Source: Cellvibrio sp. pealriver (GTDB lineage Bacteria > Pseudomonadota > Gammaproteobacteria > Pseudomonadales > Cellvibrionaceae). From it: a stretch of 64,000 nt of DNA. Every line of letters starts with the position of its first letter. The first letter of the stretch is position 1. Shown in pieces: positions 1 through 64,000 of this stretch. A program made the translations under genes and the position numbers. The notes under the pieces are model-generated. The model saw only the letters and a list, made by a program, of their open reading frames with translations. It did not search any database and was not told the origin of the DNA. The stretch spans positions 897,149 to 961,148 of the forward strand of contig NZ_KQ236688.1 of the NCBI RefSeq assembly GCF_001183545.1, written 5' to 3'.

Positions 1-20
1 TAATAAAAAAAGTTGCCACA

Positions 21-1067
21 TTATTTTAATGACAGGCTCATTAAGGTGTCGTGGGCGGTAATAAACAAAGTTTTTTCATCGCTGGAAAGTGTGCAGTTGG
101 CGGTGAGTTTTTCAGTGTGAATTTTAGCGAGCACTTCACCCGCCGGAGAAAAGACCCACACGCCACCGGGGCCTGTCGCAAATAAAATACCGGATGAGTG
201 TGTTGCCATGCCGTCGGGAACGCCTTGGTGTTTGGCATTGTTTTTGAATTCACTCGCATCATAAAAAACACGTTTGTTCCGTGTGTTTCCCTGCTCATCC
301 AGATCGTAGGCTAACCAATGGGGCTGCTCTGGATCTGATACACCTATGTACAGGGTCTTCTGATCAGTTGAGAGGCCAATACCGTTGGGAAATTTCACTT
401 GATCATCCAGTAGTGCCAGTTCTCCAGAGTTGGTAACTTTGTAAATCCCCTGAAATCCTAAGGCTTTACGTTGGTCGCTCATGCCACCTGCCAAGCCGTA
501 GGGTGGGTCAGTAAAGTATAAATTTCCGCTGCGACTGAGCACGGCATCGTTAGGGCTGTTGAGCCGTTTTCCTTGAAATTCACTGGCAATACTTTTGTAC
601 TTTGGGGCAGGGTGATTTAATGGAGTAGTCATAAGTGCAACGCGCCGGTCGCCCTGTTGCAATAGAATTAATTCCTGTTTGTTATTGAGCAGCAATCCAT
701 TGGAGCCGCCATTGTCATCGCCAGGGAAGAGTGCAGTTGCACCAGCGGGCTCTAAATAGAGCAGAGTTCCTGTGCCGGGTTGATATTGCATAATACGATT
801 GTTGGGGATGTCAGAGAATAAAAGCGCGTGTAATTTATCAACCCATAAGGGCCCTTCAGTCCAACGAAATCCATCGGCGCGAATAAAGATTTTTTGTGCT
901 GGATCAATTAACTGCAAGGCGCGACTATCGATAATCTCAATTGATCCTATTGCTTGATTTAGTTCCGGGGCGAAGTACCCTTCGGCTTTTTCCTGTTTTT
1001 TTAGCGTGCAGGCGGTAATGGCGAAAGTCATGATAAAAAGCGTTGTAATTAGGTTAAGCCGTTTCAT
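21..1067 (-). CDS. SMP-30/gluconolactonase-like lipoprotein
   Basis: 348 residues. The N-terminus is a lipoprotein signal peptide ending in the lipobox ITAC (Cys20), so the mature protein should be membrane-anchored outside the cytoplasm. The rest fits the six-bladed SMP-30/gluconolactonase/LRE fold: an early TEGPLW block, LNSPNDAV, and FPNGIGLS and PDGMA motifs of the kind that hold metal ligands in this family. Members hydrolyse sugar lactones, but many homologues have unknown substrates. It is the last gene of the receptor-halogenase-SapC operon and its start overlaps the end of the sapC-like gene by 14 bases, which suggests translational coupling. Family assignment is firm; the substrate is unknown, and a sugar acid lactone from polysaccharide breakdown is only an inference. 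Confidence 0.85.
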   Translation of the reverse strand: MKRLNLITTLFIMTFAITACTLKKQEKAEGYFAPELNQAIGSIEIIDSRALQLIDPAQKIFIRADGFRWTEGPLWVDKLHALLFSDIPNNRIMQYQPGTGTLLYLEPAGATALFPGDDNGGSNGLLLNNKQELILLQQGDRRVALMTTPLNHPAPKYKSIASEFQGKRLNSPNDAVLSRSGNLYFTDPPYGLAGGMSDQRKALGFQGIYKVTNSGELALLDDQVKFPNGIGLSTDQKTLYIGVSDPEQPHWLAYDLDEQGNTRNKRVFYDASEFKNNAKHQGVPDGMATHSSGILFATGPGGVWVFSPAGEVLAKIHTEKLTANCTLSSDEKTLFITAHDTLMSLSLK

Positions 1068-1815
1068 TTTTCTTACCTTGTAAGCGATTGTTTTTTAAAT
1101 CGATAAGTCGTTGGAATTGTTTTAATGAATGGATAATTAGCTGTATTGGGGCTAAAAAATGTTGCTCTTTTAGTTGGTTTATTTCCTTTTCACTTAAACT
1201 ATTTAATCTGTCGGTGTTGACAGTATAGATACCTTCGTAACTAAAAATTGATCCATCGTTAAAGGCGATATTAATACGCGCCGCTTCCAGCAATTGATGG
1301 TTTAGTAGTTGGGTAATAAATGCTTTTGTCAGTATTTCACTGGGTGTTAATTGGCTCAGCAATTCATTGATGGAATTTAAGTAAGCGGTCGGTGTGCCGT
1401 CGCTATTAAAGAGCGGCTCTCCCTGTGTGTGGCTAATACGTTTGCTCTGGGTGTTGATGCTAATAAAACCATCGTTGCGTGCTTTGCTAGGTTTTTCAGC
1501 ATTTTCAGTTGTGTGGTGGCGCCCAACAATAAATGGCTGACGTTGGATATGCAGTGGAATGTAATTGGCGTCCCATATATTTTTATCTAAATAGAGGTTC
1601 TCTTCGGGTGCAAAACCTAATAGGGAATATAGATTAAATTGACCTGTGTCTGGATCTTTCATAAAGCACAGGGGATATTCATGGGCTAAATTTTTTAGCT
1701 CATGGATCAACACCGGAATGTTATTAATATTTTCACCGTATTCAGCGCCACGCCCGGTAATGACTTTCAGTTGAGCGTGTACTGGGTAATTCAATATTTC
1801 AATGGAGTTACTCAT
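1054..1815 (-). CDS. SapC-like protein
   Basis: 253 residues matching the SapC family first described in S-layer loci. Typical features are the N-terminal lining-up block (YPVHAQLKVI), PLCFMKDPDTGQFNLYSLLGF, and a tryptophan-rich stretch around residues 80-100 (WDANYIPLHIQRQPF). No signal peptide or membrane segment is visible. In gammaproteobacteria and Caulobacter relatives such genes are regularly found beside TonB receptors and tryptophan-halogenase-like genes, exactly as here: 33 bases separate it from the upstream halogenase gene and it overlaps the downstream lipoprotein gene. The biochemical role is not established; a role with the receptor operon is inferred from context. Confidence 0.8.
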   Translation of the reverse strand: MSNSIEILNYPVHAQLKVITGRGAEYGENINNIPVLIHELKNLAHEYPLCFMKDPDTGQFNLYSLLGFAPEENLYLDKNIWDANYIPLHIQRQPFIVGRHHTTENAEKPSKARNDGFISINTQSKRISHTQGEPLFNSDGTPTAYLNSINELLSQLTPSEILTKAFITQLLNHQLLEAARINIAFNDGSIFSYEGIYTVNTDRLNSLSEKEINQLKEQHFLAPIQLIIHSLKQFQRLIDLKNNRLQGKKNETA

Positions 1816-1848
1816 AGGTGCTCGCGATTGTTGGTAAGAGTTGTTGGA

Positions 1849-3402
1849 TTAAACGGGCTGTAAGCCATAGTCTTTTATTTTGTTGATGAGTTCTCTATTG
1901 CTGGGCAGCTGACTTTTTAGTTGTTGCGCCAGAACTGCATTTTTGTGAAATAATTCCTGCGCTAATCGCTGGTTAGGTGGCGACATTCCCTGTGGGCTTG
2001 CCTCTGTTGTGTAGCCCATACCATAGAGTAAATATTGATAGCTGGCAGCAGGGAATACCTCAGCCGCGCGATCAAAATCCATATGCCAAGGCGGTTGATA
2101 GCGCCATAAGGTCATTAACTCTTGCAAGCTTTCTGGAATACTATTGGGGTGCCGATTGTCTCGCCAAAAATCGCTGTCGTCACGTTTGCTGAGGGTGTAA
2201 TGCAGTTTCAAAAAATCAATAATGCGTTGCCAGCGATATAAAAATGTTTCATTAAATCGTTTTGCGATGATGTCCATCGCGGTGCGTGTTGCGGGTAGTT
2301 GGTCGGCAATCATCGTGGCGGATATTTCGATCAATACCAATGCCGATGCCTCTAGCGGTTCAAGAAAGCCTGCGGATAAGCCCACAGCGACACAATTTTT
2401 TTCCCAAAATTTTTCTCTGTGCCCAGGTGTTATGGGAATTTTTCGCACCGACAGTTGTTCGATATTGGCAGAGTATTGCCGGAGATACTGGTGTAATTTT
2501 TCTTCAGCTTGCTCGGTGCTGGTATGCGCACTGGAAAATACATGGCCTATACCGCGCCTCGTTGGCAGGCCAATATCCCAAATCCAGCCGGAATCCTGCG
2601 CGGTAGAAATGGTGTGCGAGGCTATAGGGCTGTTGTCATTTTCATAGGGCAGGTGGACTGCTAGCGCTGTGTCGACAAAGAGAACATCTTTGCAGGATAC
2701 AAACGGCACTTCATAGTGTTTGCCAAGCAGTAGTGAATTAAAGCCACTGCAGTCAACAAATAAGTCACCTGCAATATCGCCCTGAGTGTCGGTAGCAATT
2801 GAGGTTATGTCGCCATTGTCGGCGGCATTTACATGAATAACATCGGCCAATAAATGGCTAACACCAAGATTAGTGGTGCAATGTTGCTTCAAGAATTCGG
2901 CAAACGCACCAGCATCCAAATGATAGGCATAGTTGGCGATGGCGGCATATTCCGGGGTGGTAATTAATTTCGGTGCCAAGCCTGCTTCACAAAGCGTTTC
3001 CTGCACGCAGACCGCGTTGGAGAAAGATTGATTGTGTGGATTAGCTAACCAGTGGGGCGCAAGATTGATCTGGGAAAAGCCTTGCGGTAATACTAAAGGG
3101 TGATAATAAAAATCGTCTTGTTGCCCGGTACACCAATGTACAAATTTTGCCCCCTGCTTAAAGGACACGTTACATTCACGAATAAAATCTGACTCACGTA
3201 CCCCCATTTTTTTCAAGGTGTTACGCATAGTGGGCCAGGTTCCTTCACCCACACCGATGATCGGCGTTCTGGAGGATTCTACCAGGCAAATATTTATACC
3301 TTCGCTGTAGTGGTTGCGTATTTTGGCTGCAAGCGTGCCTGCAGTAATCCAACCGGCTGCGCCACCACCAACAATGACAATGGATTTTATGGCTGTTGTC
3401 AT
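1849..3402 (-). CDS. flavin-dependent tryptophan halogenase-family protein
   Basis: 517 residues. The FAD-binding GxGxxG is at residues 12-17 (GGGAAG), followed by the family block VGEGTWPTMR (51-60). Lys82 in FKQGAKFVHW matches the catalytic lysine region of PrnA-type halogenases. The diagnostic WxWxIP motif appears as WIWDIG (residues 273-278), with the usual proline replaced by glycine and a proline two places later. It lies between a TonB receptor gene and a sapC-like gene on the same strand. Halogenase-like proteins in such receptor operons mostly have no proven substrate. Membership in the FAD-dependent halogenase superfamily is firm; tryptophan as substrate is doubtful. A separate partner flavin reductase would be needed and none is seen nearby. 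Confidence 0.85.
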   Translation of the reverse strand: MTTAIKSIVIVGGGAAGWITAGTLAAKIRNHYSEGINICLVESSRTPIIGVGEGTWPTMRNTLKKMGVRESDFIRECNVSFKQGAKFVHWCTGQQDDFYYHPLVLPQGFSQINLAPHWLANPHNQSFSNAVCVQETLCEAGLAPKLITTPEYAAIANYAYHLDAGAFAEFLKQHCTTNLGVSHLLADVIHVNAADNGDITSIATDTQGDIAGDLFVDCSGFNSLLLGKHYEVPFVSCKDVLFVDTALAVHLPYENDNSPIASHTISTAQDSGWIWDIGLPTRRGIGHVFSSAHTSTEQAEEKLHQYLRQYSANIEQLSVRKIPITPGHREKFWEKNCVAVGLSAGFLEPLEASALVLIEISATMIADQLPATRTAMDIIAKRFNETFLYRWQRIIDFLKLHYTLSKRDDSDFWRDNRHPNSIPESLQELMTLWRYQPPWHMDFDRAAEVFPAASYQYLLYGMGYTTEASPQGMSPPNQRLAQELFHKNAVLAQQLKSQLPSNRELINKIKDYGLQPV

Positions 3403-3455
3403 ATTTGCACCGCTATTTTTATTATCCGTTTGATCTGTTCTGTTGCTAAAAAAAA

Positions 3456-3476
3456 GGTCGCCGATAGTAGGCGACC
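3456..3476 (-). terminator. hairpin terminator between receptor and halogenase genes
   Basis: Perfect 7-bp stem GGTCGCC/GGCGACC with a 7-base loop. An A-tract on the left and a T-tract on the right let it work in either direction. It lies inside the minus-strand operon, after the TonB receptor and before the halogenase gene, so it may reduce expression of the three downstream genes. Confidence 0.8.
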
Positions 3477-3517
3477 TTTTTTGTGCTCAATCATAATTGG
3501 GTGTTAAACACTGATAA

Positions 3518-6265
3518 TCAGAATTTTGCACGTACACCCACGTTGTAGCGTGAACCGTATTGCTCATAATCTTTGATTTGATTAGTCCAGCGGCCGTAAC
3601 GATGGGTTGCTTCATCGGTTACGTTCAAGCCTTCGATAAATACGGATAGATTCTCATTGATTTCATAACTTGCGTTGATATCAATTTGATCATAGGCCGC
3701 AGTAAAGGTAGGTTCAGTGCCAGAAGCCAAGAGGAACTTGTCACGCCAGTTGTAGGCAATACGAATTTGGAAACCATTATTTTCGTAGAAGCCAACAAAG
3801 TTGGCGGAATCGCTCAAGCCTTGTAGTGCCAAATCATTTTCCAAACTGTAGACATCGTAACTGTCATCGCTATCTACCATGGTGTAGTTAACAATGGTGC
3901 CGAAGCCTGATTCGCCAAACATGTGCTGCACATTAAATTCCAAACCATCAACCAAAGAGTCGTTCAGATTTTGTGGTGTGGAAACTTCCCAGATAATTAC
4001 TTGATCGCCAGGTTGCGATGTACAGGCTGGAGTAGGGTTTGCCACTGAGCCGCCAGGACAACCGGGGCGCGGATTGGCACTGGGGTTGGTCAGTGGGCCA
4101 TTAGGGCTGCTGATGATGCGATCTTCTTGGCCTACCGCAATAAAGTTATCCACTTTCTTGCGGAAGTAACCACCAGACACATAGCTGCCTTCGCCGTAGT
4201 ACCACTCGAGTGATAAATCGAGATTTTCAGATTCGAATGGTAATAAACCTGGGTTACCTTGATTGGCTTTGAATGGGCCGGTTGATAAGTGTGTGATCAA
4301 GTTGGTACCTGGATACATTGCATCGATATTGCTGCGCGCAATAGTTTTGCTGTATGAGAAACGTGTTACCAGATCATCACGCAGATTCAGGCTGAGATCC
4401 AAATTCGGTAAAAGGTTATCGTAATTACCTTTGAGCGTATCTGATTGCTCAGTGTCAGCGTATATCTTTGACATCTCCAGTGGTGATACCCAGTTAAAAC
4501 CTACCACCGGTTTGGTAATGGTGTAGGAGCTAACATCAGTTTCTTCATAACGAAGGCCAATATTGGCTTTAACTGGCATTTGATTAAGTTCTGTATCGAA
4601 ATCAAGGGACAAGTATGCCGCGTTGGTCTCTTCCTCAATACCATTGGTGCCGTAGTTCATTGGGTTATTCAGATTTTGTGCGTACACTAAATCAATAAAC
4701 TCATTGGCGCTAAATACCGGCACAAATTCAAAGCCGATATCACCTTTATCAAAACTGAGATCTAGATTACTCAAATCCATGCCGCTTAACGCAAAGTTAG
4801 CGCTGTAAATGTCTTTTACATCCACAGTATTTTTGGTTTGCGCTACACCAAAATTAACGGTTGAAAGTACCCCGGCATTTTCTAATTCCCATACGCCGTG
4901 CAATTGAACTTGCTGAAAATTGTTTTCTAGTTCATGGCCGCGCTCTTGATAAAGATCACCAACAATATTGGCTTTGTTGTAGGCGCCGCCAACTAAGCCT
5001 GAGTCGTCATAGGATACGCTGGGCAATTTGCCTGAGAAATTCGCTGCTATATCCACTGCACCAAACGGGTTTTTGGTATTGGCGATGCGCTCGGCAGGTT
5101 GTGCACCTGGGTTTGCGTGAGAGGTTGAATCATGCGCGTCTAATGTGAACGACAACTGGTCATTTACATCCCACTCAACGTTAACCCCGTAGGAATCATT
5201 TTCAGTCGTGAAACCATATTCCCACGCCCAAAAGTTCAGCTCATCATTTTGGCGAGCGGGATTAATGATGGTGCCATTTTCATCCGCTTTACCGGTTTGC
5301 ACATCATCAAACCAAAAGCTCATGCGATTCATCGCGCCGTCTTCTTCAAGACGTGACATGGTGTAATCAACAGTGGTGGTGAGATTGTCGATTGGGGCAA
5401 ATTGCAATACTAATTGCCCGTTTTGACGGGTGCGCTCATAGTTCGCATTGTCTAAATCGACGGTCGGAATGCGCCAAGTTGCTTTAGTGGGATTGCGCTC
5501 AGTGTCAATGGCGCTAGTGTCAGGATTTTGTTGACCGGGATAGCTGCGGCTCCAACCATTTTGGGTGCCGATGCGATCAACATGGAAATTGCGCTCTGCA
5601 TAGGAGTAAGACGCGAGTACGCCAAATTTTCCATCGGCAAAGGTATTGCTAATCATGCCGGAGATTTCCGGTGTTACTTCATCGCCAGTTTCAACGGTGG
5701 GCTCGATCACACCTTTCACACTCGCGTGAGCAACCAATTCATTAAAATCAAACGGCTTGGCGGTTTTCAAGTTAATGGTTGCGCCTAATCCACCTGAGGC
5801 TACATTTGCTTTGCCGGTCTTGTAAACGTCTACGCCTGAAACGCTTTCTGCCGCAATTTCACGGAAATTAAAACTGCGAGAAATGGGTGTGCCATCCAAA
5901 GCGGATGAGTTGGGCATTTGACGGCCATTTAATGTCACCAGATTAAAACTGGGGCCGAAGCCCCGAACGGTCACTTGATTGCCCTCATTATTGCTGCGGT
6001 CAATAGATACACCGGTAATGCGCTGCAAAGATTCAGCGAGGTTGGTGTCGGGAAATTTACCTATGTCTTCGGCACTGATGGCATCTACTACGCCACTGGC
6101 TTGGCGCTTGGTTTCCATTGCGCCGATGAGTGAGCTTCTAATTCCGGTTACTAAAACTTCTTCGACACTGCCGGTATCTTGCGCATTGATGTTAATGCTG
6201 GATGCTGCGATTACTGCAGCTGAAAGCACTTTTAGTTTGAAGCGGTCTTGAATAATCATCGCCAT
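3518..6265 (-). CDS. TonB-dependent outer-membrane receptor (carbohydrate type)
   Basis: 915 residues. A signal peptide is followed by a TonB box-like stretch (EEVLVTG, about residues 34-40), the plug domain (IGKFPDTNLAESLQRITGVSID, NQVTVRGFGPSFNLVTLNGR) and a 22-strand-type beta-barrel ending in a terminal phenylalanine (GVRAKF), as required for outer-membrane assembly. The FPDTNLAESLQRI wording is typical of the Caulobacter/Xanthomonas-type receptors often linked to plant and algal polysaccharide uptake. The start is supported by AGGAGAG eight bases upstream. It is the first gene of the minus-strand operon and is divergent from the agarase gene, so uptake of agar or porphyran oligosaccharides is a reasonable but unproven guess. 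Confidence 0.9.
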   Translation of the reverse strand: MAMIIQDRFKLKVLSAAVIAASSININAQDTGSVEEVLVTGIRSSLIGAMETKRQASGVVDAISAEDIGKFPDTNLAESLQRITGVSIDRSNNEGNQVTVRGFGPSFNLVTLNGRQMPNSSALDGTPISRSFNFREIAAESVSGVDVYKTGKANVASGGLGATINLKTAKPFDFNELVAHASVKGVIEPTVETGDEVTPEISGMISNTFADGKFGVLASYSYAERNFHVDRIGTQNGWSRSYPGQQNPDTSAIDTERNPTKATWRIPTVDLDNANYERTRQNGQLVLQFAPIDNLTTTVDYTMSRLEEDGAMNRMSFWFDDVQTGKADENGTIINPARQNDELNFWAWEYGFTTENDSYGVNVEWDVNDQLSFTLDAHDSTSHANPGAQPAERIANTKNPFGAVDIAANFSGKLPSVSYDDSGLVGGAYNKANIVGDLYQERGHELENNFQQVQLHGVWELENAGVLSTVNFGVAQTKNTVDVKDIYSANFALSGMDLSNLDLSFDKGDIGFEFVPVFSANEFIDLVYAQNLNNPMNYGTNGIEEETNAAYLSLDFDTELNQMPVKANIGLRYEETDVSSYTITKPVVGFNWVSPLEMSKIYADTEQSDTLKGNYDNLLPNLDLSLNLRDDLVTRFSYSKTIARSNIDAMYPGTNLITHLSTGPFKANQGNPGLLPFESENLDLSLEWYYGEGSYVSGGYFRKKVDNFIAVGQEDRIISSPNGPLTNPSANPRPGCPGGSVANPTPACTSQPGDQVIIWEVSTPQNLNDSLVDGLEFNVQHMFGESGFGTIVNYTMVDSDDSYDVYSLENDLALQGLSDSANFVGFYENNGFQIRIAYNWRDKFLLASGTEPTFTAAYDQIDINASYEINENLSVFIEGLNVTDEATHRYGRWTNQIKDYEQYGSRYNVGVRAKF

Positions 6266-6766
6266 ACAACGCTCTCCTAATTGGTTGTTAATTTTTATAG
6301 TCTTTATCGACTTGTAGTTTTAGCCATATCAAGGTCAAAACGGGTCTTATGGTTGATTTGAAGGTAAGGCCGGGTTATTAGAGTTCAGTTTCCGCTCTTG
6401 CCTTGCGCAAGTATCATCTGCTCACTTTATTTGAATGTCAAACATTAATTGTTAACAAAATGAATAACCTTCCGTCGAAGCGATGTGGCAGCGGTATGAC
6501 AGTGACGAGAGCGGCTATTAGCTGCGCATAGGGTTGGTAGTGTTGTGAAAAGTTAATATTTAACTGTAAAGTGTTAACAAAGCTATGTTAATGCAAAAAA
6601 TATCGGTGTAAGATTTTATTTCTGCTACTGGCACGGCTTCACTAGCAGGGCCTTGGTTTTGTGCTGAACAGAATCATCTTGGTCGACTATTCATAACAAT
6701 AATATGTTTTTCAGTTTTTCTGTTTTTTCCAATAACGATAATTATCATTTCATCAAAGAGGCAATT
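6266..6766. promoter_or_regulatory. divergent promoter region between receptor and agarase
   Basis: About 500 bases without a gene, holding the promoters of both divergent transcription units. TGTTAACAAA occurs twice (6450-6459 and 6572-6581) and could be an operator. Near the agarase start, GATAATTATC (6737-6746) lies in a Fur-box-like context, matching the 19-bp Fur consensus at about 14 positions by eye. No clear -35/-10 pair stands out. Confidence 0.5.
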
Positions 6767-9700
6767 ATGTTTAAACAACATAAACTCCGCCTTGCTGTTG
6801 CCGCTATTACTACTGGGGTTTTAGGTAGCATGGCGTCTTTAGCATTGGCGCAAAACGTTAAAGTCGATATCAATGCAAATATCAAACACTCAGTTAATGG
6901 AGTGTCTGATTTCGGTCGTGAAAGACGGATCACTATCCACGCAAGCCCAATGGAAAACGATTTCTTGGGAGAGAAAGACAAACTTGATTACTTGATGGAT
7001 CTTGATGTGACCTTTGGTCGTGACAACGGCCTGTCTATGTATTACTTCAGTCAAACCGGTGGCGACAAGGCTCGCTCCACCGATTCACCCAGCCCGTTTC
7101 CTTATGGGTACGCCAACAAACCCAATTTGGCGCAATTGAGTACACTCTCAACCGAATATAAACAGAATTTAGATACAAAGTACGCTGACGCTCAAGAGTA
7201 TTTTGGACGAACATCTTCATTAATTATGGGTTCGCAACCAAGACCGGCTTATCCGAACTGGAGTTCATACTCATGGTTCGGTGGCGGTCTAACCAGTGAA
7301 ACGCCATGGCGCCCCCGCACAGCTCAAGACGCGGCAGACTGGTACGCCGAATTTTTAAATAAATTTTTTGTGCAGTATGAAAATGACCCTACGGCTATAC
7401 CTATGCCCAAGTATTGGGAAGTGGTCAACGAGCCGGATATGTTGATGAATGTACCGAGTCACGAGGGGCATTTATCAACATGGGAAGAACTATTTGAATT
7501 TCACAATGTGGTTGCCGATACCGTGCGTTCAAAACTCGGCAACAAAGCCCCCAAAATTGGCGGTATGACTTGGGGTCTGCACGACTTGGAAAAAGGCGAT
7601 GCAACAGCGACAGGTTCACCGCGCAATCGTGGTGATGCGTTATTAAACTTGTTCTATGGCAATGACGCGGGCAGCGAGGCGATCAAAAATGCCATCCGCA
7701 CCAACCTTTTCAATAAATCACCAACAATGTCAGCAAACGGACCCAGCCCCAGTGCCGACTGGTATCAATGGGACGTGATATGGAAAGGCTTCATGGACGC
7801 TGCCGGCGAAAACATGGATTTCTATTCAGTCCATTTATATGACTGGGCATCATGGAATGGAGGCACAACACGTACCGGCGCTTTGCGTACTGGTTTCCAA
7901 ACCGAAGGTGTAATAGATCTATTGGAATGGTACGACACCAAAATGCTCGGCCAACGCAAAGAAGTGGTGATGTCTGAGTACGGCAATATCACCGGTACCG
8001 ATATTACCAAGCTGGATCGTCAACGTATGCGTTGGGAAGTGTTAAAACCCTTCTCACAAATGATGATGCAGTTTATGGAGCGCCCGGACTACATCACCTT
8101 GTCCATGCCGTTTATTGTGGTTAAAGGTGAATGGGGCGATGTAGACAAAAATAATCCTTATGGCCAAAGTCTGCTGGATCGCGATTACTCCACCTGTACT
8201 GAAACTCCCACTGCTTATACCAATTGCACCTGGAATTTTAACCCCTCTATCAAATGGTACGAGCTCTGGCGCGATGTGGACGGCACTCGTGTAGATACTT
8301 ACGCCAGTGACCGGGACATTCAAGTGGACGCCTATGTCAATGGCAAAAACATGTATGTCATTCTGAACAGCTTGGAAGCTCAGGCAACCACTGTTGATAT
8401 GAACTTCGCTGGTATCAGCGGTAATGCCATCAAGAGCATCAAGATGCGTCATCTCTATTTGGATGAAGCAATTGATGACGATAACAACCCTGCCAACGGT
8501 GTAGGCAAACCGATTCTGGCCGATGCGACCCTTAACAGTCTGCCCAAAAACATCACCATCGGTGCTGATGCGACTGTCATTTTGGATATTGAGTACACCA
8601 ACAACCTGAATCCAACTCTCAACAGCAAAGAGAAGAAATACCCGGCAGAACCCTTAACAGCAAATGCGCCTTATAGGGTATCGGCAGCGAATGTAAATGC
8701 ACAGGTAAATGGCGTGCCTAAACCCGCTAAAGGTGAGGCACAGCTGAGAGTTACAGGTGCGTTCTTCATGAATGGCGGCATAGCAACGGGTTCTTCAGAT
8801 AGCCGAGTGTCACTCAAAATTAACGGCAACACTGTGCCTGTTAAAACCGATTGGCGTGGAGATGAGTCGAGAAGAAGTGGACGCTCCATGGCAACCCTGG
8901 AGATTCCATTTGATGTGAGTTATTTGAGCGCAAGCGGCAATAACAACATTCAGTTAACGACAATTGCCCAGGGTGAAGTCGCGGCGGTGAGCCTGCAGGT
9001 GTGGGATATGGATACTCAGGTTACCCGTAGTATTCCCGCAGCTTGTAGCCCATGCACGCCCGTTACTGGCTTGAGCCTGAGCCAAACCAGCGTCAGCAAT
9101 CTGTTGGTGACTCAATCGGTAGCGCTTAAACCAAGTGTTAGCCCGGCTAATGCTTCCAACCAAAATGTCACTTGGGCTTCATCTAATCCCAGTGTGGCCA
9201 GTGTTGATCAAAATGGTTTGGTGACCGGTAACAAGCCAGGTTCTGCCACTATCACCGCAAAAACAGTGGACGGTGCATTAACTGCTACGGCTTCGGTATC
9301 CGTCAGCCAGTTGGTGCCTGCTGCAGTTTCTGTGGTTGGTTTGCCTAACCCTCTTTATATAGGCGCGAGCAAACAGCTAAGTGCGGCAGTTACGCCAATT
9401 CATGCCCCTAACCGTAAAGTGACTTGGAGCAGTTCTAATACCACCATTGCAACTGTGGATGCCCAAGGGGTAGTCACTGGCCTTAAGGCGGGCAATGTCA
9501 CCATTACCGCAAAAACGGTCGCTAACAACATAGTAGGCACGGCAAACATTCAAGTGAAAGCCAAGTTGTTGACCGGGATGGCCATATCGCCCGCGAATAC
9601 CTTGATCCCACAAAATGACAGCCTACAAATCCAGACCAGTTTCACTCCGGCTGATGCCAGTGATAAATCGGTCACTTGGACCTCCAGTAATACCGCAGTC

Positions 9701-11281
9701 GCGACTGTAAGTACTACCGGATTGGTGAAAGGTGTTGGGTTGGGTGTGGCCGAGATTACCGGGCGCAGTAACGACGGTGGCTTTAGCGGTAAAACCCAAG
9801 TGGAAGTTGTTGCCTCCAATACCACACTGACCTACATCGAAGCCGAAGCCTTTAATCGCACCGGCGGAGCCTATGGCGGTTTTGTGAAAAGCACTACTGG
9901 TGCTGGCAATATCAACGACAACCAAACCGGCGACTGGGTGGAGTTTGATATTAACTTTGCGCAGGCGGGTATTTATCAATTGGTATTGGCAACCGGTACA
10001 CCTCTGGATGGTGCGGGTGTGGAGTTCCTGGTGGATGGTATTTCCAATGGCCGCTCCTCCTTGCCCAACAATGGCAATTGGGATCAGCACGTGACTACGG
10101 TAGTGACCAATGGTCTGCAGATTAACTCTGCAGGTACTCATACGCTACGCTTGATCAGTGTGGGAGCTGGCGGTGCGTATCAGTGGAATCTGGATAAGAT
10201 TGGCTATCGTATTTTGAAAGCAACGACTGGTGGTGCATCGTCAATTGCTGCATCGATACCAGCATCTTCTTCACGTTCATCAACGCCGCTGTCATCTTCA
10301 TCGCGTTCATCTACACCACTGTCATCGTCATTGCCGTCTTCGGCTCCATTGAGTTCATCATCGCGCTCATCCACATCTGTATCTTCAAGCTCGTCGGTTG
10401 CATCCAGTGTGGCAACGGGTGGCTTGAAGTTGGTGTTGGAGGCTGAAGCATATACCGCGACGGGCGGTGTCTATCAAGGCTTCCAAAAATACACACCGGC
10501 AGCTGGAGTAGGGGCTATTAACTACAATCAACGTGGCGATTGGGCCGATTACACCTTGAATGTCACCAGTGCGGGCACCTATAGCATTGATGCCTTCCTG
10601 GGTACCACACAAGACGGTGGTGCTATAGAGGTGTTGATTGACGGTGTGTCAGTCGCGAAAAAAACCGTTGCCAATAACAACAATTGGGATGTGTTTGCCA
10701 AGTTAGTGGTAGCGAGTGGCGTGCAATTAAGTGCCGGTACACACAGTGTGCGCATTATCTCGGCGGGCACTACCGCATCGACTTGGGAATGGAATGCAGA
10801 TCGCATTGAGTTCACTCAAGTGGCAGTCGCTACTCCTTCCTCTTCATCGCGCGCTTCAAGTTCGGCGCCAGCGGCAGTACCGGTAGTGATGCAGGCTGAG
10901 TCGTACATCGCAACTGGCGGAACCTATCAGGGCTTCCAAAAGTACACCACTGCGGCGGGAGTAGGTGCTATTAACTACAACCAAACCGGTGACTGGGCGG
11001 ACTACAGCATCAATGTGACTGCAACTGCTAACTATCGTATCAATGCTTATCTCGGCACCACCCAAACTGGTGGCGCTATTGAGGTGTTGGTGGATGGTGT
11101 GTCAGTGGCGAAAAAGACTGTGCCCAACAATAACAATTGGGATGTTTTTGCCTTGCTGGAAGTTAGCAGCAGTGTTCAGCTTAGTCAGGGAGCTCACACG
11201 TTGCGCATCATTTCTGCTGGCGCTAGCAGTTCAACCTGGGAGTGGAATGCAGATCGCATTGAGTTTATCCCAGTAAATTAA
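6767..11281 (+). CDS. GH86-type beta-agarase/porphyranase with Ig-like and CBM6 domains
   Basis: 1,504 residues from the ATG at 6767, chosen because AAGAGG sits five bases upstream and a normal signal peptide (ending ALAQ) follows. The order is: GH86-like catalytic region (about 35-640, with the family-typical FGRDNG near residue 88); three Big_2-type Ig-like repeats (about 766-1015); CBM6 (about 1022-1150); a Ser-rich linker (about 1156-1218); CBM6 (1223-1350); a short Ser linker; CBM6 (1375-1504). Glu222 in NEPD and Glu404 in MSEYGN are the likely acid/base and nucleophile. The last two CBM6 modules are close duplicates. GH86 enzymes cleave agarose or porphyran; CBM6 modules in Saccharophagus agarases bind agarose chain ends. 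It is secreted. The exact substrate cannot be told from sequence. Confidence 0.85.
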   Translation: MFKQHKLRLAVAAITTGVLGSMASLALAQNVKVDINANIKHSVNGVSDFGRERRITIHASPMENDFLGEKDKLDYLMDLDVTFGRDNGLSMYYFSQTGGDKARSTDSPSPFPYGYANKPNLAQLSTLSTEYKQNLDTKYADAQEYFGRTSSLIMGSQPRPAYPNWSSYSWFGGGLTSETPWRPRTAQDAADWYAEFLNKFFVQYENDPTAIPMPKYWEVVNEPDMLMNVPSHEGHLSTWEELFEFHNVVADTVRSKLGNKAPKIGGMTWGLHDLEKGDATATGSPRNRGDALLNLFYGNDAGSEAIKNAIRTNLFNKSPTMSANGPSPSADWYQWDVIWKGFMDAAGENMDFYSVHLYDWASWNGGTTRTGALRTGFQTEGVIDLLEWYDTKMLGQRKEVVMSEYGNITGTDITKLDRQRMRWEVLKPFSQMMMQFMERPDYITLSMPFIVVKGEWGDVDKNNPYGQSLLDRDYSTCTETPTAYTNCTWNFNPSIKWYELWRDVDGTRVDTYASDRDIQVDAYVNGKNMYVILNSLEAQATTVDMNFAGISGNAIKSIKMRHLYLDEAIDDDNNPANGVGKPILADATLNSLPKNITIGADATVILDIEYTNNLNPTLNSKEKKYPAEPLTANAPYRVSAANVNAQVNGVPKPAKGEAQLRVTGAFFMNGGIATGSSDSRVSLKINGNTVPVKTDWRGDESRRSGRSMATLEIPFDVSYLSASGNNNIQLTTIAQGEVAAVSLQVWDMDTQVTRSIPAACSPCTPVTGLSLSQTSVSNLLVTQSVALKPSVSPANASNQNVTWASSNPSVASVDQNGLVTGNKPGSATITAKTVDGALTATASVSVSQLVPAAVSVVGLPNPLYIGASKQLSAAVTPIHAPNRKVTWSSSNTTIATVDAQGVVTGLKAGNVTITAKTVANNIVGTANIQVKAKLLTGMAISPANTLIPQNDSLQIQTSFTPADASDKSVTWTSSNTAVATVSTTGLVKGVGLGVAEITGRSNDGGFSGKTQVEVVASNTTLTYIEAEAFNRTGGAYGGFVKSTTGAGNINDNQTGDWVEFDINFAQAGIYQLVLATGTPLDGAGVEFLVDGISNGRSSLPNNGNWDQHVTTVVTNGLQINSAGTHTLRLISVGAGGAYQWNLDKIGYRILKATTGGASSIAASIPASSSRSSTPLSSSSRSSTPLSSSLPSSAPLSSSSRSSTSVSSSSSVASSVATGGLKLVLEAEAYTATGGVYQGFQKYTPAAGVGAINYNQRGDWADYTLNVTSAGTYSIDAFLGTTQDGGAIEVLIDGVSVAKKTVANNNNWDVFAKLVVASGVQLSAGTHSVRIISAGTTASTWEWNADRIEFTQVAVATPSSSSRASSSAPAAVPVVMQAESYIATGGTYQGFQKYTTAAGVGAINYNQTGDWADYSINVTATANYRINAYLGTTQTGGAIEVLVDGVSVAKKTVPNNNNWDVFALLEVSSSVQLSQGAHTLRIISAGASSSTWEWNADRIEFIPVN
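10441..11270 (+). repeat. tandem duplicated CBM6-encoding segments
   Basis: Segments at about 10441-10815 and 10888-11270 encode near-identical CBM6 modules (shared YQGFQKYT, GVGAINYNQ, NNNNWDVFA, STWEWNADRIEF). The serine-linker coding tracts before each are rich in TCATCTTCA-like repeats. Recent internal duplication is likely. Confidence 0.8.
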
Positions 11282-11307
11282 TCGTTTAAAAATCCCCTCG
11301 CTCGTTT

Positions 11308-11333
11308 GGCCCACACTGTAATTAGTGTGGGCC
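11308..11333 (+). terminator. agarase transcription terminator
   Basis: Perfect 10-bp stem GGCCCACACT/AGTGTGGGCC with a 6-base loop followed by seven T residues, 26 bases after the agarase stop codon. Confidence 0.9.
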
Positions 11334-11453
11334 TTTTTTTATGGTGCAGAGATTCTTACGATTTTAGTAAGCGCATTCATTTATCAAATGATTCTATTTT
11401 GGTGCCTCCGCAACTGTTGCTGATTTCGTCACTTTTGTCAGCGTTGCACTGTT

Positions 11454-11726
11454 GCTCCGCAAAATATCTTCCTTGTGCTCATCAGCCTGTGCATCAAATT
11501 GACCCCAAAACCGCCGCACAGGCCACATTATTTGTGCTTGGAAAAGCAGCACAAATAATATGAAAGTGGCGAGTTTTCTGGAGCACAAAGAAGATATTTT
11601 GCGGACAAAACAATGTGTGAATAATGTGTAAAAGGGCTATTTAAATGTGCCTAAACATGATTTAACTGTGTCAACAATGTGTTAATTCGATTGGCTTGAA
11701 TGTGATTTAAATGTGTCAATAGTGAT
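11454..11726. repeat. left copy of ~265-bp direct repeat with 22-bp unit array
   Basis: Same order and orientation as the copy at 13673-13942. It has an outer inverted pair (CGCAAAATATCTTCCTTGTG near 11459, matched by CACAAAGAAGATATTTTGCG at 11584-11603), a central hairpin (ATTTGTGCT/AGCACAAAT), AATGTGT steps, then degenerate 22-bp units built on ATTTAA(A/C)TGTGTCA at 11639, 11660, 11682 and 11705. The array resembles transposase-binding sites at Tn7/Mu-type transposon ends or iterons; which it is cannot be decided here. Confidence 0.6.
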
Positions 11727-11739
11727 CGCAAAATGCTGT

Positions 11740-12237
11740 TTATTTCGTCGCTGGTGTTCCTATTGACTTTTGCGAGGCCTCTTCCGCGATAACCATCTCA
11801 AACACAGCATCCCGTTCTTCTGAATGTATTGCCATAAGGTCGGGAATCGCCTCCCACAAAACCAAGTCGCCCGAAGCAGGGCAGCATACATAGATATCAG
11901 TGAGTGATTGCCCGAAAGTTTGATAATCACCGCAATGGGGGCAAACAATATTGGCCTCATTCACGGTAATACTGATTGCATGTCTGAGCGCTAGTGAGTC
12001 ACAAGCTGAACCAGGGACGGGAATTGCTGTTATTTTCATGCGGTTTTGCAGATACCTCACTTGGAAAACAGAAAATTCTGGCGATAACGTACCCATTGCC
12101 ATCTCGCACAATGCAAGAAGCCTTGTAATTAAATCAACGTGGCCTGGCATCGGCTTTATGCGACGCGGATTAATCCACGGATGTTTCAGGGAAAGGTTTT
12201 TCAATTTCGTGCGATAAGAAACAGGGGCGTAATTCAT
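11740..12237 (-). CDS. small Cys-rich protein of unknown function
   Basis: 165 residues, not recognised. The middle carries a probable zinc site: CPHC (in NIVCPHCGDY) followed about 20 residues later by a CC pair (VCCPASGD). No signal peptide or membrane segment. The start is supported by AGAGGT seven bases upstream. It is 43 bases downstream of the coiled-coil gene on the same strand, so the two form an operon that is divergent from a controller-like repressor. The whole unit is bracketed by two direct repeats. Function unknown; accessory or defence role is inferred from location only. Confidence 0.6.
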   Translation of the reverse strand: MNYAPVSYRTKLKNLSLKHPWINPRRIKPMPGHVDLITRLLALCEMAMGTLSPEFSVFQVRYLQNRMKITAIPVPGSACDSLALRHAISITVNEANIVCPHCGDYQTFGQSLTDIYVCCPASGDLVLWEAIPDLMAIHSEERDAVFEMVIAEEASQKSIGTPATK

Positions 12238-12280
12238 TTGTATACCTCTTGTTATTTTTTCGGTTAGGCCAATGAAATTT

Positions 12281-13144
12281 TCAATCGCTTTTTGATAACC
12301 CAGTGCGGTGCTCGTTCTTTAGCATCGCCAGAATAAATTCCTGTGTTTGGGGAAGTAGCAGTGCAAAATGGTTGTCTTCGTGCGGCGCTATTTTTATGTC
12401 ATCCGTTAGAACTCTGAAATCGACAGATTTTTTATATTCATCTGCAAACAACTTGCTAAAACTGTGTTCAAGTGCCGGATTTAGCCCCAGAGTTGACTTT
12501 ACCGCCCCTAAAATAGCGTTTATGAAAGTAAGCGCTTTGTTGTAATGCTCCAACTGCTCTTGAAGTTTTAATCGATTTACATCCTTTGTGTGCGTTAAGT
12601 TTTCTATTTGCTCACTGAGCTCTGCCTTTTCTACTAATAGCGAATTTATTCGCTGACTAAATGCTGACGCGTCTCTCTGAAGAGTGGCATTTTCCTGTGT
12701 AAGGCGTTGATGCGTTGCAACTAAGTTATCGATTTTTGCCCGGTAGTGAAGGGTGGATCGCTCGCCTTGAACCAACTGTTCTTCAAGCGCTCGAATTCGA
12801 GCAGTTTGGTTGACCGCTAACTGCCGAAGCTGATCGCGCTCCGTCTCGTAGGTTTTGCAGTTTCGCGCGACTTCTTGTTGATAGGCCGCATGCTGTGCCT
12901 GCAACCTTGCAATCGCTACGTTGGCTTCATCAATCGCCTCATTGTAGCCAGCTGTATGGGTCTCCTGACTCCCCGCGCAGTAACCGTGATGGTGGCCTTC
13001 GGTGTACCCCTGGTTATAACCGTCAGTCAAACCTTGCTGTCTGCCAATGTCTATTCCTTCATTCCGCCCCTCCCTGCGACCTTGCTCCTGCCAAGCCAGC
13101 TGGTCATTACTGATGCCACCCAAAGGTGTGATTGCCGCTCTCAT
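12281..13144 (-). CDS. coiled-coil protein with N-terminal Gly-every-four repeat
   Basis: 287 residues, not recognised as a named family. Residues about 25-70 repeat glycine every four residues (GRREGRNEG, GRQQGLTDGYNQGYTEG, HHHGYCAG), similar to the deca-GX3 pattern of Yae1/Lto1-type proteins and of some defence-island proteins. Residues about 75-215 are a long charged heptad region typical of a coiled coil. The C-terminal 70 residues are globular. No membrane segment. The start is supported by GAGGA seven bases upstream. Two controller-type operator boxes lie in the 157-base gap before the divergent HTH gene, so that repressor probably controls this operon. Confidence 0.65.
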   Translation of the reverse strand: MRAAITPLGGISNDQLAWQEQGRREGRNEGIDIGRQQGLTDGYNQGYTEGHHHGYCAGSQETHTAGYNEAIDEANVAIARLQAQHAAYQQEVARNCKTYETERDQLRQLAVNQTARIRALEEQLVQGERSTLHYRAKIDNLVATHQRLTQENATLQRDASAFSQRINSLLVEKAELSEQIENLTHTKDVNRLKLQEQLEHYNKALTFINAILGAVKSTLGLNPALEHSFSKLFADEYKKSVDFRVLTDDIKIAPHEDNHFALLLPQTQEFILAMLKNEHRTGLSKSD

Positions 13145-13176
13145 AACAATATCCTCGTATTTGCATGGTGAAGGTC

Positions 13177-13239
13177 TTTGTCACTCTTAGTGGTCAATTT
13201 AGCATCGGCTCTCCGAATTGTCACTCATAGTGAGTGAAC
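13177..13239. promoter_or_regulatory. paired operator boxes for controller-like HTH protein
   Basis: Two similar palindromic boxes, TTGTCACTCTTAGTGGTCAA (13178-13197) and TTGTCACTCATAGTGAGTGA (13218-13237), 40 bases apart between divergent genes. ACT(C)(A/T)TAGT centres resemble the C-boxes bound by restriction-modification controller proteins (GACTnATAGTC type). Confidence 0.6.
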
Positions 13240-13301
13240 TTATAGAGAGTGGCCTCATATAGGCTAAGGCAATAGCATCCTGATTTTACTCGGGGTGTTG
13301 C

Positions 13302-13526
13302 ATGGCAGATCCAAAATTACTTTTCGGTCAAAGACTTATACAGTTGAGAAAGCACTTGGGGTGGTCTCAAGAGCGGTTAGCGCTTGAGTCTGGTATCGCA
13401 AGGAGCTATCTAGGCGGAGTGGAGCGCGGTCAGAGGAATATCGCCCTTGTAAATATCCATAAACTTGCGGAAGCCCTGAGCGTTCCGCCATCTTCGCTTC
13501 TAGAGCCCCCAAGCATTAATGACTAG
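13302..13526 (+). CDS. controller-type (C-protein-like) HTH regulator
   Basis: 74 residues, a single XRE-type helix-turn-helix. GQRLIQLRKHLGWSQERLAL, then the recognition stretch SYLGGVERGQRNIALVNIHK, then LAEALSVPPSSLLEP. Length and wording match restriction-modification controller proteins (C.AhdI, C.Esp1396I type), which activate or repress from C-boxes. Matching operator boxes lie directly upstream. No methylase or endonuclease gene accompanies it; the divergent genes are the coiled-coil and Cys-rich proteins. It probably autoregulates and times expression of that operon. HTH identity is secure; the controller comparison is by motif. Confidence 0.8.
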   Translation: MADPKLLFGQRLIQLRKHLGWSQERLALESGIARSYLGGVERGQRNIALVNIHKLAEALSVPPSSLLEPPSIND

Positions 13527-13672
13527 CTTGTTTATGATTGGTGCGTTGCTGACATCGCAAATCTTGTGTCTGTCGCCCTGTTTTTAACTAAGTTCTCAGC
13601 GTACTTTCCCTGATTCCAATTTCACCGTACTAGTTGCCAAAGCCCTTCCTGGTCGCTTATCTGTACCTCCTC

Positions 13673-13942
13673 GTTCGCACGTTATCTTCTTTGTGCCCAA
13701 TCGTCTGTGCTAAAAGGTGGATGCAAAACCGCGCACAGACCACATTCTTTGTGCTTAAAAAGACAGCACAAAGAATATGAGAAAAGCAAATTTTATGGGG
13801 CACAAAGAAGATATTTTGCGAACAAACAGTGTGTGAATAATGTGTCGGACTGTGATTAAAATGTGTGAACAACACGATTTAACTGTGTCATCAATGTGAT
13901 TTAACTGTGTCATCACTACGATTTAAATGTGTCAACAGTTTG
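13673..13942. repeat. right copy of ~265-bp direct repeat with four tandem 22-bp units
   Basis: Cleaner copy of the repeat at 11454-11726. Outer inverted pair at about 13675-13697 and 13799-13822, central perfect hairpin ATTCTTTGTGCT/AGCACAAAGAAT (13744-13775), then four uninterrupted 22-bp units starting at 13855, 13877, 13899 and 13921, each beginning ATT(T/A)AA(A/C)TGTGT(C/G)A. Read on the minus strand the array starts TGTTGACACATTTAAAT, which looks like a transposon tip with ordered transposase sites. No protein-coding gene lies in 13527-14089. Confidence 0.65.
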
Positions 13943-14089
13943 GTTAGGTGTGTTGTTTTAGTGTGCGCGTGTAATACCGTGATACTTGCGCCATTTCACA
14001 AAACCGCTACTATCACCCACTTATTGATAGATCAGTGGATGAATCGTGGACGATAAAAACAGCAATAAGCTCAATGGGTTAGTGAATCT

Positions 14090-14569
14090 GTGTGGTATCG
14101 AGGTGCACTTATGCGCCTTGTGAGCTGGATTGGTGGTAATGACCTTGATGCAGCGGAGGCAAAGACCTATCAGACGGGCGCCGTGGCAGCTACGCTCGCT
14201 AGCGCAACCTTTACGGAGTTGCACCTTCTTTATAGCTACCCAGAAAGGCGGGTTAGCAACTACCTGTCTTGGTTATCGTCGCTGCATGGTATTCCTGTCG
14301 CTAAGCGAAAGGCTGAATCAGCCTCACCTGAAAAAGTTAAATCATTAATAACTAAAAATAATCGTGGCGTTCGTCAGGCAAATATAAGTAACTCCGATAT
14401 TTACGAATTATCAATTCCAATTCCTGAAGCTAGTAAGCTCGCCAAATTTGATGAAGCTGTCGCTAAGGTACAAGCAATGTCAAAGAGTATGCTATTACAA
14501 TGCAGTGAATCGCATGCATTTTTTAAATCATTAAGCCAGCGAGCATTTTCAGGTGATTTACAACTCTAA
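14090..14569 (+). pseudogene. chimeric remnant: CARF/RtcR-like N-part fused to HsdS C-part
   Basis: 159 residues from a GTG; the ATG at 14111 is equally possible. Residues about 10-65 (LVSWIGGNDLDAA...TELHLLYSYPERRVSNYLSWL) read like the first strand-helix units of CARF-type sensor domains found in RtcR-like regulators. Residues about 95-159 (ANISNSDIYELSIPIPE, AKVQAMSKSMLLQ, FFKSLSQRAFSGDL) match the C-terminal helix and tail of type I restriction specificity subunits. Neither half is complete, so this is probably a deletion scar joining two defence genes. It ends 16 bases before the reverse transcriptase gene and may be cotranscribed with it. The HsdS part is more certain than the CARF part. 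Confidence 0.55.
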
Positions 14570-14585
14570 CTAAAAGCGAAGCGAT

Positions 14586-17500
14586 ATGCCCTATATTAAC
14601 CCTAGATACGATTGTCTTTTGCTTTTAGATGATTACCTAAAAGACCCGCTTTTGCTTGCATTGGCATGGAAAAAATCTCACGAATATATCCGTTCCATTA
14701 ATTGGTATGCGGACAATTTTGAATTGGATAAGTCGGCGCTCAATCTCGAATTCCTATGCAAAGACTGGAGTGAGGAACTCAGCGGTGATATAAATTTTTC
14801 TCCACTTAAATTGGTTCCGGCACCAAAGACATCTGCTTGGGGGTTTTCGCAGAATAAATGCCCTAGCGGATTAGAAATGCTCGATTTGTCATTGGATGAA
14901 ATTGAGGAAAATTGTTATTGCGTAAAGTGGGCTCCCACAGAGCCAGACAAAATAAAACTACGCCCCCTCGCACACATAGGCGTCAAAGAGCAAACTTATC
15001 TAACGCTGGTGATGATGTGTTTGGCTAATGATGTAGAAACATTGCAAGGTGATCCGGCAACGGATTATAAGGAGGTTCACGACAAGAAAGTGGTTAGTTA
15101 TGGTAATCGCCTATATTGCACCTATACCGAGGATGGTTGCGCGGAACACAACTTTGGTGCAACAACAATTTATGGAAAATATTTCACTGATTATCGTAAA
15201 TTCTTGCAGCGTCCCTATCATTTTGCATCTAAAACCCTTGCAGAAATATCTTCTGATGAAGAAGTTTACTTGGTTGAGCTGGATCTAACGCAATTCTTTG
15301 ATTTGGTTAACCGAGAAAAGCTGGTTCAAAAAATCACTGAGCTTTCTGAAGAACACGGTGAATCAGAAAGTAACCGACGGTGTTTAGCAAGCCTTCTTAA
15401 GGCTTTTAAGGGGTGGGAGTGGTCAGAAAACACGACAGATACATATGAAGTCTGTGAGACTGAGTATGTTCCAGCACCGCCTAAGGGATTGCCGCAAGGG
15501 TTGGTTGCCGCAGGTTTTCTGTCAAATATTTACATGCTTGATTTTGATAGCTTCTTATCGAAGTTAGTCGGAAAAAGAATAACGATTGACGAGTCAGAAA
15601 TTGAACTAAAATTGGTTGATTATTGCCGCTATGTTGACGACATGCGGCTCGTTGTGATTGGCCCAAGCCGAGAAAAAAATGGAGGAGAAAGTCCTATTCC
15701 AGAAATAAAGATTCTATTGAAGAAATTTCTGGAGCCTGAGCTTGCTGAATTTAATTTAAAATTAAATATCGATAAAACTAAAGTTGAAATCTATCGGGGA
15801 AAGTCGAAAGGAATTTCTGCAACTTTGGAGGATATTCAAACTCGGGGTAGCGGGCCGGTATCCTACGAGGATGCTGATGAGCTTATTGGTCAGTTGGAAT
15901 CATTGCTGATGTTGTCTGGCGGGAGCGGTGAAGATCTAGATCAGAATATCGGTGGCTGTCGAATTAATCGCTTAGCTCTCATCGAAAATAACGTCTTTGA
16001 TGTCAGAGAAGACACATTGAAGCGATTTGCAGCGAATAAGTTATCCAGAATGCTTAACAATATTCGTCACTTTACCTCTCGTGATGTTGATGAAAGCGGC
16101 AATTCAGTGGCTGGCGACTGGGATTATTTGCAGGAGCGTATAGCAAGGCGTTTGGTTGCCTGCTGGTCACATGACCCCGCTTTAGTGTTATTGCTCAAGA
16201 AAGGCTTAGAATTATTCCCATCACCAAAATTGCTCGGGCCGGTTATAGAGCAACTTGAATATGTTTTGAACAAATCAGAATCTTCCGATATTCAACAGCG
16301 AAAACAGAGTGCTGTGGCCCGCTACTGTTTGGCAGAAGTGTTCCGGCATTCTGCCATGATCATTCACCGAAAAGACCCTCAATCAATACCCGCCCATGCA
16401 GATATTGACGGTTATTTTGAGCGTTTACAGGATTGCGCTGCGAGACTTATTGACTTAGCAGTGGGAGCAAAAGCTAAGTCAGATAAAGCTGTCAAAGTCA
16501 GTGATAGAGCTTCCGGTCAACCCGATTTCGACTTGCTTATTGATCAGGCTCGATTTCTGCTTATGACAAGACTGGATACGGTATTAGAACGACCATGTGG
16601 TAATGAAGATCAAGATTTAATATTCAAGCTTGCCAAAGGATTTCGACATATTGTCATAAGTCCAAAGAAGACTACTCGAAGTATTGCGACCTGCATCTTG
16701 ATTGCAAATCAACTTATTTCTGATCAAAAGCCACTGCTTCGTGCTGTAAGTTCCTTATTGGATCTAAATGATGGAAAAGTGAAAAGAATTATTGAAAAAA
16801 TTGCCTTGCAAGACCCGCGACTAGTAAAAGCAATTTTTTTACATGCGCGACCTTTGTCGTACGCTTGGTATAAAAAACGTAAAAATAAGTTCATCAAAGA
16901 TATTTCAGATAAGCTCTATATTTTTGTAAGGCCATCAGCCAAGCCACTATCAGAAATAAGTGAACCAGTTGCTCTATATAAGTTAAGCTGTAGATCAGAT
17001 AACCCATTTTCCAATGAGATCGTTGCGCTCAAGTTAATGCTTTCGCTAATTGACAAATCAACTGACTTTAATTCTATTTCTAAAGAAAAAATTATTGATC
17101 TGAGTCGTACAAAAGTAGAACTGTTAAGAACGGATGAGGTTATTGGCTTCTCCATTCCTCCCTCCTATGAAACATTCGATGCAAGGTTTGACATTAAAGA
17201 CATTAAGTTCTGCGAGTCTCTACAAGGTTTGTCTGTTCACCTTCTTGAAAGCGATTCTGATTCATCGATTTTGCAGAAAATTGCATTAGCAATGCGCGCA
17301 TTGTTATCGGGGTCTTCTGATCCTACTGGCTTCGGTCAATCATTTACACCTCGACCAGGATATCGTGGCATCAAGTCCACCAGCTTTAAGCGCCAGTTTG
17401 GGATGATGACAACGCCAGAGTCATTGGTAGGTGAAAATGCTCAATTTTCTGGATGGCTTACAACGCTATTGGCAAAGTTGCTTAGGTGGCCAGGCATTCA

Positions 17501-18545
17501 TGTGAATGATCAGGGGTTCGACTGGCCAATCGCACTAACGCTTGCGGCAGTTAAAAAACTTATCGAAGACCGGTTAGTGATTTTGAAGAAAAGCTATTGC
17601 CAGTTATCGAAAATGCCTGGCTTGCCGGAACTCATTACGCCAAAGTGGGATGAAGGCAAGAGATCACTAACTGTTGCGATGGTTCAATCAAAACTACCTT
17701 TTAAAAGTGATTTTTCGAGCGAAGGAATTTATTTGGATACACCTCAATATAGGGTGAGGCATCGTCGCCATGTTGCGCGCGTTGCACAGCTTATTATAAA
17801 GCATATAGAAGCACAGTCAGTGGAACTACGAAATAATGGAAAGCGTGAACAAGATATTGATCTGATTGTTTGGCCCGAGCTTTCGGTTCACCGCGATGAT
17901 ATCGATATTTTGGTTCAGCTCTCTCGAAAAACTAAGGCTATTATTTTTGCCGGGCTTGGTTTTATAAATCAGACGGGCATTAAAGGGCCTAACAATTGCG
18001 CTGTATGGATAGTGCCACGCAAGCATGGAGGTAATTCAAATGAAGTTATTCGTTATCAAGGAAAGTTTCACATGATGGAAGGCGAGCGGAAAATTAATAT
18101 TCAACCGTGGCGCCCTTATCAATTAATGTTGGAATTAAAACACCCAAAATTCAAAGATAAGCCAGGGTTCATGCTAACGGGTTCGATTTGTTTTGATGCA
18201 ACAGATATTTGCTTGAGTGCAGACTTAAGGGATAAATCAAATGCTTTTATCGTTTCAGCTCTCAATCGTGACGTAAGCTCATTTGATACTATGGTAGAAG
18301 CACTTCATTACCACATGTATCAACCTGTGATATTGGTGAACACTGGAGAGTTTGGTGGTTCTTACGCAATGGCTCCTTACAAGGAGCAGTATAAGCGGCT
18401 TATCGCACACTCCACTGGCAACAATCAGGTAGCCATCAATACTTTCGAAATGAATATGTTTGATTTTAGAAGAGATGGCGTTGGGAAAAGTATGGCTTCA
18501 GGCGATGAAACTAAAACTCCTCCTGCGGGTATTCCTTATAAATAG
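14586..18545 (+). CDS. drt1: DRT1 (UG1) antiphage reverse transcriptase-nitrilase fusion
   Basis: 1,319 residues. The N-terminal third is a reverse transcriptase of the unknown-group type: ELDLTQFFD (231-239, first catalytic Asp233), [14 protein letters not shown] (301-314) and the catalytic YVDD (349-352), followed by [14 protein letters not shown] helical middle region of about 600 residues follows. The C-terminal 295 residues form a carbon-nitrogen hydrolase (nitrilase) domain with the triad in order: Glu1098 (WPELSV), Lys1160 (GKFHMMEGE), Cys1202 (GSICFDATD). This RT plus nitrilase architecture defines class 1 defence-associated reverse transcriptases (DRT1/UG1), which protect against phages. 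All catalytic residues are present, so it appears intact. Neighbours (HsdS remnant, DUF262-HNH protein, integrase) fit a defence island. The detailed mechanism is not deducible here. Confidence 0.9.
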
Positions 18546-18589
18546 AAAAATATGTTCTTCAAAATCAACATTTTAACAGGAACGTGTCT

Positions 18590-20386
18590 GTGTCTTCTCA
18601 AAAATATTCCGTAAATCAGCACCTTATTGAAACGCTCCTGAGCTGGGTTAAATCTGGCGAGATTGCCATTCCTGAAATTCAGCGCCCCTTTGTGTGGGAT
18701 GCATCCAAGGTGCGTGATTTAATGGATAGTCTGTACCAAGGCTTCCCGGTGGGTTACATCATCGCTTGGCGCAACCCAACAGTGAAGTTAAAAGACGGTA
18801 CCTTGGCGGAAGGTAAAAAAGTATTGATTGACGGCCAGCAGCGCGTAACTGCCTTGACAGCTGCGATTGCCGGGCAGCAGGTGGTGAATAAGGATTACAA
18901 ACAGATCCGAATTCGTATTGCGTTTAATCCGGTGGATGAACGCTTTGAGGTTTGTAACCCTGCGATTGAGAAGGACAAAGCTTGGTTCAGCGATATTGCG
19001 CCCATCGTCAGTGGCGAACAAAAATCTCACAAAGTCGCGCGCGACTATTTGGCGCTAAACCCGGATGTGAATGAAGATCTGGTTTATGAGCGCTTGGATC
19101 GCCTTTGCGACATCATTAAAAAACAAATTGGTTTAATTGAGTTGGCACCGGATCTGGATATAGAAACGGTAACGGAAATTTTTATTCGTATTAATTCCAA
19201 AGGTGTTGTGCTCAGCCAAGCGGATTTCGCGATGTCTAAAATCGCCGCCAATGAAGATTTTGATGGTAACAGTCTACGCAAAGCCATTGATTATTTCTGT
19301 CATTTGGCCGTTGCGCCCGAGTTTTACACACAGATAGAAGCCAACGATACTGAGTTTGTAAAAACCGATTATTTTTCGGCGATGCGCTGGCTGCGAAACG
19401 AGAACGATGACCTCTATGACCCCAGCTATTCAGACATGCTGCGCGTTGCATTTACCACACGCTTTAATCGCGGGCGACTATCTGATTTGGTAGGTTTGTT
19501 GTCTGGCCGTAATTTTGAAACCCGCACTTATGAAAAATCGATTGAAGAAAACTCATTCAAACTGCTAGGCGAGGGAGTACGTGAGTTTATTAACGAAACT
19601 AACTTCAAGCGTTTTTTAATGATCATTCGCTCTGCCGGTTTTGTAGATCCAGGCATGATCCAATCTACCAACGCCTTAAACTTTGCTTACATTCTTTACC
19701 TAAAGCTCAAGCGCGATTTGGGCAACAATCCGAATATTGAACGCTGGGTGCGTCGTTGGTTTGTGATGTCGCTACTCACTGGCCGCTATTCGGGCTCACC
19801 GGAGTCCCAATTCGATAAAGATATTCGGGCAGTTCATGACACACCTTTCGCAGATCATTTAGCGGCAGTTGAATCAGCGGAATTGTCCGATGCTTTCTGG
19901 CAAATTGGTTTGGTGCAAAATCTGGAGACCAGTGTGGTAAATTCGCCTGCATTAAAAGTGTTCTGGGCGGCGCAGTCTTACTTGAATGAAAAAGGCTTCT
20001 TGAGCAAGGATATCACCGTTCGCGACATGCTCGTTCACCATGGCGATGTTCACCACATATTCCCCAAAAACTTCCTTAAAGGGCGCGGCCTGAGTAAAGC
20101 CAAATACAATCAAGTCGCCAACTACGTTATGGTGCAACAGGAGGTGAATATTAAAATCGGCGACCGCTCACCAATCGATTACATGAAAGACGTATTGGAT
20201 CAATGCTCCACCGGTACCTGCAAGTTTGGTGCAATCGATAACCAGGAGTTGCTACGCAAGAACCTTCAGGAAAACTGCTTGCCTGAATCCCTCAGTGATT
20301 ATGAATACGATAATTTTGAGAGCTTTCTTCTAACCCGCCGTAAGAAAATGGCGGAGAAGGTAAGAGGGTATTATTTTTCGCTTTAG
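18590..20386 (+). CDS. DUF262/HNH protein, GmrSD-like restriction factor
   Basis: About 598 residues. Two GTG starts are possible (18584, 18590); 18590 has better spacing to AGGA at 18578. The N-terminal DUF262 domain shows [11 protein letters not shown] (about residues 27-37) and [11 protein letters not shown] (about 79-89), the ParB-like nucleotide-binding DGQQR core. Near the C-terminus [11 protein letters not shown] (about 486-496), followed by N-x5-Y, is an HNH-type nuclease motif like that of DUF1524. The pairing matches the GmrSD type IV family that cuts modified phage DNA using NTP hydrolysis. It starts 45 bases after the DRT1 gene on the same strand. Whether it acts with DRT1 or independently is unknown. 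Confidence 0.85.
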
Positions 20387-20431
20387 TGCCGAGGCAGTCT
20401 AATAATAAACTTCAAATTTATTTGTAATACT

Positions 20432-21409
20432 CTAATACGCAAATAAATGATTTGGTGTATTAGTGGCAATGTTTTTGATGGGGCGAGAGGCGGAGACGAT
20501 GATGTGGCTAGTGTCGCCGCGTTGTTGAGAGTGGTGTCCATAGCGTTTCCGAGTCTTGTTGGTGGCGTGACCGAGAGCTCTACTTACGTCTTCGCCGCTG
20601 TGTGTTTTCTTTAAATCAGATGCAAACTGATGGCGAAAGCAATACGCTGTGATAGATTCATGGTGCGCTGGCCAGACTTCTTTACCCATTCGTCTAATTT
20701 CTACTGTGAAATTAACAGCTTTGTTTATAGAAACAGTAATTGCTTGTCGCGGGTTTGGAATCTCCTTTATTAATTCATGCAGCAATTCATTACTCGAAGT
20801 GACGGGGTAGCTTATTGTTCTGAAAGGTTGGCCTTTGTTTTCGTCAACTTTTCCACCCTCAATTTGAAAGTTAACGTGGTTATCGCTCATATAGACTCTT
20901 ATGCCTTTTACAAGTTCGCATGGCCTGCATCCGGTTAACGCAGCGGTAAGAAGTGGTATCCTGTACATGGAACTTGGGTTGTAGCTAATAAGCAGCTCTC
21001 GCCAATTCTTTGGTAGTTTGTGAAGGGCGGTTTTTTTTGATTTTTTCTTATCGAATTCTAAGTCGAAGTCTGATGCATCGAAATTTGCAATATGTTGTAA
21101 GTCATCGAAAAGCGAATAAGCATCTTCACAATATAAAGTGTCAGATGAAAGCTCATAAAGTTGCAGATTCCGCTCAATTTTATCGCACAAATAGAACGTT
21201 ATTCCATTTTGCCACTTGTAAAACGTGTTGCTTGTTTTTGCTTTAGTGAGTACATCTACTATTGTTTGATCCATCTTTTTTCTTTTGATTAATCTTTCTC
21301 CTGTCTTGTAGTAGTCTGCAAGGGTTTCCTCGCTTGCATTACAGAAATGCGCTTTGATGTCGTGGATAGCGTTAAGAGCATCGAAGTCATATTTAATTAT
21401 GTATTTCAT
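20432..21409 (-). CDS. tyrosine recombinase (integrase)
   Basis: 325 residues from the ATG that overlaps the stop of the AlpA-like gene (ATGA). The C-terminal catalytic domain has Arg162 (TGCRPCEL), the second-arginine box YCFRHQF (Arg259), LGHAT (His281) and the nucleophile Tyr290 (KRYGHH), so the active site is complete. The N-terminal half is divergent and has no clear SAM-like motif. It converges on the DUF262 gene, with 45 bases between the stops. Probably the integrase of the island carrying the DRT1/DUF262 genes; no tRNA or clear att repeat was found beside it. Confidence 0.85.
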   Translation of the reverse strand: MKYIIKYDFDALNAIHDIKAHFCNASEETLADYYKTGERLIKRKKMDQTIVDVLTKAKTSNTFYKWQNGITFYLCDKIERNLQLYELSSDTLYCEDAYSLFDDLQHIANFDASDFDLEFDKKKSKKTALHKLPKNWRELLISYNPSSMYRIPLLTAALTGCRPCELVKGIRVYMSDNHVNFQIEGGKVDENKGQPFRTISYPVTSSNELLHELIKEIPNPRQAITVSINKAVNFTVEIRRMGKEVWPAHHESITAYCFRHQFASDLKKTHSGEDVSRALGHATNKTRKRYGHHSQQRGDTSHIIVSASRPIKNIATNTPNHLFAY

Positions 21410-21591
21410 TTTTTTTGCTCCTTCGATTTGAGTTCGATCCATTGTTCGAGTTCACTTTCGTTAAACACGTTTATGCCAGCAGTCAGCTTAATCGGTCGAG
21501 GAAAACTTAGGTCAGCGCGCATTATTCGATAGAGGCTTGCCCTGCTAACTGATAATTTTTTACAAGCATCGTTGAATTTTATGAGATTCAT
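21406..21591 (-). CDS. AlpA-like excisionase/regulator
   Basis: 61 residues from the ATG at 21591, preceded by AAGGTG. MNLIKFNDACKKLSVSRASL is followed by YRIMRADLSFPRPIKLT and a C-terminal SELEQWIE, the MerR-like winged helix pattern of AlpA proteins. These act as excisionases or integrase activators in prophages and islands. Its stop overlaps the integrase start by the ATGA arrangement, so the two are translationally coupled. Confidence 0.8.
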   Translation of the reverse strand: MNLIKFNDACKKLSVSRASLYRIMRADLSFPRPIKLTAGINVFNESELEQWIELKSKEQKK

Positions 21592-21624
21592 GTTTGCACC
21601 TTTTTGCATCTGATTGTTATTCAA

Positions 21625-22823
21625 ATAATGAACAAAAAAAATCAGAACGCAATGCTGGAAAATCTTGTTTTTAGGAAAGTCAATAGAGTAAATATTTTTT
21701 TAACCAATTAATTTTTGAATTTGTTAAAAAAATGTCGTCACGCATTTTTAACTTTGCGTTTGGCAAGTTGTTGATTTTTAAGTGTGCTCAAATTTCATGT
21801 TGCCCCAGTACTTTAAATTTCTGGAAGTAATGGGAAATAAAGTGGACTAGAGAGGGTTAACAAGAGGGGTATCAATAAAAGTGGAAAATTAAATTTTCAA
21901 GACTTTCCGAAAGTGTGAGGTATGTCACAAATAGCTTGGGGGCTGTAAGAGGTATAGGTCAAAGTGCAGGTTATCTGGTTTAACTATAGAAAATCTCTTA
22001 TAAATCAATGCTTTGATACCAATGCATCATCGGTGTGTGCTGGTCTGTTGGCTCAATCGTATTCATTGTGGCGATATTCTTGTAATTAATTGATTTTAAA
22101 TGGGTTTTAACGTTTTCAGGCGTGGGTAATTGCCATGCAAAGTGCTTCAAAGAAGAAACTGGCGCGCATTATCCCACAGTCTGGCAGGCAGCGGAGCGCT
22201 TCGCGCGCGGGCTTTATCAGGCGCGTAATGTGATGTCATTCACATTTGCCCAGGTATCGCTTATGCTCCAGCAAAACCAAAGTGGCAACCAGCCCGCAGG
22301 CTGCCCCACGGGAACTATTTCACCGGACGATCTAGCGCTCCTCTCCGCTGTTCTCATTTCCCATCGCACGCCTCTGTGTTTTTTTACTCCCAATAAAAAA
22401 CATCTTTTATGGCAAACAAAAATTTAAAAGTAGGTTGTGGCGGGTCGTGCAGACTGAGCTTGCGAATCCCAACAGAGTGAAGGACTGCAGTGTGCCCAAA
22501 GCGGACGGTTAGCCAAATGAACTAGAAAGACTTTATCTGTGAGAGTTATGTTCAATTTCCCATAATTGAATCTGCTTGATTTAAAGATCAGGTTGCCCGA
22601 GATTAAATATGTAATTAATTAGGTTTGCCAGCGTTGCATAGCCTTATTTAAAATACTGGATGTCAACTATACTGTTAATTTGTAATCGATTGAAATAGCA
22701 AAAAACATCATTTTTTGTGGTTATATTTCGGCATAAAAGATTTTCTTTTCTGAAATTCTTCGGTTTATATGGTTGGGGAGACACACAAACTATTATGCAT
22801 ATAATAAAAAATAGGAGGTCGAG
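21625..22823. other. gene-poor stretch between integrase module and HEPN gene
   Basis: Nearly 1.2 kb with no convincing gene. An AT-rich part (21640-22100) is followed by a GC-richer patch at about 22130-22350 that has a CRP-type palindrome (22227-22246) and reading frames without a plausible product. The right edge of the integrase island may lie here, but no direct repeat marking it was found. Confidence 0.5.
22226..22278 (+). repeat. copy A of CRP-palindrome-containing 50-bp repeat
   Basis: AATGTGATGTCATTCACATT (22227-22246) is a near-perfect CRP site (TGTGA-N6-TCACA). The following bases up to GCAAAACC also match the segment at 38350-38400 with few changes. No gene starts nearby, so this looks like a detached promoter remnant. 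Confidence 0.65.
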
Positions 22824-24020
22824 TTGTATAAAGTAGAATATTTAGTGCTATTTGATGCGGATAAAACGCAATGTAAAACTGTTTCCGCACTAAAAAATTT
22901 ACTGCAGGCAGACTCGGATATTTCTATTGATAGAAACAAGGTTTCTTTTGATAAGAAAGCTGCAGAATTGGTTGTTAAACTTGGAAAGAAAGATGACAAA
23001 GCGCACATCTATTTTAATTTGATGTTGCGTTGTAATGATGAAGATGATCTTGAATGGTTTTCTTCTCTTTTAAGATCAATAAGAAGATCACTATCTTTAA
23101 TCACCAAATCTACTTATGTGGTTTGGGATGATCTAAGTCTGTACTATTGCTCTCAGGCGTATCCGCTGATATTCAATATTGAAAATCTTATGAGGCAGGT
23201 AATCACTAAGTTCATGCTAACAAATATTGGGCTTGGATGGATAAAAGACCGCTTGCCTACAGACGTTCAACAGTCTGTGAATATGAATAATAAGGATGCT
23301 AATTATCTATATAACGTTGACTTTATTCAGCTTAAGAATTTCCTTTTTAGTGAAAATTACCCAAGCCATAAAGAAAATTTGATAAATAAGTTTAAATCTG
23401 CGAAAGACCTTTCGGAACTAAATATTGATGAGATAAAAGCATTAATCCCTGAATCAAATTGGGATAAATATTTTAAACCTATAGTTGATTGTGATGCAGA
23501 ATACCTGAAAAAACGCTGGGATTTACTCTATGATCTTAGATGTAAAGTTGCACATAACAAGGACTTTACTAAGAATTCGTTAGAGGATGTAAAAAAACTA
23601 GTCTCAGAATTAAGCCCATTTCTGGAGAAAGCTATATCTTCCTTGGATAGCATCGCTGTATCGGAAGACGAGAAGGACGCTGTATTTGAAAGTGTTTTAA
23701 GCACCTATGATATAGAGTTCTCGAAGTTTATGGCAAGAATTCATAGGTTGGAGAGTTTGCTAGATAAGATGATCGAAGCATATGTTCCCGTATCTGATTA
23801 TTCTCGCCGTCAACCAATAATAATGAAGATTCACACTCTGCGGTCACATGGTGTTATTAATGAAAAGCAAGCTCACATCATGGATATGGCTAGAAGGATT
23901 AGAAATAAGCTTGTACACAATGAGTTTGATATAAACCCCATTGAAGTCATGCATGCGCAAACAATGCTTGAAGAACTGATTATTGAATTAGAGTTGGTTC
24001 ATAGTAGATATGAAAATTAG
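22824..24020 (+). CDS. double-HEPN-domain protein, putative RNase
   Basis: 398 residues from a TTG start, chosen because AGGAGG (22813-22818) lies five bases upstream. Mostly helical, cytosolic. Two HEPN-type Rx4H motifs are visible: R239-CKVA-H244 and R360-NKLV-H365, the latter the classic RNxxxH form. HEPN domains with this motif commonly are metal-independent RNases in toxin and abortive-infection systems. The family was not recognised beyond this; residues 1-230 have no known domain. It is low-GC and followed by a frameshifted Abi-alpha-like gene, which fits an accessory defence region. A defence role is inference. Confidence 0.6.
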   Translation: MYKVEYLVLFDADKTQCKTVSALKNLLQADSDISIDRNKVSFDKKAAELVVKLGKKDDKAHIYFNLMLRCNDEDDLEWFSSLLRSIRRSLSLITKSTYVVWDDLSLYYCSQAYPLIFNIENLMRQVITKFMLTNIGLGWIKDRLPTDVQQSVNMNNKDANYLYNVDFIQLKNFLFSENYPSHKENLINKFKSAKDLSELNIDEIKALIPESNWDKYFKPIVDCDAEYLKKRWDLLYDLRCKVAHNKDFTKNSLEDVKKLVSELSPFLEKAISSLDSIAVSEDEKDAVFESVLSTYDIEFSKFMARIHRLESLLDKMIEAYVPVSDYSRRQPIIMKIHTLRSHGVINEKQAHIMDMARRIRNKLVHNEFDINPIEVMHAQTMLEELIIELELVHSRYEN

Positions 24021-24062
24021 AGCGCATATAAGTAGTGGTTGTGGTGAGAAAAGCACGTAGCA

Positions 24063-24098
24063 TGTAAATACGATTAACAAAACGCAATCGTATTTACA
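24063..24098. repeat. 13-bp perfect inverted repeat
   Basis: TGTAAATACGATT/AATCGTATTTACA with a 10-base spacer, 43 bases after the HEPN gene. There is no T-tract, so it is an operator or recombination-like palindrome rather than a clear terminator. Confidence 0.6.
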
Positions 24099-24275
24099 AT
24101 GAATACATTGCTGATAATTTCTATGTGGTTGATCAATTCTGGTCGTTATTCAATGTAATTGACCAGATTCGAAGTTCGATGTATCCGGACTGATTCAGTT
24201 TTCCCAAAGCGGGCAGTATCCTGTTTTCAGTCGGCAGGATTACAATCAATTAATTACAAAATTATTGGAGTTTAA

Positions 24276-24906
24276 ATGGAGTTTCTAAAGGAAGTCCCCA
24301 AAGAGGTTTGGTGTGCAACTGTTGATTTGATTAACAAGCTGCTTTATCCAGTTACAGCAACTACAGTTGGTGTTGGAAAATTGATAGAGCATAAATTTTC
24401 AACCTTAAACGAAATTCAAAAAAATAATCGCCAAAAAAACTTTAGAAGAAGCTTCAGAAAAAATATCCAATGCAAAGATATCCAACTTCAATAATGTTGT
24501 AGTTAAACCACAAATTATTTATATCGTTTTAGAAAACGTAGACAGCCAAAGCGATGATTTTATGAGGTCGCTTTGGGCGAATGTAACAGCAAGAGAGCTA
24601 ACTGAAGGGAGTGTGCATCCAGAGATTGCTAGATTGTTTTCAAAGCTTACAGCCCCAGACTTAATGGTATTGAGTGAGCTGTATTCTCAGCATTCCTCTA
24701 TCACTAAGTTATTGCTAAAAGCTTTAGCTTCGGCATACACCTTGGGTATATCTCGCGATCCAAAATCTTTTCACCATGTCTATTTAACAGATTTAGGCCT
24801 GATAGATGACGTGTCTGGAAAGTGGTTCGTTACAACAAAGGGCAAAGAGTTGATTCGTTGCATCGGTGAGATTGAGAAAACCGCCAGCGCAGCGACCATG
24901 TCGTAG
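24276..24906 (+). pseudogene. frameshifted Abi-alpha (DUF4393)-like gene
   Basis: Reading starts at ATG 24276 (MEFLKEVPKEVWCATVDLI) and leaves frame after LNEIQK. The continuing frame gives IAKKTLEEASEKISN, then VLENVDSQSDDFMRSLWANVTARE, VHPEIARLFSKLTAPDLMVLS and a C-terminus ending at 24906. The second part matches the Abi-alpha/DUF4393 pattern (LWANLL, VHP, LSPLEA-type blocks). The break lies in or between two seven-A runs (24418-24424 and 24433-24439); losing one A from the first restores a single protein of about 209 residues. Either a true inactivating indel, a sequencing error, or programmed slippage. Abi proteins cause abortive infection in lactococci; function here is inferred. Confidence 0.65.
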
Positions 24907-25118
24907 TTGATTTGCATAGCAAGATTAATATGCCGCTCAATTCTTCGTATGTCTGCTTCTGGCCGAAAGCCGATGTTGTTAATGTGTAGATGCAGTTATA
25001 TGTAAAAATGTTTGTGAGGATATGAGTCTATAAAGCTTAACCAATATTTCTCTATAGATAAGAGTTTCTTTTGAAATATTTTGATATGGGATCGTTATGA
25101 TTCCCAAGGAGGTTATAA

Positions 25119-26354
25119 GTGAATATCTCGATTATTCAACTAACGATCGCTTACACATTTACTGCTGTAATCGTGTTTACTGCCGTAATTACTGCGCTGT
25201 CGCTCATAGGGAAAGTCCGCTTTGCCGATCAATCGCAGCAAAAAACTCTTTTTCGAGTATTAATCATTGAGCTTGTTGCTATCGGTGTGGGATTATTTAG
25301 TGGAATTATAAAGTTTGACGCTAATGCTGTACGCAAGGAAATAGTAGCAACGGAGTTTAATGCAAGGAAGAATGTGTTCGATGAAAAACTTGCTGAGGCC
25401 AAGCAGCTCTACAGCGCTGGAAAACTAACTGAAGCATATACATTGGTTAACGATCTTTTTCGATCTGATGAATTGGAAGAATACTTTCCTATAAAAGATT
25501 TGTTTGTTCTAAATGGGGATATTTCGAAAAGCCGTAAATTTTGGCTAGAAGCGATTGAGTCATATGGGCCTGCATTAAAACTTGATCCTTCTAATGTTGA
25601 AATAATGGTTAGTGCCGGGTATGCGCAAAGAGAACTTCAGAATTATGAGGAAGCTGAGACTCTTTATGAAAGAGCGTTGGTTGCTCAGGGGCAAAATTGG
25701 GAAGTATTAAATGGGTATTTTAATTGTTTGCGCAGATACGCAGCATTTCTAGCCGATGAGTACCCGAAAATAGCGGATGAAAAATTTCAAAAAGCAGCCA
25801 CCATTTCCCAGCAAATGGCTAATGTCGCAACTGATGAAAGAACGCAGCGATTATCCGATGTAGCTAAAGCGACGCTTTACTGGGAGTGGAAAAAGTATGA
25901 TGTTGCGTCCGCAACGTACAAACAGTTGATTAGAAAATATCCCAATCAAGTTCGATTCAAGGAGGATTTGGCTGCAGTTCTGGTTGAAATGGAAAATTTT
26001 AGTGAAGCAAAAGAGATGTATCTTGCTTTATACAAAGCAGAGATTAATGCCGGTACTGTCTCATGGTTTGTTGGTGCGGGATATGCCGAGGCGGCGAGCA
26101 AAGCAAATTCATCCTCTACTGAACTCCAACAAGCACTAGATGCCGGATTGGCCGCGATTGCGGCAAAACCAGATGAGCCGTTCTCATATTACGCAGTGGG
26201 GCTCGTTTATAAATCCCTCGGGAATGATGCTGCCGCCATCAAATATCTTTCCGATGCAGAAGCCTTGGAAGCACGGCGCGATACAAACATCCACACATAC
26301 GATAAAACTCGACACGAGCTGTACAAGTCATTGATCGAAAAATGGCGTGTATGA
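25119..26354 (+). CDS. TPR-repeat inner-membrane protein
   Basis: 411 residues from a GTG with AAGGAGG six bases upstream. Two N-terminal membrane helices (about residues 8-30 and 44-64) anchor it in the inner membrane. The rest is a tetratricopeptide superhelix: repeats at about 145-215 (SYGPALKLDPSNVEIMVSAG, YEEAETLYERAL) and 255-400 (YDVASATYKQLIRKYP, FSEAKEMYLALY, AIKYLSDAEAL). Such proteins are scaffolds; partners are unknown. It follows accessory genes but has better codon regularity than them. No operon partner is obvious. Confidence 0.7.
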   Translation: MNISIIQLTIAYTFTAVIVFTAVITALSLIGKVRFADQSQQKTLFRVLIIELVAIGVGLFSGIIKFDANAVRKEIVATEFNARKNVFDEKLAEAKQLYSAGKLTEAYTLVNDLFRSDELEEYFPIKDLFVLNGDISKSRKFWLEAIESYGPALKLDPSNVEIMVSAGYAQRELQNYEEAETLYERALVAQGQNWEVLNGYFNCLRRYAAFLADEYPKIADEKFQKAATISQQMANVATDERTQRLSDVAKATLYWEWKKYDVASATYKQLIRKYPNQVRFKEDLAAVLVEMENFSEAKEMYLALYKAEINAGTVSWFVGAGYAEAASKANSSSTELQQALDAGLAAIAAKPDEPFSYYAVGLVYKSLGNDAAAIKYLSDAEALEARRDTNIHTYDKTRHELYKSLIEKWRV

Positions 26355-26412
26355 AGCACAACACATCTCGTTAAGGCTAAGGAAAGCTAATCAAATTCAT
26401 CTATTTTTTTGT

Positions 26413-26520
26413 TATTACAATCCTAAGATCACTAATGCTTTCTCATCCGGCGAGGCGGAAGCGTTCACCGCCGCTTGTCAGCTCCATTACGAAGCTTGGA
26501 AAAACCCCGAAGATTTTTAG
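26413..26520 (+). pseudogene. possible short gene remnant
   Basis: An open frame ending at 26520 reads TNAFSSGEAEAFTAACQLH and ends NPEDF, protein-like in composition but with no start or recognised family. It may be the tail of a lost gene or chance. Confidence 0.2.
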
Positions 26521-26549
26521 GGTGCTATTGAGGTCTTTATTTGTGAATC

Positions 26550-27131
26550 GTGTCAAACATAAGCATCCGTTACGAGAGGTTGAATCCATTGAAACCGGAC
26601 ACTAGTGATCTCACGGGTTGCACCATCCCCAGTATTTTATTGACCTCCACAATAAAAAAGCGCGGAATCAATCCTTATGTGCTGGTTAGCGCTGAAGTCG
26701 CTACACAATTAAAAGAAAACTGGCGCAAGCCGCTGCCAGTGTTGGTGCAAGTAAACAGTAAACCAGAGCCGCCGTGGCGTATTAATATGATGCCTGCTGG
26801 CGATGGGAGTTTTTATTTGTATTTGAGCGGTGAAGTGCTCAAAGCCTCCAGCACACAGGTTGGTAGCCTTGTGGAAATAAAGCTGCAATTTGACGCAAAT
26901 TATAAACCGGGGCCTGCTCATTCAATGCCTGCTTGGTTTAGTGAAGCGTTGGAGCAAAACCAACTTGCCCAGCAAGGTTGGGATCAACTCATTCCGAGTC
27001 TTCAAAAGGAAATACTGCGCTATCTTGATCGATTGAAATCAACGGAGGCGCAAACCCGCAATACGCAGCTGGCAATACATGTTTTATCAGGTGGTAAAGG
27101 AAGGTTTCTGGCGCGATCGTGGAATGAGTAG
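26550..27131 (+). CDS. DUF1905/YdeI-like protein
   Basis: 193 residues. The N-terminal two-thirds fit DUF1905 (IPSILLTSTIKKRGINPYVLVSAEV, WRINMMPAGDGSFYLYLSGEVL, VGSLVEIKLQFD), a small beta-barrel. The C-terminal segment (LIPSLQKEILRYLDRLKSTEAQTRN) is the YdeI/OmpD-associated helical motif. YdeI-like proteins are linked to cationic peptide and bacteriocin resistance in enterobacteria, but this combination is functionally uncharacterised. The start codon is GTG with no good ribosome site, so the true start is uncertain. Confidence 0.65.
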   Translation: MSNISIRYERLNPLKPDTSDLTGCTIPSILLTSTIKKRGINPYVLVSAEVATQLKENWRKPLPVLVQVNSKPEPPWRINMMPAGDGSFYLYLSGEVLKASSTQVGSLVEIKLQFDANYKPGPAHSMPAWFSEALEQNQLAQQGWDQLIPSLQKEILRYLDRLKSTEAQTRNTQLAIHVLSGGKGRFLARSWNE

Positions 27132-27172
27132 TTTGGTCGCATTGTGTAATTCAACTTAGAGAAAATTTGAAA

Positions 27173-27589
27173 ATGCTGAAAACATATAAGGGTAGTTGCC
27201 ACTGTGGTTCAGTCCAGTTTGAATGCGATCTTGATTTGTCAGCGGGTACAAGCCGTTGTAATTGTTCTTTCTGCAGTAAAACGCGATTTTGGAAAGCCTT
27301 TGCCAAAGGTGGGGCTTTCCGTTTGTTGCAAGGCGCTGAAAGTTTGTCGGACTACCAGTGGACATCTCCAATAGAGTCATCCCCCATACTTCATCATTTC
27401 TTTTGCAAGCGTTGCGGGGTCAGGCCATTCTCCAGAGGTTGGTTGGAAGACTTTGGTGGAGAGTTTCACGCTGTTTATCTTAGTTGTCTGGATGATGCAG
27501 AACAGGATATCGCCGCCGCTCCTGTTCAGTATCAAGACGGGCGCAATGATGATTATGAATCCTGCCCTGCAGAGACAAGACATCTATAA
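27173..27589 (+). CDS. GFA/CENP-V-type zinc protein
   Basis: 138 residues from the ATG at 27173. Zinc ligands of the glutathione-dependent formaldehyde-activating (GFA/Mss4-like) fold are present in order: GSCHCGSVQFE, CNCSFC, and FFCKRCGVRPFSRG. Family members include Gfa, which accelerates S-hydroxymethylglutathione formation, but most are of unknown activity. It follows the YdeI-like gene by 41 bases and may share its transcript; a palindromic terminator follows at 27703. Confidence 0.8.
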   Translation: MLKTYKGSCHCGSVQFECDLDLSAGTSRCNCSFCSKTRFWKAFAKGGAFRLLQGAESLSDYQWTSPIESSPILHHFFCKRCGVRPFSRGWLEDFGGEFHAVYLSCLDDAEQDIAAAPVQYQDGRNDDYESCPAETRHL

Positions 27590-27702
27590 AGACCAGGCAC
27601 CTATCGAGACAAGAAACCAAAGAAGTTGTTGTGCTATCACTAGTGACCAGCTCTTGGCTGTAGGTTTAGTCGATCAGCGCAAAACTATTTTTTTGCGAAA
27701 AG

Positions 27703-27739
27703 AAAACGGGCAGAAATTTTTAAAATTTCTGCCCGTTTT
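27703..27739. terminator. bidirectional terminator between converging genes
   Basis: 18-bp palindromic arms, AAAACGGGCAGAAATTTT and its complement, separated by one base, serving the plus-strand GFA-like gene and the minus-strand siderophore receptor. The core AACGGGCAGA is shared with the terminator at 49352. Confidence 0.85.
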
Positions 27740-27788
27740 TTATTTGAAATGGTTCTTGTGTTGATGAGGATTGAAGCGCTTTACTGCA

Positions 27789-30059
27789 TCACAGTTTCCA
27801 CTTCAACGTAAGCGACACATTTCTTGGTTCGCCGTAGTTGGCGTAATCGATATTGGCCCAATAAATTTCATCGAACACGTTGGTTGCGCTCAGTGATGCT
27901 GTCCAGGAGTCGTTGAAATGCCAGGTTGCGTAGAGGTTGGTTAGTAGATATGCATCTTGCGTGAAGGTTGCGTCGGTTCGCGTTGGGTGGGTTACGCCGT
28001 AGCCGATGGTTTTACTCTGCCAGTTAATGCCGCCGCCCAATACCAAGGGAGCGAGCGCGCCGGAGAAGTCGTAGTGGGTGGACAATTGCACTGAGTGCTC
28101 GGGCAGATTTGTCCAGATGCGGTCATTGGTATGGCGTTTGGTATCGACATAGGTATAGCCCGCGTTGATCACCCATTGGCTGGTAATACTTCCGCTCAGG
28201 CTGACTTCTACTCCTTCGCTTTCCGTGCCATTAACGCCCACGTAGGCTGAGCTGCCATCTGGCAGGGAGTTTTCCGGTTGGGTCATATCGCGTACGGCGT
28301 AGTGGTCTTGTTTGGTTTTAAACACGGCCGTGGAGGCGGACAGTTTCCCATCAAAAAATTCGCCTTTAATGCCCAGCTCTGCATTGCTGCCGAGCACCGG
28401 TTCCAGCAGGTTGTTGTCTTTATCCTTGTAGTTTTGCGGGTTAAAAATATCGGTATAACTGGCATACAGCGAATACTGCGAGCTCAGGTCATATACCACG
28501 CCTGCGTAGGGAGTTAGCTCGTTATCCACCTTGAAAGTGCCGGTGGTATTTACGTAGGTGCCGCTGGTGTTGTAGTTGTCGGTGCCTGTCTCCCACGAGG
28601 TCACGCGCGCACCCACAATGGCCGAGAGTGAATCGGTCAGGCTAAAGCGGTTCGCGGCGTAAACACCGGTTTGTTCCGTGGTGGCGATACGGAATGAACC
28701 TGTGCGGGAATAGGTGGGTTTTGGCGCTTTGCCATCATAATTCCAGGCATCGGGCACCTGATAACTCCAGGCGGCAACCGAGGTAAAACCGGGGGTATAG
28801 GATTCCAACTCGTAACTATTGCCGCCCACAATCAGGGTGTGTTCGCGCCCGAACCACATGTAATCCCCGGTCAGGGTGAAATCGATGCTATCGCGCGTGT
28901 CTTCACCGGCACCTACACCGGCTAGCAGCCTCACACCAGTACCGGTTTCGCGGTCGGGAAAGCCCAGGGCATAAACGCGCAGGCTGAATACATCACCTTC
29001 TGTGCGATTGGCGGCAAGGCGCAGTTTCCAGTTCTCATTGAAGTTGTGTTCCAGATCGGCAAACAAGGTGCTGGATTCGCGCTGCCATTGTGTCCACTCG
29101 GGTGCAAAGCTGGTGGATACGGGCAATTTGGCGTGAGTGCCGTCGGATGCAAACAAGGGGATAGTGCCCCAAATAGTCCCTTCAGGATTGTTGTCCTGAT
29201 TTTGATAACCCACCGCGAGCGTGGTGTTTTCGCCTATATCACCTTCGATCACACCCAGCATGGCGGTTTTGTCTTCACGGTAGCGGTCGCGGAAGCTATC
29301 GGAATCCTGATAGGCCACCACAAACCGGCTGCGCACTTTGCCTTCAGGCGATAGCGGGGTAGAGACATCCACCACGCCGCGTTGGCGATTCCATGAGCCC
29401 GCGCTTGCTGAAACAGACGCATCCAATGTTTTGCCGGGGCGTTTGCGTACCAGGTTTACGGTTGCAGAGGGTGATCCAACCCCAGACAACAAGCCGTTAG
29501 CGCCGCGAATCACTTCAACACGCTCGTAGAGTGCCGTGTCGTACTCCTGATTGGTGGAACCGCTATAGGTGGGAATGCCATCCACCTGAAAATCAGTGAT
29601 CTGGAATCCGCGCGAGAAGTAGAGCGGGCGCTGGGAGTCGTAGAGGGTCACGTTGACACCCGTCACATTCATCAACACATCATTGATGTCGGTCATGGAG
29701 GTCAGTTCAATCATTTCCTGCGAAATTTCGCTGATCGACTGGGGTAATTCGCGCGGGGTGAAGGGCAAGCGCGTGGTGTTTTCATTTTTGCGTGCCACAC
29801 CGTCAACCTGTACTTCTTCTACATTTTTATCCCTTGTGGCGGCGGCCAGCAGCAGCGTGGATGATGCGGTCTGGGTCTTCTCGGCCTGGGTCTGAGTCTG
29901 GTTCTGGGTGTGAAGTTCTGCGGCTATCGCGCAGTGCGATGCGCCCAGCGCCAATGCGAGCATGGCGGCTGTTTTGTAGCGCTTGGGTAAATGATTGGAT
30001 TGGAGGTTCAGGTTGTTTGAAAGCAAGAAAGAGCGGTTCATGGTGCTGGAGACGTTCAT
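27789..30059 (-). CDS. TonB-dependent siderophore receptor (FhuE/FpvA type)
   Basis: 756 residues. Signal peptide (ending CAIAAE near residue 47), a Gln/Thr-rich linker, then plug domain: LPFTPRELPQSISEISQEMI, SRGFQITDFQVDGIPTY, YERVEVIRGANGLLSGVGSPSATVNLVRKRP. This wording is that of the hydroxamate/ferric-coprogen receptor group (FhuE, FoxA, FpvA). The barrel ends in VSLTLKWKL. A perfect-palindrome Fur box lies 45 bases upstream, so iron should control it. No siderophore synthesis genes are in the window, so it probably imports xenosiderophores. The ligand cannot be named. Confidence 0.88.
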   Translation of the reverse strand: MNVSSTMNRSFLLSNNLNLQSNHLPKRYKTAAMLALALGASHCAIAAELHTQNQTQTQAEKTQTASSTLLLAAATRDKNVEEVQVDGVARKNENTTRLPFTPRELPQSISEISQEMIELTSMTDINDVLMNVTGVNVTLYDSQRPLYFSRGFQITDFQVDGIPTYSGSTNQEYDTALYERVEVIRGANGLLSGVGSPSATVNLVRKRPGKTLDASVSASAGSWNRQRGVVDVSTPLSPEGKVRSRFVVAYQDSDSFRDRYREDKTAMLGVIEGDIGENTTLAVGYQNQDNNPEGTIWGTIPLFASDGTHAKLPVSTSFAPEWTQWQRESSTLFADLEHNFNENWKLRLAANRTEGDVFSLRVYALGFPDRETGTGVRLLAGVGAGEDTRDSIDFTLTGDYMWFGREHTLIVGGNSYELESYTPGFTSVAAWSYQVPDAWNYDGKAPKPTYSRTGSFRIATTEQTGVYAANRFSLTDSLSAIVGARVTSWETGTDNYNTSGTYVNTTGTFKVDNELTPYAGVVYDLSSQYSLYASYTDIFNPQNYKDKDNNLLEPVLGSNAELGIKGEFFDGKLSASTAVFKTKQDHYAVRDMTQPENSLPDGSSAYVGVNGTESEGVEVSLSGSITSQWVINAGYTYVDTKRHTNDRIWTNLPEHSVQLSTHYDFSGALAPLVLGGGINWQSKTIGYGVTHPTRTDATFTQDAYLLTNLYATWHFNDSWTASLSATNVFDEIYWANIDYANYGEPRNVSLTLKWKL

Positions 30060-30103
30060 TGGGGTGGGGCTACCTGTCTAAGTTGAAATTTAAGTGCGAG
30101 TGC

Positions 30104-30124
30104 AAATGATAATTAATATCATTT
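30104..30124 (-). promoter_or_regulatory. Fur box of siderophore receptor
   Basis: AAATGATA-N5-TATCATTT is a perfect palindrome matching the Fur consensus (GATAAT repeats), centred 55 bases upstream of the receptor start codon. Confidence 0.8.
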
Positions 30125-30417
30125 GAATTTTAAACGGCTTAAATTTCTTCCGTCAAGGAAAAGTACGAACTTCTTGATCCGGGTCTGGGCCTGTTCAAGT
30201 CCTCCGGCATGAGTGAGATATGAATGAAAGAGGTGTGTAGATTTTTCGTGCAGGAATGTTCAATTCTGATGCTGAGTGACTACCACAAGATTTAAAAAAA
30301 CTTCTACTTTTCGTTTTTTGGCAGCCTTTTTCTGAAAAACGTTATCAATGCTATCCGCGATTTCAATACGCTTGGTTCAACCGTAACTGTAGTTAATAAC
30401 CTATTGGGATCTCCATC

Positions 30418-31815
30418 ATGAAAATAAAAATAATGGGTGCAGTAAAAGTAATGGGTGCATTAATAGTATCGTGCATCATCTCATTGCTTTCTGCCTGCGG
30501 CAGCTCCGGGGGCGGCTCGGGTGGTGGTTCGAATACTGCCTCATCATTGGTGGGGTCGGTATCCGGGCAATCGAGTGTGGCGGCTTCCAGCCTTGAGAGT
30601 TCTTCATCCAGCCCTGCAACGTCCTCCAGTTCAGCCAGCTCCCCAAGCGGTGCCTCGCTTTATCCAAGCTACAACACCAATCCCATCGCACCTGATATGA
30701 CTGGCATGGAAAGCAATGCGACCGAGTTGGCCAGCAAATTTAAATTGGGCGTGAACATCGGCAACACCATGGAGGCTTATGGTTGCGCGCCGGCCTCGGA
30801 AACCTGTTGGGGCAATCCAATGGTGTCTGAGGCGTACATAAAATTAATGAAAGACAGTGGCGTGGACGCAGTGCGTATACCCGTCTCCTGGGATCAGTAC
30901 GCCAATCAGCAAACTGCCGAAATCAGTGCCGCTTGGCTCGCTCGCGTAAAACAAGTCGTGCAGTGGTCAGTCGATAACGGCCTTTATGTCATCGTCAATA
31001 TCCATTGGGATGGCGGTTGGTTGGAGCGGCAATTTTCCGAGCCCTTGGCCAGAGAAAACAAAGGCCCTGTAACCGACGAATTAAGAGCGAAAGTTGATGC
31101 CAAGCAAAAAGCCTACTGGGAACAAATAGCCACAACATTGCGTGACTTTGACGAGCGTGTGATGTTTGCCAGCGCCAACGAGCCGGATGCTGAAACCGCA
31201 CAAGATATTGCTGACCTTGATAGATACCACCAAACCTTTGTAGATGCTGTCCGTGCAACCGGTGGGAAAAATGCCTATCGCGTACTCGTGATACAAGCAC
31301 CCAAAACAAACATCGATAAAGCGGCCACTGAGTGGAATAACCTGCCGTCCGACACTGTCACTGGTCGCCAAATGGTGGAAGTTCATTTCTATCCATTTAA
31401 TTTTACGATTATGGATAAAGACGAGTCTTGGGGAAAAATGGCTTATTACTGGGGCAGGGATTATCACTCAACGACCGATCCAGAGCGCAACGCAACCTGG
31501 GGTGAAGAAGATTATGTGGATGCGCAGTTTGCCTCGATGAAAGCAAAGTTTGCGGATCGCGGAATCCCCGTCGTTTTAGGCGAGTTTACAGCGATTTATC
31601 GTTCTCAACTCACGGGTGACGATCTCACCCTGCATCGCGCATCGCGCGCTTATTTTCATCAATATGTCACCCAAAAAGCGCTGGAAAATGGAATGCTTCC
31701 GTTTATATGGGAAATTGGAGCTAGTCCAGGTTGGTTGTTTGACCGCCGAACTCCGGCAGTAGGTGACCAACAAGTAATGGATGCTCTCTTGCGTGGCGTT
31801 GGAAAAATCAATTGA
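30418..31815 (+). CDS. GH5 endoglucanase/mannanase-type lipoprotein
   Basis: 465 residues. Lipoprotein signal with lipobox LSAC (Cys27), a Gly/Ser-rich linker to residue about 80, then a GH5 (cellulase-type TIM barrel) domain: GVNIGNTMEA, VDAVRIPVSW, VIVNIHWDGGW. Glu255 (ANEPDA) is the probable acid/base and Glu389 (VLGEF) the nucleophile. Surface-anchored endo-acting beta-glucanase is most likely; mannan or xyloglucan cannot be excluded. The serine linker is typical of Cellvibrio and Saccharophagus enzymes. Single gene with its own terminator. Confidence 0.85.
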   Translation: MKIKIMGAVKVMGALIVSCIISLLSACGSSGGGSGGGSNTASSLVGSVSGQSSVAASSLESSSSSPATSSSSASSPSGASLYPSYNTNPIAPDMTGMESNATELASKFKLGVNIGNTMEAYGCAPASETCWGNPMVSEAYIKLMKDSGVDAVRIPVSWDQYANQQTAEISAAWLARVKQVVQWSVDNGLYVIVNIHWDGGWLERQFSEPLARENKGPVTDELRAKVDAKQKAYWEQIATTLRDFDERVMFASANEPDAETAQDIADLDRYHQTFVDAVRATGGKNAYRVLVIQAPKTNIDKAATEWNNLPSDTVTGRQMVEVHFYPFNFTIMDKDESWGKMAYYWGRDYHSTTDPERNATWGEEDYVDAQFASMKAKFADRGIPVVLGEFTAIYRSQLTGDDLTLHRASRAYFHQYVTQKALENGMLPFIWEIGASPGWLFDRRTPAVGDQQVMDALLRGVGKIN

Positions 31816-31915
31816 TCTTTATAGGCTTCATCCTAAAAAGAGTATTATTTTTTCAATCATAAAAACACAGCGCAATTTAAATCGAAAAAAGTGTCATTAA
31901 TCTAACCAAATAGCT

Positions 31916-31936
31916 CCGGTGGCAACCAACCACCGG
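31916..31936 (+). terminator. GH5 gene terminator
   Basis: CCGGTGG/CCACCGG 7-bp stem with a 7-base loop followed by TCTTTTTATT, about 100 bases after the stop codon. Confidence 0.75.
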
Positions 31937-31947
31937 TCTTTTTATTC

Positions 31948-32220
31948 AGGCTGATTTCAGGTTATTAAGGCTGGTTTCAGGGCTAGTTTCAAAACTGGCT
32001 TCAAGGTTTTTACTGTAAAAATAAGTAATGATTCGTGTTGTTAAATAACACTACATTTAAAAAATTTGCACTTTTTGCCCTATCAAAATTTGGCGCGAAA
32101 CTGTTAATGTTTGCCACCATTTGGTTAATGACTATCGATTTAGCGGCTGTCTGTTTTTAGTCAGCGCCTCTCTATTTAATGTCTTTATTTGATGTCTCTA
32201 TTTAATATCTTTCTATATCA
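31948..32220. repeat. short imperfect tandem repeats upstream of ebo operon
   Basis: The 360-base gap before eboA holds two micro-repeat sets. At 31948-32006 there are four variants of GGCTGGTTTCAGG. At 32169-32220 there are four tandem 13-base units of TCT(C/T)TATTT(A/G)AT(G/A), the last degenerate. No gene is seen; the ebo promoter probably lies here. Confidence 0.6.
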
Positions 32221-32302
32221 ATTTTTTTCTTGAAGCATTTTGAGTTAATGCTATTCGATATGAATAGTCAGTAACTCAAAATAGGCTGTTATTTGCGAAA
32301 TT

Positions 32303-32974
32303 ATGATCAGTCCATATCTGGCGTTTTTGAATAGCATGTTGGCTGGGCGTGTGAATGCAACTGCCCAGGAATTTATACAGCGCACGCAGGATCAAATTGC
32401 CACTGGCGTTACGGACGATCGATTTACCCAGCTGGTTGCCCTGGCGAGCCGACATGTGCCGCGCCAGATGCTCAACCCCACAAGCGCAGAGCTTGAACAG
32501 GCGGCCGCCTTAATTTCCGGATGGAGCCCCAAGGCCTGGAGCCTGCTGGATACAGTGCGTGTCAGTTTTATATTGGCGCGCGCAGATCTGGCTGAGCCAG
32601 CGTTTGCCCAGCGTTTTAATCAATGGTTTCGCTTTGCCGATGAAGGCGAGTCCTGCGCTTATTACCGCGCGCTGTGTTTATTGCCCGAGCCGCAACAACA
32701 TATCTGGCGCGCCGCTGAGGGTTGCCGTACCAATATGCGTTCAGTGTTTGCGGCTGTCGCTTGCGATTCACCATATCCGTTTTTATATTTCGATGATCTC
32801 GCCTGGAATCAAATGCTGCTTAAAGCCTTATTTATTGGCGAGCCGCTGCAACATATTTATGGATTTAATCTGCGTACCACCGCGGAATTAATCACGATGG
32901 TCAATGACTATGTCGATGAGCGCTGCAGCGCCGGGCGCGATATTCCCGCCGATGTGCGGTTATTAATCGGTTGA
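32303..32974 (+). CDS. eboA: EboA-family metabolite traffic protein
   Basis: 223 residues, soluble, mostly helical. It fits EboA by position and by wording (LALASRHVPR, WSLLDTVRVSFIL, AAEGCRTNMRSVFAA, QMLLKALFIG). EboA has no known enzymatic activity. The ebo cluster was shown in the cyanobacterium Nostoc punctiforme to be needed for moving the scytonemin precursor to the periplasm; it occurs in many bacteria and in some algal plastids. First gene of a tightly packed six-gene operon; its stop overlaps the upstream-most possible eboB start. Confidence 0.8.
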   Translation: MISPYLAFLNSMLAGRVNATAQEFIQRTQDQIATGVTDDRFTQLVALASRHVPRQMLNPTSAELEQAAALISGWSPKAWSLLDTVRVSFILARADLAEPAFAQRFNQWFRFADEGESCAYYRALCLLPEPQQHIWRAAEGCRTNMRSVFAAVACDSPYPFLYFDDLAWNQMLLKALFIGEPLQHIYGFNLRTTAELITMVNDYVDERCSAGRDIPADVRLLIG

Positions 32975-33027
32975 TTACCTCACCATTTTCTCTGTCAGTG
33001 CGGCAGACAATTACCGGAATTTTTATT

Positions 33028-33924
33028 ATGAGATTTTTTGATCCACACATTCATATGTGCAGCCGCACAACAGACGATTACCAAGCCATGGCCGCCGCCG
33101 GTATTCGCGCGGTGATTGAACCAGCGTTCTGGTTGGGGCAACCGCGCACCAATGTCGGTTCGTTTATTGATTACTACGCAAGCTTAATTGGCTGGGAGCG
33201 CTTTCGCGCCTCGCAGTTTGGTATCGCCCATTACTGTGCCATGGGGCTGAATTCCAAAGAGGCCAACAACGAAGGCCTCGCGCGCGAAGTGTTGGAAATT
33301 TTGCCGCAATTTATTTTAAAAGAAGGTGTGGTTGCGATTGGTGAAATTGGTTACGACGAAATGACACCCGCCGAAGAATATGCCTATCAAGCGCAATTAA
33401 AAATGGCGGTGGATTACGACATGCTGGTGATGGTGCATTCACCGCATCGCGATAAAAAACGCGGTGTACTGCGCTCCATGGATGTCGCGCGCGAAATGGG
33501 TGTGCCCATGCATAAATTAATTATCGATCATAACAATGAAGAAACCGTGCGCGATGTATTGGATTACGGTGCCTGGGCTGCGTTTACTATTTACCCCAAT
33601 ACCAAAATGGGTTCCGCGCGTATGGTGGAAATTGTGCGCGAATATGGCCCGGAGCGAATTATTGTAGACAGCTCTGCCGACTGGGGTGTGAGCGATCCGC
33701 TCTCGGTTCCCAAAACTGCACAACTGATGTTGGAGCGGGGCATTGATCCCGCCGCTGTTGAACTCACCACCTGGACTAATGCGATTAGCGCCTACGCCCA
33801 GTCCGGGCAAATTGATGTGGATGCGTTAATGCAAACGCCGGTGATTGATCAGCGCCAGTCCTACAGTGATAACTCGGTATTGCGCGGACAAAAGCCGCGT
33901 GTTGATGAACCTGTTCCCAACTAA
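33028..33924 (+). CDS. eboB: EboB, TatD-like metal hydrolase
   Basis: 298 residues from the ATG at 33028, where the protein begins MRFFDPHIHM, the first metal-binding HxH of TatD-type hydrolases. Further ligands are GEIGYDE, VHSPH, DHNNEE and a late DSSADWG aspartate. TIM-barrel amidohydrolase fold, cytosolic. TatD proteins are nucleases, but the Ebo homologue's substrate is unknown. It follows eboA by 53 bases and precedes eboD by 19. Confidence 0.85.
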   Translation: MRFFDPHIHMCSRTTDDYQAMAAAGIRAVIEPAFWLGQPRTNVGSFIDYYASLIGWERFRASQFGIAHYCAMGLNSKEANNEGLAREVLEILPQFILKEGVVAIGEIGYDEMTPAEEYAYQAQLKMAVDYDMLVMVHSPHRDKKRGVLRSMDVAREMGVPMHKLIIDHNNEETVRDVLDYGAWAAFTIYPNTKMGSARMVEIVREYGPERIIVDSSADWGVSDPLSVPKTAQLMLERGIDPAAVELTTWTNAISAYAQSGQIDVDALMQTPVIDQRQSYSDNSVLRGQKPRVDEPVPN

Positions 33925-33943
33925 AAAAACGTAGTAAAAAAAG

Positions 33944-35119
33944 ATGTCGCACATTATCCAACGCTTCAGCGTCAGCTACGAATTTCCGGTGAGTTTTACC
34001 CGGCATACTTTTGCGGTAGAAAACCCGGTGCTGTGTGAAATTTTGCAGCGCGCTGGTGATCGCGAGCACAAAGTATTTCCGGTTATCGATGCCGATGTAC
34101 TGAAAAATCACCCGCAATTAATTGATGACTTAACGGAATACGCTCGCTGCCATAGCGATACCATTCATTTAATTCTGCCGCCATTAATCGTTCGCAGTGG
34201 TGAGATTTGCAAAAGCGATCCGCAAGAAGTGGAGGAGTTCTATCGCCTGACGCAGGATTACAAAATTGATCGCCACAGTTTTGTGCTGGTCATCGGCGGC
34301 GGTTCAGTGATTGATGCCATGGGCTATGCGGCGGCGACAGCACATCGCGGTATTCGTTTAATCCGTATGCCCACAACGGTGTTGGGGCAAAACGATGCGG
34401 GCATCGGTGTAAAAAATGCGGTGAATTTTTTAGGGCGCAAAAATTATTTAGGCACCTTTGTGCCACCGTTTGCAGTGATTAATGATTTTGCTTTTTTACA
34501 AACCCTGCCCAAACGTGATCAGCGCGCCGGTATTGCCGAGGCAGTCAAAGTCGCGCTGATTAAAGACGCAAAATTTTTTAATTGGCTGCACCAGAATCGC
34601 CACTTGCTCGCTGAATTTGATGAGCAGGCGGTAGCCTATATGATTCGTCGCTGCGCCGAATTGCACTTGCACCATATCGCCACCAGCGGCGACCCTTTTG
34701 AGTACGGCAGCGCGCGACCACTCGATTTTGGCCATTGGTCAGCGCATCGCTTGGAGGAGCTCTCCCATCACGATTTACGTCATGGCGAAGCTGTGGCGAT
34801 TGGCATCGCGTTGGATTCATTTTATTCCGCTAACATGGGTTTCATAACGCAAGGGCTGTTGGAAAAAATAGTGGCAACACTGCGCGATTTGGGTTTTAAC
34901 CTGAGTCACAGTGCGTTAACGCGTTTGGATATTCACAAAGCACTGCAGGATTTCCGCGAGCATTTGGGCGGTGAACTGTGCATCACCTTATTAACTGGCG
35001 AAGGGCAGGCGGCGCAATTTAATCATATTGATCTTGAAGCGATGCAGCGCAGCATTGATACATTGCTGGCCGATTTCCCTGTTTCAGTTAACCGTGAACC
35101 ATTGACATGCGCCAATTAA
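33944..35119 (+). CDS. eboD: EboD, 3-dehydroquinate synthase-like protein
   Basis: 391 residues. NAD-binding GGGSVIDAMGYAAA (about residues 112-125), PTTVLGQNDAGIGVKN, the lysine region EAVKVALIKD, and metal-binding HWSAHRLEE and HDLRHGEAVAIG are all present, so the dehydroquinate-synthase fold with an intact zinc site is clear. Being inside the ebo cluster, it is the ebo paralogue rather than the shikimate-pathway aroB. It may form a cyclic polyol-like metabolite. Its end overlaps the eboE start by 13 bases. Confidence 0.85.
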   Translation: MSHIIQRFSVSYEFPVSFTRHTFAVENPVLCEILQRAGDREHKVFPVIDADVLKNHPQLIDDLTEYARCHSDTIHLILPPLIVRSGEICKSDPQEVEEFYRLTQDYKIDRHSFVLVIGGGSVIDAMGYAAATAHRGIRLIRMPTTVLGQNDAGIGVKNAVNFLGRKNYLGTFVPPFAVINDFAFLQTLPKRDQRAGIAEAVKVALIKDAKFFNWLHQNRHLLAEFDEQAVAYMIRRCAELHLHHIATSGDPFEYGSARPLDFGHWSAHRLEELSHHDLRHGEAVAIGIALDSFYSANMGFITQGLLEKIVATLRDLGFNLSHSALTRLDIHKALQDFREHLGGELCITLLTGEGQAAQFNHIDLEAMQRSIDTLLADFPVSVNREPLTCAN

Positions 35120-36210
35120 CTTATTGCAGCAATATCCACCCCGGCGAATCCTGGCAGCATGTGTTGGATAATCTTGAATCCCACGGCTTGAGTGTAAAAC
35201 AACAAGTTTCACCCAATGCTGCGTTCCCGCTGGGGCTGCGTATCGCCCAGCAAGCCAGTGTTGAACTGGATGATAAAAAAATCGCGGAATTCCGCGCTTG
35301 GTGCGAAAAACACAATTGCTACTTGCTCACCATTAATGGCTTTCCCTACGGCACTTTTCACGATCAGCCGGTTAAAGAAGCAGTGTATGAGCCCGATTGG
35401 CGCACGCAGGAGCGGGTGGTTTATACCCAACGCTTGGCGGATCTCGCGGTGGCGTTAACTACACGTGCAAAACAACTATCCATCTCCACTGTTCCGGTTG
35501 CTTATAAACAGGGTTTTGCGGAATCCGATTGGCCAGTGGTGCGTGCAAATATCATTGCTGTGCTCAGGCATTTGCATGCGCTACATGAACGCAGTGGTGT
35601 TTTGATTCAGCTTGCGCTTGAACCAGAACCCTGTTGTGTATTGGAAACCACTGCCGAAACCATCGACTTTTTTGAGCGTATGGATTTTCCCGCAGAATTA
35701 AAAAATTACATTGGAATTTGTTTTGACTGTTGTCACCAAGCGGTAGAGTTTGAAGATGCTGCGGATGTGCTCGCGCGGCTGCGCGCCGCCAATATCACCA
35801 TTGCCAAAGTACAAGTCTCCAGTGCCTTGCGTGCGCAGGGCGAGCAAATACAGCAGTTGTTGCAATTTAATGAGCCGGTGTATTTGCATCAGGCGGTTGC
35901 CAAACACGCGCAGGGTTTGCATCGTTTCAGCGATTTACCCGAGCTTCAAACTGCACTCGATAATGGCGAAGTTTACAGCGAGTGCCGCGTGCATTTTCAT
36001 GTGCCGATTTTTATCGAAAACCTCGCGCAGTGCACCACCACGCAATTTTTCCTGACTGATTTTTTACCACTATTGGATGCTTCTATTCCACTGGAAGTGG
36101 AAACCTACAGTTTCAAAAATCTGCCCGCCCACCTGCGGGATTTCCCGCTGGATGTATCCATTGCGCGCGAATTGCAGTGGGTTAAAAATCTGCTTGAACA
36201 AAATAATTAA
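35107..36210 (+). CDS. eboE: EboE, xylose-isomerase-like TIM-barrel protein
   Basis: 367 residues, cytosolic. MRQLTYCSNIHPGESWQHVL at the start, then LTINGFPYG, LALEPEPCCVLET, IGICFDCCHQAVEFED and a late CRVHFHVPIF match the sugar-isomerase/AP-endonuclease-2 superfamily. Metal ligands (Glu in EPEP, Asp in FDCCH, His in HFHVP) seem retained. The start lies inside eboD, implying coupling. Reaction unknown; could epimerise or isomerise the small molecule made by the pathway. Confidence 0.82.
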   Translation: MRQLTYCSNIHPGESWQHVLDNLESHGLSVKQQVSPNAAFPLGLRIAQQASVELDDKKIAEFRAWCEKHNCYLLTINGFPYGTFHDQPVKEAVYEPDWRTQERVVYTQRLADLAVALTTRAKQLSISTVPVAYKQGFAESDWPVVRANIIAVLRHLHALHERSGVLIQLALEPEPCCVLETTAETIDFFERMDFPAELKNYIGICFDCCHQAVEFEDAADVLARLRAANITIAKVQVSSALRAQGEQIQQLLQFNEPVYLHQAVAKHAQGLHRFSDLPELQTALDNGEVYSECRVHFHVPIFIENLAQCTTTQFFLTDFLPLLDASIPLEVETYSFKNLPAHLRDFPLDVSIARELQWVKNLLEQNN

Positions 36211-36218
36211 GAGTGTTT

Positions 36219-37598
36219 ATGCAACTAACCCCTATACAAAGAACCCTTGTAATTAATGTAGTGGGGCTCACGCGCAATTTAATTGGCGAGCACACACCCA
36301 ACTTACAAAAGCTGCTGGGCAACAGTGTGGATATAAAACCCATGGTGCCCGCTGTTACCTGCGCCGTACAAGCCACTTACCTCACCGGAAAAACACCGGC
36401 AGAGCATGGCATAGTCGCCAACGGTTGGTATTTTCGCGACCTCAATGAAGTCTGGTTGTGGCGGCAGAGCAACCGCTTAATTCAAGCACCCAAAATTTGG
36501 GATATGGCACGCGCAAAAAATTCGTCATTCACCTGCGCCAATACCTTCTGGTGGTATGCCATGGCCACCGGTGCAGACTACACATTAACGCCGCGTCCGC
36601 TGTATTGCGCCGATGGCAGTAAATTGCCGGATTGTTATACCTATCCGCTGGAATGGCGCGAAGAATTATCGCAAGAGCTTGGGTCATTTCCGTTGTTCCA
36701 ATTTTGGGGGCCAGCAACGTCCATTAAATCCAGCGCCTGGATTGCCGATGCGGCGATAAAAGTGGAGCTGAAAAAATCCCCCGGTTTGCAATTGGTGTAT
36801 TTGCCGCATTTGGATTACTGCTTACAAAAAGTTGGCCCGCAAGGCGATATCAAAAAAGACTTGCAAGAAGTGGATGCGCTAGTAGGCAAGCTGCTCGATT
36901 TTTTTACTGCGCGCGATTGCCGGGTAATTGTGTTATCGGAATACGGTATTGGCGCGGTGGACACACCGGTGCACCCCAATCGTATTTTGCGCGAGGCGAA
37001 TTTACTCGCGGTAAAAACCGATTTGGGACGCGAGTATTTGGAAACCGCCACCAGTAAAGCCTTTGCCGTGGCCGACCATCAGATCGCCCATGTGTATATT
37101 CAAGATGCTGAATTAATTCCCATGGTTAAACAATTGTTTGAGCAGCAACCGGGTATTGCGCGAGTGTTGGATGCAGAAGGAAAACGCGAGCTGGGGTTAG
37201 ATCATGAACGTTCGGGCGAGCTTATTTTGTTGGCCGAGGCCAATGCCTGGTTCACTTATTATTATTGGTTGGACGACAACAAAGCGCCGGATTTTGCGCC
37301 CACAGTAGAAATTCATCGCAAACCCGGTTACGACCCTTGCGAATTATTTTTTAATCCTACATTGCGTTTTCCGATGCTGCGCATGGCGGGTAAGGTGCTG
37401 CGCAAAAAATTGGGCTTCCGCTATTTAATGGATGTCATTTCCATGCAGCCGGAGCAAGTAAAAGGTTCGCATGGTTTGGCATTATCCGGCGCAGACTCTA
37501 CGCCGATTTTTATGTCTACCGAGGCGCGCCTGGTCCCGCCTGAACCCATTGCCGCAACTGATGTGTGCGATTTAATGCTGCGCCATCTGTTTGATTAA
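36219..37598 (+). CDS. eboF: EboF, alkaline-phosphatase/nucleotide-pyrophosphatase-like protein
   Basis: 459 residues from the ATG at 36219, preceded by AAGAG; a GTG six bases earlier is possible. INVVGLTRNLIGEHTPNL opens the phosphodiesterase fold; VPAVTCAVQATYLTGKTPAEHG carries the probable catalytic threonine; YLPHLDY, LSEYGIG and VADHQIAHVY supply the metal ligands. No signal peptide, so cytosolic. The family cleaves phosphodiester or pyrophosphate bonds. Operon position between eboE (8 bases) and eboC (20 bases) supports a shared pathway. Confidence 0.85.
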   Translation: MQLTPIQRTLVINVVGLTRNLIGEHTPNLQKLLGNSVDIKPMVPAVTCAVQATYLTGKTPAEHGIVANGWYFRDLNEVWLWRQSNRLIQAPKIWDMARAKNSSFTCANTFWWYAMATGADYTLTPRPLYCADGSKLPDCYTYPLEWREELSQELGSFPLFQFWGPATSIKSSAWIADAAIKVELKKSPGLQLVYLPHLDYCLQKVGPQGDIKKDLQEVDALVGKLLDFFTARDCRVIVLSEYGIGAVDTPVHPNRILREANLLAVKTDLGREYLETATSKAFAVADHQIAHVYIQDAELIPMVKQLFEQQPGIARVLDAEGKRELGLDHERSGELILLAEANAWFTYYYWLDDNKAPDFAPTVEIHRKPGYDPCELFFNPTLRFPMLRMAGKVLRKKLGFRYLMDVISMQPEQVKGSHGLALSGADSTPIFMSTEARLVPPEPIAATDVCDLMLRHLFD

Positions 37599-37618
37599 TG
37601 TTTGGATTGGAATAACAA

Positions 37619-38338
37619 ATGAAAATAAAACCACTGCTCGCATTGTGCCGCATTAGCAACTTGCCCACGGTGTGGATGAATGTGCTCACAGCCATGGTGT
37701 TAATTGATCACGCTGTTCCGAATGCGGTGCAGTGGTTTTGGTTTCCGGTGCTGGCACTTTCGCTGTCCGCATTTTATTGCGGCGGCATGGTGCTCAATGA
37801 CCTGTGTGATTATCAGTGGGACAAACAACATCAACCCTATCGCCCGCTTGTGACTGGCAGCGTCAGCGTAAAAACAGCGGTGGTGATTGCGTTTGCATTA
37901 TTTTTAACAGGCTTTGTTATTGTCGCGCTCACACCCTTTGCGCTTGCAGGTCTGTGTGCTGCAATCGCACTGTTTGCAACCATCGTAATTTATGATGTGT
38001 TTCATAAAAAAACCGCCGCCAGTATTTTAGTCATGGGGCTCGCACGGGCACTGGTATTTGTAGTGGTGCTCATGGCACTTACAGGCGAGTGGTTGCAGTG
38101 GGTTCTTATTGCCGCTGTGTTGCAGTTTGTATACACCCTGTCGCTAACCTTTGTTGCGCGCTATGAACACATGCGCGGCAAACCCTACACCGGGCCAGTT
38201 ATTCCGCGCATGATTGCAGGCATGGCCGTGCTGGACGGCATACTGCTCGCAATAGTGGTTGCACCCCAGTGGTTACTGGCCGGCATCGCCCTAGCGGTGC
38301 TGACGCGCTTTGGCCAGCGCTACGTGCAGGGTGACTAG
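37619..38338 (+). CDS. eboC: EboC, UbiA-like membrane prenyltransferase
   Basis: 239 residues with about seven membrane helices. The first Asp-rich motif NDLCDYQWDK (residues 60-69) is the NDxxD signature of UbiA prenyltransferases, which join a prenyl diphosphate to an acceptor in the inner membrane. The second Asp motif is weak (IYDVFHKK). As the only membrane protein of the ebo set, it probably makes the lipid-linked form or carrier used for export. Last gene of the operon. Confidence 0.85.
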   Translation: MKIKPLLALCRISNLPTVWMNVLTAMVLIDHAVPNAVQWFWFPVLALSLSAFYCGGMVLNDLCDYQWDKQHQPYRPLVTGSVSVKTAVVIAFALFLTGFVIVALTPFALAGLCAAIALFATIVIYDVFHKKTAASILVMGLARALVFVVVLMALTGEWLQWVLIAAVLQFVYTLSLTFVARYEHMRGKPYTGPVIPRMIAGMAVLDGILLAIVVAPQWLLAGIALAVLTRFGQRYVQGD

Positions 38339-38350
38339 TCCCAAACACGT

Positions 38351-38370
38351 AATGTGATGTCATTCACATT
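38351..38370 (+). promoter_or_regulatory. CRP-type binding site upstream of lipoprotein gene
   Basis: AATGTGATGTCATTCACATT is a perfect palindrome matching the CRP/Vfr consensus TGTGA-N6-TCACA, 54 bases before the lipoprotein start. It is part of a 50-base segment repeated at 22226-22278. Confidence 0.75.
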
Positions 38371-38423
38371 TACCTCCGTATCGCTTATTCTCGCAAAACC
38401 TAAACCTGCGATACGGAAAAACC

Positions 38424-38975
38424 ATGTCTAAAAAATTAGTAGCAACCTCTGCACTCTGCGCACTCATGATTGGCTGTGCAACCGCACCTTACCAAGCCCC
38501 ACAAGCCCAAATTGATGCCTATTTCGACAACATGAAAATATCGCCTTTTGTTGGCGAGGTAGAGCACACATCCCACGGCAAAATAAAAACCACCGATAAA
38601 GCGTACGTAACCGACTACGACCAATGCCAAACACAGAGTTTTAACGAGCAATCGTTTCTCTTTGGCACCCGCGAAGTTAAAGACCCCAAACAACTCACCC
38701 AATTTTCAGACGACTACATAAAAGAAGTATTAGCGGCGATATTCGCTGTCAGAAGTGGCTCAGGCTCAGGTGCCCATGCAGGCGCAATGGCCGCCACCTC
38801 CGTCAGTACCGGCACTCCAATGCAACACACTAATTACAATCAATACAAAAAAACCATCTTCGATGACAAACAAATACTGTCAAACATAAAAGGCATTAAC
38901 GATCTGGAAGCCAAAACATTGGAATGCGTAAAAGCGAAAGGTTGGGTTTTTGTGGCGGATAAAAAAGATAAATAA
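38424..38975 (+). CDS. hypothetical lipoprotein
   Basis: 183 residues. Lipobox MIGCATAP (Cys18). A Gly/Ala/Ser stretch around residue 112-128 and a C-terminal Cys-containing segment (ECVKAKGWVFV) reminiscent of small outer-membrane lipoproteins with a C-terminal CxxxxGW signature. Not a named family. A CRP site lies upstream, so carbon-source control is likely. Followed by another lipoprotein gene 42 bases on. Confidence 0.65.
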   Translation: MSKKLVATSALCALMIGCATAPYQAPQAQIDAYFDNMKISPFVGEVEHTSHGKIKTTDKAYVTDYDQCQTQSFNEQSFLFGTREVKDPKQLTQFSDDYIKEVLAAIFAVRSGSGSGAHAGAMAATSVSTGTPMQHTNYNQYKKTIFDDKQILSNIKGINDLEAKTLECVKAKGWVFVADKKDK

Positions 38976-39017
38976 AAGAGTGTAGTGTGGTCTTTCATAA
39001 ACTTTTTGGAGCGGTAA

Positions 39018-39500
39018 ATGCGATATACGTTTTTAGTTTTGGCAATAATATTCAGCTCTGGCTGCGCGCTAAAACAAATAAAATATACTGAACCAGTCGC
39101 GGGTAAGATCGCGACAATTACTTTTCAAAATAACAGCATGAAAAATCTTGGCATTGCGTTTTATGCTTCATCAACAGATTGCAAGGAGCGCAAGAGCACG
39201 GATGTTATTTTGCCAGGTACGGAAGCTGTCTATAAGGTCGCCGCTGATGGCGAGCTAACGTTCCAATATTACCTCACAGATATGGGGGCATCCTCGGCTG
39301 AGAGACAGTATTGCCTGATGAACCTAAGGTTTAGTCCTGAGAATGGAAAGACTTATACATTTGAAACCGCAGAAGATTTTTTTAGTTGCAAATGGAAACT
39401 TCACGATACTAGCGACCCAAAATCGCCCGTACCGGTAAATCTGAAGGCATTACCTTGGAAAGCAGGGTGGGATGAAAACTCCGCCTTTTGTAAAGGCTGA
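39018..39500 (+). CDS. hypothetical lipoprotein
   Basis: 160 residues, lipobox SSGCAL (Cys16), then a beta-rich domain (ATITFQNNSMKNLGIAFYAS, YKVAADGELTFQYYLTD) with five cysteines in the mature part. Not recognised. GGAG upstream supports the start. It precedes the first cassette boundary and so may be chromosomal or a cassette whose 5' attC has decayed. Confidence 0.6.
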   Translation: MRYTFLVLAIIFSSGCALKQIKYTEPVAGKIATITFQNNSMKNLGIAFYASSTDCKERKSTDVILPGTEAVYKVAADGELTFQYYLTDMGASSAERQYCLMNLRFSPENGKTYTFETAEDFFSCKWKLHDTSDPKSPVPVNLKALPWKAGWDENSAFCKG

Positions 39501-39689
39501 GTCAATTTGAAGTGCGGCAATTGCCCAGCGTAAATTGGGTTAGTCGCGAATTTATAAGTGGATACTTGCGATTTAATCAACTCCAGCAAAGTTTAGTTAA
39601 ACCACAAACTTTCCGCCTTTCGCCCATAAGCAGAAATGGCTGAAAACCAGTGTTGCCAAGGAATTGGAGGGCGTGTTATCAATTAACCA

Positions 39690-39759
39690 TCAAAACTTAG
39701 ACGGAAAAATTCCGGTGCAAAAGACGGAAAATTTCCATCTAATTACATTGTTAGGGTAA
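39690..39759 (+). repeat. first attC-like site of the cassette array
   Basis: Inverted arms AGACGGAAAAATT (39691-39703) and AAAATTTCCATCT end 11-12 bases before TTGTTAGGGT, the same junction that precedes the second DUF6438 cassette. The left R'' box is not clear, so this is a weak or truncated site. Confidence 0.45.
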
Positions 39760-39762
39760 AAA

Positions 39763-40257
39763 ATGGATTTCTATAAAAAATTAGTTTTAACGGCAGTATC
39801 GCTGTTACTTTTTTCTTGTGCATCAACAACTCCCACAATTGACAGTGAAACGGTCGTTAAGCTAAAACGTACAGCTTGTTATGGCCGTTGCCCTGTGTAC
39901 ACTGTAATTGTTAAGGCTAGTGGTGCGGTTGAGTATGAAGGCTATGAATACGTTTCAGCAAAAGGCTTTCAAACAGCAAGTCTGCCAAAGGAAAGTATTG
40001 ATCTAATTAAAGCAGAGCTAACTAAAGCAAACTTTTTTAAAATGAAATCAAATCTTGATTCTGGAAGTTGGGGCTGCTTTATGTCTGCAACTGATTCTAG
40101 CTATGTACTTATTGAAAGCTCAATACAAAATAGAATAAAGGCTGTTTCAGTTTACCTTGGCTGTGATTCCAAGCAGGTTTATGAAGTTATAAATCTTGCA
40201 AATTATATCGACCAAGTTATTGGTACTTCAAAATGGGTAAAGGAAAAAGCTGAATAG
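39763..40257 (+). CDS. DUF6438 lipoprotein, cassette copy 1
   Basis: 164 residues. Lipobox FSCAS (Cys19), then the DUF6438 pattern: VKLKRTACYGRCPVYTVIV, GAVEYEGYEYVSAKG, SGSWGCF. Two cysteines in CYGRC are conserved in the family and may pair or bind metal. Function unknown. It starts just after a GTTAGGG cassette boundary and ends three bases before a full attC, so it is an integron cassette. A copy with about 9 changes in 160 residues is at 44461. Confidence 0.8.
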   Translation: MDFYKKLVLTAVSLLLFSCASTTPTIDSETVVKLKRTACYGRCPVYTVIVKASGAVEYEGYEYVSAKGFQTASLPKESIDLIKAELTKANFFKMKSNLDSGSWGCFMSATDSSYVLIESSIQNRIKAVSVYLGCDSKQVYEVINLANYIDQVIGTSKWVKEKAE

Positions 40258-40259
40258 AA

Positions 40260-40391
40260 CCCTAACAAAGTGCTGCAACTCGCGCACTACGTGCGCTGGA
40301 CAGTTTGTAAGTCGCGGCTTTGTGGTTTTGCTGCGCAAAAGTATTCCACAAAACCACAACTTACAAACTGCCGTTGAGCACGGCGTTATAA
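40260..40391 (+). repeat. attC site of DUF6438 cassette 1
   Basis: R'' CCCTAAC (40260-40266), R' GTTATAA (40385-40391), with perfect inner arms CAGTTTGTAAGT/ACTTACAAACTG. 132 bases, typical of long chromosomal-integron attC sites. Confidence 0.85.
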
Positions 40392-40633
40392 AGAGCGGCC
40401 TTTTTGGTTGGTGGTTTCGGAAAGTAAGCGCGCTGTAGTAATTAAGTCACTAAGCGAATTTTGGTAGAAACGTAGTTCCGCTAGAATCTCTGGAATAGTT
40501 CGAATAGGCGCTTTCTGCACTTGGCAACCGGCGCTTTAAAGTAAATTGCAGCATGGTTCTACAATTCGTTAGTGAAGTTTGTGCGGCCTGAAGTATTTTA
40601 GTCCGCAGTAATTTTTACCACTTGAGCGTAGTG
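40392..40633 (+). other. apparently non-coding cassette
   Basis: About 240 bases between two attC sites with no open frame above about 35 codons. Non-coding cassettes occur in large integrons and may carry promoters or RNAs; no particular signal was seen. Confidence 0.5.
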
Positions 40634-40767
40634 TTATAACAAAGTATTCAAATTCGTTACGCTGCGCTCCACCAGACAGAATTTAAGTCGCGCTTTTGTG
40701 GTTTTGCTGCGCAAAAAGTTTCCACAAAAGCACGCCTTAAATTCTGCCGTTTAATACAACGTTAGAG
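40634..40767 (+). repeat. attC site after non-coding cassette
   Basis: R'' TTATAAC (40634-40640), R' GTTAGAG (40761-40767), arms CAGAATTTAAG/CTTAAATTCTG and CTTTTGTGG/CCACAAAAG. The IS3-family element begins within about eight bases of its R' box. Confidence 0.85.
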
Positions 40768-40833
40768 GTCCGAGTTACCCACGAACAGTAGACACCCTGT
40801 ATAGTTAGAAAACCCTATATGGAGGTGCTCATT

Positions 40834-41142
40834 ATGGCACGTAAAAAGACACAGGCTTACACCGAAGAATTCCGTCGAGAAGCGGTTAAGCGCGCTGAAA
40901 AAGAAGGCAATACCACCGCATCGGTTGCACGTGATTTAGGGATCAGTGCGCAACAAATCTATAACTGGCGACGCCAGTTTACCCGTCTTTCTGAAAAACA
41001 ATTTAATACGGTTGCGGGTGTTGATTATTCAAAAAATGAAAGTGATGAGCTGCGCCAACTTAAGCGGAGAAGTGCGGAGCTGGAAAAAGAGCTGGCTTTT
41101 TTAAAAAAGGCAGCTGCGTACTTTGCGAACCAGCACGAGTAA
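40834..41142 (+). CDS. IS3-family transposase OrfA
   Basis: 102 residues from the ATG at 40834 (GGAGGTG six bases upstream). HTH_Tnp_1 domain: YTEEFRREAVKRAE, ASVARDLGISAQQIYNWRRQF, then a leucine-zipper-like helix (ELRQLKRRSAELEKELAFLKKA). OrfA binds IS ends and regulates. Near its end the A6G run at 41103-41109 is the typical -1 frameshift signal; the -1 frame is open into OrfB (KYALIREHLEAFPVLLMC). Confidence 0.9.
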   Translation: MARKKTQAYTEEFRREAVKRAEKEGNTTASVARDLGISAQQIYNWRRQFTRLSEKQFNTVAGVDYSKNESDELRQLKRRSAELEKELAFLKKAAAYFANQHE

Positions 41143-41183
41143 AGTACGCGTTAATTCGTGAACATCTGGAAGCATTTCCGGTA

Positions 41184-42005
41184 TTGCTGATGTGTCGTGT
41201 GCTGTCAGTTTCTCGCAGCGGCTATTATCGTTGGGTTGATCGGGAAAAAAGTCCTCGACACCAGAAGCGGGAATGTCGTGTACAACAAATAATTGATACC
41301 TATGCAACTTACAAGGCTCGCTATGGTGCGCCACGAATCGCCAAAGAGTTGTATGCAATCGGTCAACCTTGCTCAGTTAACTTTGTTGCTAATGTACTGA
41401 AATTACAAGGTTTAAAGGCACACAACGGTAAAGCCTTTAATTATGGAAGTCACGCGCTAACAATGCACAACGTGTCGGATAACTTGCTCTGGCGTCGATT
41501 TGTGGCGAGCAAACCCAATGAAAAATGGACAACAGATATTACGTATATCTGGATTGAAAAGCAGTGGCTCTATCTGGCAGCGGTTATGGATTTGTACTCG
41601 CGCAGCATTGTCGGTTGGACGCTGGATACCAGCATGACGGAGACGCTCATTACGGATGCATTACGCATGGCGTTTGAACGCCGTGATATTAAACCAGGGC
41701 TTATTATCCATTCTGATCGGGGCGTTCAGTATCGTGCTCAAAAATATATTGATTTTATGCGGAGCCATGATGCCATTCCGAGCATGAGCCGCAAAGGGAA
41801 CTGTTGGGACAATGCGCCGATGGAATCTTTCTTTAGTCGCTTGAAGGTTGAGTTGCTTTACACCCAGAAATTCCACTCGATTGAGGATGCCAGATCGAGT
41901 ATCTTTGAGTACATCGAAATTTTTTATAACCGCTTACGCAGGCATTCCAGTATTGGTTATGTTGCGCCAGCAGAGTTTGAACGAATGACAGCCTTGGCTG
42001 CATAG
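41184..42005 (+). CDS. IS3-family transposase OrfB (DDE integrase)
   Basis: 273 residues as an independent frame; the functional transposase is probably the OrfAB fusion made by -1 slippage. DDE residues are visible: Asp in WTTDITYIW, Asp in IHSDRGVQYRA, Glu in APMESFFSRLKVE. The HTH_21 region (SRSGYYRW) precedes the rve core. The gene is intact, so the element may be active. A truncated copy of its 3' end is at 46478-46584. Confidence 0.92.
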   Translation: MLMCRVLSVSRSGYYRWVDREKSPRHQKRECRVQQIIDTYATYKARYGAPRIAKELYAIGQPCSVNFVANVLKLQGLKAHNGKAFNYGSHALTMHNVSDNLLWRRFVASKPNEKWTTDITYIWIEKQWLYLAAVMDLYSRSIVGWTLDTSMTETLITDALRMAFERRDIKPGLIIHSDRGVQYRAQKYIDFMRSHDAIPSMSRKGNCWDNAPMESFFSRLKVELLYTQKFHSIEDARSSIFEYIEIFYNRLRRHSSIGYVAPAEFERMTALAA

Positions 42006-42056
42006 TTAGGGTGTCTACTTTTTATGGGTAAGACCAGTAAAAATTAAGGAAACATC

Positions 42057-42599
42057 ATGAGTATTCTGAAAAATCTATGGACGTGCGTTCTGCTATTAGT
42101 AATTTCACAAGAAACATTTTCTCAGGAGCATAAGAGCTCTTCGGAGCTTATAAAAAGTATAGAGGGTGTATATAAAGCTAGGTTTACTGGTCAGTTTGTG
42201 TCAGGGGAAAAATATGAAACAGAAGACATACTAGAAATAGTTAGTTACTCACCGAGTTCTATCTATTTTCGGGCTGAATTAAAGTTTGGAAATGGGCATT
42301 TTTGTAGTGTTTACGGAATCGCAAATTATAAGAATAACTCTTTCATATATGAGCGTGAGTTTGGTGAGGAACCTAAACATAAATGCGTTTTAAATATAAA
42401 TGTTGGTTCTAGCAGCATTAAAATTTCTGACCTAAATGAAAAAAATGAATCTACCTGTACGCAGTACTATTGCGGCGCACGTGGCTATCTAGGAAAGTAT
42501 GAAATTAGCCTGGAAAAGAAGAGGAAAATTCGTTATATGCCAATAATATTAAAATCTAAAGAATACGCTGCCGCTGAAAACGAATATAAAAGCAAATAA
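42057..42599 (+). CDS. exported hypothetical protein, cassette
   Basis: 180 residues with a signal peptide (ending TFSQE) and a beta-rich body containing four cysteines. Not recognised. AAGGAAAC before the ATG is a usable ribosome site. Its original 5' cassette boundary is separated from it by the IS3 element, so the insertion sits between attC and this gene and may have taken over its promoter. It stops immediately before an ACCTAAC attC start. Confidence 0.6.
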   Translation: MSILKNLWTCVLLLVISQETFSQEHKSSSELIKSIEGVYKARFTGQFVSGEKYETEDILEIVSYSPSSIYFRAELKFGNGHFCSVYGIANYKNNSFIYEREFGEEPKHKCVLNINVGSSSIKISDLNEKNESTCTQYYCGARGYLGKYEISLEKKRKIRYMPIILKSKEYAAAENEYKSK

Positions 42600-42636
42600 A
42601 CCTAACAAGCGACTGTGGTAGAAAATCAATACCTGA
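42600..42636 (+). repeat. attC half-site interrupted by IS110 element
   Basis: R'' ACCTAAC (42600-42606), perfect consensus, followed by AAGCGACTGTGG as in the site at 47022, then interrupted about 30 bases in by the IS110-family element. Confidence 0.65.
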
Positions 42637-42645
42637 AACGCAAAT

Positions 42646-43736
<1,091 letters not shown>

Positions 43737-43805
43737 AATACCTGTTGCTGCAGGTATGGGCTCCACCTTATCGCGTTAAGAATGATAAGAAAACTGATGA
43801 AATCA

Positions 43806-43943
43806 ATCATACAAGGCGTTGCAGCACCGTTCCGGCTTCGCCTCAACTGGACAGTTTTTATGTTGCGCTTTTGCATTCGCGGTGCTCATTGTGTGTAACA
43901 CAAAAGCGCAACATAAAAATTGCCGCTGAACGCAACGTTAGCT
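43806..43943 (+). repeat. attC site after IS110 element
   Basis: R' GTTAGCT (43937-43943), with strong arms TTTTTATGTTGCGCTTTTG and CAAAAGCGCAACATAAAAA. The left box (ATCATAC) is degenerate, followed by the common AAGGCGTTGCAGCACCG wording of integron sites. Confidence 0.75.
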
Positions 43944-43973
43944 TAAATCAAAGAATTTCATCATGGAGCCGAT

Positions 43974-44336
43974 ATGATGGATAAAATATTTAAAGCCTAT
44001 GAAAAAATATACCGCACAGCATATAAGTTTCGAGAGTGGCTTTATGATGATGAAAATAGACTGGCCACTCCTGTTCAATTTATAGGAATGATTGTAGGAA
44101 TAATTTCATTAGAGTATTTATATTTTACTAAGGCTGTTGATGTCAGGTTACTTTTTGTAGTTTTAATAATTTTACCTGGAGCAATAATTGGACGCATGGC
44201 AGCGTGGCTATTGTATGATCTATTTAAGCTTATTGTACTGCAGTTCACATTGGTGTTTCTCGCTTTTATAACTTTAGGGCCAATTGTAGCTATCATAGGC
44301 TTGGTAATTTATTCATTGTATATTATAAAAATATAA
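43974..44336 (+). CDS. small membrane protein, cassette
   Basis: 120 residues. A charged N-terminal helix (KIFKAYEKIYRTAYKFREW) is followed by three to four hydrophobic helices (about 37-55, 58-78, 84-118). Not recognised. GGAG precedes the start. It lies between an attC ending at 43943 and one beginning at 44341, so it fills one cassette exactly. Confidence 0.65.
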   Translation: MMDKIFKAYEKIYRTAYKFREWLYDDENRLATPVQFIGMIVGIISLEYLYFTKAVDVRLLFVVLIILPGAIIGRMAAWLLYDLFKLIVLQFTLVFLAFITLGPIVAIIGLVIYSLYIIKI

Positions 44337-44340
44337 ATAC

Positions 44341-44454
44341 AGCTAACAAAGCAATGAATCGGATGGTTTTAAAGTAGCATTTTTGCCATTCCGCTTCGCT
44401 CCATTTTATGGCAAAAGTGCTACTTAAAAACCACCGTTTATCGTAACGTTAGGG
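44341..44454 (+). repeat. attC site
   Basis: R'' AGCTAAC (44341-44347), R' GTTAGGG (44448-44454), long arms GGTTTTAAAGTAGCA and TGCTACTTAAAAACC plus GCCAT/ATGGC. 114 bases. Confidence 0.85.
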
Positions 44455-44460
44455 TAAAAA

Positions 44461-44943
44461 ATGGATTTCTATAAAAAATTAGTTTTGACGATAGTATCGC
44501 TGTTACTTTTTTCTTGTGCCTCAATAACTCCCACAATCGACAATGAAACGGTCGTTAAACTAAAGCGTACAGCTTGTTATGGTCGCTGCCCTGTATACAC
44601 TGTAATTGTTAAGGCTAATGGTGCGGTTGAGTATGAAGGCTATGAATACGTTTCAGCAAAAGGCTTTCAAACAGCAAGCCTGCCAAAGGAAAGCATTGAT
44701 TTAATTAAAGCAGAGCTACTTAAGGCGAACTTTTTTAAAATGAAATCAAATCTTGATTCTGGAAGTTGGGGCTGCTTCGTGTCTGCAACTGATTCTAGTT
44801 ATATCCTTATTGAAAGCTCAATACAAAATAGAAGAAAGGCTGTTTCAGTATACCTAGGCTGTGATTCCAAACAGGTTTATGAAGTTATAAGTCTTGCAAA
44901 TTATATCGACCAAGTTATTGGCACTTCAAAATGGGTAAAATAA
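44461..44943 (+). CDS. DUF6438 lipoprotein, cassette copy 2
   Basis: 160 residues, near-identical to the product at 39763 (about 151 of 160 identical by eye), same lipobox Cys19 and CYGRC motif, but ending four residues earlier because the codon after WVK has become a stop. Upstream GTTAGGGTAAAAA is shared with copy 1, so whole-cassette duplication including attC is indicated. Changes are mostly conservative, suggesting both copies remain under selection or diverged recently. Confidence 0.8.
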   Translation: MDFYKKLVLTIVSLLLFSCASITPTIDNETVVKLKRTACYGRCPVYTVIVKANGAVEYEGYEYVSAKGFQTASLPKESIDLIKAELLKANFFKMKSNLDSGSWGCFVSATDSSYILIESSIQNRRKAVSVYLGCDSKQVYEVISLANYIDQVIGTSKWVK

Positions 44944-44956
44944 AACGCTGAATAAA

Positions 44957-45088
44957 CCCTAAGAAAGTGCTGCAACTCGCGCACTACGTGCGTTGGACAG
45001 TTGGTAAGTCGCGCCTTTGTGGTTTTGCTGCACAAAAGTATTCCGCAAAGTCACTACTTACAAACGGTCGCTGAACTTAACGTTATGG
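44957..45088 (+). repeat. attC site of DUF6438 cassette 2 (damaged R'')
   Basis: 132 bases, homologous to 40260-40391. The R'' core has changed from CCCTAAC to CCCTAAG and the inner arms have mismatches; R' is GTTATGG (45082-45088). Recombination activity may be reduced. Confidence 0.75.
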
Positions 45089-45132
45089 CTCCGCAAGAAT
45101 AAAAATCACCATATCATCGAATAAGGAAAAAC

Positions 45133-45435
45133 ATGACCAGTAAACAAGAAAAGGGCAATCTCATAGTAATCACATTGATAGCAATTCCCTTTGTTTGCAT
45201 CGCTATAACTTGGCTTTTGTCGGCCTTTCCAATACTAATGCGCCGGAGCGGCGGTTCAATAACGGAAACTTCAGTTGAAGTTTATTTAATCGTTTTTGTA
45301 GTTGGTGCTTTGGTCTCTCTTTATGGGTGGCACTATTTAGTTAAAAAATTTAAATGCAGTGACTGCGGTGGTCTGTTCTATGGTGGTTCTTATTTGCAAA
45401 TAAGAAATAAATCTTGTGTTTTCTGTAAAAAATAG
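45133..45435 (+). CDS. small membrane protein with zinc-ribbon tail, cassette
   Basis: 100 residues. Two membrane helices (about 10-32 and 49-68) and a C-terminal CxxC...CxxC set (CSDCGG, CVFCKK) likely forming a zinc ribbon on the cytoplasmic side. Not recognised. AAGGA precedes the ATG. Confidence 0.6.
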   Translation: MTSKQEKGNLIVITLIAIPFVCIAITWLLSAFPILMRRSGGSITETSVEVYLIVFVVGALVSLYGWHYLVKKFKCSDCGGLFYGGSYLQIRNKSCVFCKK

Positions 45436-45486
45436 CGCAAGAACCGCGCTTCGTGCTTAAGAACAGTGGTTGATCGAACGTTAATT
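45433..45486 (+). repeat. short attC-like site
   Basis: GCGCAAG...GTTAATT (R' 45480-45486) with AACCGCGCTTCGTG-like centre, about 54 bases. Short sites of this size exist but boxes here are imperfect. Confidence 0.45.
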
Positions 45487-45504
45487 AGCAATAGGAAGAA
45501 AGTC

Positions 45505-45948
45505 ATGTTTAAAATGGTTCTGAGTGTTATTGTAATATCGTTGAGCACATCTGTTATCGCAGAAGGTATAGAGCCTGAGACTGTAATTGAAAACACAATA
45601 TCTTTACTTATTGCGAAGAAAACAAATGAAGCCTTTGACTATGCAATATCAAGTAACAAATTTTTCGCTGATAAGAAGGCTGATGTGGATCGTACAAAAT
45701 TGCAATTCATATCCTTTATTCAACAAGTTGGAAGCCCAACAAATTGTGAAAAATTAGCTTCTAAAACACTTATTCAAAGAATTAGAAAAGACATATATAT
45801 ATGCCTAAGTGAAATGCAGCCGTTTGAAATACATTTTCGTTTTTATAAACAAGAAAAATTTTGGGTGGTTCAATCATTTAGTTACTCTTCGGACACTGAT
45901 GAGTTATTAGACAGCTCTATTGAAATGCAAATCAGTAACAGTAAATAA
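45505..45948 (+). CDS. exported hypothetical protein, cassette
   Basis: 147 residues from the ATG at 45505, chosen because AGGAAG lies upstream and the sequence then opens with a signal peptide (VLSVIVISLSTSVIAEG). The mature part is helical then beta (FEIHFRFYKQEKFWVVQSFSY), somewhat like NTF2-like or DUF4864-type folds, but no family is claimed. Confidence 0.6.
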   Translation: MFKMVLSVIVISLSTSVIAEGIEPETVIENTISLLIAKKTNEAFDYAISSNKFFADKKADVDRTKLQFISFIQQVGSPTNCEKLASKTLIQRIRKDIYICLSEMQPFEIHFRFYKQEKFWVVQSFSYSSDTDELLDSSIEMQISNSK

Positions 45949-46058
45949 TTAACAAAGAATTGATCATGGCGTATTGTAGTTAGCACTTTTTCAATATCGT
46001 TGCGCGAAGTTTATCGCAACGCACCATTTACAATCCGCCGGTGAGCGCAACGTTAGGC
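45947..46058 (+). repeat. attC site
   Basis: R'' AATTAAC (45947-45953), R' GTTAGGC (46052-46058, perfect consensus), arms around GCGTATTGTA/TACAATCCGC and a central CGTTGCG/CGCAACG. 112 bases. Confidence 0.8.
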
Positions 46059-46081
46059 CAAAAAATAAAGAGGTAAGTATT

Positions 46082-46423
46082 TTGGAAGAAATTAGTATTT
46101 ATACGCCTTATTATGTTTTAGATACTTTAGTCTCTGTAGTAGCAGTCATCGTTAATTTCTACGCATACTTTTCATTGAAGAAAACATTTGGTTTTAAAAA
46201 TGAAATGTACATAGCGTATTTTTCAAAAGCTTTCCTGTTTTTCGGGATGTCAACATTGTTTGGCCTGCTTTCTTTTGTCACAAGAATTTTACTAGTGGGA
46301 ATGGCTGGAGGAAGTCCTTATTTTGATTTGTATGTTGATGTTCCATATAACTTGGCGTTCGTCGTGGGTACGTTTTATTTAATCCTTGGTATAAAAAATT
46401 TGAAATTATTAAGGGCGACCTAA
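46082..46423 (+). CDS. small membrane protein, cassette
   Basis: 113 residues from a TTG with AAAGAGG eight bases upstream. Three hydrophobic helices (about 10-30, 46-70, 88-108). Not recognised. Its stop is directly followed by the next attC. Confidence 0.6.
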   Translation: MEEISIYTPYYVLDTLVSVVAVIVNFYAYFSLKKTFGFKNEMYIAYFSKAFLFFGMSTLFGLLSFVTRILLVGMAGGSPYFDLYVDVPYNLAFVVGTFYLILGIKNLKLLRAT

Positions 46424-46477
46424 CAAGCTCCAGCTCGCACACTGTGTGCGCCGGAAAGTCAGTGCTTGAAACAGCAG
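46418..46477 (+). repeat. attC half-site truncated by IS3 remnant
   Basis: Perfect R'' ACCTAAC (46418-46424), then CTCGCACACTGTGTGCG; the right half is missing and replaced by IS3-derived sequence. Confidence 0.65.
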
Positions 46478-46584
46478 AACCGCTTGAGCAGGGATTCCAG
46501 CATTGGTTATGTTGCGCTAGTAGAGTTTGAATGCATGACAGCCGACTGCATAGTTAGGGTGTTCACTTTTTATGGGTAAGACCA
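46478..46584 (+). mobile_element. IS3-family remnant (right end)
   Basis: About 107 bases matching the 3' end of OrfB and the right terminus of the complete element (41930-42036), ending in TTTTTATGGGTAAGACCA. Several substitutions and a deletion show it is older. The rest of the element is gone. Confidence 0.8.
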
Positions 46585-46598
46585 AGAAAATCCAATAT

Positions 46599-47027
46599 AT
46601 GAGCATAGAACTAAATAAAATAAGAGAATTATCAAGGGACATACTTACGCTTTCTGCCATCACGATAATCGTTTTTTTAACATGGTATTTTACGGTTTCA
46701 AAATCTACATTATTTGTTCTAAATCTAATTCGATTTGAAAATGAACCTAGCGATTCATTGATTTGTGTAATAGATCTTATTGTCACCTTTGTTGTCGAGG
46801 CAGTCGGAATATCAATTGCTTATTCTTTATTTCCAAGACATGAGAAAGCTATAACGCTATTATTTATTTCTGTATTCCTTTTGTGGCTATTAATTACTCG
46901 CTATCCAAATGGGGACGAGTGGCCGCTCTGGTATACGCCGGTGTTGGCTGTGGAGCATTTAATCATTCCATTGATAGTTAGAATGGGCTTCAAAAAATAT
47001 TCCAGTGTATTTAACAGCAAACTCTAA
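46599..47027 (+). CDS. membrane protein, cassette
   Basis: 142 residues from the ATG at 46599; an in-frame ATG at 46572 lies inside the IS3 remnant and would add nine residues. Three or four membrane helices (about 20-40, 57-77, 84-100). Not recognised. As with the gene at 42057, IS3-end sequence sits directly upstream. Confidence 0.55.
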   Translation: MSIELNKIRELSRDILTLSAITIIVFLTWYFTVSKSTLFVLNLIRFENEPSDSLICVIDLIVTFVVEAVGISIAYSLFPRHEKAITLLFISVFLLWLLITRYPNGDEWPLWYTPVLAVEHLIIPLIVRMGFKKYSSVFNSKL

Positions 47028-47110
47028 CAAGCGACTGTGGCAGGAAATGCCACCCAGTTTAGTGGACAGTTTATGAGTCGCAGTTTTGTGGGTAAAACCA
47101 GCCAACAATA
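47022..47110 (+). repeat. degenerate attC-like site
   Basis: CTCTAAC (47022-47028) and AAGCGACTGTGG match the half-site at 42600, with ACAGTTTATGAGTCGCAGTTTTGTGG following. No R' box is found; GTTTTGTGGGTAAAACCA resembles an IS3 terminus. Confidence 0.5.
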
Positions 47111-47324
47111 ATCAATTTAATGTGACCAACTCCGAATGAATTTCATGTCTATCTAAGCTTGCTCCACGTCAGCCTATATACGTGAGTACGGAGCAAGGTA
47201 TGTGGAAAGTTGAGAATGGTGTAATCAGCAGATCGGATACATAAAAAGCAACTGTGGCAAGAAATAAAGATCTGAAAAGTTCGACTAAAACAGAGCAACG
47301 CTCCAAAATTGTAAGGAAATAACT

Positions 47325-47729
47325 ATGAGCCTTTCATTTCATATTGGTTTTAATGGTCAGTGCAAAGAAGCCTTTGAGTTTTATGCGGAGTACTTAAATG
47401 GAACCATTGGCACAATGCTAGAGTTTAAAGACTCTCCTGTAGCTGCAAGCGTTACCCCTGAATGGCAACATAAAATCGTTCATGCAAATATCGTAATTGA
47501 ACAAGTTGAACTGGCTGGTGGTGATGTTAACCCGGAGCAATATCAAAAGCCGCAAGGTTTTAATATATTGTTAGGCGTGAAAAGTGAAAGTAAGGTCAAA
47601 TCTCTATTTGAGAAATTTGCTATTGGTGGTGAAGTGGTTTTGCCGCCCCAAAAAACATTTTTCTCACCCTGTTACGCAATCGTTGTAGACCGTTTTGGTG
47701 TGCCTTGGAAGTTTAGTTGTGGTAAATAG
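47325..47729 (+). CDS. PhnB-like VOC (glyoxalase-fold) protein, cassette
   Basis: 134 residues. Matches the PhnB/3-demethylubiquinone-type vicinal-oxygen-chelate family: LSFHIGFNGQCKEAFEFYAE, WQHKIVHANIVI, LLGVKSESKVKSLFEKFA, and a C-terminal FGVPWKFSCGK. Members are often metal-dependent lyases or antibiotic-resistance-like proteins, but PhnB-type function is unproven. AAGGAAAT precedes the ATG. One of few recognisable cassette products here. Confidence 0.75.
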   Translation: MSLSFHIGFNGQCKEAFEFYAEYLNGTIGTMLEFKDSPVAASVTPEWQHKIVHANIVIEQVELAGGDVNPEQYQKPQGFNILLGVKSESKVKSLFEKFAIGGEVVLPPQKTFFSPCYAIVVDRFGVPWKFSCGK

Positions 47730-47826
47730 CAAAGTGTTCGGGAACGATTTTCAAGTGGTGCATTTGGCGAATCGCCACCCTCACTTTGTCGTAGCGCTAC
47801 TTACAAACTGCGCTTAACTTGGGGTC
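47730..47826 (+). repeat. degenerate attC-like site
   Basis: AGCAAAGTG...ACTTACAAACTGCGCTTAAC resembles the right half of other sites in the array, but neither core box is intact. Confidence 0.4.
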
Positions 47827-47967
47827 ATGAAGACGTATGAGAGTAATATTCGCATTTTTATCCGCAGCAATATCCCGGTTCTGCTGATGGTTTTGTGGTA
47901 TTTGTACGGTCAATTTCAAACATTCGAATCTGACGATCCATATATATGGATTCGCACGAGACATTAA
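47827..47967 (+). CDS. 46-residue single-helix membrane peptide, cassette
   Basis: Small frame starting MKTYESNIRIFIRSNIP with one hydrophobic helix (VLLMVLWYLYG). It begins right after a degenerate attC and ends 13 bases before the next gene. No clear ribosome site, so it could be chance. Confidence 0.35.
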   Translation: MKTYESNIRIFIRSNIPVLLMVLWYLYGQFQTFESDDPYIWIRTRH

Positions 47968-47980
47968 GATAGGGGAAAAA

Positions 47981-48283
47981 GTGCATATTCATTCATACAA
48001 AAAAGAAGACTGGCCATTCGATTTCAGTGATGACATTTTAGCGGTCACAACGAAATATGTAATGAATGGAGAGCAGCCTATTGTTGAGGTTTTGCACTGG
48101 GATTGCGGTGACTGGCAATTTATGTGTAATACAACTGATAACGCAAATGACGGCTTGGTAATCTGCATGGGTTGTATATTCGAGAAATTTCCATGGATTG
48201 CTAGGTTTAAAGAGCTAAAGCCGGGCTATCATTCCTTTTATGATGTAAAGAGTGATGAGTGGCGAACTCAAGAAATTGAGTGA
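47981..48283 (+). CDS. hypothetical protein, cassette
   Basis: 100 residues from a GTG with AGGGGA upstream. Acidic, aromatic-rich, soluble (HWDCGDWQFMCNTTDNAND, GYHSFYDVKSDEW). Composition resembles small immunity-type proteins, but no family is recognised. The next gene starts 22 bases later with its own ribosome site, so this cassette seems to carry two genes. Confidence 0.55.
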   Translation: MHIHSYKKEDWPFDFSDDILAVTTKYVMNGEQPIVEVLHWDCGDWQFMCNTTDNANDGLVICMGCIFEKFPWIARFKELKPGYHSFYDVKSDEWRTQEIE

Positions 48284-48305
48284 ATATTTATGAAAGGGGA
48301 ATAAT

Positions 48306-48806
48306 GTGCTAAAGGATATTTATTTTTTCAATCCGAGAAAACTAGCTGAAAGAATACGAGTGGGTGAAATTGGGCAATTAATTCAGCTAAAGCATTTTAT
48401 TATCTTTAGTATTCTTTTTTATAGTGGCTTTAGTCTGCCAATTATAATTGCCTCTGAAAGTTCAGATATAAACGAATGGGTAGAGTATTTTCTATTTTTT
48501 TTGGCTGAAGCAGCAATAAACTACTATGGAATTTATTACACCTACCAAATAAATCAGAAAGGAGATGGGCAGAACTATTTTGGCCGACTTTTCTGTCTTG
48601 CGCTGCCAGTTTCTATTAAGCTATTTATTTATAGCTTGCTTATATCTCTAATAATCTCGTCGCTTTTGTTTTCTAAACCTGCCTGGGAAGTGGACTCTAA
48701 TCAATACATGCTTACTATCATATCTTTTGTTGGTCCTTGTGTTTATTCAATAGCCTTCTATCTTTTGATTGGGAAATATATTCGTATTTGCAGCAGTAAT
48801 TCATAA
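48306..48806 (+). CDS. membrane protein, cassette
   Basis: 166 residues from a GTG preceded by AAGGGGA. An N-terminal amphipathic part (FFNPRKLAERIRVGEIGQL) is followed by four membrane helices (about 30-50, 62-80, 100-125, 138-160). Not recognised; the layout resembles Yip1/DUF-type small membrane proteins. Confidence 0.55.
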   Translation: MLKDIYFFNPRKLAERIRVGEIGQLIQLKHFIIFSILFYSGFSLPIIIASESSDINEWVEYFLFFLAEAAINYYGIYYTYQINQKGDGQNYFGRLFCLALPVSIKLFIYSLLISLIISSLLFSKPAWEVDSNQYMLTIISFVGPCVYSIAFYLLIGKYIRICSSNS

Positions 48807-48810
48807 AAAA

Positions 48811-48926
48811 GCCTAGCATCCAGCGTGCTACACGCGCTGGATAGTTAGTAGCCGGCTTTTGATTTTTCTGCGCAAAAGTAATCCACAAACCACAACTTAC
48901 AAACTGCCGCTTAAATCAGGTTTATA
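48811..48926 (+). repeat. degenerate attC site
   Basis: Left box GCCTAGC and right box GTTTATA are both altered, but ATCCAGCGTG/CACGCGCTGGAT and CACAACTTACAAACTGCCGC match other sites of the array. Confidence 0.65.
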
Positions 48927-48933
48927 AAGGCAT

Positions 48934-49275
48934 ATGAACAATCATCTAATCATTTTGCTGTTATTGTTTTTTCTACATGCGTGCTCTGCTAGTGCTCCGG
49001 TAAACGTTGTTAATGCTAAACCGAAAAGCTGTACATATATAACAACTGTTTCGGTCTCTCAGTGTTCAGCGGGCTTAGTGGCGCATGCTGAAACAACTGA
49101 AGATTCCTTGAAAGTGTTGAAAAGTGAAGCTGTAAAATCTGGAGGAGATACGATGGAATGCTGTAGTGTAGAGAGCGAGGAAACAGTTATTTCGGGGGTA
49201 ACACCTGAGTCAGATCAGATTGCTTGTATAGGCGTTGTCCAGCATTCAGCTAATGTGTATAAATGTAAAAACTAG
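48934..49275 (+). CDS. small lipoprotein, last cassette of array
   Basis: 113 residues, lipobox LHACS (Cys17), then a Cys-rich mature part (six cysteines) with a helix AETTEDSLKVLKSEAVKSGG. Resembles small Rcs-type or DUF4156-like lipoproteins but is not assigned. No attC follows; the array ends here. Confidence 0.6.
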   Translation: MNNHLIILLLLFFLHACSASAPVNVVNAKPKSCTYITTVSVSQCSAGLVAHAETTEDSLKVLKSEAVKSGGDTMECCSVESEETVISGVTPESDQIACIGVVQHSANVYKCKN

Positions 49276-49351
49276 TGATAACAACAACTGCTTAGCTTGA
49301 TTTTCCAGATAAAAATTTGATCGCCATCAGCATTCAAATCCTCCAATAAAA

Positions 49352-49384
49352 AACGGGCAGAGACTTAAAAAATCTCTGCCCGTT
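49352..49384 (-). terminator. terminator of TauE/SafE gene
   Basis: Perfect 12-bp stem AACGGGCAGAGA/TCTCTGCCCGTT with a 9-base loop and T-rich flank on the minus strand. Confidence 0.85.
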
Positions 49385-49406
49385 GTATTTCAGAACTCAA
49401 ATTTCT

Positions 49407-50372
49407 TCAGCCTGCAATTGCCTTGTATAAATTGAATACGGATATTGCACTGATCAGTAATCCCACCAAAATCAGCAGCGTTCTGGTTGAGAACTTTTTG
49501 CACGCGTAGGCGGCGAAAGGTGCAGCGAATAGGCCGCCAATGATCAAGCCTGCGACTATGTGCCAGATTGTTTCATCGACCAAAATAAAGAGCGATGCAG
49601 CGCTGGTGAGTGTTAAAAAGAATTCTGCAAAGTTCACCGAGCCAATGGTGGTGCGTGGGTCGTGGCCGGTACCTACCAGTGTGGTGGTGACGACAGGGCC
49701 CCAACCGCCGCCGCCAGAGGTATCTACAAAGCCGCCGAGCAATGCGAGTTTTGCAACGTGTTTGGGTTCACCTTTGCGGGTGGCGATGTGTTTGCGGAAG
49801 GCTTTGCTCAGTACGTAAATACCCATCAGCAACAAATACACAGTAATAAACGGTTTGAGGACTTTGCCATCAATTTGGGTTACGAGAATTGCGCCGAGCA
49901 AGCCGCCGATAATTCCTGGGATCAATAAACGCAAAAATAGTTTTTTATCGACGTTACCGAATTTAGCGTGCGATATGCCCGATACGCCTGTGGTAAACAC
50001 TTCTGCCATATGGACAGATGCGGTCGCCAGCGCCGGTGATGCACCGGTTGCCAGCAAAAAGCTGGTGGAGGTCAGGCCGTAGGCCATGCCGAGTGCGCCA
50101 TCGATAATTTGGGCGATCAAGCCCACCAGTACCGCGTTCCAGAACATGGAATCGTTGACGGTTGCTTCAATACTGTTTACGCCTTGCTCCCAGCTGCCGC
50201 CAAATAATTGTGTCAGTCCGAGCACTACCAATGCGATAAGAGTAAAAGAGGCAAATACCACGGCAGCGCGAATCACCGGGTGCAGCGGAATTTGTTCGAC
50301 GGGAGGTAGTCCCAGCGCTTCATGTTCCTGGTTGACGGGGCTATCGGAGTAATCGAGATCGCGGATTTTCAT
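49407..50372 (-). CDS. TauE/SafE-family inner-membrane transporter
   Basis: 321 residues, about eight membrane helices arranged as two repeats. Family blocks: GLIAQIIDGALGMAYGLTSTSFLLATGASPALATASVHMAE near residue 80-120, and VDTSGGGGWGPVVTTTLVGTG in the second half. TauE/SafE proteins export or import sulfite, sulfonates or other small anions. The N-terminal 35 residues are a cytoplasmic extension. Divergent from the peroxiredoxin gene. Confidence 0.85.
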   Translation of the reverse strand: MKIRDLDYSDSPVNQEHEALGLPPVEQIPLHPVIRAAVVFASFTLIALVVLGLTQLFGGSWEQGVNSIEATVNDSMFWNAVLVGLIAQIIDGALGMAYGLTSTSFLLATGASPALATASVHMAEVFTTGVSGISHAKFGNVDKKLFLRLLIPGIIGGLLGAILVTQIDGKVLKPFITVYLLLMGIYVLSKAFRKHIATRKGEPKHVAKLALLGGFVDTSGGGGWGPVVTTTLVGTGHDPRTTIGSVNFAEFFLTLTSAASLFILVDETIWHIVAGLIIGGLFAAPFAAYACKKFSTRTLLILVGLLISAISVFNLYKAIAG

Positions 50373-50652
50373 GAGGTATCCAGTTGTCTGGTTAATGTCT
50401 TATAAGGCGAGCTATTTTCAGGCTAACTGCCTGCTAGCTATGGCTTTTGTAAAGGTGGGTGCATCCTATCCACTGATTATGAGCATGGGAAATACTAAGT
50501 TCTTATGTGCTTATAACTTTCGGTTTGGCGCATTTGGTTCTAAGCAAAGTCCAAAATAGTATTTTTGGATTTTCGCATTGCCTTCTACCATGGATACAAC
50601 TCACGCGAGTCACTCCATTGAACATGAGATAAAGAAGCCGAAGGAGGCAATA

Positions 50653-51291
50653 ATGAGCTTACGTCTAGGTGATGAAGCACCCGATTTCACGCAAGAGTCC
50701 ACGCAAGGTTTGATCAGTTTTCACCAATGGTTGGGTGATAGCTGGGGTGTATTGTTTTCCCATCCCGCCGATTTCACACCAGTGTGCACCACCGAATTAG
50801 GGCTGACCGCCAAGCTGAAAGATGAATTTGCCAAGCGCAATGTTAAAGCCATTGCGTTGAGTGTTGATCCGGTGGATTCCCACAACAAATGGATCAATGA
50901 CATTAACGAAACACAATTAACCCAGGTGAACTTTCCGATACTCGCCGATGCAGACCGCAAAGTGTCCAGCCTGTACGACATGATTCACCCCAACGCGAAT
51001 GCAACGCTCACTGTGCGCTCGCTGTTTATTATTGATCCGGCGAAAAAAATCCGTTTGATCATTACTTATCCCGCAAGTACGGGCCGCAATTTTGATGAAA
51101 TCCTGCGTGTGATTGATTCGCTCCAATTAACGGAGCATCACAAAGTGGCAACACCGGGTAACTGGAAGTCGGGCGACGATGTAGTGATAGTGCCTGCGCT
51201 ACAAGACCCCGAAGAAATTGCACGTCGTTTCCCCAAAGGTTACAAAGCGGTGAAACCTTACTTGCGCCTCACACCTGATCCGCGCGGATAA
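50653..51291 (+). CDS. 1-Cys peroxiredoxin (Prx6 type)
   Basis: 212 residues from the ATG at 50653, preceded by AAGGAGG; upstream in-frame codons are non-coding. HPADFTPVCTTELG carries the peroxidatic Cys45; LRLTPDPRG is the usual Prx6 C-terminus, and there is no resolving cysteine later. Reduces peroxides in the cytosol. Own terminator follows. Confidence 0.9.
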   Translation: MSLRLGDEAPDFTQESTQGLISFHQWLGDSWGVLFSHPADFTPVCTTELGLTAKLKDEFAKRNVKAIALSVDPVDSHNKWINDINETQLTQVNFPILADADRKVSSLYDMIHPNANATLTVRSLFIIDPAKKIRLIITYPASTGRNFDEILRVIDSLQLTEHHKVATPGNWKSGDDVVIVPALQDPEEIARRFPKGYKAVKPYLRLTPDPRG

Positions 51292-51321
51292 TTTTACTCA
51301 ATCACTTTCGTCATGCACACG

Positions 51322-51350
51322 AAACAAGGGCGCCGGATGCGCCCTTGTTT
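51322..51350 (+). terminator. peroxiredoxin gene terminator
   Basis: AAACAAGGGCGC/GCGCCCTTGTTT stem with loop CGGAT and a long T-tract. Confidence 0.9.
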
Positions 51351-51377
51351 TTTTATTATGGTTTTTAGGAAAATCAG

Positions 51378-51935
51378 ATGACGACGAAATATATAGTCGA
51401 TGCCAATTACCGTTTTATTGCTGCCTATCAAGAGGTCAATGCCCGTATCAATCAACGACAACAGGCACTTGCATTGTATGTAACCTTGGTGGTGAGTTTG
51501 CTCGCTGCGTTGGTTGCGCTTAAACCCAGTGTAATGACTAGCGATGTTCCGATTGAATGGTTGGTGGCCGGTTTTCCGGTAGCGTCAATTTGTCTGGCTT
51601 TTTTAAATTACAAAGCGGAAAGGGCTATTTCCAATTTGCGCCGGTTTCTCTCGGCATTGGAGCAGCTCAATGATGCGCATGAGATATTACCCAGTTACAA
51701 CACTCATGAAACATGGTCACAAGGTGCAAATAAAGCACGCCGTTTTCATGATTATGCGGCAACTATTTTAGTGCTAGGTGGAAATGGCATTGGGCTGGGT
51801 GCCGCTGCAAAAATTTATCCCGATCGCATGAGCGACATGTCGATTGCACTGTCGCTATCCATCGCTGTTGCATTATTGTCTGTTGTGTTATTGCTGGTCA
51901 CTCCCAAATGGAGTTACAAACCTGGCGCGCTGTAA
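51378..51935 (+). CDS. conserved-looking membrane protein, unknown function
   Basis: 185 residues with two pairs of membrane helices (about 30-49, 61-80 and 125-143, 152-174) separated by a soluble helical section (AERAISNLRRFLSALEQLND). An N-terminal helix (YRFIAAYQEVNARINQRQQ) precedes. Not recognised. Followed by a good terminator at 51953. Confidence 0.65.
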   Translation: MTTKYIVDANYRFIAAYQEVNARINQRQQALALYVTLVVSLLAALVALKPSVMTSDVPIEWLVAGFPVASICLAFLNYKAERAISNLRRFLSALEQLNDAHEILPSYNTHETWSQGANKARRFHDYAATILVLGGNGIGLGAAAKIYPDRMSDMSIALSLSIAVALLSVVLLLVTPKWSYKPGAL

Positions 51936-51952
51936 TTATTAGCTCATAAAAT

Positions 51953-51986
51953 AAAAAAGCGCAGCTAATAATGGTTGCGCTTTTTT
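51953..51986. terminator. bidirectional terminator
   Basis: AAAAAAGCGCA/TGCGCTTTTTT arms around a 12-base loop, between the membrane-protein gene (+) and metY (-). Confidence 0.85.
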
Positions 51987-52019
51987 ATGAATTATCTACA
52001 TCCTCAAACCAGCGTGTTA

Positions 52020-53309
52020 TTACACCTTCGCCAGCGCCTGTTCCAGATCGGCAAGTAAATCGTCGATATGTTCTATACCAACCGATAACCTTACCGTATC
52101 CAAACCTACGCCGGATTTTTTCAATTCCTCTGGCGATAATTGGCGATGGGTGGTGGACGCCGGGTGGGTGGCGAGTGATTTTGCATCGCCGATATTCACA
52201 AGGCGGGTGAAGAGTTGCAGTGCATCCAAAAAGCGTGCGCCGGCTTCGCGGCCATCGTCAGCTTTTAAACCGAAGGTGAGCAAGCCGGAGGCTTTTCCGC
52301 CAAGGTATTTTTGCGCAAGTGGGTGATAAACGTTATCGGGCAATCCCGCATAATTCACCCAGCTAACTTTGCTGTGTTTTTGCAAATATTCAGCAATGGA
52401 TTGCGTGTTGCTGTTGATGCGATCCATACGCAATGCCAGTGTTTCTATACCCTGCAAAATTAAAAAAGCATTGAAAGGGGAGAGTGCAGCGCCGGTGTTG
52501 CGCAGTGGCACTACGCGTGCGCGACCAATATAGGCCGCTGCGCCCAATGCCTCGGTATAAACCACGCCGTGGTAACTCACATCGGGTTCGTTGAGGCGCT
52601 TGAAGCGCGCTTTATGTTGCGCCCAGGGGAATTTTCCTGAATCCACAATCGCACCGCCAATGCTGTTGCCGTGGCCGCCCAAATATTTTGTCAGCGAATG
52701 CACGACTATATCGGCACCGTGCTCAATAGGTCGCAACAAATAGGGTGTTGCAACGGTGTTATCGACAATCAAGGGCACACCGTGGCGATGAGCAATTTCG
52801 GCGATGCGCGCAATATCAGTAACATTCCCCTGTGGGTTGCCGAGTGATTCTACAAATACCGCTTTGGTGCGCTCATCAATAAGCGATTCAAAACTATCCG
52901 GATTGGTGTGATCTGCAAAGCGAGTGGTAATACCATATTGCGGCAGCGTGTGCGCAAATAAATTATAAGTGCCGCCATAAAGTGCAGTGGAAGAAACAAT
53001 ATTGTCGCCCGCTTCGGCGATGGTTTGTATCGCATAAGTCACAGCGGCTTGCCCCGATGCCAATGCCAGTGCCGCAATCCCGCCTTCCAGCGCGGCAACG
53101 CGTTTTTCCAGCACGTCGTTGGTGGGGTTCATAATGCGTGTATAAATATTTCCCGCCACTTTTAAATCAAATAAATCGGCACCGTGTTGCGCGCTGTCAA
53201 AGGCGTAGGCAACGGTTTGGTAAATGGGCACGGCAACCGATTTTGTTGTTGGGTCGGGCGTGTAACCGGCGTGGACAGATTGTGTTTCAAATTTCCATTG
53301 GTCTGACAT
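52020..53309 (-). CDS. metY: O-acetylhomoserine sulfhydrylase
   Basis: 429 residues, Cys/Met-metabolism PLP-dependent enzyme. Lys208 in HSLTKYLGGHG binds PLP; YTRIMNPTNDVLEKR, ALYGGTYNLF and RLSVGIEHIDDL are characteristic, and the length (about 430) and QSVHAGYTPDPTT start fit MetY rather than MetB/MetC. It makes homocysteine from O-acetylhomoserine and sulfide. Upstream there are three 18-base direct repeats. Confidence 0.9.
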   Translation of the reverse strand: MSDQWKFETQSVHAGYTPDPTTKSVAVPIYQTVAYAFDSAQHGADLFDLKVAGNIYTRIMNPTNDVLEKRVAALEGGIAALALASGQAAVTYAIQTIAEAGDNIVSSTALYGGTYNLFAHTLPQYGITTRFADHTNPDSFESLIDERTKAVFVESLGNPQGNVTDIARIAEIAHRHGVPLIVDNTVATPYLLRPIEHGADIVVHSLTKYLGGHGNSIGGAIVDSGKFPWAQHKARFKRLNEPDVSYHGVVYTEALGAAAYIGRARVVPLRNTGAALSPFNAFLILQGIETLALRMDRINSNTQSIAEYLQKHSKVSWVNYAGLPDNVYHPLAQKYLGGKASGLLTFGLKADDGREAGARFLDALQLFTRLVNIGDAKSLATHPASTTHRQLSPEELKKSGVGLDTVRLSVGIEHIDDLLADLEQALAKV

Positions 53310-53345
53310 AACAAAATGACTCCATGAATAAATATAAATAAAGAA

Positions 53346-53417
53346 CGATGGTTGTAATCTTGAGTGTGCTTATAACGCTGTGTGTATTTATAACTCCGGG
53401 TGTGTTTATGACTCCAA
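53346..53417. repeat. 18-bp direct repeats upstream of metY
   Basis: Three consecutive 18-base units starting GTGT(G)(C/A/T)TTATAAC at 53364, 53382 and 53400, with a degenerate fourth at 53346. Position suggests a regulatory array or leader feature for metY. The rest of 53418-53725 shows no gene. Confidence 0.6.
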
Positions 53418-53725
53418 GGATGGGTACAACAAGTGTTGTCCGGATTGTAGCGAGGCATTTACCCTTTATAAACTGTGATTAGTTCATAAGCTTATGCGAG
53501 TTTTCTGTATTGTCACGGCGTGTTGTCTGTTTATTTTTAAACATTGCCAGAAGAGATAGTCAATTTCCCCCTGTTTTGATTTGCGCATCATTGTTGGTGA
53601 TTAAGCAACAAATTTTATGCTGCTGATCGTTGTGTTGCGCTTTTTACTGCGATATTCGTGGCACAACTCAATAAATCTGCGGCTTTCAATAACATGCGCA
53701 ATTTTTCGTAAACAAAATTTTGTAT

Positions 53726-53741
53726 TGGCACGCTTGCTGCA
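53726..53741 (+). promoter_or_regulatory. sigma-54 (-24/-12) promoter upstream of tonB
   Basis: TGGCACGCTTGCTGCA matches the consensus TGGCACG-N4-TTGC(A/T) at all defined positions but one, with correct GG-to-GC spacing. It lies about 120 bases before the tonB start. A palindrome TGCATTG-CACA-CAATGCA follows at 53768-53785. Confidence 0.75.
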
Positions 53742-53860
53742 ATTCCCCTGATAGTTGTAATGAGTGGTGCATTGCACACAATGCAAAGCCATTGATTACG
53801 GAAACCTATTGTTAAATCGCCACAAGCGATTCCAGTGACCCAATCGGGTGGGAGAATTAT

Positions 53861-54649
53861 ATGAGTGCCCATGCTTACTCTGAACCCTACAGTTATGACC
53901 GTCGCCATGTCCGCCAGCAGTTGCGTCATGTAAAGCCCGTTGCGGTTCCACGTAAATCGGCAGACGTCGTTCAACTTTCTCCGCGTGTCATCCCCAGTGA
54001 TTACAGTCATCAAAAGCAAATCCAATTGGTGTACACCAAATACCGCGGTGCATGGTCATTGTTGAGCCTGTTATTGATTGTGGGGCTGCACTTCGCGGCA
54101 TTTGCTTATTTTTATTTCAAGCCAGAGGTGCCTATCACCAAAGCAGAAGTACCTCCAATGTCGATTGAGATTTATCGTCCGCCGGTAGAGTTACCACCAC
54201 CACCGGTGATTCCACCGGAAGAGGTTCCGCCACCACCACCGCCAAAAGTGGAAAAACCAAAACCCAAGCCGGTAGAAAAACCAAAACCGGTTCCCGTGCA
54301 AAAAGTGGTAGAGACACCGCCACCACCGCCTGCACCTGTGGTGCCACCACCACCTCCACCGGTCACACCGGCAACGGCAAACCCGGGTTATCTGCGCAAT
54401 CCACCGCCGGAATACCCTGAGTTGGCAGTAGAGCGGGGCTGGGAAGGTACTGTGATTTTGAACGTGCATGTGTTGGGTAATGGCAAGCCATCGTCGGTTG
54501 AAGTGAAAACATCCAGCGGCCGTAGTGTGTTGGATAAAGCAGCGATGGATACCGTAAGACGTTGGTCATTTGTACCTGCCAAGCAAGGTGAAACGGCAAT
54601 CGATTCGTGGGTAGAAGTACCGATTGATTTCAAGTTATCGAATTCATAA
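53861..54649 (+). CDS. tonB: TonB energy-transducing protein
   Basis: 262 residues. A long cytoplasmic N-terminus (64 residues), one membrane helix (about 65-86), a proline/lysine-rich periplasmic spacer (PPPPPKVEKPKPKPVEKPKP, about 105-170) and a TonB C-terminal domain (NPPPEYPELAVERGWEGTVIL...VRRWSFVPA). It transmits proton-motive force from ExbBD to outer-membrane receptors, three of which are in this window. First gene of tonB-exbB-exbD, with GGGAGAA before the ATG. Confidence 0.92.
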   Translation: MSAHAYSEPYSYDRRHVRQQLRHVKPVAVPRKSADVVQLSPRVIPSDYSHQKQIQLVYTKYRGAWSLLSLLLIVGLHFAAFAYFYFKPEVPITKAEVPPMSIEIYRPPVELPPPPVIPPEEVPPPPPPKVEKPKPKPVEKPKPVPVQKVVETPPPPPAPVVPPPPPPVTPATANPGYLRNPPPEYPELAVERGWEGTVILNVHVLGNGKPSSVEVKTSSGRSVLDKAAMDTVRRWSFVPAKQGETAIDSWVEVPIDFKLSNS

Positions 54650-54721
54650 ACATGCGCTGAAAAGCGCTCAGCAATTTAATGATCCATTAGTGTTAATCCG
54701 GAATTAGTTAGGAAGAAAATT

Positions 54722-55468
54722 ATGTCTGAGCTGTACCAACATATCGTTGAGTGGACTTTGTGGGCGTTGATCGCCTTTTCCATCATCACCTGGACGTTAA
54801 TCGTCATTAAAGGTGTCCAACACCTGAGCTTGTCTCGCCAGAATCGTCGGTTTACCAAAACCTTTTGGTCCTCTGCCGATTTACACGCGGCAGCATCGTT
54901 TGAGAAATACGTTGGCGCTACTGCACGTGTTGCGGCAGCGGGTTTCCAAACCTTGCGCAATGCCGATGCAAGTACCGCAACTGATCTGGAGCACAGCTGG
55001 GACAGACAGGATTTGTTGGAGCGCCATCTGCGCCAACAAATCCAAAAAGAGCGCCGTTCATTGGAAAATGGTTTGGCGGTGCTTGCATCCATCGGCAATA
55101 CCGCGCCCTTTGTGGGATTGTTTGGAACAGTGTTCGGTATTATTCAGGCGCTCACTGCAATTACCGCAACAAAATCCGCGAGCATTGAAGTGGTGGCGGG
55201 GCCGATTGGCGAAGCATTGATTGCTACCGGGATTGGTATTGCCGTAGCAGTGCCCTCAGTGCTGGCGTACAACTTCTTTTTACGTCGGGTGAAATTGATC
55301 GCTGCTGATCTGGATGACTTCGCCACTGATTTTGTGAGCCTGGTGCAAAAATCCGGCTTCCGTATTAAATCATCCACACCCGTAGTAAAAGCGGCGCAAT
55401 CGCACCCCGCGCGTGAGGCGACATCAGAATTAAGAAAGCCTGAGAACGGCAAAGAGGTATTTGCATAA
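54722..55468 (+). CDS. exbB: ExbB/TolQ/MotA-family proton channel protein
   Basis: 248 residues with three membrane helices (about 12-33, 115-140, 160-185). The MotA/TolQ block GLAVLASIGNTAPFVGLFGTVFGI and the EALIATGIGIAVAVPSVLAYN helix are diagnostic. AGGAAG precedes the ATG. Forms the ExbBD motor for TonB. Its stop overlaps the exbD start by one base. Confidence 0.92.
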   Translation: MSELYQHIVEWTLWALIAFSIITWTLIVIKGVQHLSLSRQNRRFTKTFWSSADLHAAASFEKYVGATARVAAAGFQTLRNADASTATDLEHSWDRQDLLERHLRQQIQKERRSLENGLAVLASIGNTAPFVGLFGTVFGIIQALTAITATKSASIEVVAGPIGEALIATGIGIAVAVPSVLAYNFFLRRVKLIAADLDDFATDFVSLVQKSGFRIKSSTPVVKAAQSHPAREATSELRKPENGKEVFA

Positions 55469-55881
55469 TGGCAATTTCTTCCGGTGGCGATAGCGATGAA
55501 GTATTAAGTGAGATCAACATTACACCGATGGTGGACGTGATGTTGGTATTGCTGGTGGTGTTTATTATTACTGCGCCCTTAATGACCAATGCGATTAATG
55601 TCAATTTGCCCGATACGGAAACTACTGTGCAAATAGAAGAGCCCAAAAAACCGTTGGTGCTTAGTATTGATGCAGAAGGAAAAATTTATCTGGATAAAGA
55701 TGAGTACGCATTGGAAATTTTGCAGCAGGAACTGGAGAACCGAAAATTATCAGACCCTGAGTTGCGTTTGAACCTTAATGCAGATGATGCGGTGAATTAC
55801 GGTGTGGTTGCAAAAGTTATGGTATTGATTGAAAAAGCGGGAATTGAAAAATTATCAATGGTGACTGAACGCGGAAGTTAA
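55468..55881 (+). CDS. exbD: ExbD/TolR-family protein
   Basis: 137 residues. INITPMVDVMLVLLVVFIIT is the single membrane helix with the proton-carrying Asp23. The periplasmic domain follows (ETTVQIEEPKKPLVLSIDAEG...LNADDAVNYGVVAKVM). Start overlaps exbB stop (TAATG). Last gene of the operon. Confidence 0.92.
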   Translation: MAISSGGDSDEVLSEINITPMVDVMLVLLVVFIITAPLMTNAINVNLPDTETTVQIEEPKKPLVLSIDAEGKIYLDKDEYALEILQQELENRKLSDPELRLNLNADDAVNYGVVAKVMVLIEKAGIEKLSMVTERGS

Positions 55882-55982
55882 TAGGACTTTCAGGTTTATA
55901 CCCAGGATGTTGCCATCAGGAGTGGACGAGGCAAGGATGCCTTCCAATGGATGGAATTTTTTAATTACACAGGTGTTATTGT

Positions 55983-57482
55983 TTGTCTGAAATCCTCAAC
56001 AGGAAACGGTTGGTTATTGTCGGTTGCGGTGCCTCCGCCGTATTGGCGTTGGTCGCGCTGGCAAACTACCAGCGCGATCCCTCCACTTTATCAACCCGTC
56101 ACACTGCGGCAATCCGTCTTGGCATAACCATTCTTGATGATAATCCTTCACGGCCATGCGGGCTTGCGTACTCCGCTATTCATCCATCATTGGTATTAAA
56201 TGTTCCTGCCATGCGCATGGGCGCGTTTAGCGATGACCCTGCGCATTTTTTTCGTTGGTTACAACACACTAGTGAGTGGAAAAATCTTCACCCCGCGTTT
56301 GCAGAGCTAGCTATTGCTGGCGATGATTTTTTTCCTCGGGCAATTTACGGCGAGTACCTGACAGATGTATTTGATCATGCAGTGCAATCACTGCGTGTAG
56401 CTGGCCACACTGTGGAGTTGCAATCCGAACGAGTGAGCGCAGTAAAGAAGGGTACTTCTGCCAACGCTATACAAGTAATTACTGCCTCGGGCCTGTGCTA
56501 TGAAGCGGATACTGTGTTAATGGCCACAGGGAATTATCCGTCGCTGCTGGACACACAACAATCATCGGCGATTTTGTCATCGCCTTATGTGGATGAAGCA
56601 CTTCATCTCAATTGGAAAAAAATCAATCATCTCCTGATTGTCGGCTCAGGTTTAAGTTTGGTAGATGCAGTGCAATTAGCGATGTCGCAAGGATTTGAAG
56701 GAACATTTCATGTGGTATCCCGTCACGGCCTTTTACCCCATGCGCATGGAACATCGCATCATTCAGATGTTCCTGTGTTGAGCACACAAGCAAAAAAAGC
56801 ATCCGCACTATTAAGTGATATTCGTCAGTATATCGAGCGCAATGAAAAAAACGCTATTGCCTGGCAATGCAGTGTGAATCAATTGCGAGAACAAAATAAT
56901 TATTTGTGGAGCGGATTAAACCCCAAAGCGCGTCATCGTCTCAAGCGAGCTTTGCCTTGGTGGAATAGTGTGCGGCACAGAATTCCAGCCAGTACCAAAA
57001 CGATGTTGGACAATTTACAAGTACAAGGCCGGTTGTGTATTCACCGCGCCACAGTGAATGCTATTCAGATCACTCACAATGGATTTATTTTGTCATTAGC
57101 GGCGTCGCGATCAAAAAATGCCAGGTTGGAAATCATCGCCGATAAAGCGATTATGTGTATGGGCTATCGCGCAGGGTTTTCAGTAGTGCAGGATTTATGC
57201 AATGGTTTACTTGATGATAGCACTGCATTAACCGCTAATTTCATCGGTAATAATCACTACAGAATTTCATCCAAACAGGAGATTTATGGAATTGGCCCCG
57301 CGTTAGCCGGTGTGTTATTCGAAACAACGGCGATCCATGAAATTCGTGAACAGGCGGTTTGTATCGCCAAGGCCATTTTTACGACGGCTGCTGATAACAC
57401 CAACACCAACACCAACACCAACACCAACACCAACACCAACACCAACAGCACACAGTCTGTTGGTGTTGCTTGTACTGAATAA
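55983..57482 (+). CDS. FAD/NAD(P)-binding oxidoreductase-like protein
   Basis: 499 residues from a TTG. VIVGCGASAVLALVAL is the FAD-binding GxGxxA/G motif at residues 11-19; RPCGLAYSAIHPSLVLNVPAMRMG matches the NAD_binding_9-type FAD/NAD(P) family. A second dinucleotide motif is LLIVGSGLSLVDAV (about 213-226). The C-terminus carries an Asn-Thr repeat encoded by an AACACC microsatellite and looks disordered. Substrate unknown. It follows exbD by about 100 bases, so it may belong to the same unit. Confidence 0.7.
   Translation: MSEILNRKRLVIVGCGASAVLALVALANYQRDPSTLSTRHTAAIRLGITILDDNPSRPCGLAYSAIHPSLVLNVPAMRMGAFSDDPAHFFRWLQHTSEWKNLHPAFAELAIAGDDFFPRAIYGEYLTDVFDHAVQSLRVAGHTVELQSERVSAVKKGTSANAIQVITASGLCYEADTVLMATGNYPSLLDTQQSSAILSSPYVDEALHLNWKKINHLLIVGSGLSLVDAVQLAMSQGFEGTFHVVSRHGLLPHAHGTSHHSDVPVLSTQAKKASALLSDIRQYIERNEKNAIAWQCSVNQLREQNNYLWSGLNPKARHRLKRALPWWNSVRHRIPASTKTMLDNLQVQGRLCIHRATVNAIQITHNGFILSLAASRSKNARLEIIADKAIMCMGYRAGFSVVQDLCNGLLDDSTALTANFIGNNHYRISSKQEIYGIGPALAGVLFETTAIHEIREQAVCIAKAIFTTAADNTNTNTNTNTNTNTNTNSTQSVGVACTE
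57396..57446. repeat. AACACC hexanucleotide microsatellite in coding sequence
   Basis: Eight and a half perfect AACACC units inside the FAD-protein gene, encoding (Asn-Thr)8-Asn. Unit changes would alter length without shifting frame. Confidence 0.95.
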
Positions 57483-57497
57483 TCAGTGCTCCAGTTT

Positions 57498-59696
57498 TTA
57501 AAAGCGATATTCTATTTTCGCCCTGAGTGTGCGCGGTTCAGCAGGGTGGTAGTGCAAGTCCTCGATTCCTTCTTCAGGTTCGCCCGCCAAGCGTGAGGCA
57601 TAGTAGTAATCAATATCATGCTCGTCGCTATCCAACACATTGTGCACTTCCAATTCAATGTTGATGCTGTCCCACTGGTAGCCAATACCAAAATTCACTG
57701 TGCTGGTTGAATCGGCTTTAATGTCGTTAAAACTTTCCAGTACCCGCGCACCAAAATAGCGATAGCGCAATGAACTGTGCAAGCCGTTACCTTGCCCGCC
57801 ATAACTAATGCCGGTGCTTGCAACAAAGGGCACAGAGCCATCAACATATTTTCCCTCTTCGCGAGTGTTTTCACTGAAGCGTGCACGTGTCCATGCCAGC
57901 TCTACATCCAGATTCCATTTGTTCGCAAACCAGAAATAACTGGCAAGTTCTGCGCCCACACGTTCTGATGCGCGGCTGGCTTCGTTGTGGCCTGCATCGC
58001 CAATAAAAATTAATTCCGATTCTGATTCCAAATACCATAAAGAGGCTGAAATATTAAAACGTTTTTCATCAAACAGTTTTAAACCAACTTCAGCGCCGGT
58101 AGAGGGGACGATTAATTCAACAGCATCCGCAGGCTCCTGTGTGACCGGATCAAGTGTGAGTGTTGCACCGCGCGCGTCGTTAGAATGGAAGCCTTGGCCT
58201 GCATTGATAAACGCTTCCAGATGATCGCTAAATAAATAAGTCGCACCTGCTTTAAGGCTGAACTTTCCTGTATCTTCTGCGCCACTATTTTCGACAATAT
58301 TGCTGTCAACATCGACATGGTAATAGTCGTAACGTAAACCTATGTGCGTACTGAATGCATCGCTCAACAAAAAACGGGTTTGGCCAAATAAGCCGCTGGA
58401 TGCTTCTTTTACGCCATCTTCCCGAACGGTACTTAACCATTCGCGCGCTTTGGTTTTGTAGAGCCCGACTGTTGCAATGTCGTCGTAACGAAATTCGCTA
58501 CCAATATGATGATTAACGGCGATGTTAAACAATTCTGTATTCCACTGGTGGGATAGGGCACCGCCGAAAATGTGGCGATCATCTACTTGTTTATATTGGT
58601 CGCCATTAACGGGATCATCTAAAAAATAGGTAAAATCAGAAATTAATAACAAATCAGATTGGATTGCATAAAGGTTGGCATTCCAACTATCGGTAAGCCA
58701 ATTTGCTGAAAGGCTGTAACGGCTGGATTCTCCACCATTGGTTGGGTTGAGCGAGCCATAAGAATCTATCAGCCCTTGTTCTACAGCGCGTGCGGGAATT
58801 TGGTCGGGTGAATTCCAGCTGTTGTCATAGGCCATTGCGGTCAGCGAAAAAGTGCCATCGGCAAAGGGTTTTACGTAGCGGGCGTTAAGGTTGAGCTTAT
58901 CAATATCTTCATTAATATCAGTCCAGGGGCCGTCCGATACCTGGCGTTCAATACCTACCAACAACAAGCCCTCGTGTAGTGCAACTTCGCCCGCTGCAAA
59001 CACGCGGCCATAATGATTTTCACCCAGTGTTGCAGAAACACTATTTTCACCCAGCAGATTTTTTAATCTGAATGAAGCAGCACCTGCGCCTGAAAAATCA
59101 CCGACATCCGCATAATAAGCGCCTTTGCGATAATCGATGCTACTGATGAGTTCAGGAATAATAAAATTGAGATCGGTATAGCCTTGGCCGTGGCCGTGAG
59201 TGCGCATATTGATCGGCATACCATCAATACTGGAATTAAAATCCGTACCGTGATCCAGATTAAAACCCCGCAGGAAATACTGGTTTGCTTTACCGGAACC
59301 ACTGTGTTGGGTCACTACCATGCCGGGCACAAACTCCAGAATTTCACCGGTACGCAATACTGGCCGGTTGGCAATTTCGGCACTGCCTACAGTACCTTCT
59401 GCCGCTGATATTTTTTTACCCAACTGGTTTAAGCGGTGGCCAATTACCGTCACAGTTTTCAGTTGGGGATTATTTTTTTTCTCAGCCGATGCTGAAACTG
59501 TAGTTGCCTGTTCAGTTGTTTGTGCAGATGTCTGTTCAGATGTTTGTTCAGATGTTTGTTCGGTCTTATAGTCAACTTTGTAAGCTGATGTTTGGCTTAG
59601 CGCAGCAGGAGCGCTAAAGGTAAATACAGCAGCGGCCAAAGGGGTAATTAAAAACGAGGGTGAGGAACGGGATATTCTGGCGTATTTCATGGGCAT
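57498..59696 (-). CDS. TonB-dependent receptor
   Basis: 732 residues. Signal peptide (ending AALSQ), then a repetitive Ser-Glu-Gln-Thr linker (SEQTSEQTSEQT, residues about 50-62), the plug (LRTGEILEFVPGMVVTQHSG, NQYFLRGFNLDHGTDFNSSIDGMPI) and a barrel ending in LRAKIEYRF. The histidine-rich MRTHGHGQGYTDLNF and a C-terminal YHPAEP region are common in receptors for small organic or metal-linked ligands; the ligand is not deducible. Convergent with the FAD gene (15 bases between stops). Upstream ATTGTTAAC motifs may be operators. Confidence 0.88.
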   Translation of the reverse strand: MPMKYARISRSSPSFLITPLAAAVFTFSAPAALSQTSAYKVDYKTEQTSEQTSEQTSAQTTEQATTVSASAEKKNNPQLKTVTVIGHRLNQLGKKISAAEGTVGSAEIANRPVLRTGEILEFVPGMVVTQHSGSGKANQYFLRGFNLDHGTDFNSSIDGMPINMRTHGHGQGYTDLNFIIPELISSIDYRKGAYYADVGDFSGAGAASFRLKNLLGENSVSATLGENHYGRVFAAGEVALHEGLLLVGIERQVSDGPWTDINEDIDKLNLNARYVKPFADGTFSLTAMAYDNSWNSPDQIPARAVEQGLIDSYGSLNPTNGGESSRYSLSANWLTDSWNANLYAIQSDLLLISDFTYFLDDPVNGDQYKQVDDRHIFGGALSHQWNTELFNIAVNHHIGSEFRYDDIATVGLYKTKAREWLSTVREDGVKEASSGLFGQTRFLLSDAFSTHIGLRYDYYHVDVDSNIVENSGAEDTGKFSLKAGATYLFSDHLEAFINAGQGFHSNDARGATLTLDPVTQEPADAVELIVPSTGAEVGLKLFDEKRFNISASLWYLESESELIFIGDAGHNEASRASERVGAELASYFWFANKWNLDVELAWTRARFSENTREEGKYVDGSVPFVASTGISYGGQGNGLHSSLRYRYFGARVLESFNDIKADSTSTVNFGIGYQWDSINIELEVHNVLDSDEHDIDYYYASRLAGEPEEGIEDLHYHPAEPRTLRAKIEYRF

Positions 59697-59930
59697 CTCT
59701 ACTAACCATTATGGCAAAAAATGATTGCAAAAAAAGGGTGACAAACAATTTCATAATTCCGCATGAGCGTCGCGACGAGCAGCACTAAACGACTGAGCGA
59801 CTATGTGCGGGTTGTTAGTAGGCTGCTTAAAATGAAGCAGCGAATCCAGTTAAGTACAGTTATTTACGATTATTGTTAACGTTAATGCATTGTTAACAGT
59901 GCTATGAATGGTTTTATGAGTTTTTAGGCG
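59697..59930 (-). promoter_or_regulatory. receptor upstream region with ATTGTTAAC repeats
   Basis: ATTGTTAAC occurs twice (59872-59880 and 59889-59897), 17 bases apart, with a central palindrome TTAACGTTAA. The same core appears in the upstream region of the receptor near 6450 and 6572. A possible shared operator. Confidence 0.45.
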
Positions 59931-61289
59931 TTAAGGCTTGATCAATTTTACGCTGACGATAGTGGCGGGGGAGGTGGTTTGACCAAAACTACTGGTTTGG
60001 TAAATCGCTTCAAATGCGGATGATTCCGGATGTGAATTGAGCTCTGAAAGATGTGAATGCAATTCGGCAAGTGCCGCTTCGCTGGTAATACTATCGGTTA
60101 GCTCTACCAAGCCTGCATCGCGTAAACCTGCAACAACCACAATCCGATTATTGGTTGGGCCATTAAATGCAGCTAAATAAGCCAAGTGATTTTTCTTACT
60201 GTTAAATTCACCAGGAATCCCATTGCTATTGGCAAAAGTTTCACCGGTTTTGGTATCAACTAATTCGTCAAAACCATTTTGGCCAATCGCAAAGTTGGAT
60301 GCATCGAATACGGCATCATGTAAAGCACCCAGCCCGCTCAAATGACCGATATAAACAATGTGCGAATTGCGCAATGCATCTGCTGACAGTTGTGATGCAA
60401 GGATCACTTGCACTGATGTATCAGGTGCTTTGAGAATGGGGCTAATATTGCCGAGCCCATAAGCCGTACTGGTGGGCAAATAACTCAACCCTATATCGAA
60501 TTTATACTCAGCTTCTTCGGGGTTAAGTTGTAAATAATCGGATAGCTCTTTGGGTGAGTTAACATCAAATTCACGTACCAGTCGCTTTACATTGCCGTGT
60601 GCGTCGCTCTCCGCAAAAATAAAATAATCGCCGACAACAACAAGAATAGGGCGGCCGTCGGCAAACAAGGGTTGCCAGATGAATTGATTGCGTAAATCCT
60701 TTTCTTCGGAAAAAAATGTTCTACCTTGCAGTACCAGCAATAGATTGATGAACACTAATGCAACCAGTGCGACGACTAATAAGGTATTAATTTTCCGGGT
60801 ATGGAAGGGTTGTGCCGACTCCAGCTCTGGATTCCGTAGTTCATGAGGCAATAGTTCATGATGCTGTACGTCATGAGACGGTAATTGGCGAGAGTGTAAT
60901 TCACTTGCCTGTAATACCAGGCGATATTCTCCCTTGGGAAGATGCAGGCGATGCGTAAAATCATCGCCGTACTGTGCATAAAATTCATCGAGCTTGCGCC
61001 GTAACTTATGTACATATACTCGTACCATTGCATCCTGCGTTACATCAAACGAATCCTCACGCCCCATGCCTTCTGTAGCAATTTCCAATTCTTTTGGTAT
61101 TTTTCCGTTGAGGTGACAACGATATAAATACTCAAACAAACTATGCAGGTGAGTGCTGCGTGCCAGAATGCCGCTGGCGCGAATTCTGGCCGCATGATTA
61201 TCCAATTCTTGATGCGATTGGTCCCGATGCAATTGGTCTTGCTGCTGTGGGGTTTGCGGAAGCGGCGCAGTATCAATCGTTACATCCAT
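59931..61289 (-). CDS. membrane-anchored winged-helix regulator
   Basis: 452 residues. Residues about 30-130 fit an OmpR-like winged helix: LFEYLYRCHLNGK, EIATEGMGREDSFDVTQDAMVRVYVHKLRRKLDEF and the wing HLPKGEYRLVL. One membrane helix at about 168-188 (LLVVALVALVFINLLLVL) puts residues 190-452 in the periplasm, the ToxR/CadC layout. The periplasmic part is unrecognised. It likely senses a signal and controls the adjacent receptor gene; it is 11 bases from the sigma-54 activator gene upstream. Confidence 0.75.
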   Translation of the reverse strand: MDVTIDTAPLPQTPQQQDQLHRDQSHQELDNHAARIRASGILARSTHLHSLFEYLYRCHLNGKIPKELEIATEGMGREDSFDVTQDAMVRVYVHKLRRKLDEFYAQYGDDFTHRLHLPKGEYRLVLQASELHSRQLPSHDVQHHELLPHELRNPELESAQPFHTRKINTLLVVALVALVFINLLLVLQGRTFFSEEKDLRNQFIWQPLFADGRPILVVVGDYFIFAESDAHGNVKRLVREFDVNSPKELSDYLQLNPEEAEYKFDIGLSYLPTSTAYGLGNISPILKAPDTSVQVILASQLSADALRNSHIVYIGHLSGLGALHDAVFDASNFAIGQNGFDELVDTKTGETFANSNGIPGEFNSKKNHLAYLAAFNGPTNNRIVVVAGLRDAGLVELTDSITSEAALAELHSHLSELNSHPESSAFEAIYQTSSFGQTTSPATIVSVKLIKP

Positions 61290-61299
61290 GAGGCAATCG

Positions 61300-62565
61300 T
61301 TAACCTGTATAACCCGGATTCAATGAATGTAATTCATCATTATGTGTAGATTGCTCTTCTGCTGGTGTAAATCCTGTATCGGCAAGCAAACCGTGGCGTT
61401 TTAACAATGTCCGCATAACGTTGCGCGAAATACCCAAGAGTGCAGCACCGTGTACCTGATTAGAGCGTACGTGCGCAAATGCTTCATGCACAATCAGACT
61501 TTCCAGCTTATCAAAATGATCGCTGTTGCCTTGTTCAGTAAACAAACGGCGCAATTGTTTGGCAATAGCGCTCATCGGGTCATCACCATTGCCTGAGCCA
61601 TTATTGGAATGGCTTTCTGTATTGCTAAACGAAGCAGAATGAACATTGGCTCCTGCAGTGTTCAGGTTGTATGTCTGCGCACCGGAATTCACAAAAGGTT
61701 GATGCACAGGTTGGGGAACTTGCTGATGGATTGGGCCAGTATTCCATCCACCGGTCACTTTTAAGTGAGCAGGTTCGATTTTATCGCCGCTGGAAACCAG
61801 TAATGCAAAATGCACCACATTTTCCAGTTCGCGGATATTGCCCGGCCAGGCATAGTTCAACAACAATTGCACCGCATCCTGAGAAAATTGCGGCTGGCGA
61901 TAACCCATGCGTTGGCTGTAGGTTTTTAAAAAATGTTCTGCCAGTGGCAATATATCGCCAGGACGTTGGCGCAGCGGGGGCAGTTTCACATGGGCAATAT
62001 TAATTCTGTACAACAGATCGCGACGGAAATGTCCGGCCGATACTGCATAATCCAGATCAACGTTGGTGGCAACGACTAAGCGCACATCAACCGGAATGGA
62101 TTTGCGCGAGCCAATACGCACCACTTCTTTTTCTTGCAGCACACGCAATAGTTTTACTTGCAGTGGCAATGGCAAATCACCGATTTCATCTAAAAATAAG
62201 GTGCCGCCATTAGCAGCTTCAAACCATCCTTCACGTTTACCCACTGCGCCGGTAAATGAACCAGCTTCATGACCAAACAACTCACTCTCTGCCAATTGGT
62301 CGCTGATTGCACCGCAGTTAACCGCAAGGAAAGGGCCTCTGCGTCCACTTAATAAATGGATATGACGGGCAACCAATTCCTTCCCGGTTCCTGTTTCTCC
62401 ACCAATCAATACCGGCGCTTCACTGGGTGCAATGCGCTCAATATATTCGAGTAAGCTTGCCGAAATTGGATCAGAAAAAACCAGCGCTTTTGCTCGCACC
62501 GAAAGTGGTTGTGCGTTGGTACCTTCCAACGATAAGAGAACAGGGGCTTTATTTTCCTGGCTCAC
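61300..62565 (-). CDS. sigma-54-dependent transcriptional activator
   Basis: 421 residues. AAA+ domain: Walker [10 protein letters not shown] (55-63), sigma-54 contact loop GSFTGA (102-107, Ala of the usual GAFTGA replaced by Ser), Walker [11 protein letters not shown] (121-130), and [12 protein letters not shown]. There is no N-terminal receiver or GAF domain, only about 30 residues. A disordered Asn/Ser/His-rich linker precedes a Fis-type HTH ([22 protein letters not shown]). It should activate sigma-54 promoters such as the one before tonB. Start is supported by the minus-strand context; overlaps no gene. Confidence 0.88.
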
Positions 62566-62733
62566 AGTGATTCCTCAACATACGTTAATACGAGTGATAA
62601 TGGGAGCATTCTATTCATAAATAGCGGTAGCAATAAGTAATTTAAATCTATAAACATATAACAAAAAATCGATGCGGCCAGGATGTTTGTTTAAGCTCAT
62701 TTTCTGCTTATTTATAAGCATGAAAAAATAAAA

Positions 62734-62757
62734 AAGGCGATGGTTTTTCATCGCCTT
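62734..62757 (-). terminator. cysA terminator
   Basis: AAGGCGATG/CATCGCCTT stem with a 6-base loop; on the minus strand it is followed by TTTATTTTTT. The remaining gap 62566-62733 shows no gene. Confidence 0.8.
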
Positions 62758-62839
62758 GTTGTAAATTAAACACTTTTAAATGTTTTATCCTTACGGTGTT
62801 ATTTGTAAGGCAATTTTTCAAAATACGATTGAAGAACCG

Positions 62840-63898
62840 TTATTTCTGCAAAAACACTTTCGAGTTGGTCGGCCTTGCATATACCGATGCTCCTACCGAT
62901 AAATTCAGGCTGCGTTCCTGCGCACGCGGCAATTCCACATGCAACACTTCATTGTTCAATTGATGCAGCAATTCAATGCGCAGTACTGAACCGGCAGTGC
63001 TCACATGGGCAATGCGCGCGGCAATAGCACCATCGCTTTGCTGTTCGCTTAATTCAATATCGTGCGGGCGCACATAAGCGATGGCGGGTTGGTTGGCAAT
63101 GTCGTTATGTTCCGGTGCGGGAATTTTGTAATCGCCAATATGTGCCCAGCCATTGTCCACACGGCTGTGGAATAAATTCACTTGCCCGATAAAATCGTAT
63201 ACAAAAGGGCTAGCCGGATTGTTGTAGATGTCATCCGGTGTACCAATTTGTTCAATCTGGCCTTTGTTGAGTACCACGATTTTATCGGCTACTTCCATTG
63301 CCTCTTCCTGATCGTGTGTTACGAATATGGAGGTGATGTGCAATTCGTCGTGTAAGCGGCGCAACCAGCGGCGTAAGTCCTTGCGGACTTTTGCATCCAA
63401 TGCACCAAAGGGTTCATCGAGCAGCAATACTTTAGGTTCAACGGCGAGTGCACGCGCCAGTGCAATACGCTGGCGTTGGCCGCCAGATAATTGATGCGGG
63501 TAGCGATCGGCCAGCCAATCCAACTGCACCAATTCCAATAATTCATGCACACGTTTTTTGATTGCATCGGCAGAAGGTCTTGTCTCTTTCGGGCGCACGG
63601 TTAAACCAAAGGCGACGTTATCAAACACTGTCATGTGGCGGAACAGCGCATAGTGTTGGAATACAAAACCCACATTGCGCTCGCGCACATGCACGTTAGT
63701 GGCGTCTTCACCGTGGAAATGCACACTGCCAGCATCCGGATTTTCCAAACCGGCGATAATACGCAGCAGTGTTGTTTTTCCGCAGCCCGATGGGCCGAGC
63801 AGGGCGACTAATTCGCCCGTGGGGAAATCCAAAGACACATTGTTCAGTGCAGTAAACTGACCAAACTGTTTATGTAAGTTGCGGACTTGAATGCTCAT
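62840..63898 (-). CDS. cysA: sulfate/thiosulfate ABC transporter ATPase
   Basis: 352 residues. Walker [10 protein letters not shown] (35-43), signature LSGGQ (137-141), Walker B VLLLDEP (157-163), then a C-terminal TOBE-like regulatory domain ([15 protein letters not shown]). The sulfate-importer group is indicated by [28 protein letters not shown] and [22 protein letters not shown]. It powers CysTWA sulfate import. The permease gene is expected just beyond the window edge. Confidence 0.9.
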
Positions 63899-63941
63899 AG
63901 AGTTTTCTCAATTTAAAGAGTTGTTCGCACAGTAATTCTTT

Positions 63942-64000
63942 TTACTCATCGTCATTCACGCGTAGAAGGAATCCAGTTTTTACATTATGGATACCCGCTG
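63942..64000 (-). CDS. possible C-terminus of upstream cys permease gene (partial)
   Basis: An open frame runs from the window edge to a stop at 63942-63944 and ends KTGFLLRVNDDE. Position upstream of cysA fits the end of cysW, but too little is visible to confirm. Confidence 0.3.
   Translation of the reverse strand, partial: AGIHNVKTGFLLRVNDDE

Follow-up and report, generated by a model that had tools for sequence, protein, structure and literature searches.

Three genes and two direct repeats of foldable DNA, each followed by iteron-like sites, form a compact unit at a putative island edge in the 64-kb stretch of Cellvibrio sp. pealriver DNA analysed here (the window; Table 1). The unit matches no known system completely. 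We tentatively favour its interpretation as a DNA-site module of mobile elements, timed by a C-protein-like regulator, that accompanies defence cargo and acts in maintenance or exchange. In this model the regulator would bind the paired operators and thereby time the divergent coil–small operon, which would probably be activated once a new cell has been entered and would thereafter limit itself. The zinc-type small protein (presumed to bind metal, and elsewhere fused to an AAA+ motor) and the coil would work at the neighbouring cis site, where a foldable cruciform is combined with phased iteron-like sites, giving a nucleoprotein complex that may serve element maintenance or cargo exchange; adjoining defence genes would be the cargo. 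The assembly and swapping of neighbouring defence systems is an open question. If such units recur at the edges of different defence cargos, on chromosomes and on plasmids from other families of bacteria, the regulated site would be a testable handle, and the unit would tie nameless protein families (N-domain, coil) into one system.

Table 1. Features of the unit and its right-hand neighbours (window positions).
Feature	Position	Strand	Description
Left hairpin copy (w1)	11453..11608	+	three-way junction; z -8.4, 0/200 shuffles; matches the hairpin model (built from w1)
Left iteron-like sites	11638..11716	+	21 and 45 bp apart
Small Cys-rich protein	11740..12237	-	165 aa with CPxCG...CC motif; corresponds to the N-domain of Lon-like AAA+ proteins, here encoded on its own
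Coiled-coil protein	12281..13144	-	287 aa; GxxxG N-terminus; conserved C-terminal region
Candidate operators GTCACTCTTAGTG and GTCACTCATAGTG plus AGTGAACTTATAGAGAGTG	13180..13251	.	from sequence; conserved in G027
C-protein-like HTH_3 regulator	13302..13526	+	74 aa; Pfam 2.7e-14, PADLOC Control_protein 2.3e-22, C.AhdI 1.3e-17
Right hairpin copy (w2)	13671..13825	+	fold and model match
Right iteron-like 22-bp array	13849..13942	+	four exact sites
Fragment	14090..14569	+	neighbour; C-half like HsdS, N-half like RtcR-family CARF region
DRT1 reverse transcriptase-nitrilase	14586..18545	+	defence; Drt1a, 1365 bits
GmrSD_N-type protein	18584..20386	+	neighbour
Weak tyrosine integrase match	20432..21442	-	Pfam 6.6e-4, below cut-off

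ORF calls and Pfam bear out the three genes of the initial annotation (small Cys-rich ORF, coiled-coil ORF and divergent HTH_3 regulator), and the N-terminus of the coil does carry glycine at every fourth residue, as had been claimed. AlphaFold2 predicts the coil as a single long helix (mean pLDDT at least 90 per block, residues 71–190); the prediction for the small protein is poor (pLDDT 49). Contrary to the statement that neither structural protein matches a known family, the small protein is homologous to the N-terminal domain of Lon-like AAA+ proteins and the coil has distant kin among the coiled-coil proteins of DotA/TraY-bearing plasmids. Pfam, PADLOC, NCBIfam and PHROGs contain no restriction or toxin-antitoxin domain, and no known toxin or antitoxin family, that matches either protein, which leaves a reading of the unit as a restriction or toxin-antitoxin module unsupported. 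Only weak, coiled-coil-type matches were obtained (PADLOC LmuB, 2.8e-5; PHROG SbcC-like, 2e-5). A sequence search of solved structures likewise gave coiled-coil-type matches for the coil and nothing below E 0.18 for the small protein. A FliH-like stator or export regulator was rejected (best score 32.6 bits versus a curated FliH model cut-off of 192).

The regulator is a short HTH_3 protein resembling known C proteins, with C.AhdI as its closest solved relative, and is transcribed divergently from the coil–small genes; against the Y4mF-family antitoxin model it scores below cut-off (38.2 versus 71.65 bits). Candidate operators are paired at the promoter, where the pattern GTCACTCWTAGTG has exact matches at 13180 and 13220, the only ones in the window. 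With up to two mismatches there are four sites versus 1.6 expected in the window, for a pattern written from these sites themselves. The regulator family, the operators (the whole stretch is conserved in a second genome of the family, G027) and the island-border data support, at the level of sequence, the earlier description of a self-contained, apparently autoregulated, C-protein-like unit in an accessory region. With the C proteins of type II R-M systems such as C.AhdI the unit shares the size and HTH_3 family of its regulator and a pair of operators in the promoter region between divergent genes; in contrast to those systems, the regulated genes encode no recognisable restriction enzyme or methyltransferase, and no C-linked endonuclease and methyltransferase domains are present in the coil or the small protein. 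The unit also resembles the type I R-M islands with RptR regulators, in which a small regulator and direct repeats lie beside R-M genes and the repeats are 9-bp TTTAGCTAA units (PMC12255303). An RptR operator was rejected as an identity for the array, which has 22-bp units.

The two direct repeats of the initial annotation are real (118 of 155 positions identical, with further sites downstream of each). Each repeat of ∼ 155 nt can be folded to a three-way junction (z about -8), and copies of GATTWAAMTGTGT lie at intervals beyond it. A strong nested palindrome, which the initial annotation had missed, opens each repeat; in the left copy the outer arms (11456–11480 and 11581–11605) are 96% complementary. 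Equal folding was seen in 0/200 shuffles for either copy (DNA z -8.4, left; RNA z -8.1, right). Because raw fold energies failed to separate the test loci from GC-rich controls (single, roughly placed 1-kb pieces for the three genome AAA+ loci), our statements on the hairpins rest on z-scores. The 22-bp arrays described at both repeats are regular at the right copy (four exact sites at 22-bp spacing, 13854–13932) but irregular at the left, where sites at 11638 (two mismatches), 11659 and 11704 are 21 and 45 bp apart. The right copy has the phased 17–22-bp direct repeats of iteron replicons (22 bp × 4), the left copy and G027 are irregular, and no initiator gene lies within the unit. A period test, which put the left copy (0.55) and G027 (0.50) at background, an AAA+ control stretch without N-domain at 0.61 and plasmid p12CC3 at 0.64, counts against the site-module reading. 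The four Cellvibrio-type stretches contain 1, 2, 1 and 3 exact DnaA boxes versus 0.13–0.22 expected; two plasmids contain none. Between the window and G027, 114 of 154 hairpin positions are identical, compared with 44/77 in the adjoining spacer and with 652/864 (coil), 374/483 (small protein) and 151/225 (regulator) in the genes. The hairpin is therefore conserved about as well as the genes, unlike the adjoining spacer, which we count in favour of a site module; the weak covariation (compensatory changes at 4 of 43 pairs; covariation term +0.75) counts against it.

The arrangement recurs. A regulator or regulator-like gene, a cruciform and 21/22-bp or phased sites are found, in this order, with an N-domain protein in the window, in G027, in a third family genome (G026) and in one plasmid family. 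Wherever the flank of the AAA+ version is in view (G026 and the plasmid family), a divergent regulator-like gene, cruciform DNA and a 21/22-bp array are present, and no comparable array adjoins the AAA+ gene at seven AAA+ loci without the N-domain, six of which were taken into the inverted-repeat scan. One of these seven (L070) has 21-bp tandem repeats, located within an annotated relaxase gene. The plasmid Lon-like AAA+ loci (pWP2-S18-CRE-03_1, hereafter pWP2; p12CC3; K. quasipneumoniae CP055012) thus share with the unit the N-domain, the divergent regulator-like gene, the cruciform and the 22-bp array; they differ in having an AAA+ domain, which the window unit lacks, and in cruciform sequence, which gives no match to the Cellvibrio-type hairpin model and counts against the favoured model. 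Pfam gave no match for the 245-aa regulator-like protein of the plasmids, whose homology to the G026 HTH protein was assessed solely from position and by eye; this, too, counts against it. Replication genes point both ways: in G027 a RepA_C gene (∼ 3 kb from the hairpin) and an integrase gene are close to the unit, in line with the favoured model; against it, pWP2 carries its own RepE, the G027 RepA has no match in the window's own genome (a search run without positive control), and the unit interior contains no replication, partition or recombination gene.

The coil points to plasmids as well. Coils beside DotA/TraY on plasmids of Xanthomonas, Pseudomonas, Bordetella and Aeromonas have the glycine-rich N-terminus and coil of the window protein, and three of the four that were aligned also have its conserved C-terminal region; they differ in their low identity to it (25–27%), in the partner gene and in the absence of a 22-bp array from their loci. 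The partner gene was rejected as a counterpart of the small protein (A6 versus A1, hhalign probability 0.2). The proximity of these distant kin to DotA/TraY favours a mobile-element role, whereas MOB-suite typed all 11 of 11 plasmids with coil kin as non-mobilizable. A Deefgea plasmid pairs a short coil with a divergently transcribed HTH gene, and a replication gene and a KfrA_N gene both lie no more than about 4 kb away. The window coil can be likened to the long helices of plasmid-borne KfrA and KfrC (the latter compared by description), of which KfrC of RA3 is reported to link partition and transfer (PMC8124265). It differs from KfrA in lacking the KfrA_N DNA-binding domain (Pfam); that domain was seen solely in the distinct KfrA_N gene on the Deefgea plasmid.

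Where context is visible, homologues do not lie mostly outside accessory regions. Defence genes stand beyond the array in five of the six settings with the array flank in view: DRT1 in the window, DISARM/type IIG-like genes in G027 and type I R-M in three related plasmids, which form one family; in the sixth, where the contig ends, the module's neighbour is a WYL regulator. Most homologues are on metagenome contigs outside this count. Such neighbours, together with the regulation of restriction genes by C proteins (PMC12255303), fit an undescribed anti-phage system in which the regulator times a coil–small (or AAA+) effector, with the hairpin-iteron DNA serving as a sensor or regulatory site. 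We regard this as the strongest competitor and a real one, though less likely: Pfam, PADLOC, NCBIfam and PHROGs recognise no effector domain, and in the four inspected regions of roughly 10.6 kb where coil kin adjoin DotA/TraY, no restriction gene is annotated; a RelE/ParE-type toxin gene is present in one of them.

In the pWP2/p12CC3 pair, a constant backbone lies on one side of the array and exchanged restriction cargo on the other. On the AAA side the two plasmids are 97.6% identical for 14.9 kb, a stretch that starts inside the array; on the other side identity is 85% over 377 bp, followed by differing restriction genes that share only two patches (158–170 bp at 69–73%). A new cargo-exchange platform, whose cruciform-iteron site marks and promotes the junction where plasmids and islands swap whole defence systems, and which would carry its own C-protein-timed zinc/AAA+ or zinc/coil proteins, is a more specific and rather improbable proposal. 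The plasmid search matched 62 records, of which those of A. veronii, A. media, K. quasipneumoniae AP022145 and E. coli LT883139 were newly examined; many of the others align with the array over only some 114 bp.

A decaying plasmid-backbone relic in a genomic island, without present function, would account for the irregular left array, the adjoining HsdS-like fragment and the rarity of the unit, strong matches being found in only 2 of 144 family genomes. We think this improbable, as all three ORFs are intact and conserved in G027 (70%, 79% and 59/74 residues), as are the operators. Neither coil nor small protein has a match in the genome-contig, viral-contig or phage collections, nor the small protein in the plasmid collection; the genome-contig scans are weak negatives, since they returned zero genomes despite a Cellvibrio sp. 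QJXJ homologue in the protein database.

The repeats bracket the unit, and chromosomal homology with relatives stops short of the left repeat, by 22 and 34 bp in two genomes and by 113 bp in a third, in agreement with a putative island border at the left edge. (An empty site could not be located through the two flanking genes, which are apart in G018, the sole relative with close copies of both.) These observations suit a transposon-like or cassette element with the hairpin-array repeats as its termini, a possibility we consider slight. The two copies in the genome are direct rather than inverted, only 76% alike and not dispersed, and their mutual distance is about that of each to the single G027 copy; G026 has one copy, the other 141 family genomes have none under strict filters, and the unit has no transposase (Pfam). 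Viral contigs did not contain the hairpin pattern, nor plasmids the left repeat. In two Aeromonas plasmids the cruciform arm at first looked like an element end; this was rejected, the apparent break reading as a diverged cruciform followed by Tn3-type DNA. On the same grounds of copy number, orientation and divergence, a generic mobile border or MITE was rejected and the repeats do not behave as the mobile borders first proposed.

Least probable is a structured RNA with protein (type III toxin-antitoxin or retron-like) whose transcript is the hairpin-array: the strong fold, the short tandem repeats and the nearby DRT1 suit it, but the hairpin model matches both strands, Rfam models do not match the hairpins even at E values as high as 1, and among the neighbours seen the G027 and plasmid modules have no reverse transcriptase. 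The few hairpin changes show no strand preference (three G-U-type pairs, three C-A), as would be expected of DNA.

The unit comprises a small Cys-rich protein, a coiled-coil protein (the coil) and a divergent regulator, and the window sequence bears out all three ORFs as the initial annotation had described them. The two direct repeats proposed to bracket the unit are also present; the 22-bp arrays assigned to them hold for the right copy (w2) and fail for the left (w1), where sites are spaced 21 (to a two-mismatch site) and 45 bp. Each repeat opens with a nested palindrome whose fold has an outer stem and a pair of inner hairpins; the z-scores are -8.4 (w1) and -8.1 (w2), and 0 of 200 shuffles equalled either. 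The window has six exact copies of the site GATTWAAMTGTGT, every one inside the two arrays, and the pattern, which was derived from these same six sites, gives 13 sites versus 8.2 expected when up to two mismatches are allowed. In G027, a relative that carries the unit, sites lie 32 and 33 bp apart, and the spacings in both window and G027 are near whole turns of DNA. One of 70 window tiles, at 13500, combines the best period with the lowest fold energy, and another, at 10800, ranks third lowest for energy. Ahead of the left repeat, chromosomal homology to three relatives stops (at 11431, 11419 and 11340) and each carries other DNA at that spot, which looks like a hotspot.

Positions of the unit, its flanks and related features in other loci (L-numbers)
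Locus	Position	Feature
Window	6704-11281	Large gene
Window	11340-11431	Apparent hotspot following large gene
Window	11453-11608	Left repeat (w1), then sites
Window	11659, 11704	Exact sites, left array
Window	11740-12237 (-)	Small Cys-rich ORF
Window	12281-13144 (-)	Coil ORF
Window	13302-13526 (+)	Regulator
Window	13671-13825	Right repeat (w2), then sites
Window	13854, 13876, 13898, 13920	Exact sites, right array
Window	14090-14569	Short chimeric-looking ORF: N-terminal half resembling an RtcR-family CARF region, C-terminal half resembling HsdS
Window	14586-18545	Defence gene DRT1 (RT-nitrilase), adjoining right repeat; GmrSD_N-type gene next
L026	11164-11583	HD-domain-like gene (Pfam HD_4, just under cut-off), directly downstream of G027 unit
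L027	1128-1358	21-bp tandem array, 11 near-identical copies, adjoining hairpin; exact DnaA boxes in the intergenic stretch
L027	4125-4787	Lipoprotein-like gene
L028	2168-2812	Lipoprotein-like gene
L021	2251-3078	Lipoprotein-like gene
L063	10257-10466	Small HTH gene (HTH_17) between array and restriction genes
L064	10036-10242	Small HTH gene, same place
L064	10622-10735 (query 393-506)	About 114 bp of plasmid array, 74% identity to dozens of enterobacterial plasmid records

The 74-residue regulator matches HTH_3 (Pfam, 2.7e-14), Control_protein (PADLOC, 2.3e-22) and C.AhdI (1.3e-17), and 59 of the 74 residues are identical in G027. The divergent promoter region contains two exact copies of a predicted operator; 115 of its 157 positions are identical in G027, with long conserved blocks spanning both operators. 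In a newly entered cell, the dose switch of C-proteins delays the genes that they control. Expression is promoted at low C-protein concentration and repressed at high (PMC12255303).

Small-protein matches are found in four of 144 family genomes (own, G027, G026 and G028). In G026 and G028 the match, over small-protein residues 6-112 and 10-109, is to the N-terminal end of an AAA+ protein of 533 or 540 aa (Pfam AAA 2.5e-11 and 1.4e-10). Database proteins of this family number 55, the window's own among them. A family profile recovers these two AAA+ proteins as well as those encoded on plasmids p12CC3 and pWP2-S18-CRE-03_1 (pWP2), with E-values of 4.8e-12, 2.2e-11, 7.5e-6 and 3.5e-5 among 3423 ORFs. 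The HxW, PGH and CPxCG positions are common to all these proteins, so the small protein is a stand-alone version of the N-terminal domain (N-domain) of Lon-like AAA+ proteins. Its Cys pattern is zinc-ribbon-like and metal binding is putative.

The coil is rare among family and class genomes: strong matches occur in 2/144 family genomes (11/144 at E 1e-3, nine being short 30-39% matches), and only its own genome among 369 of the class matches at E 1e-10. Its family numbers 51 database proteins, own included, or at least 126 with a wider profile. One homologue bears the name of Cellvibrio sp. QJXJ; by this and by gene content, the window's 4.43-Mb genome is probably Cellvibrio. Plasmid kin (25-30% identity) align across the N-terminal glycine region and, for Pseudomonas, Xanthomonas and Bordetella plasmids, in the C-terminal region too. 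All 11 plasmid records with a coil match are typed non-mobilizable, and in four of the five inspected a DotA/TraY gene lies no more than 5 kb away; the fifth (Deefgea) has a short coil with a divergent HTH gene, and replication and KfrA_N genes within about 4 kb of this pair. In alignments A1 and A2 the coil and small proteins appear mosaic, two distinct coil N-termini being joined to otherwise similar bodies, which suggests recombination.

Reading outward from the regulator, a hairpin and then sites follow in the right copy, G027 and G026 (21-bp units, 11 copies). On pWP2 and p12CC3 the order is a ~300-nt cruciform, with z -7.6 in pWP2, and then a 22-bp array; the array runs to 11.6 copies in pWP2 and is degenerate in p12CC3 (2.2 copies). 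TTACTATAA and TTATAGT blocks are common to the divergent promoters of G026, pWP2 and p12CC3; the regulator-like gene of G026 reaches HTH_3 at 0.0031, below cut-off, and that of the plasmids has no Pfam match. A hairpin model (R1) built from four Cellvibrio-type copies found, under strict filters, only these four in the 144 family genomes and had no match in the plasmid loci; the plasmid cruciform thus corresponds in position and type but differs in sequence. Covariation gives the hairpin weak support, with 4 of 43 pairs compensated and a covariation term of +0.75. When tested strictly for a period of 20-23 bp, G026 and pWP2 scored 1.00, w2 0.82, p12CC3 0.64, w1 0.55 and G027 0.50, the last two inside the range of AAA-only stretches (0.41-0.61). 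In seven AAA+ loci lacking the N-domain (L067-L073), the AAA+ gene has no array of this kind next to it.

Defence genes lie on the array side in five of six settings, three of which are one plasmid family and not independent: an HsdS-like fragment, DRT1 and GmrSD_N in the window; a DrmD-like helicase and a type IIG/DrmMI-like methylase in G027; HTH, SLFN/AlbA_2 protein, HsdM and HsdR in pWP2; HTH and HsdR in p12CC3; and HTH, HsdR, TrlF-type ATPase, HsdS and HsdM in K. quasipneumoniae CP055012. G026 has a WYL regulator, then the contig ends; G028 is outside this count, its contig being cut on the array side. The small HTH gene of the plasmid family weakly matches RdfS, a recombination directionality factor, at E 0.0035. 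On the AAA side, pWP2 and p12CC3 share 97.6% identity over 14.9 kb, beginning inside the array, whereas on the restriction side similarity is confined to 377 bp at 85% and the restriction genes that follow differ; the pWP2 restriction side is common to two Aeromonas plasmids (94% over 3.9 kb). This one-sided similarity marks the array as the point where backbone and cargo part in this plasmid group. Five further records, picked by similarity to the pWP2/p12CC3 family, were inspected: plasmids from Aeromonas (two), Klebsiella (one) and E. coli (one, IncY-typed), plus an E. coli chromosome. Each has pieces of the plasmid module (HTH plus array or cruciform) and, in that region, type I R-M genes; in both E. 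coli records an IS1 and further genes intervene.

The conserved foldable DNA and the phased sites argue for a module that acts on DNA. The plasmid kin, the cargo switch, and RepA_C and integrase genes near the G027 unit argue for a putative role in maintenance or exchange of mobile DNA. It is possible that the module is itself a defence system. Among open-licence PubMed Central papers we found none apparently describing this module. By eye, the lipoprotein-like genes of L027, L028 and L021 have similar starts; they lie close to an N-domain AAA+ or coil gene, with dnaE-type or umuDC genes nearby.
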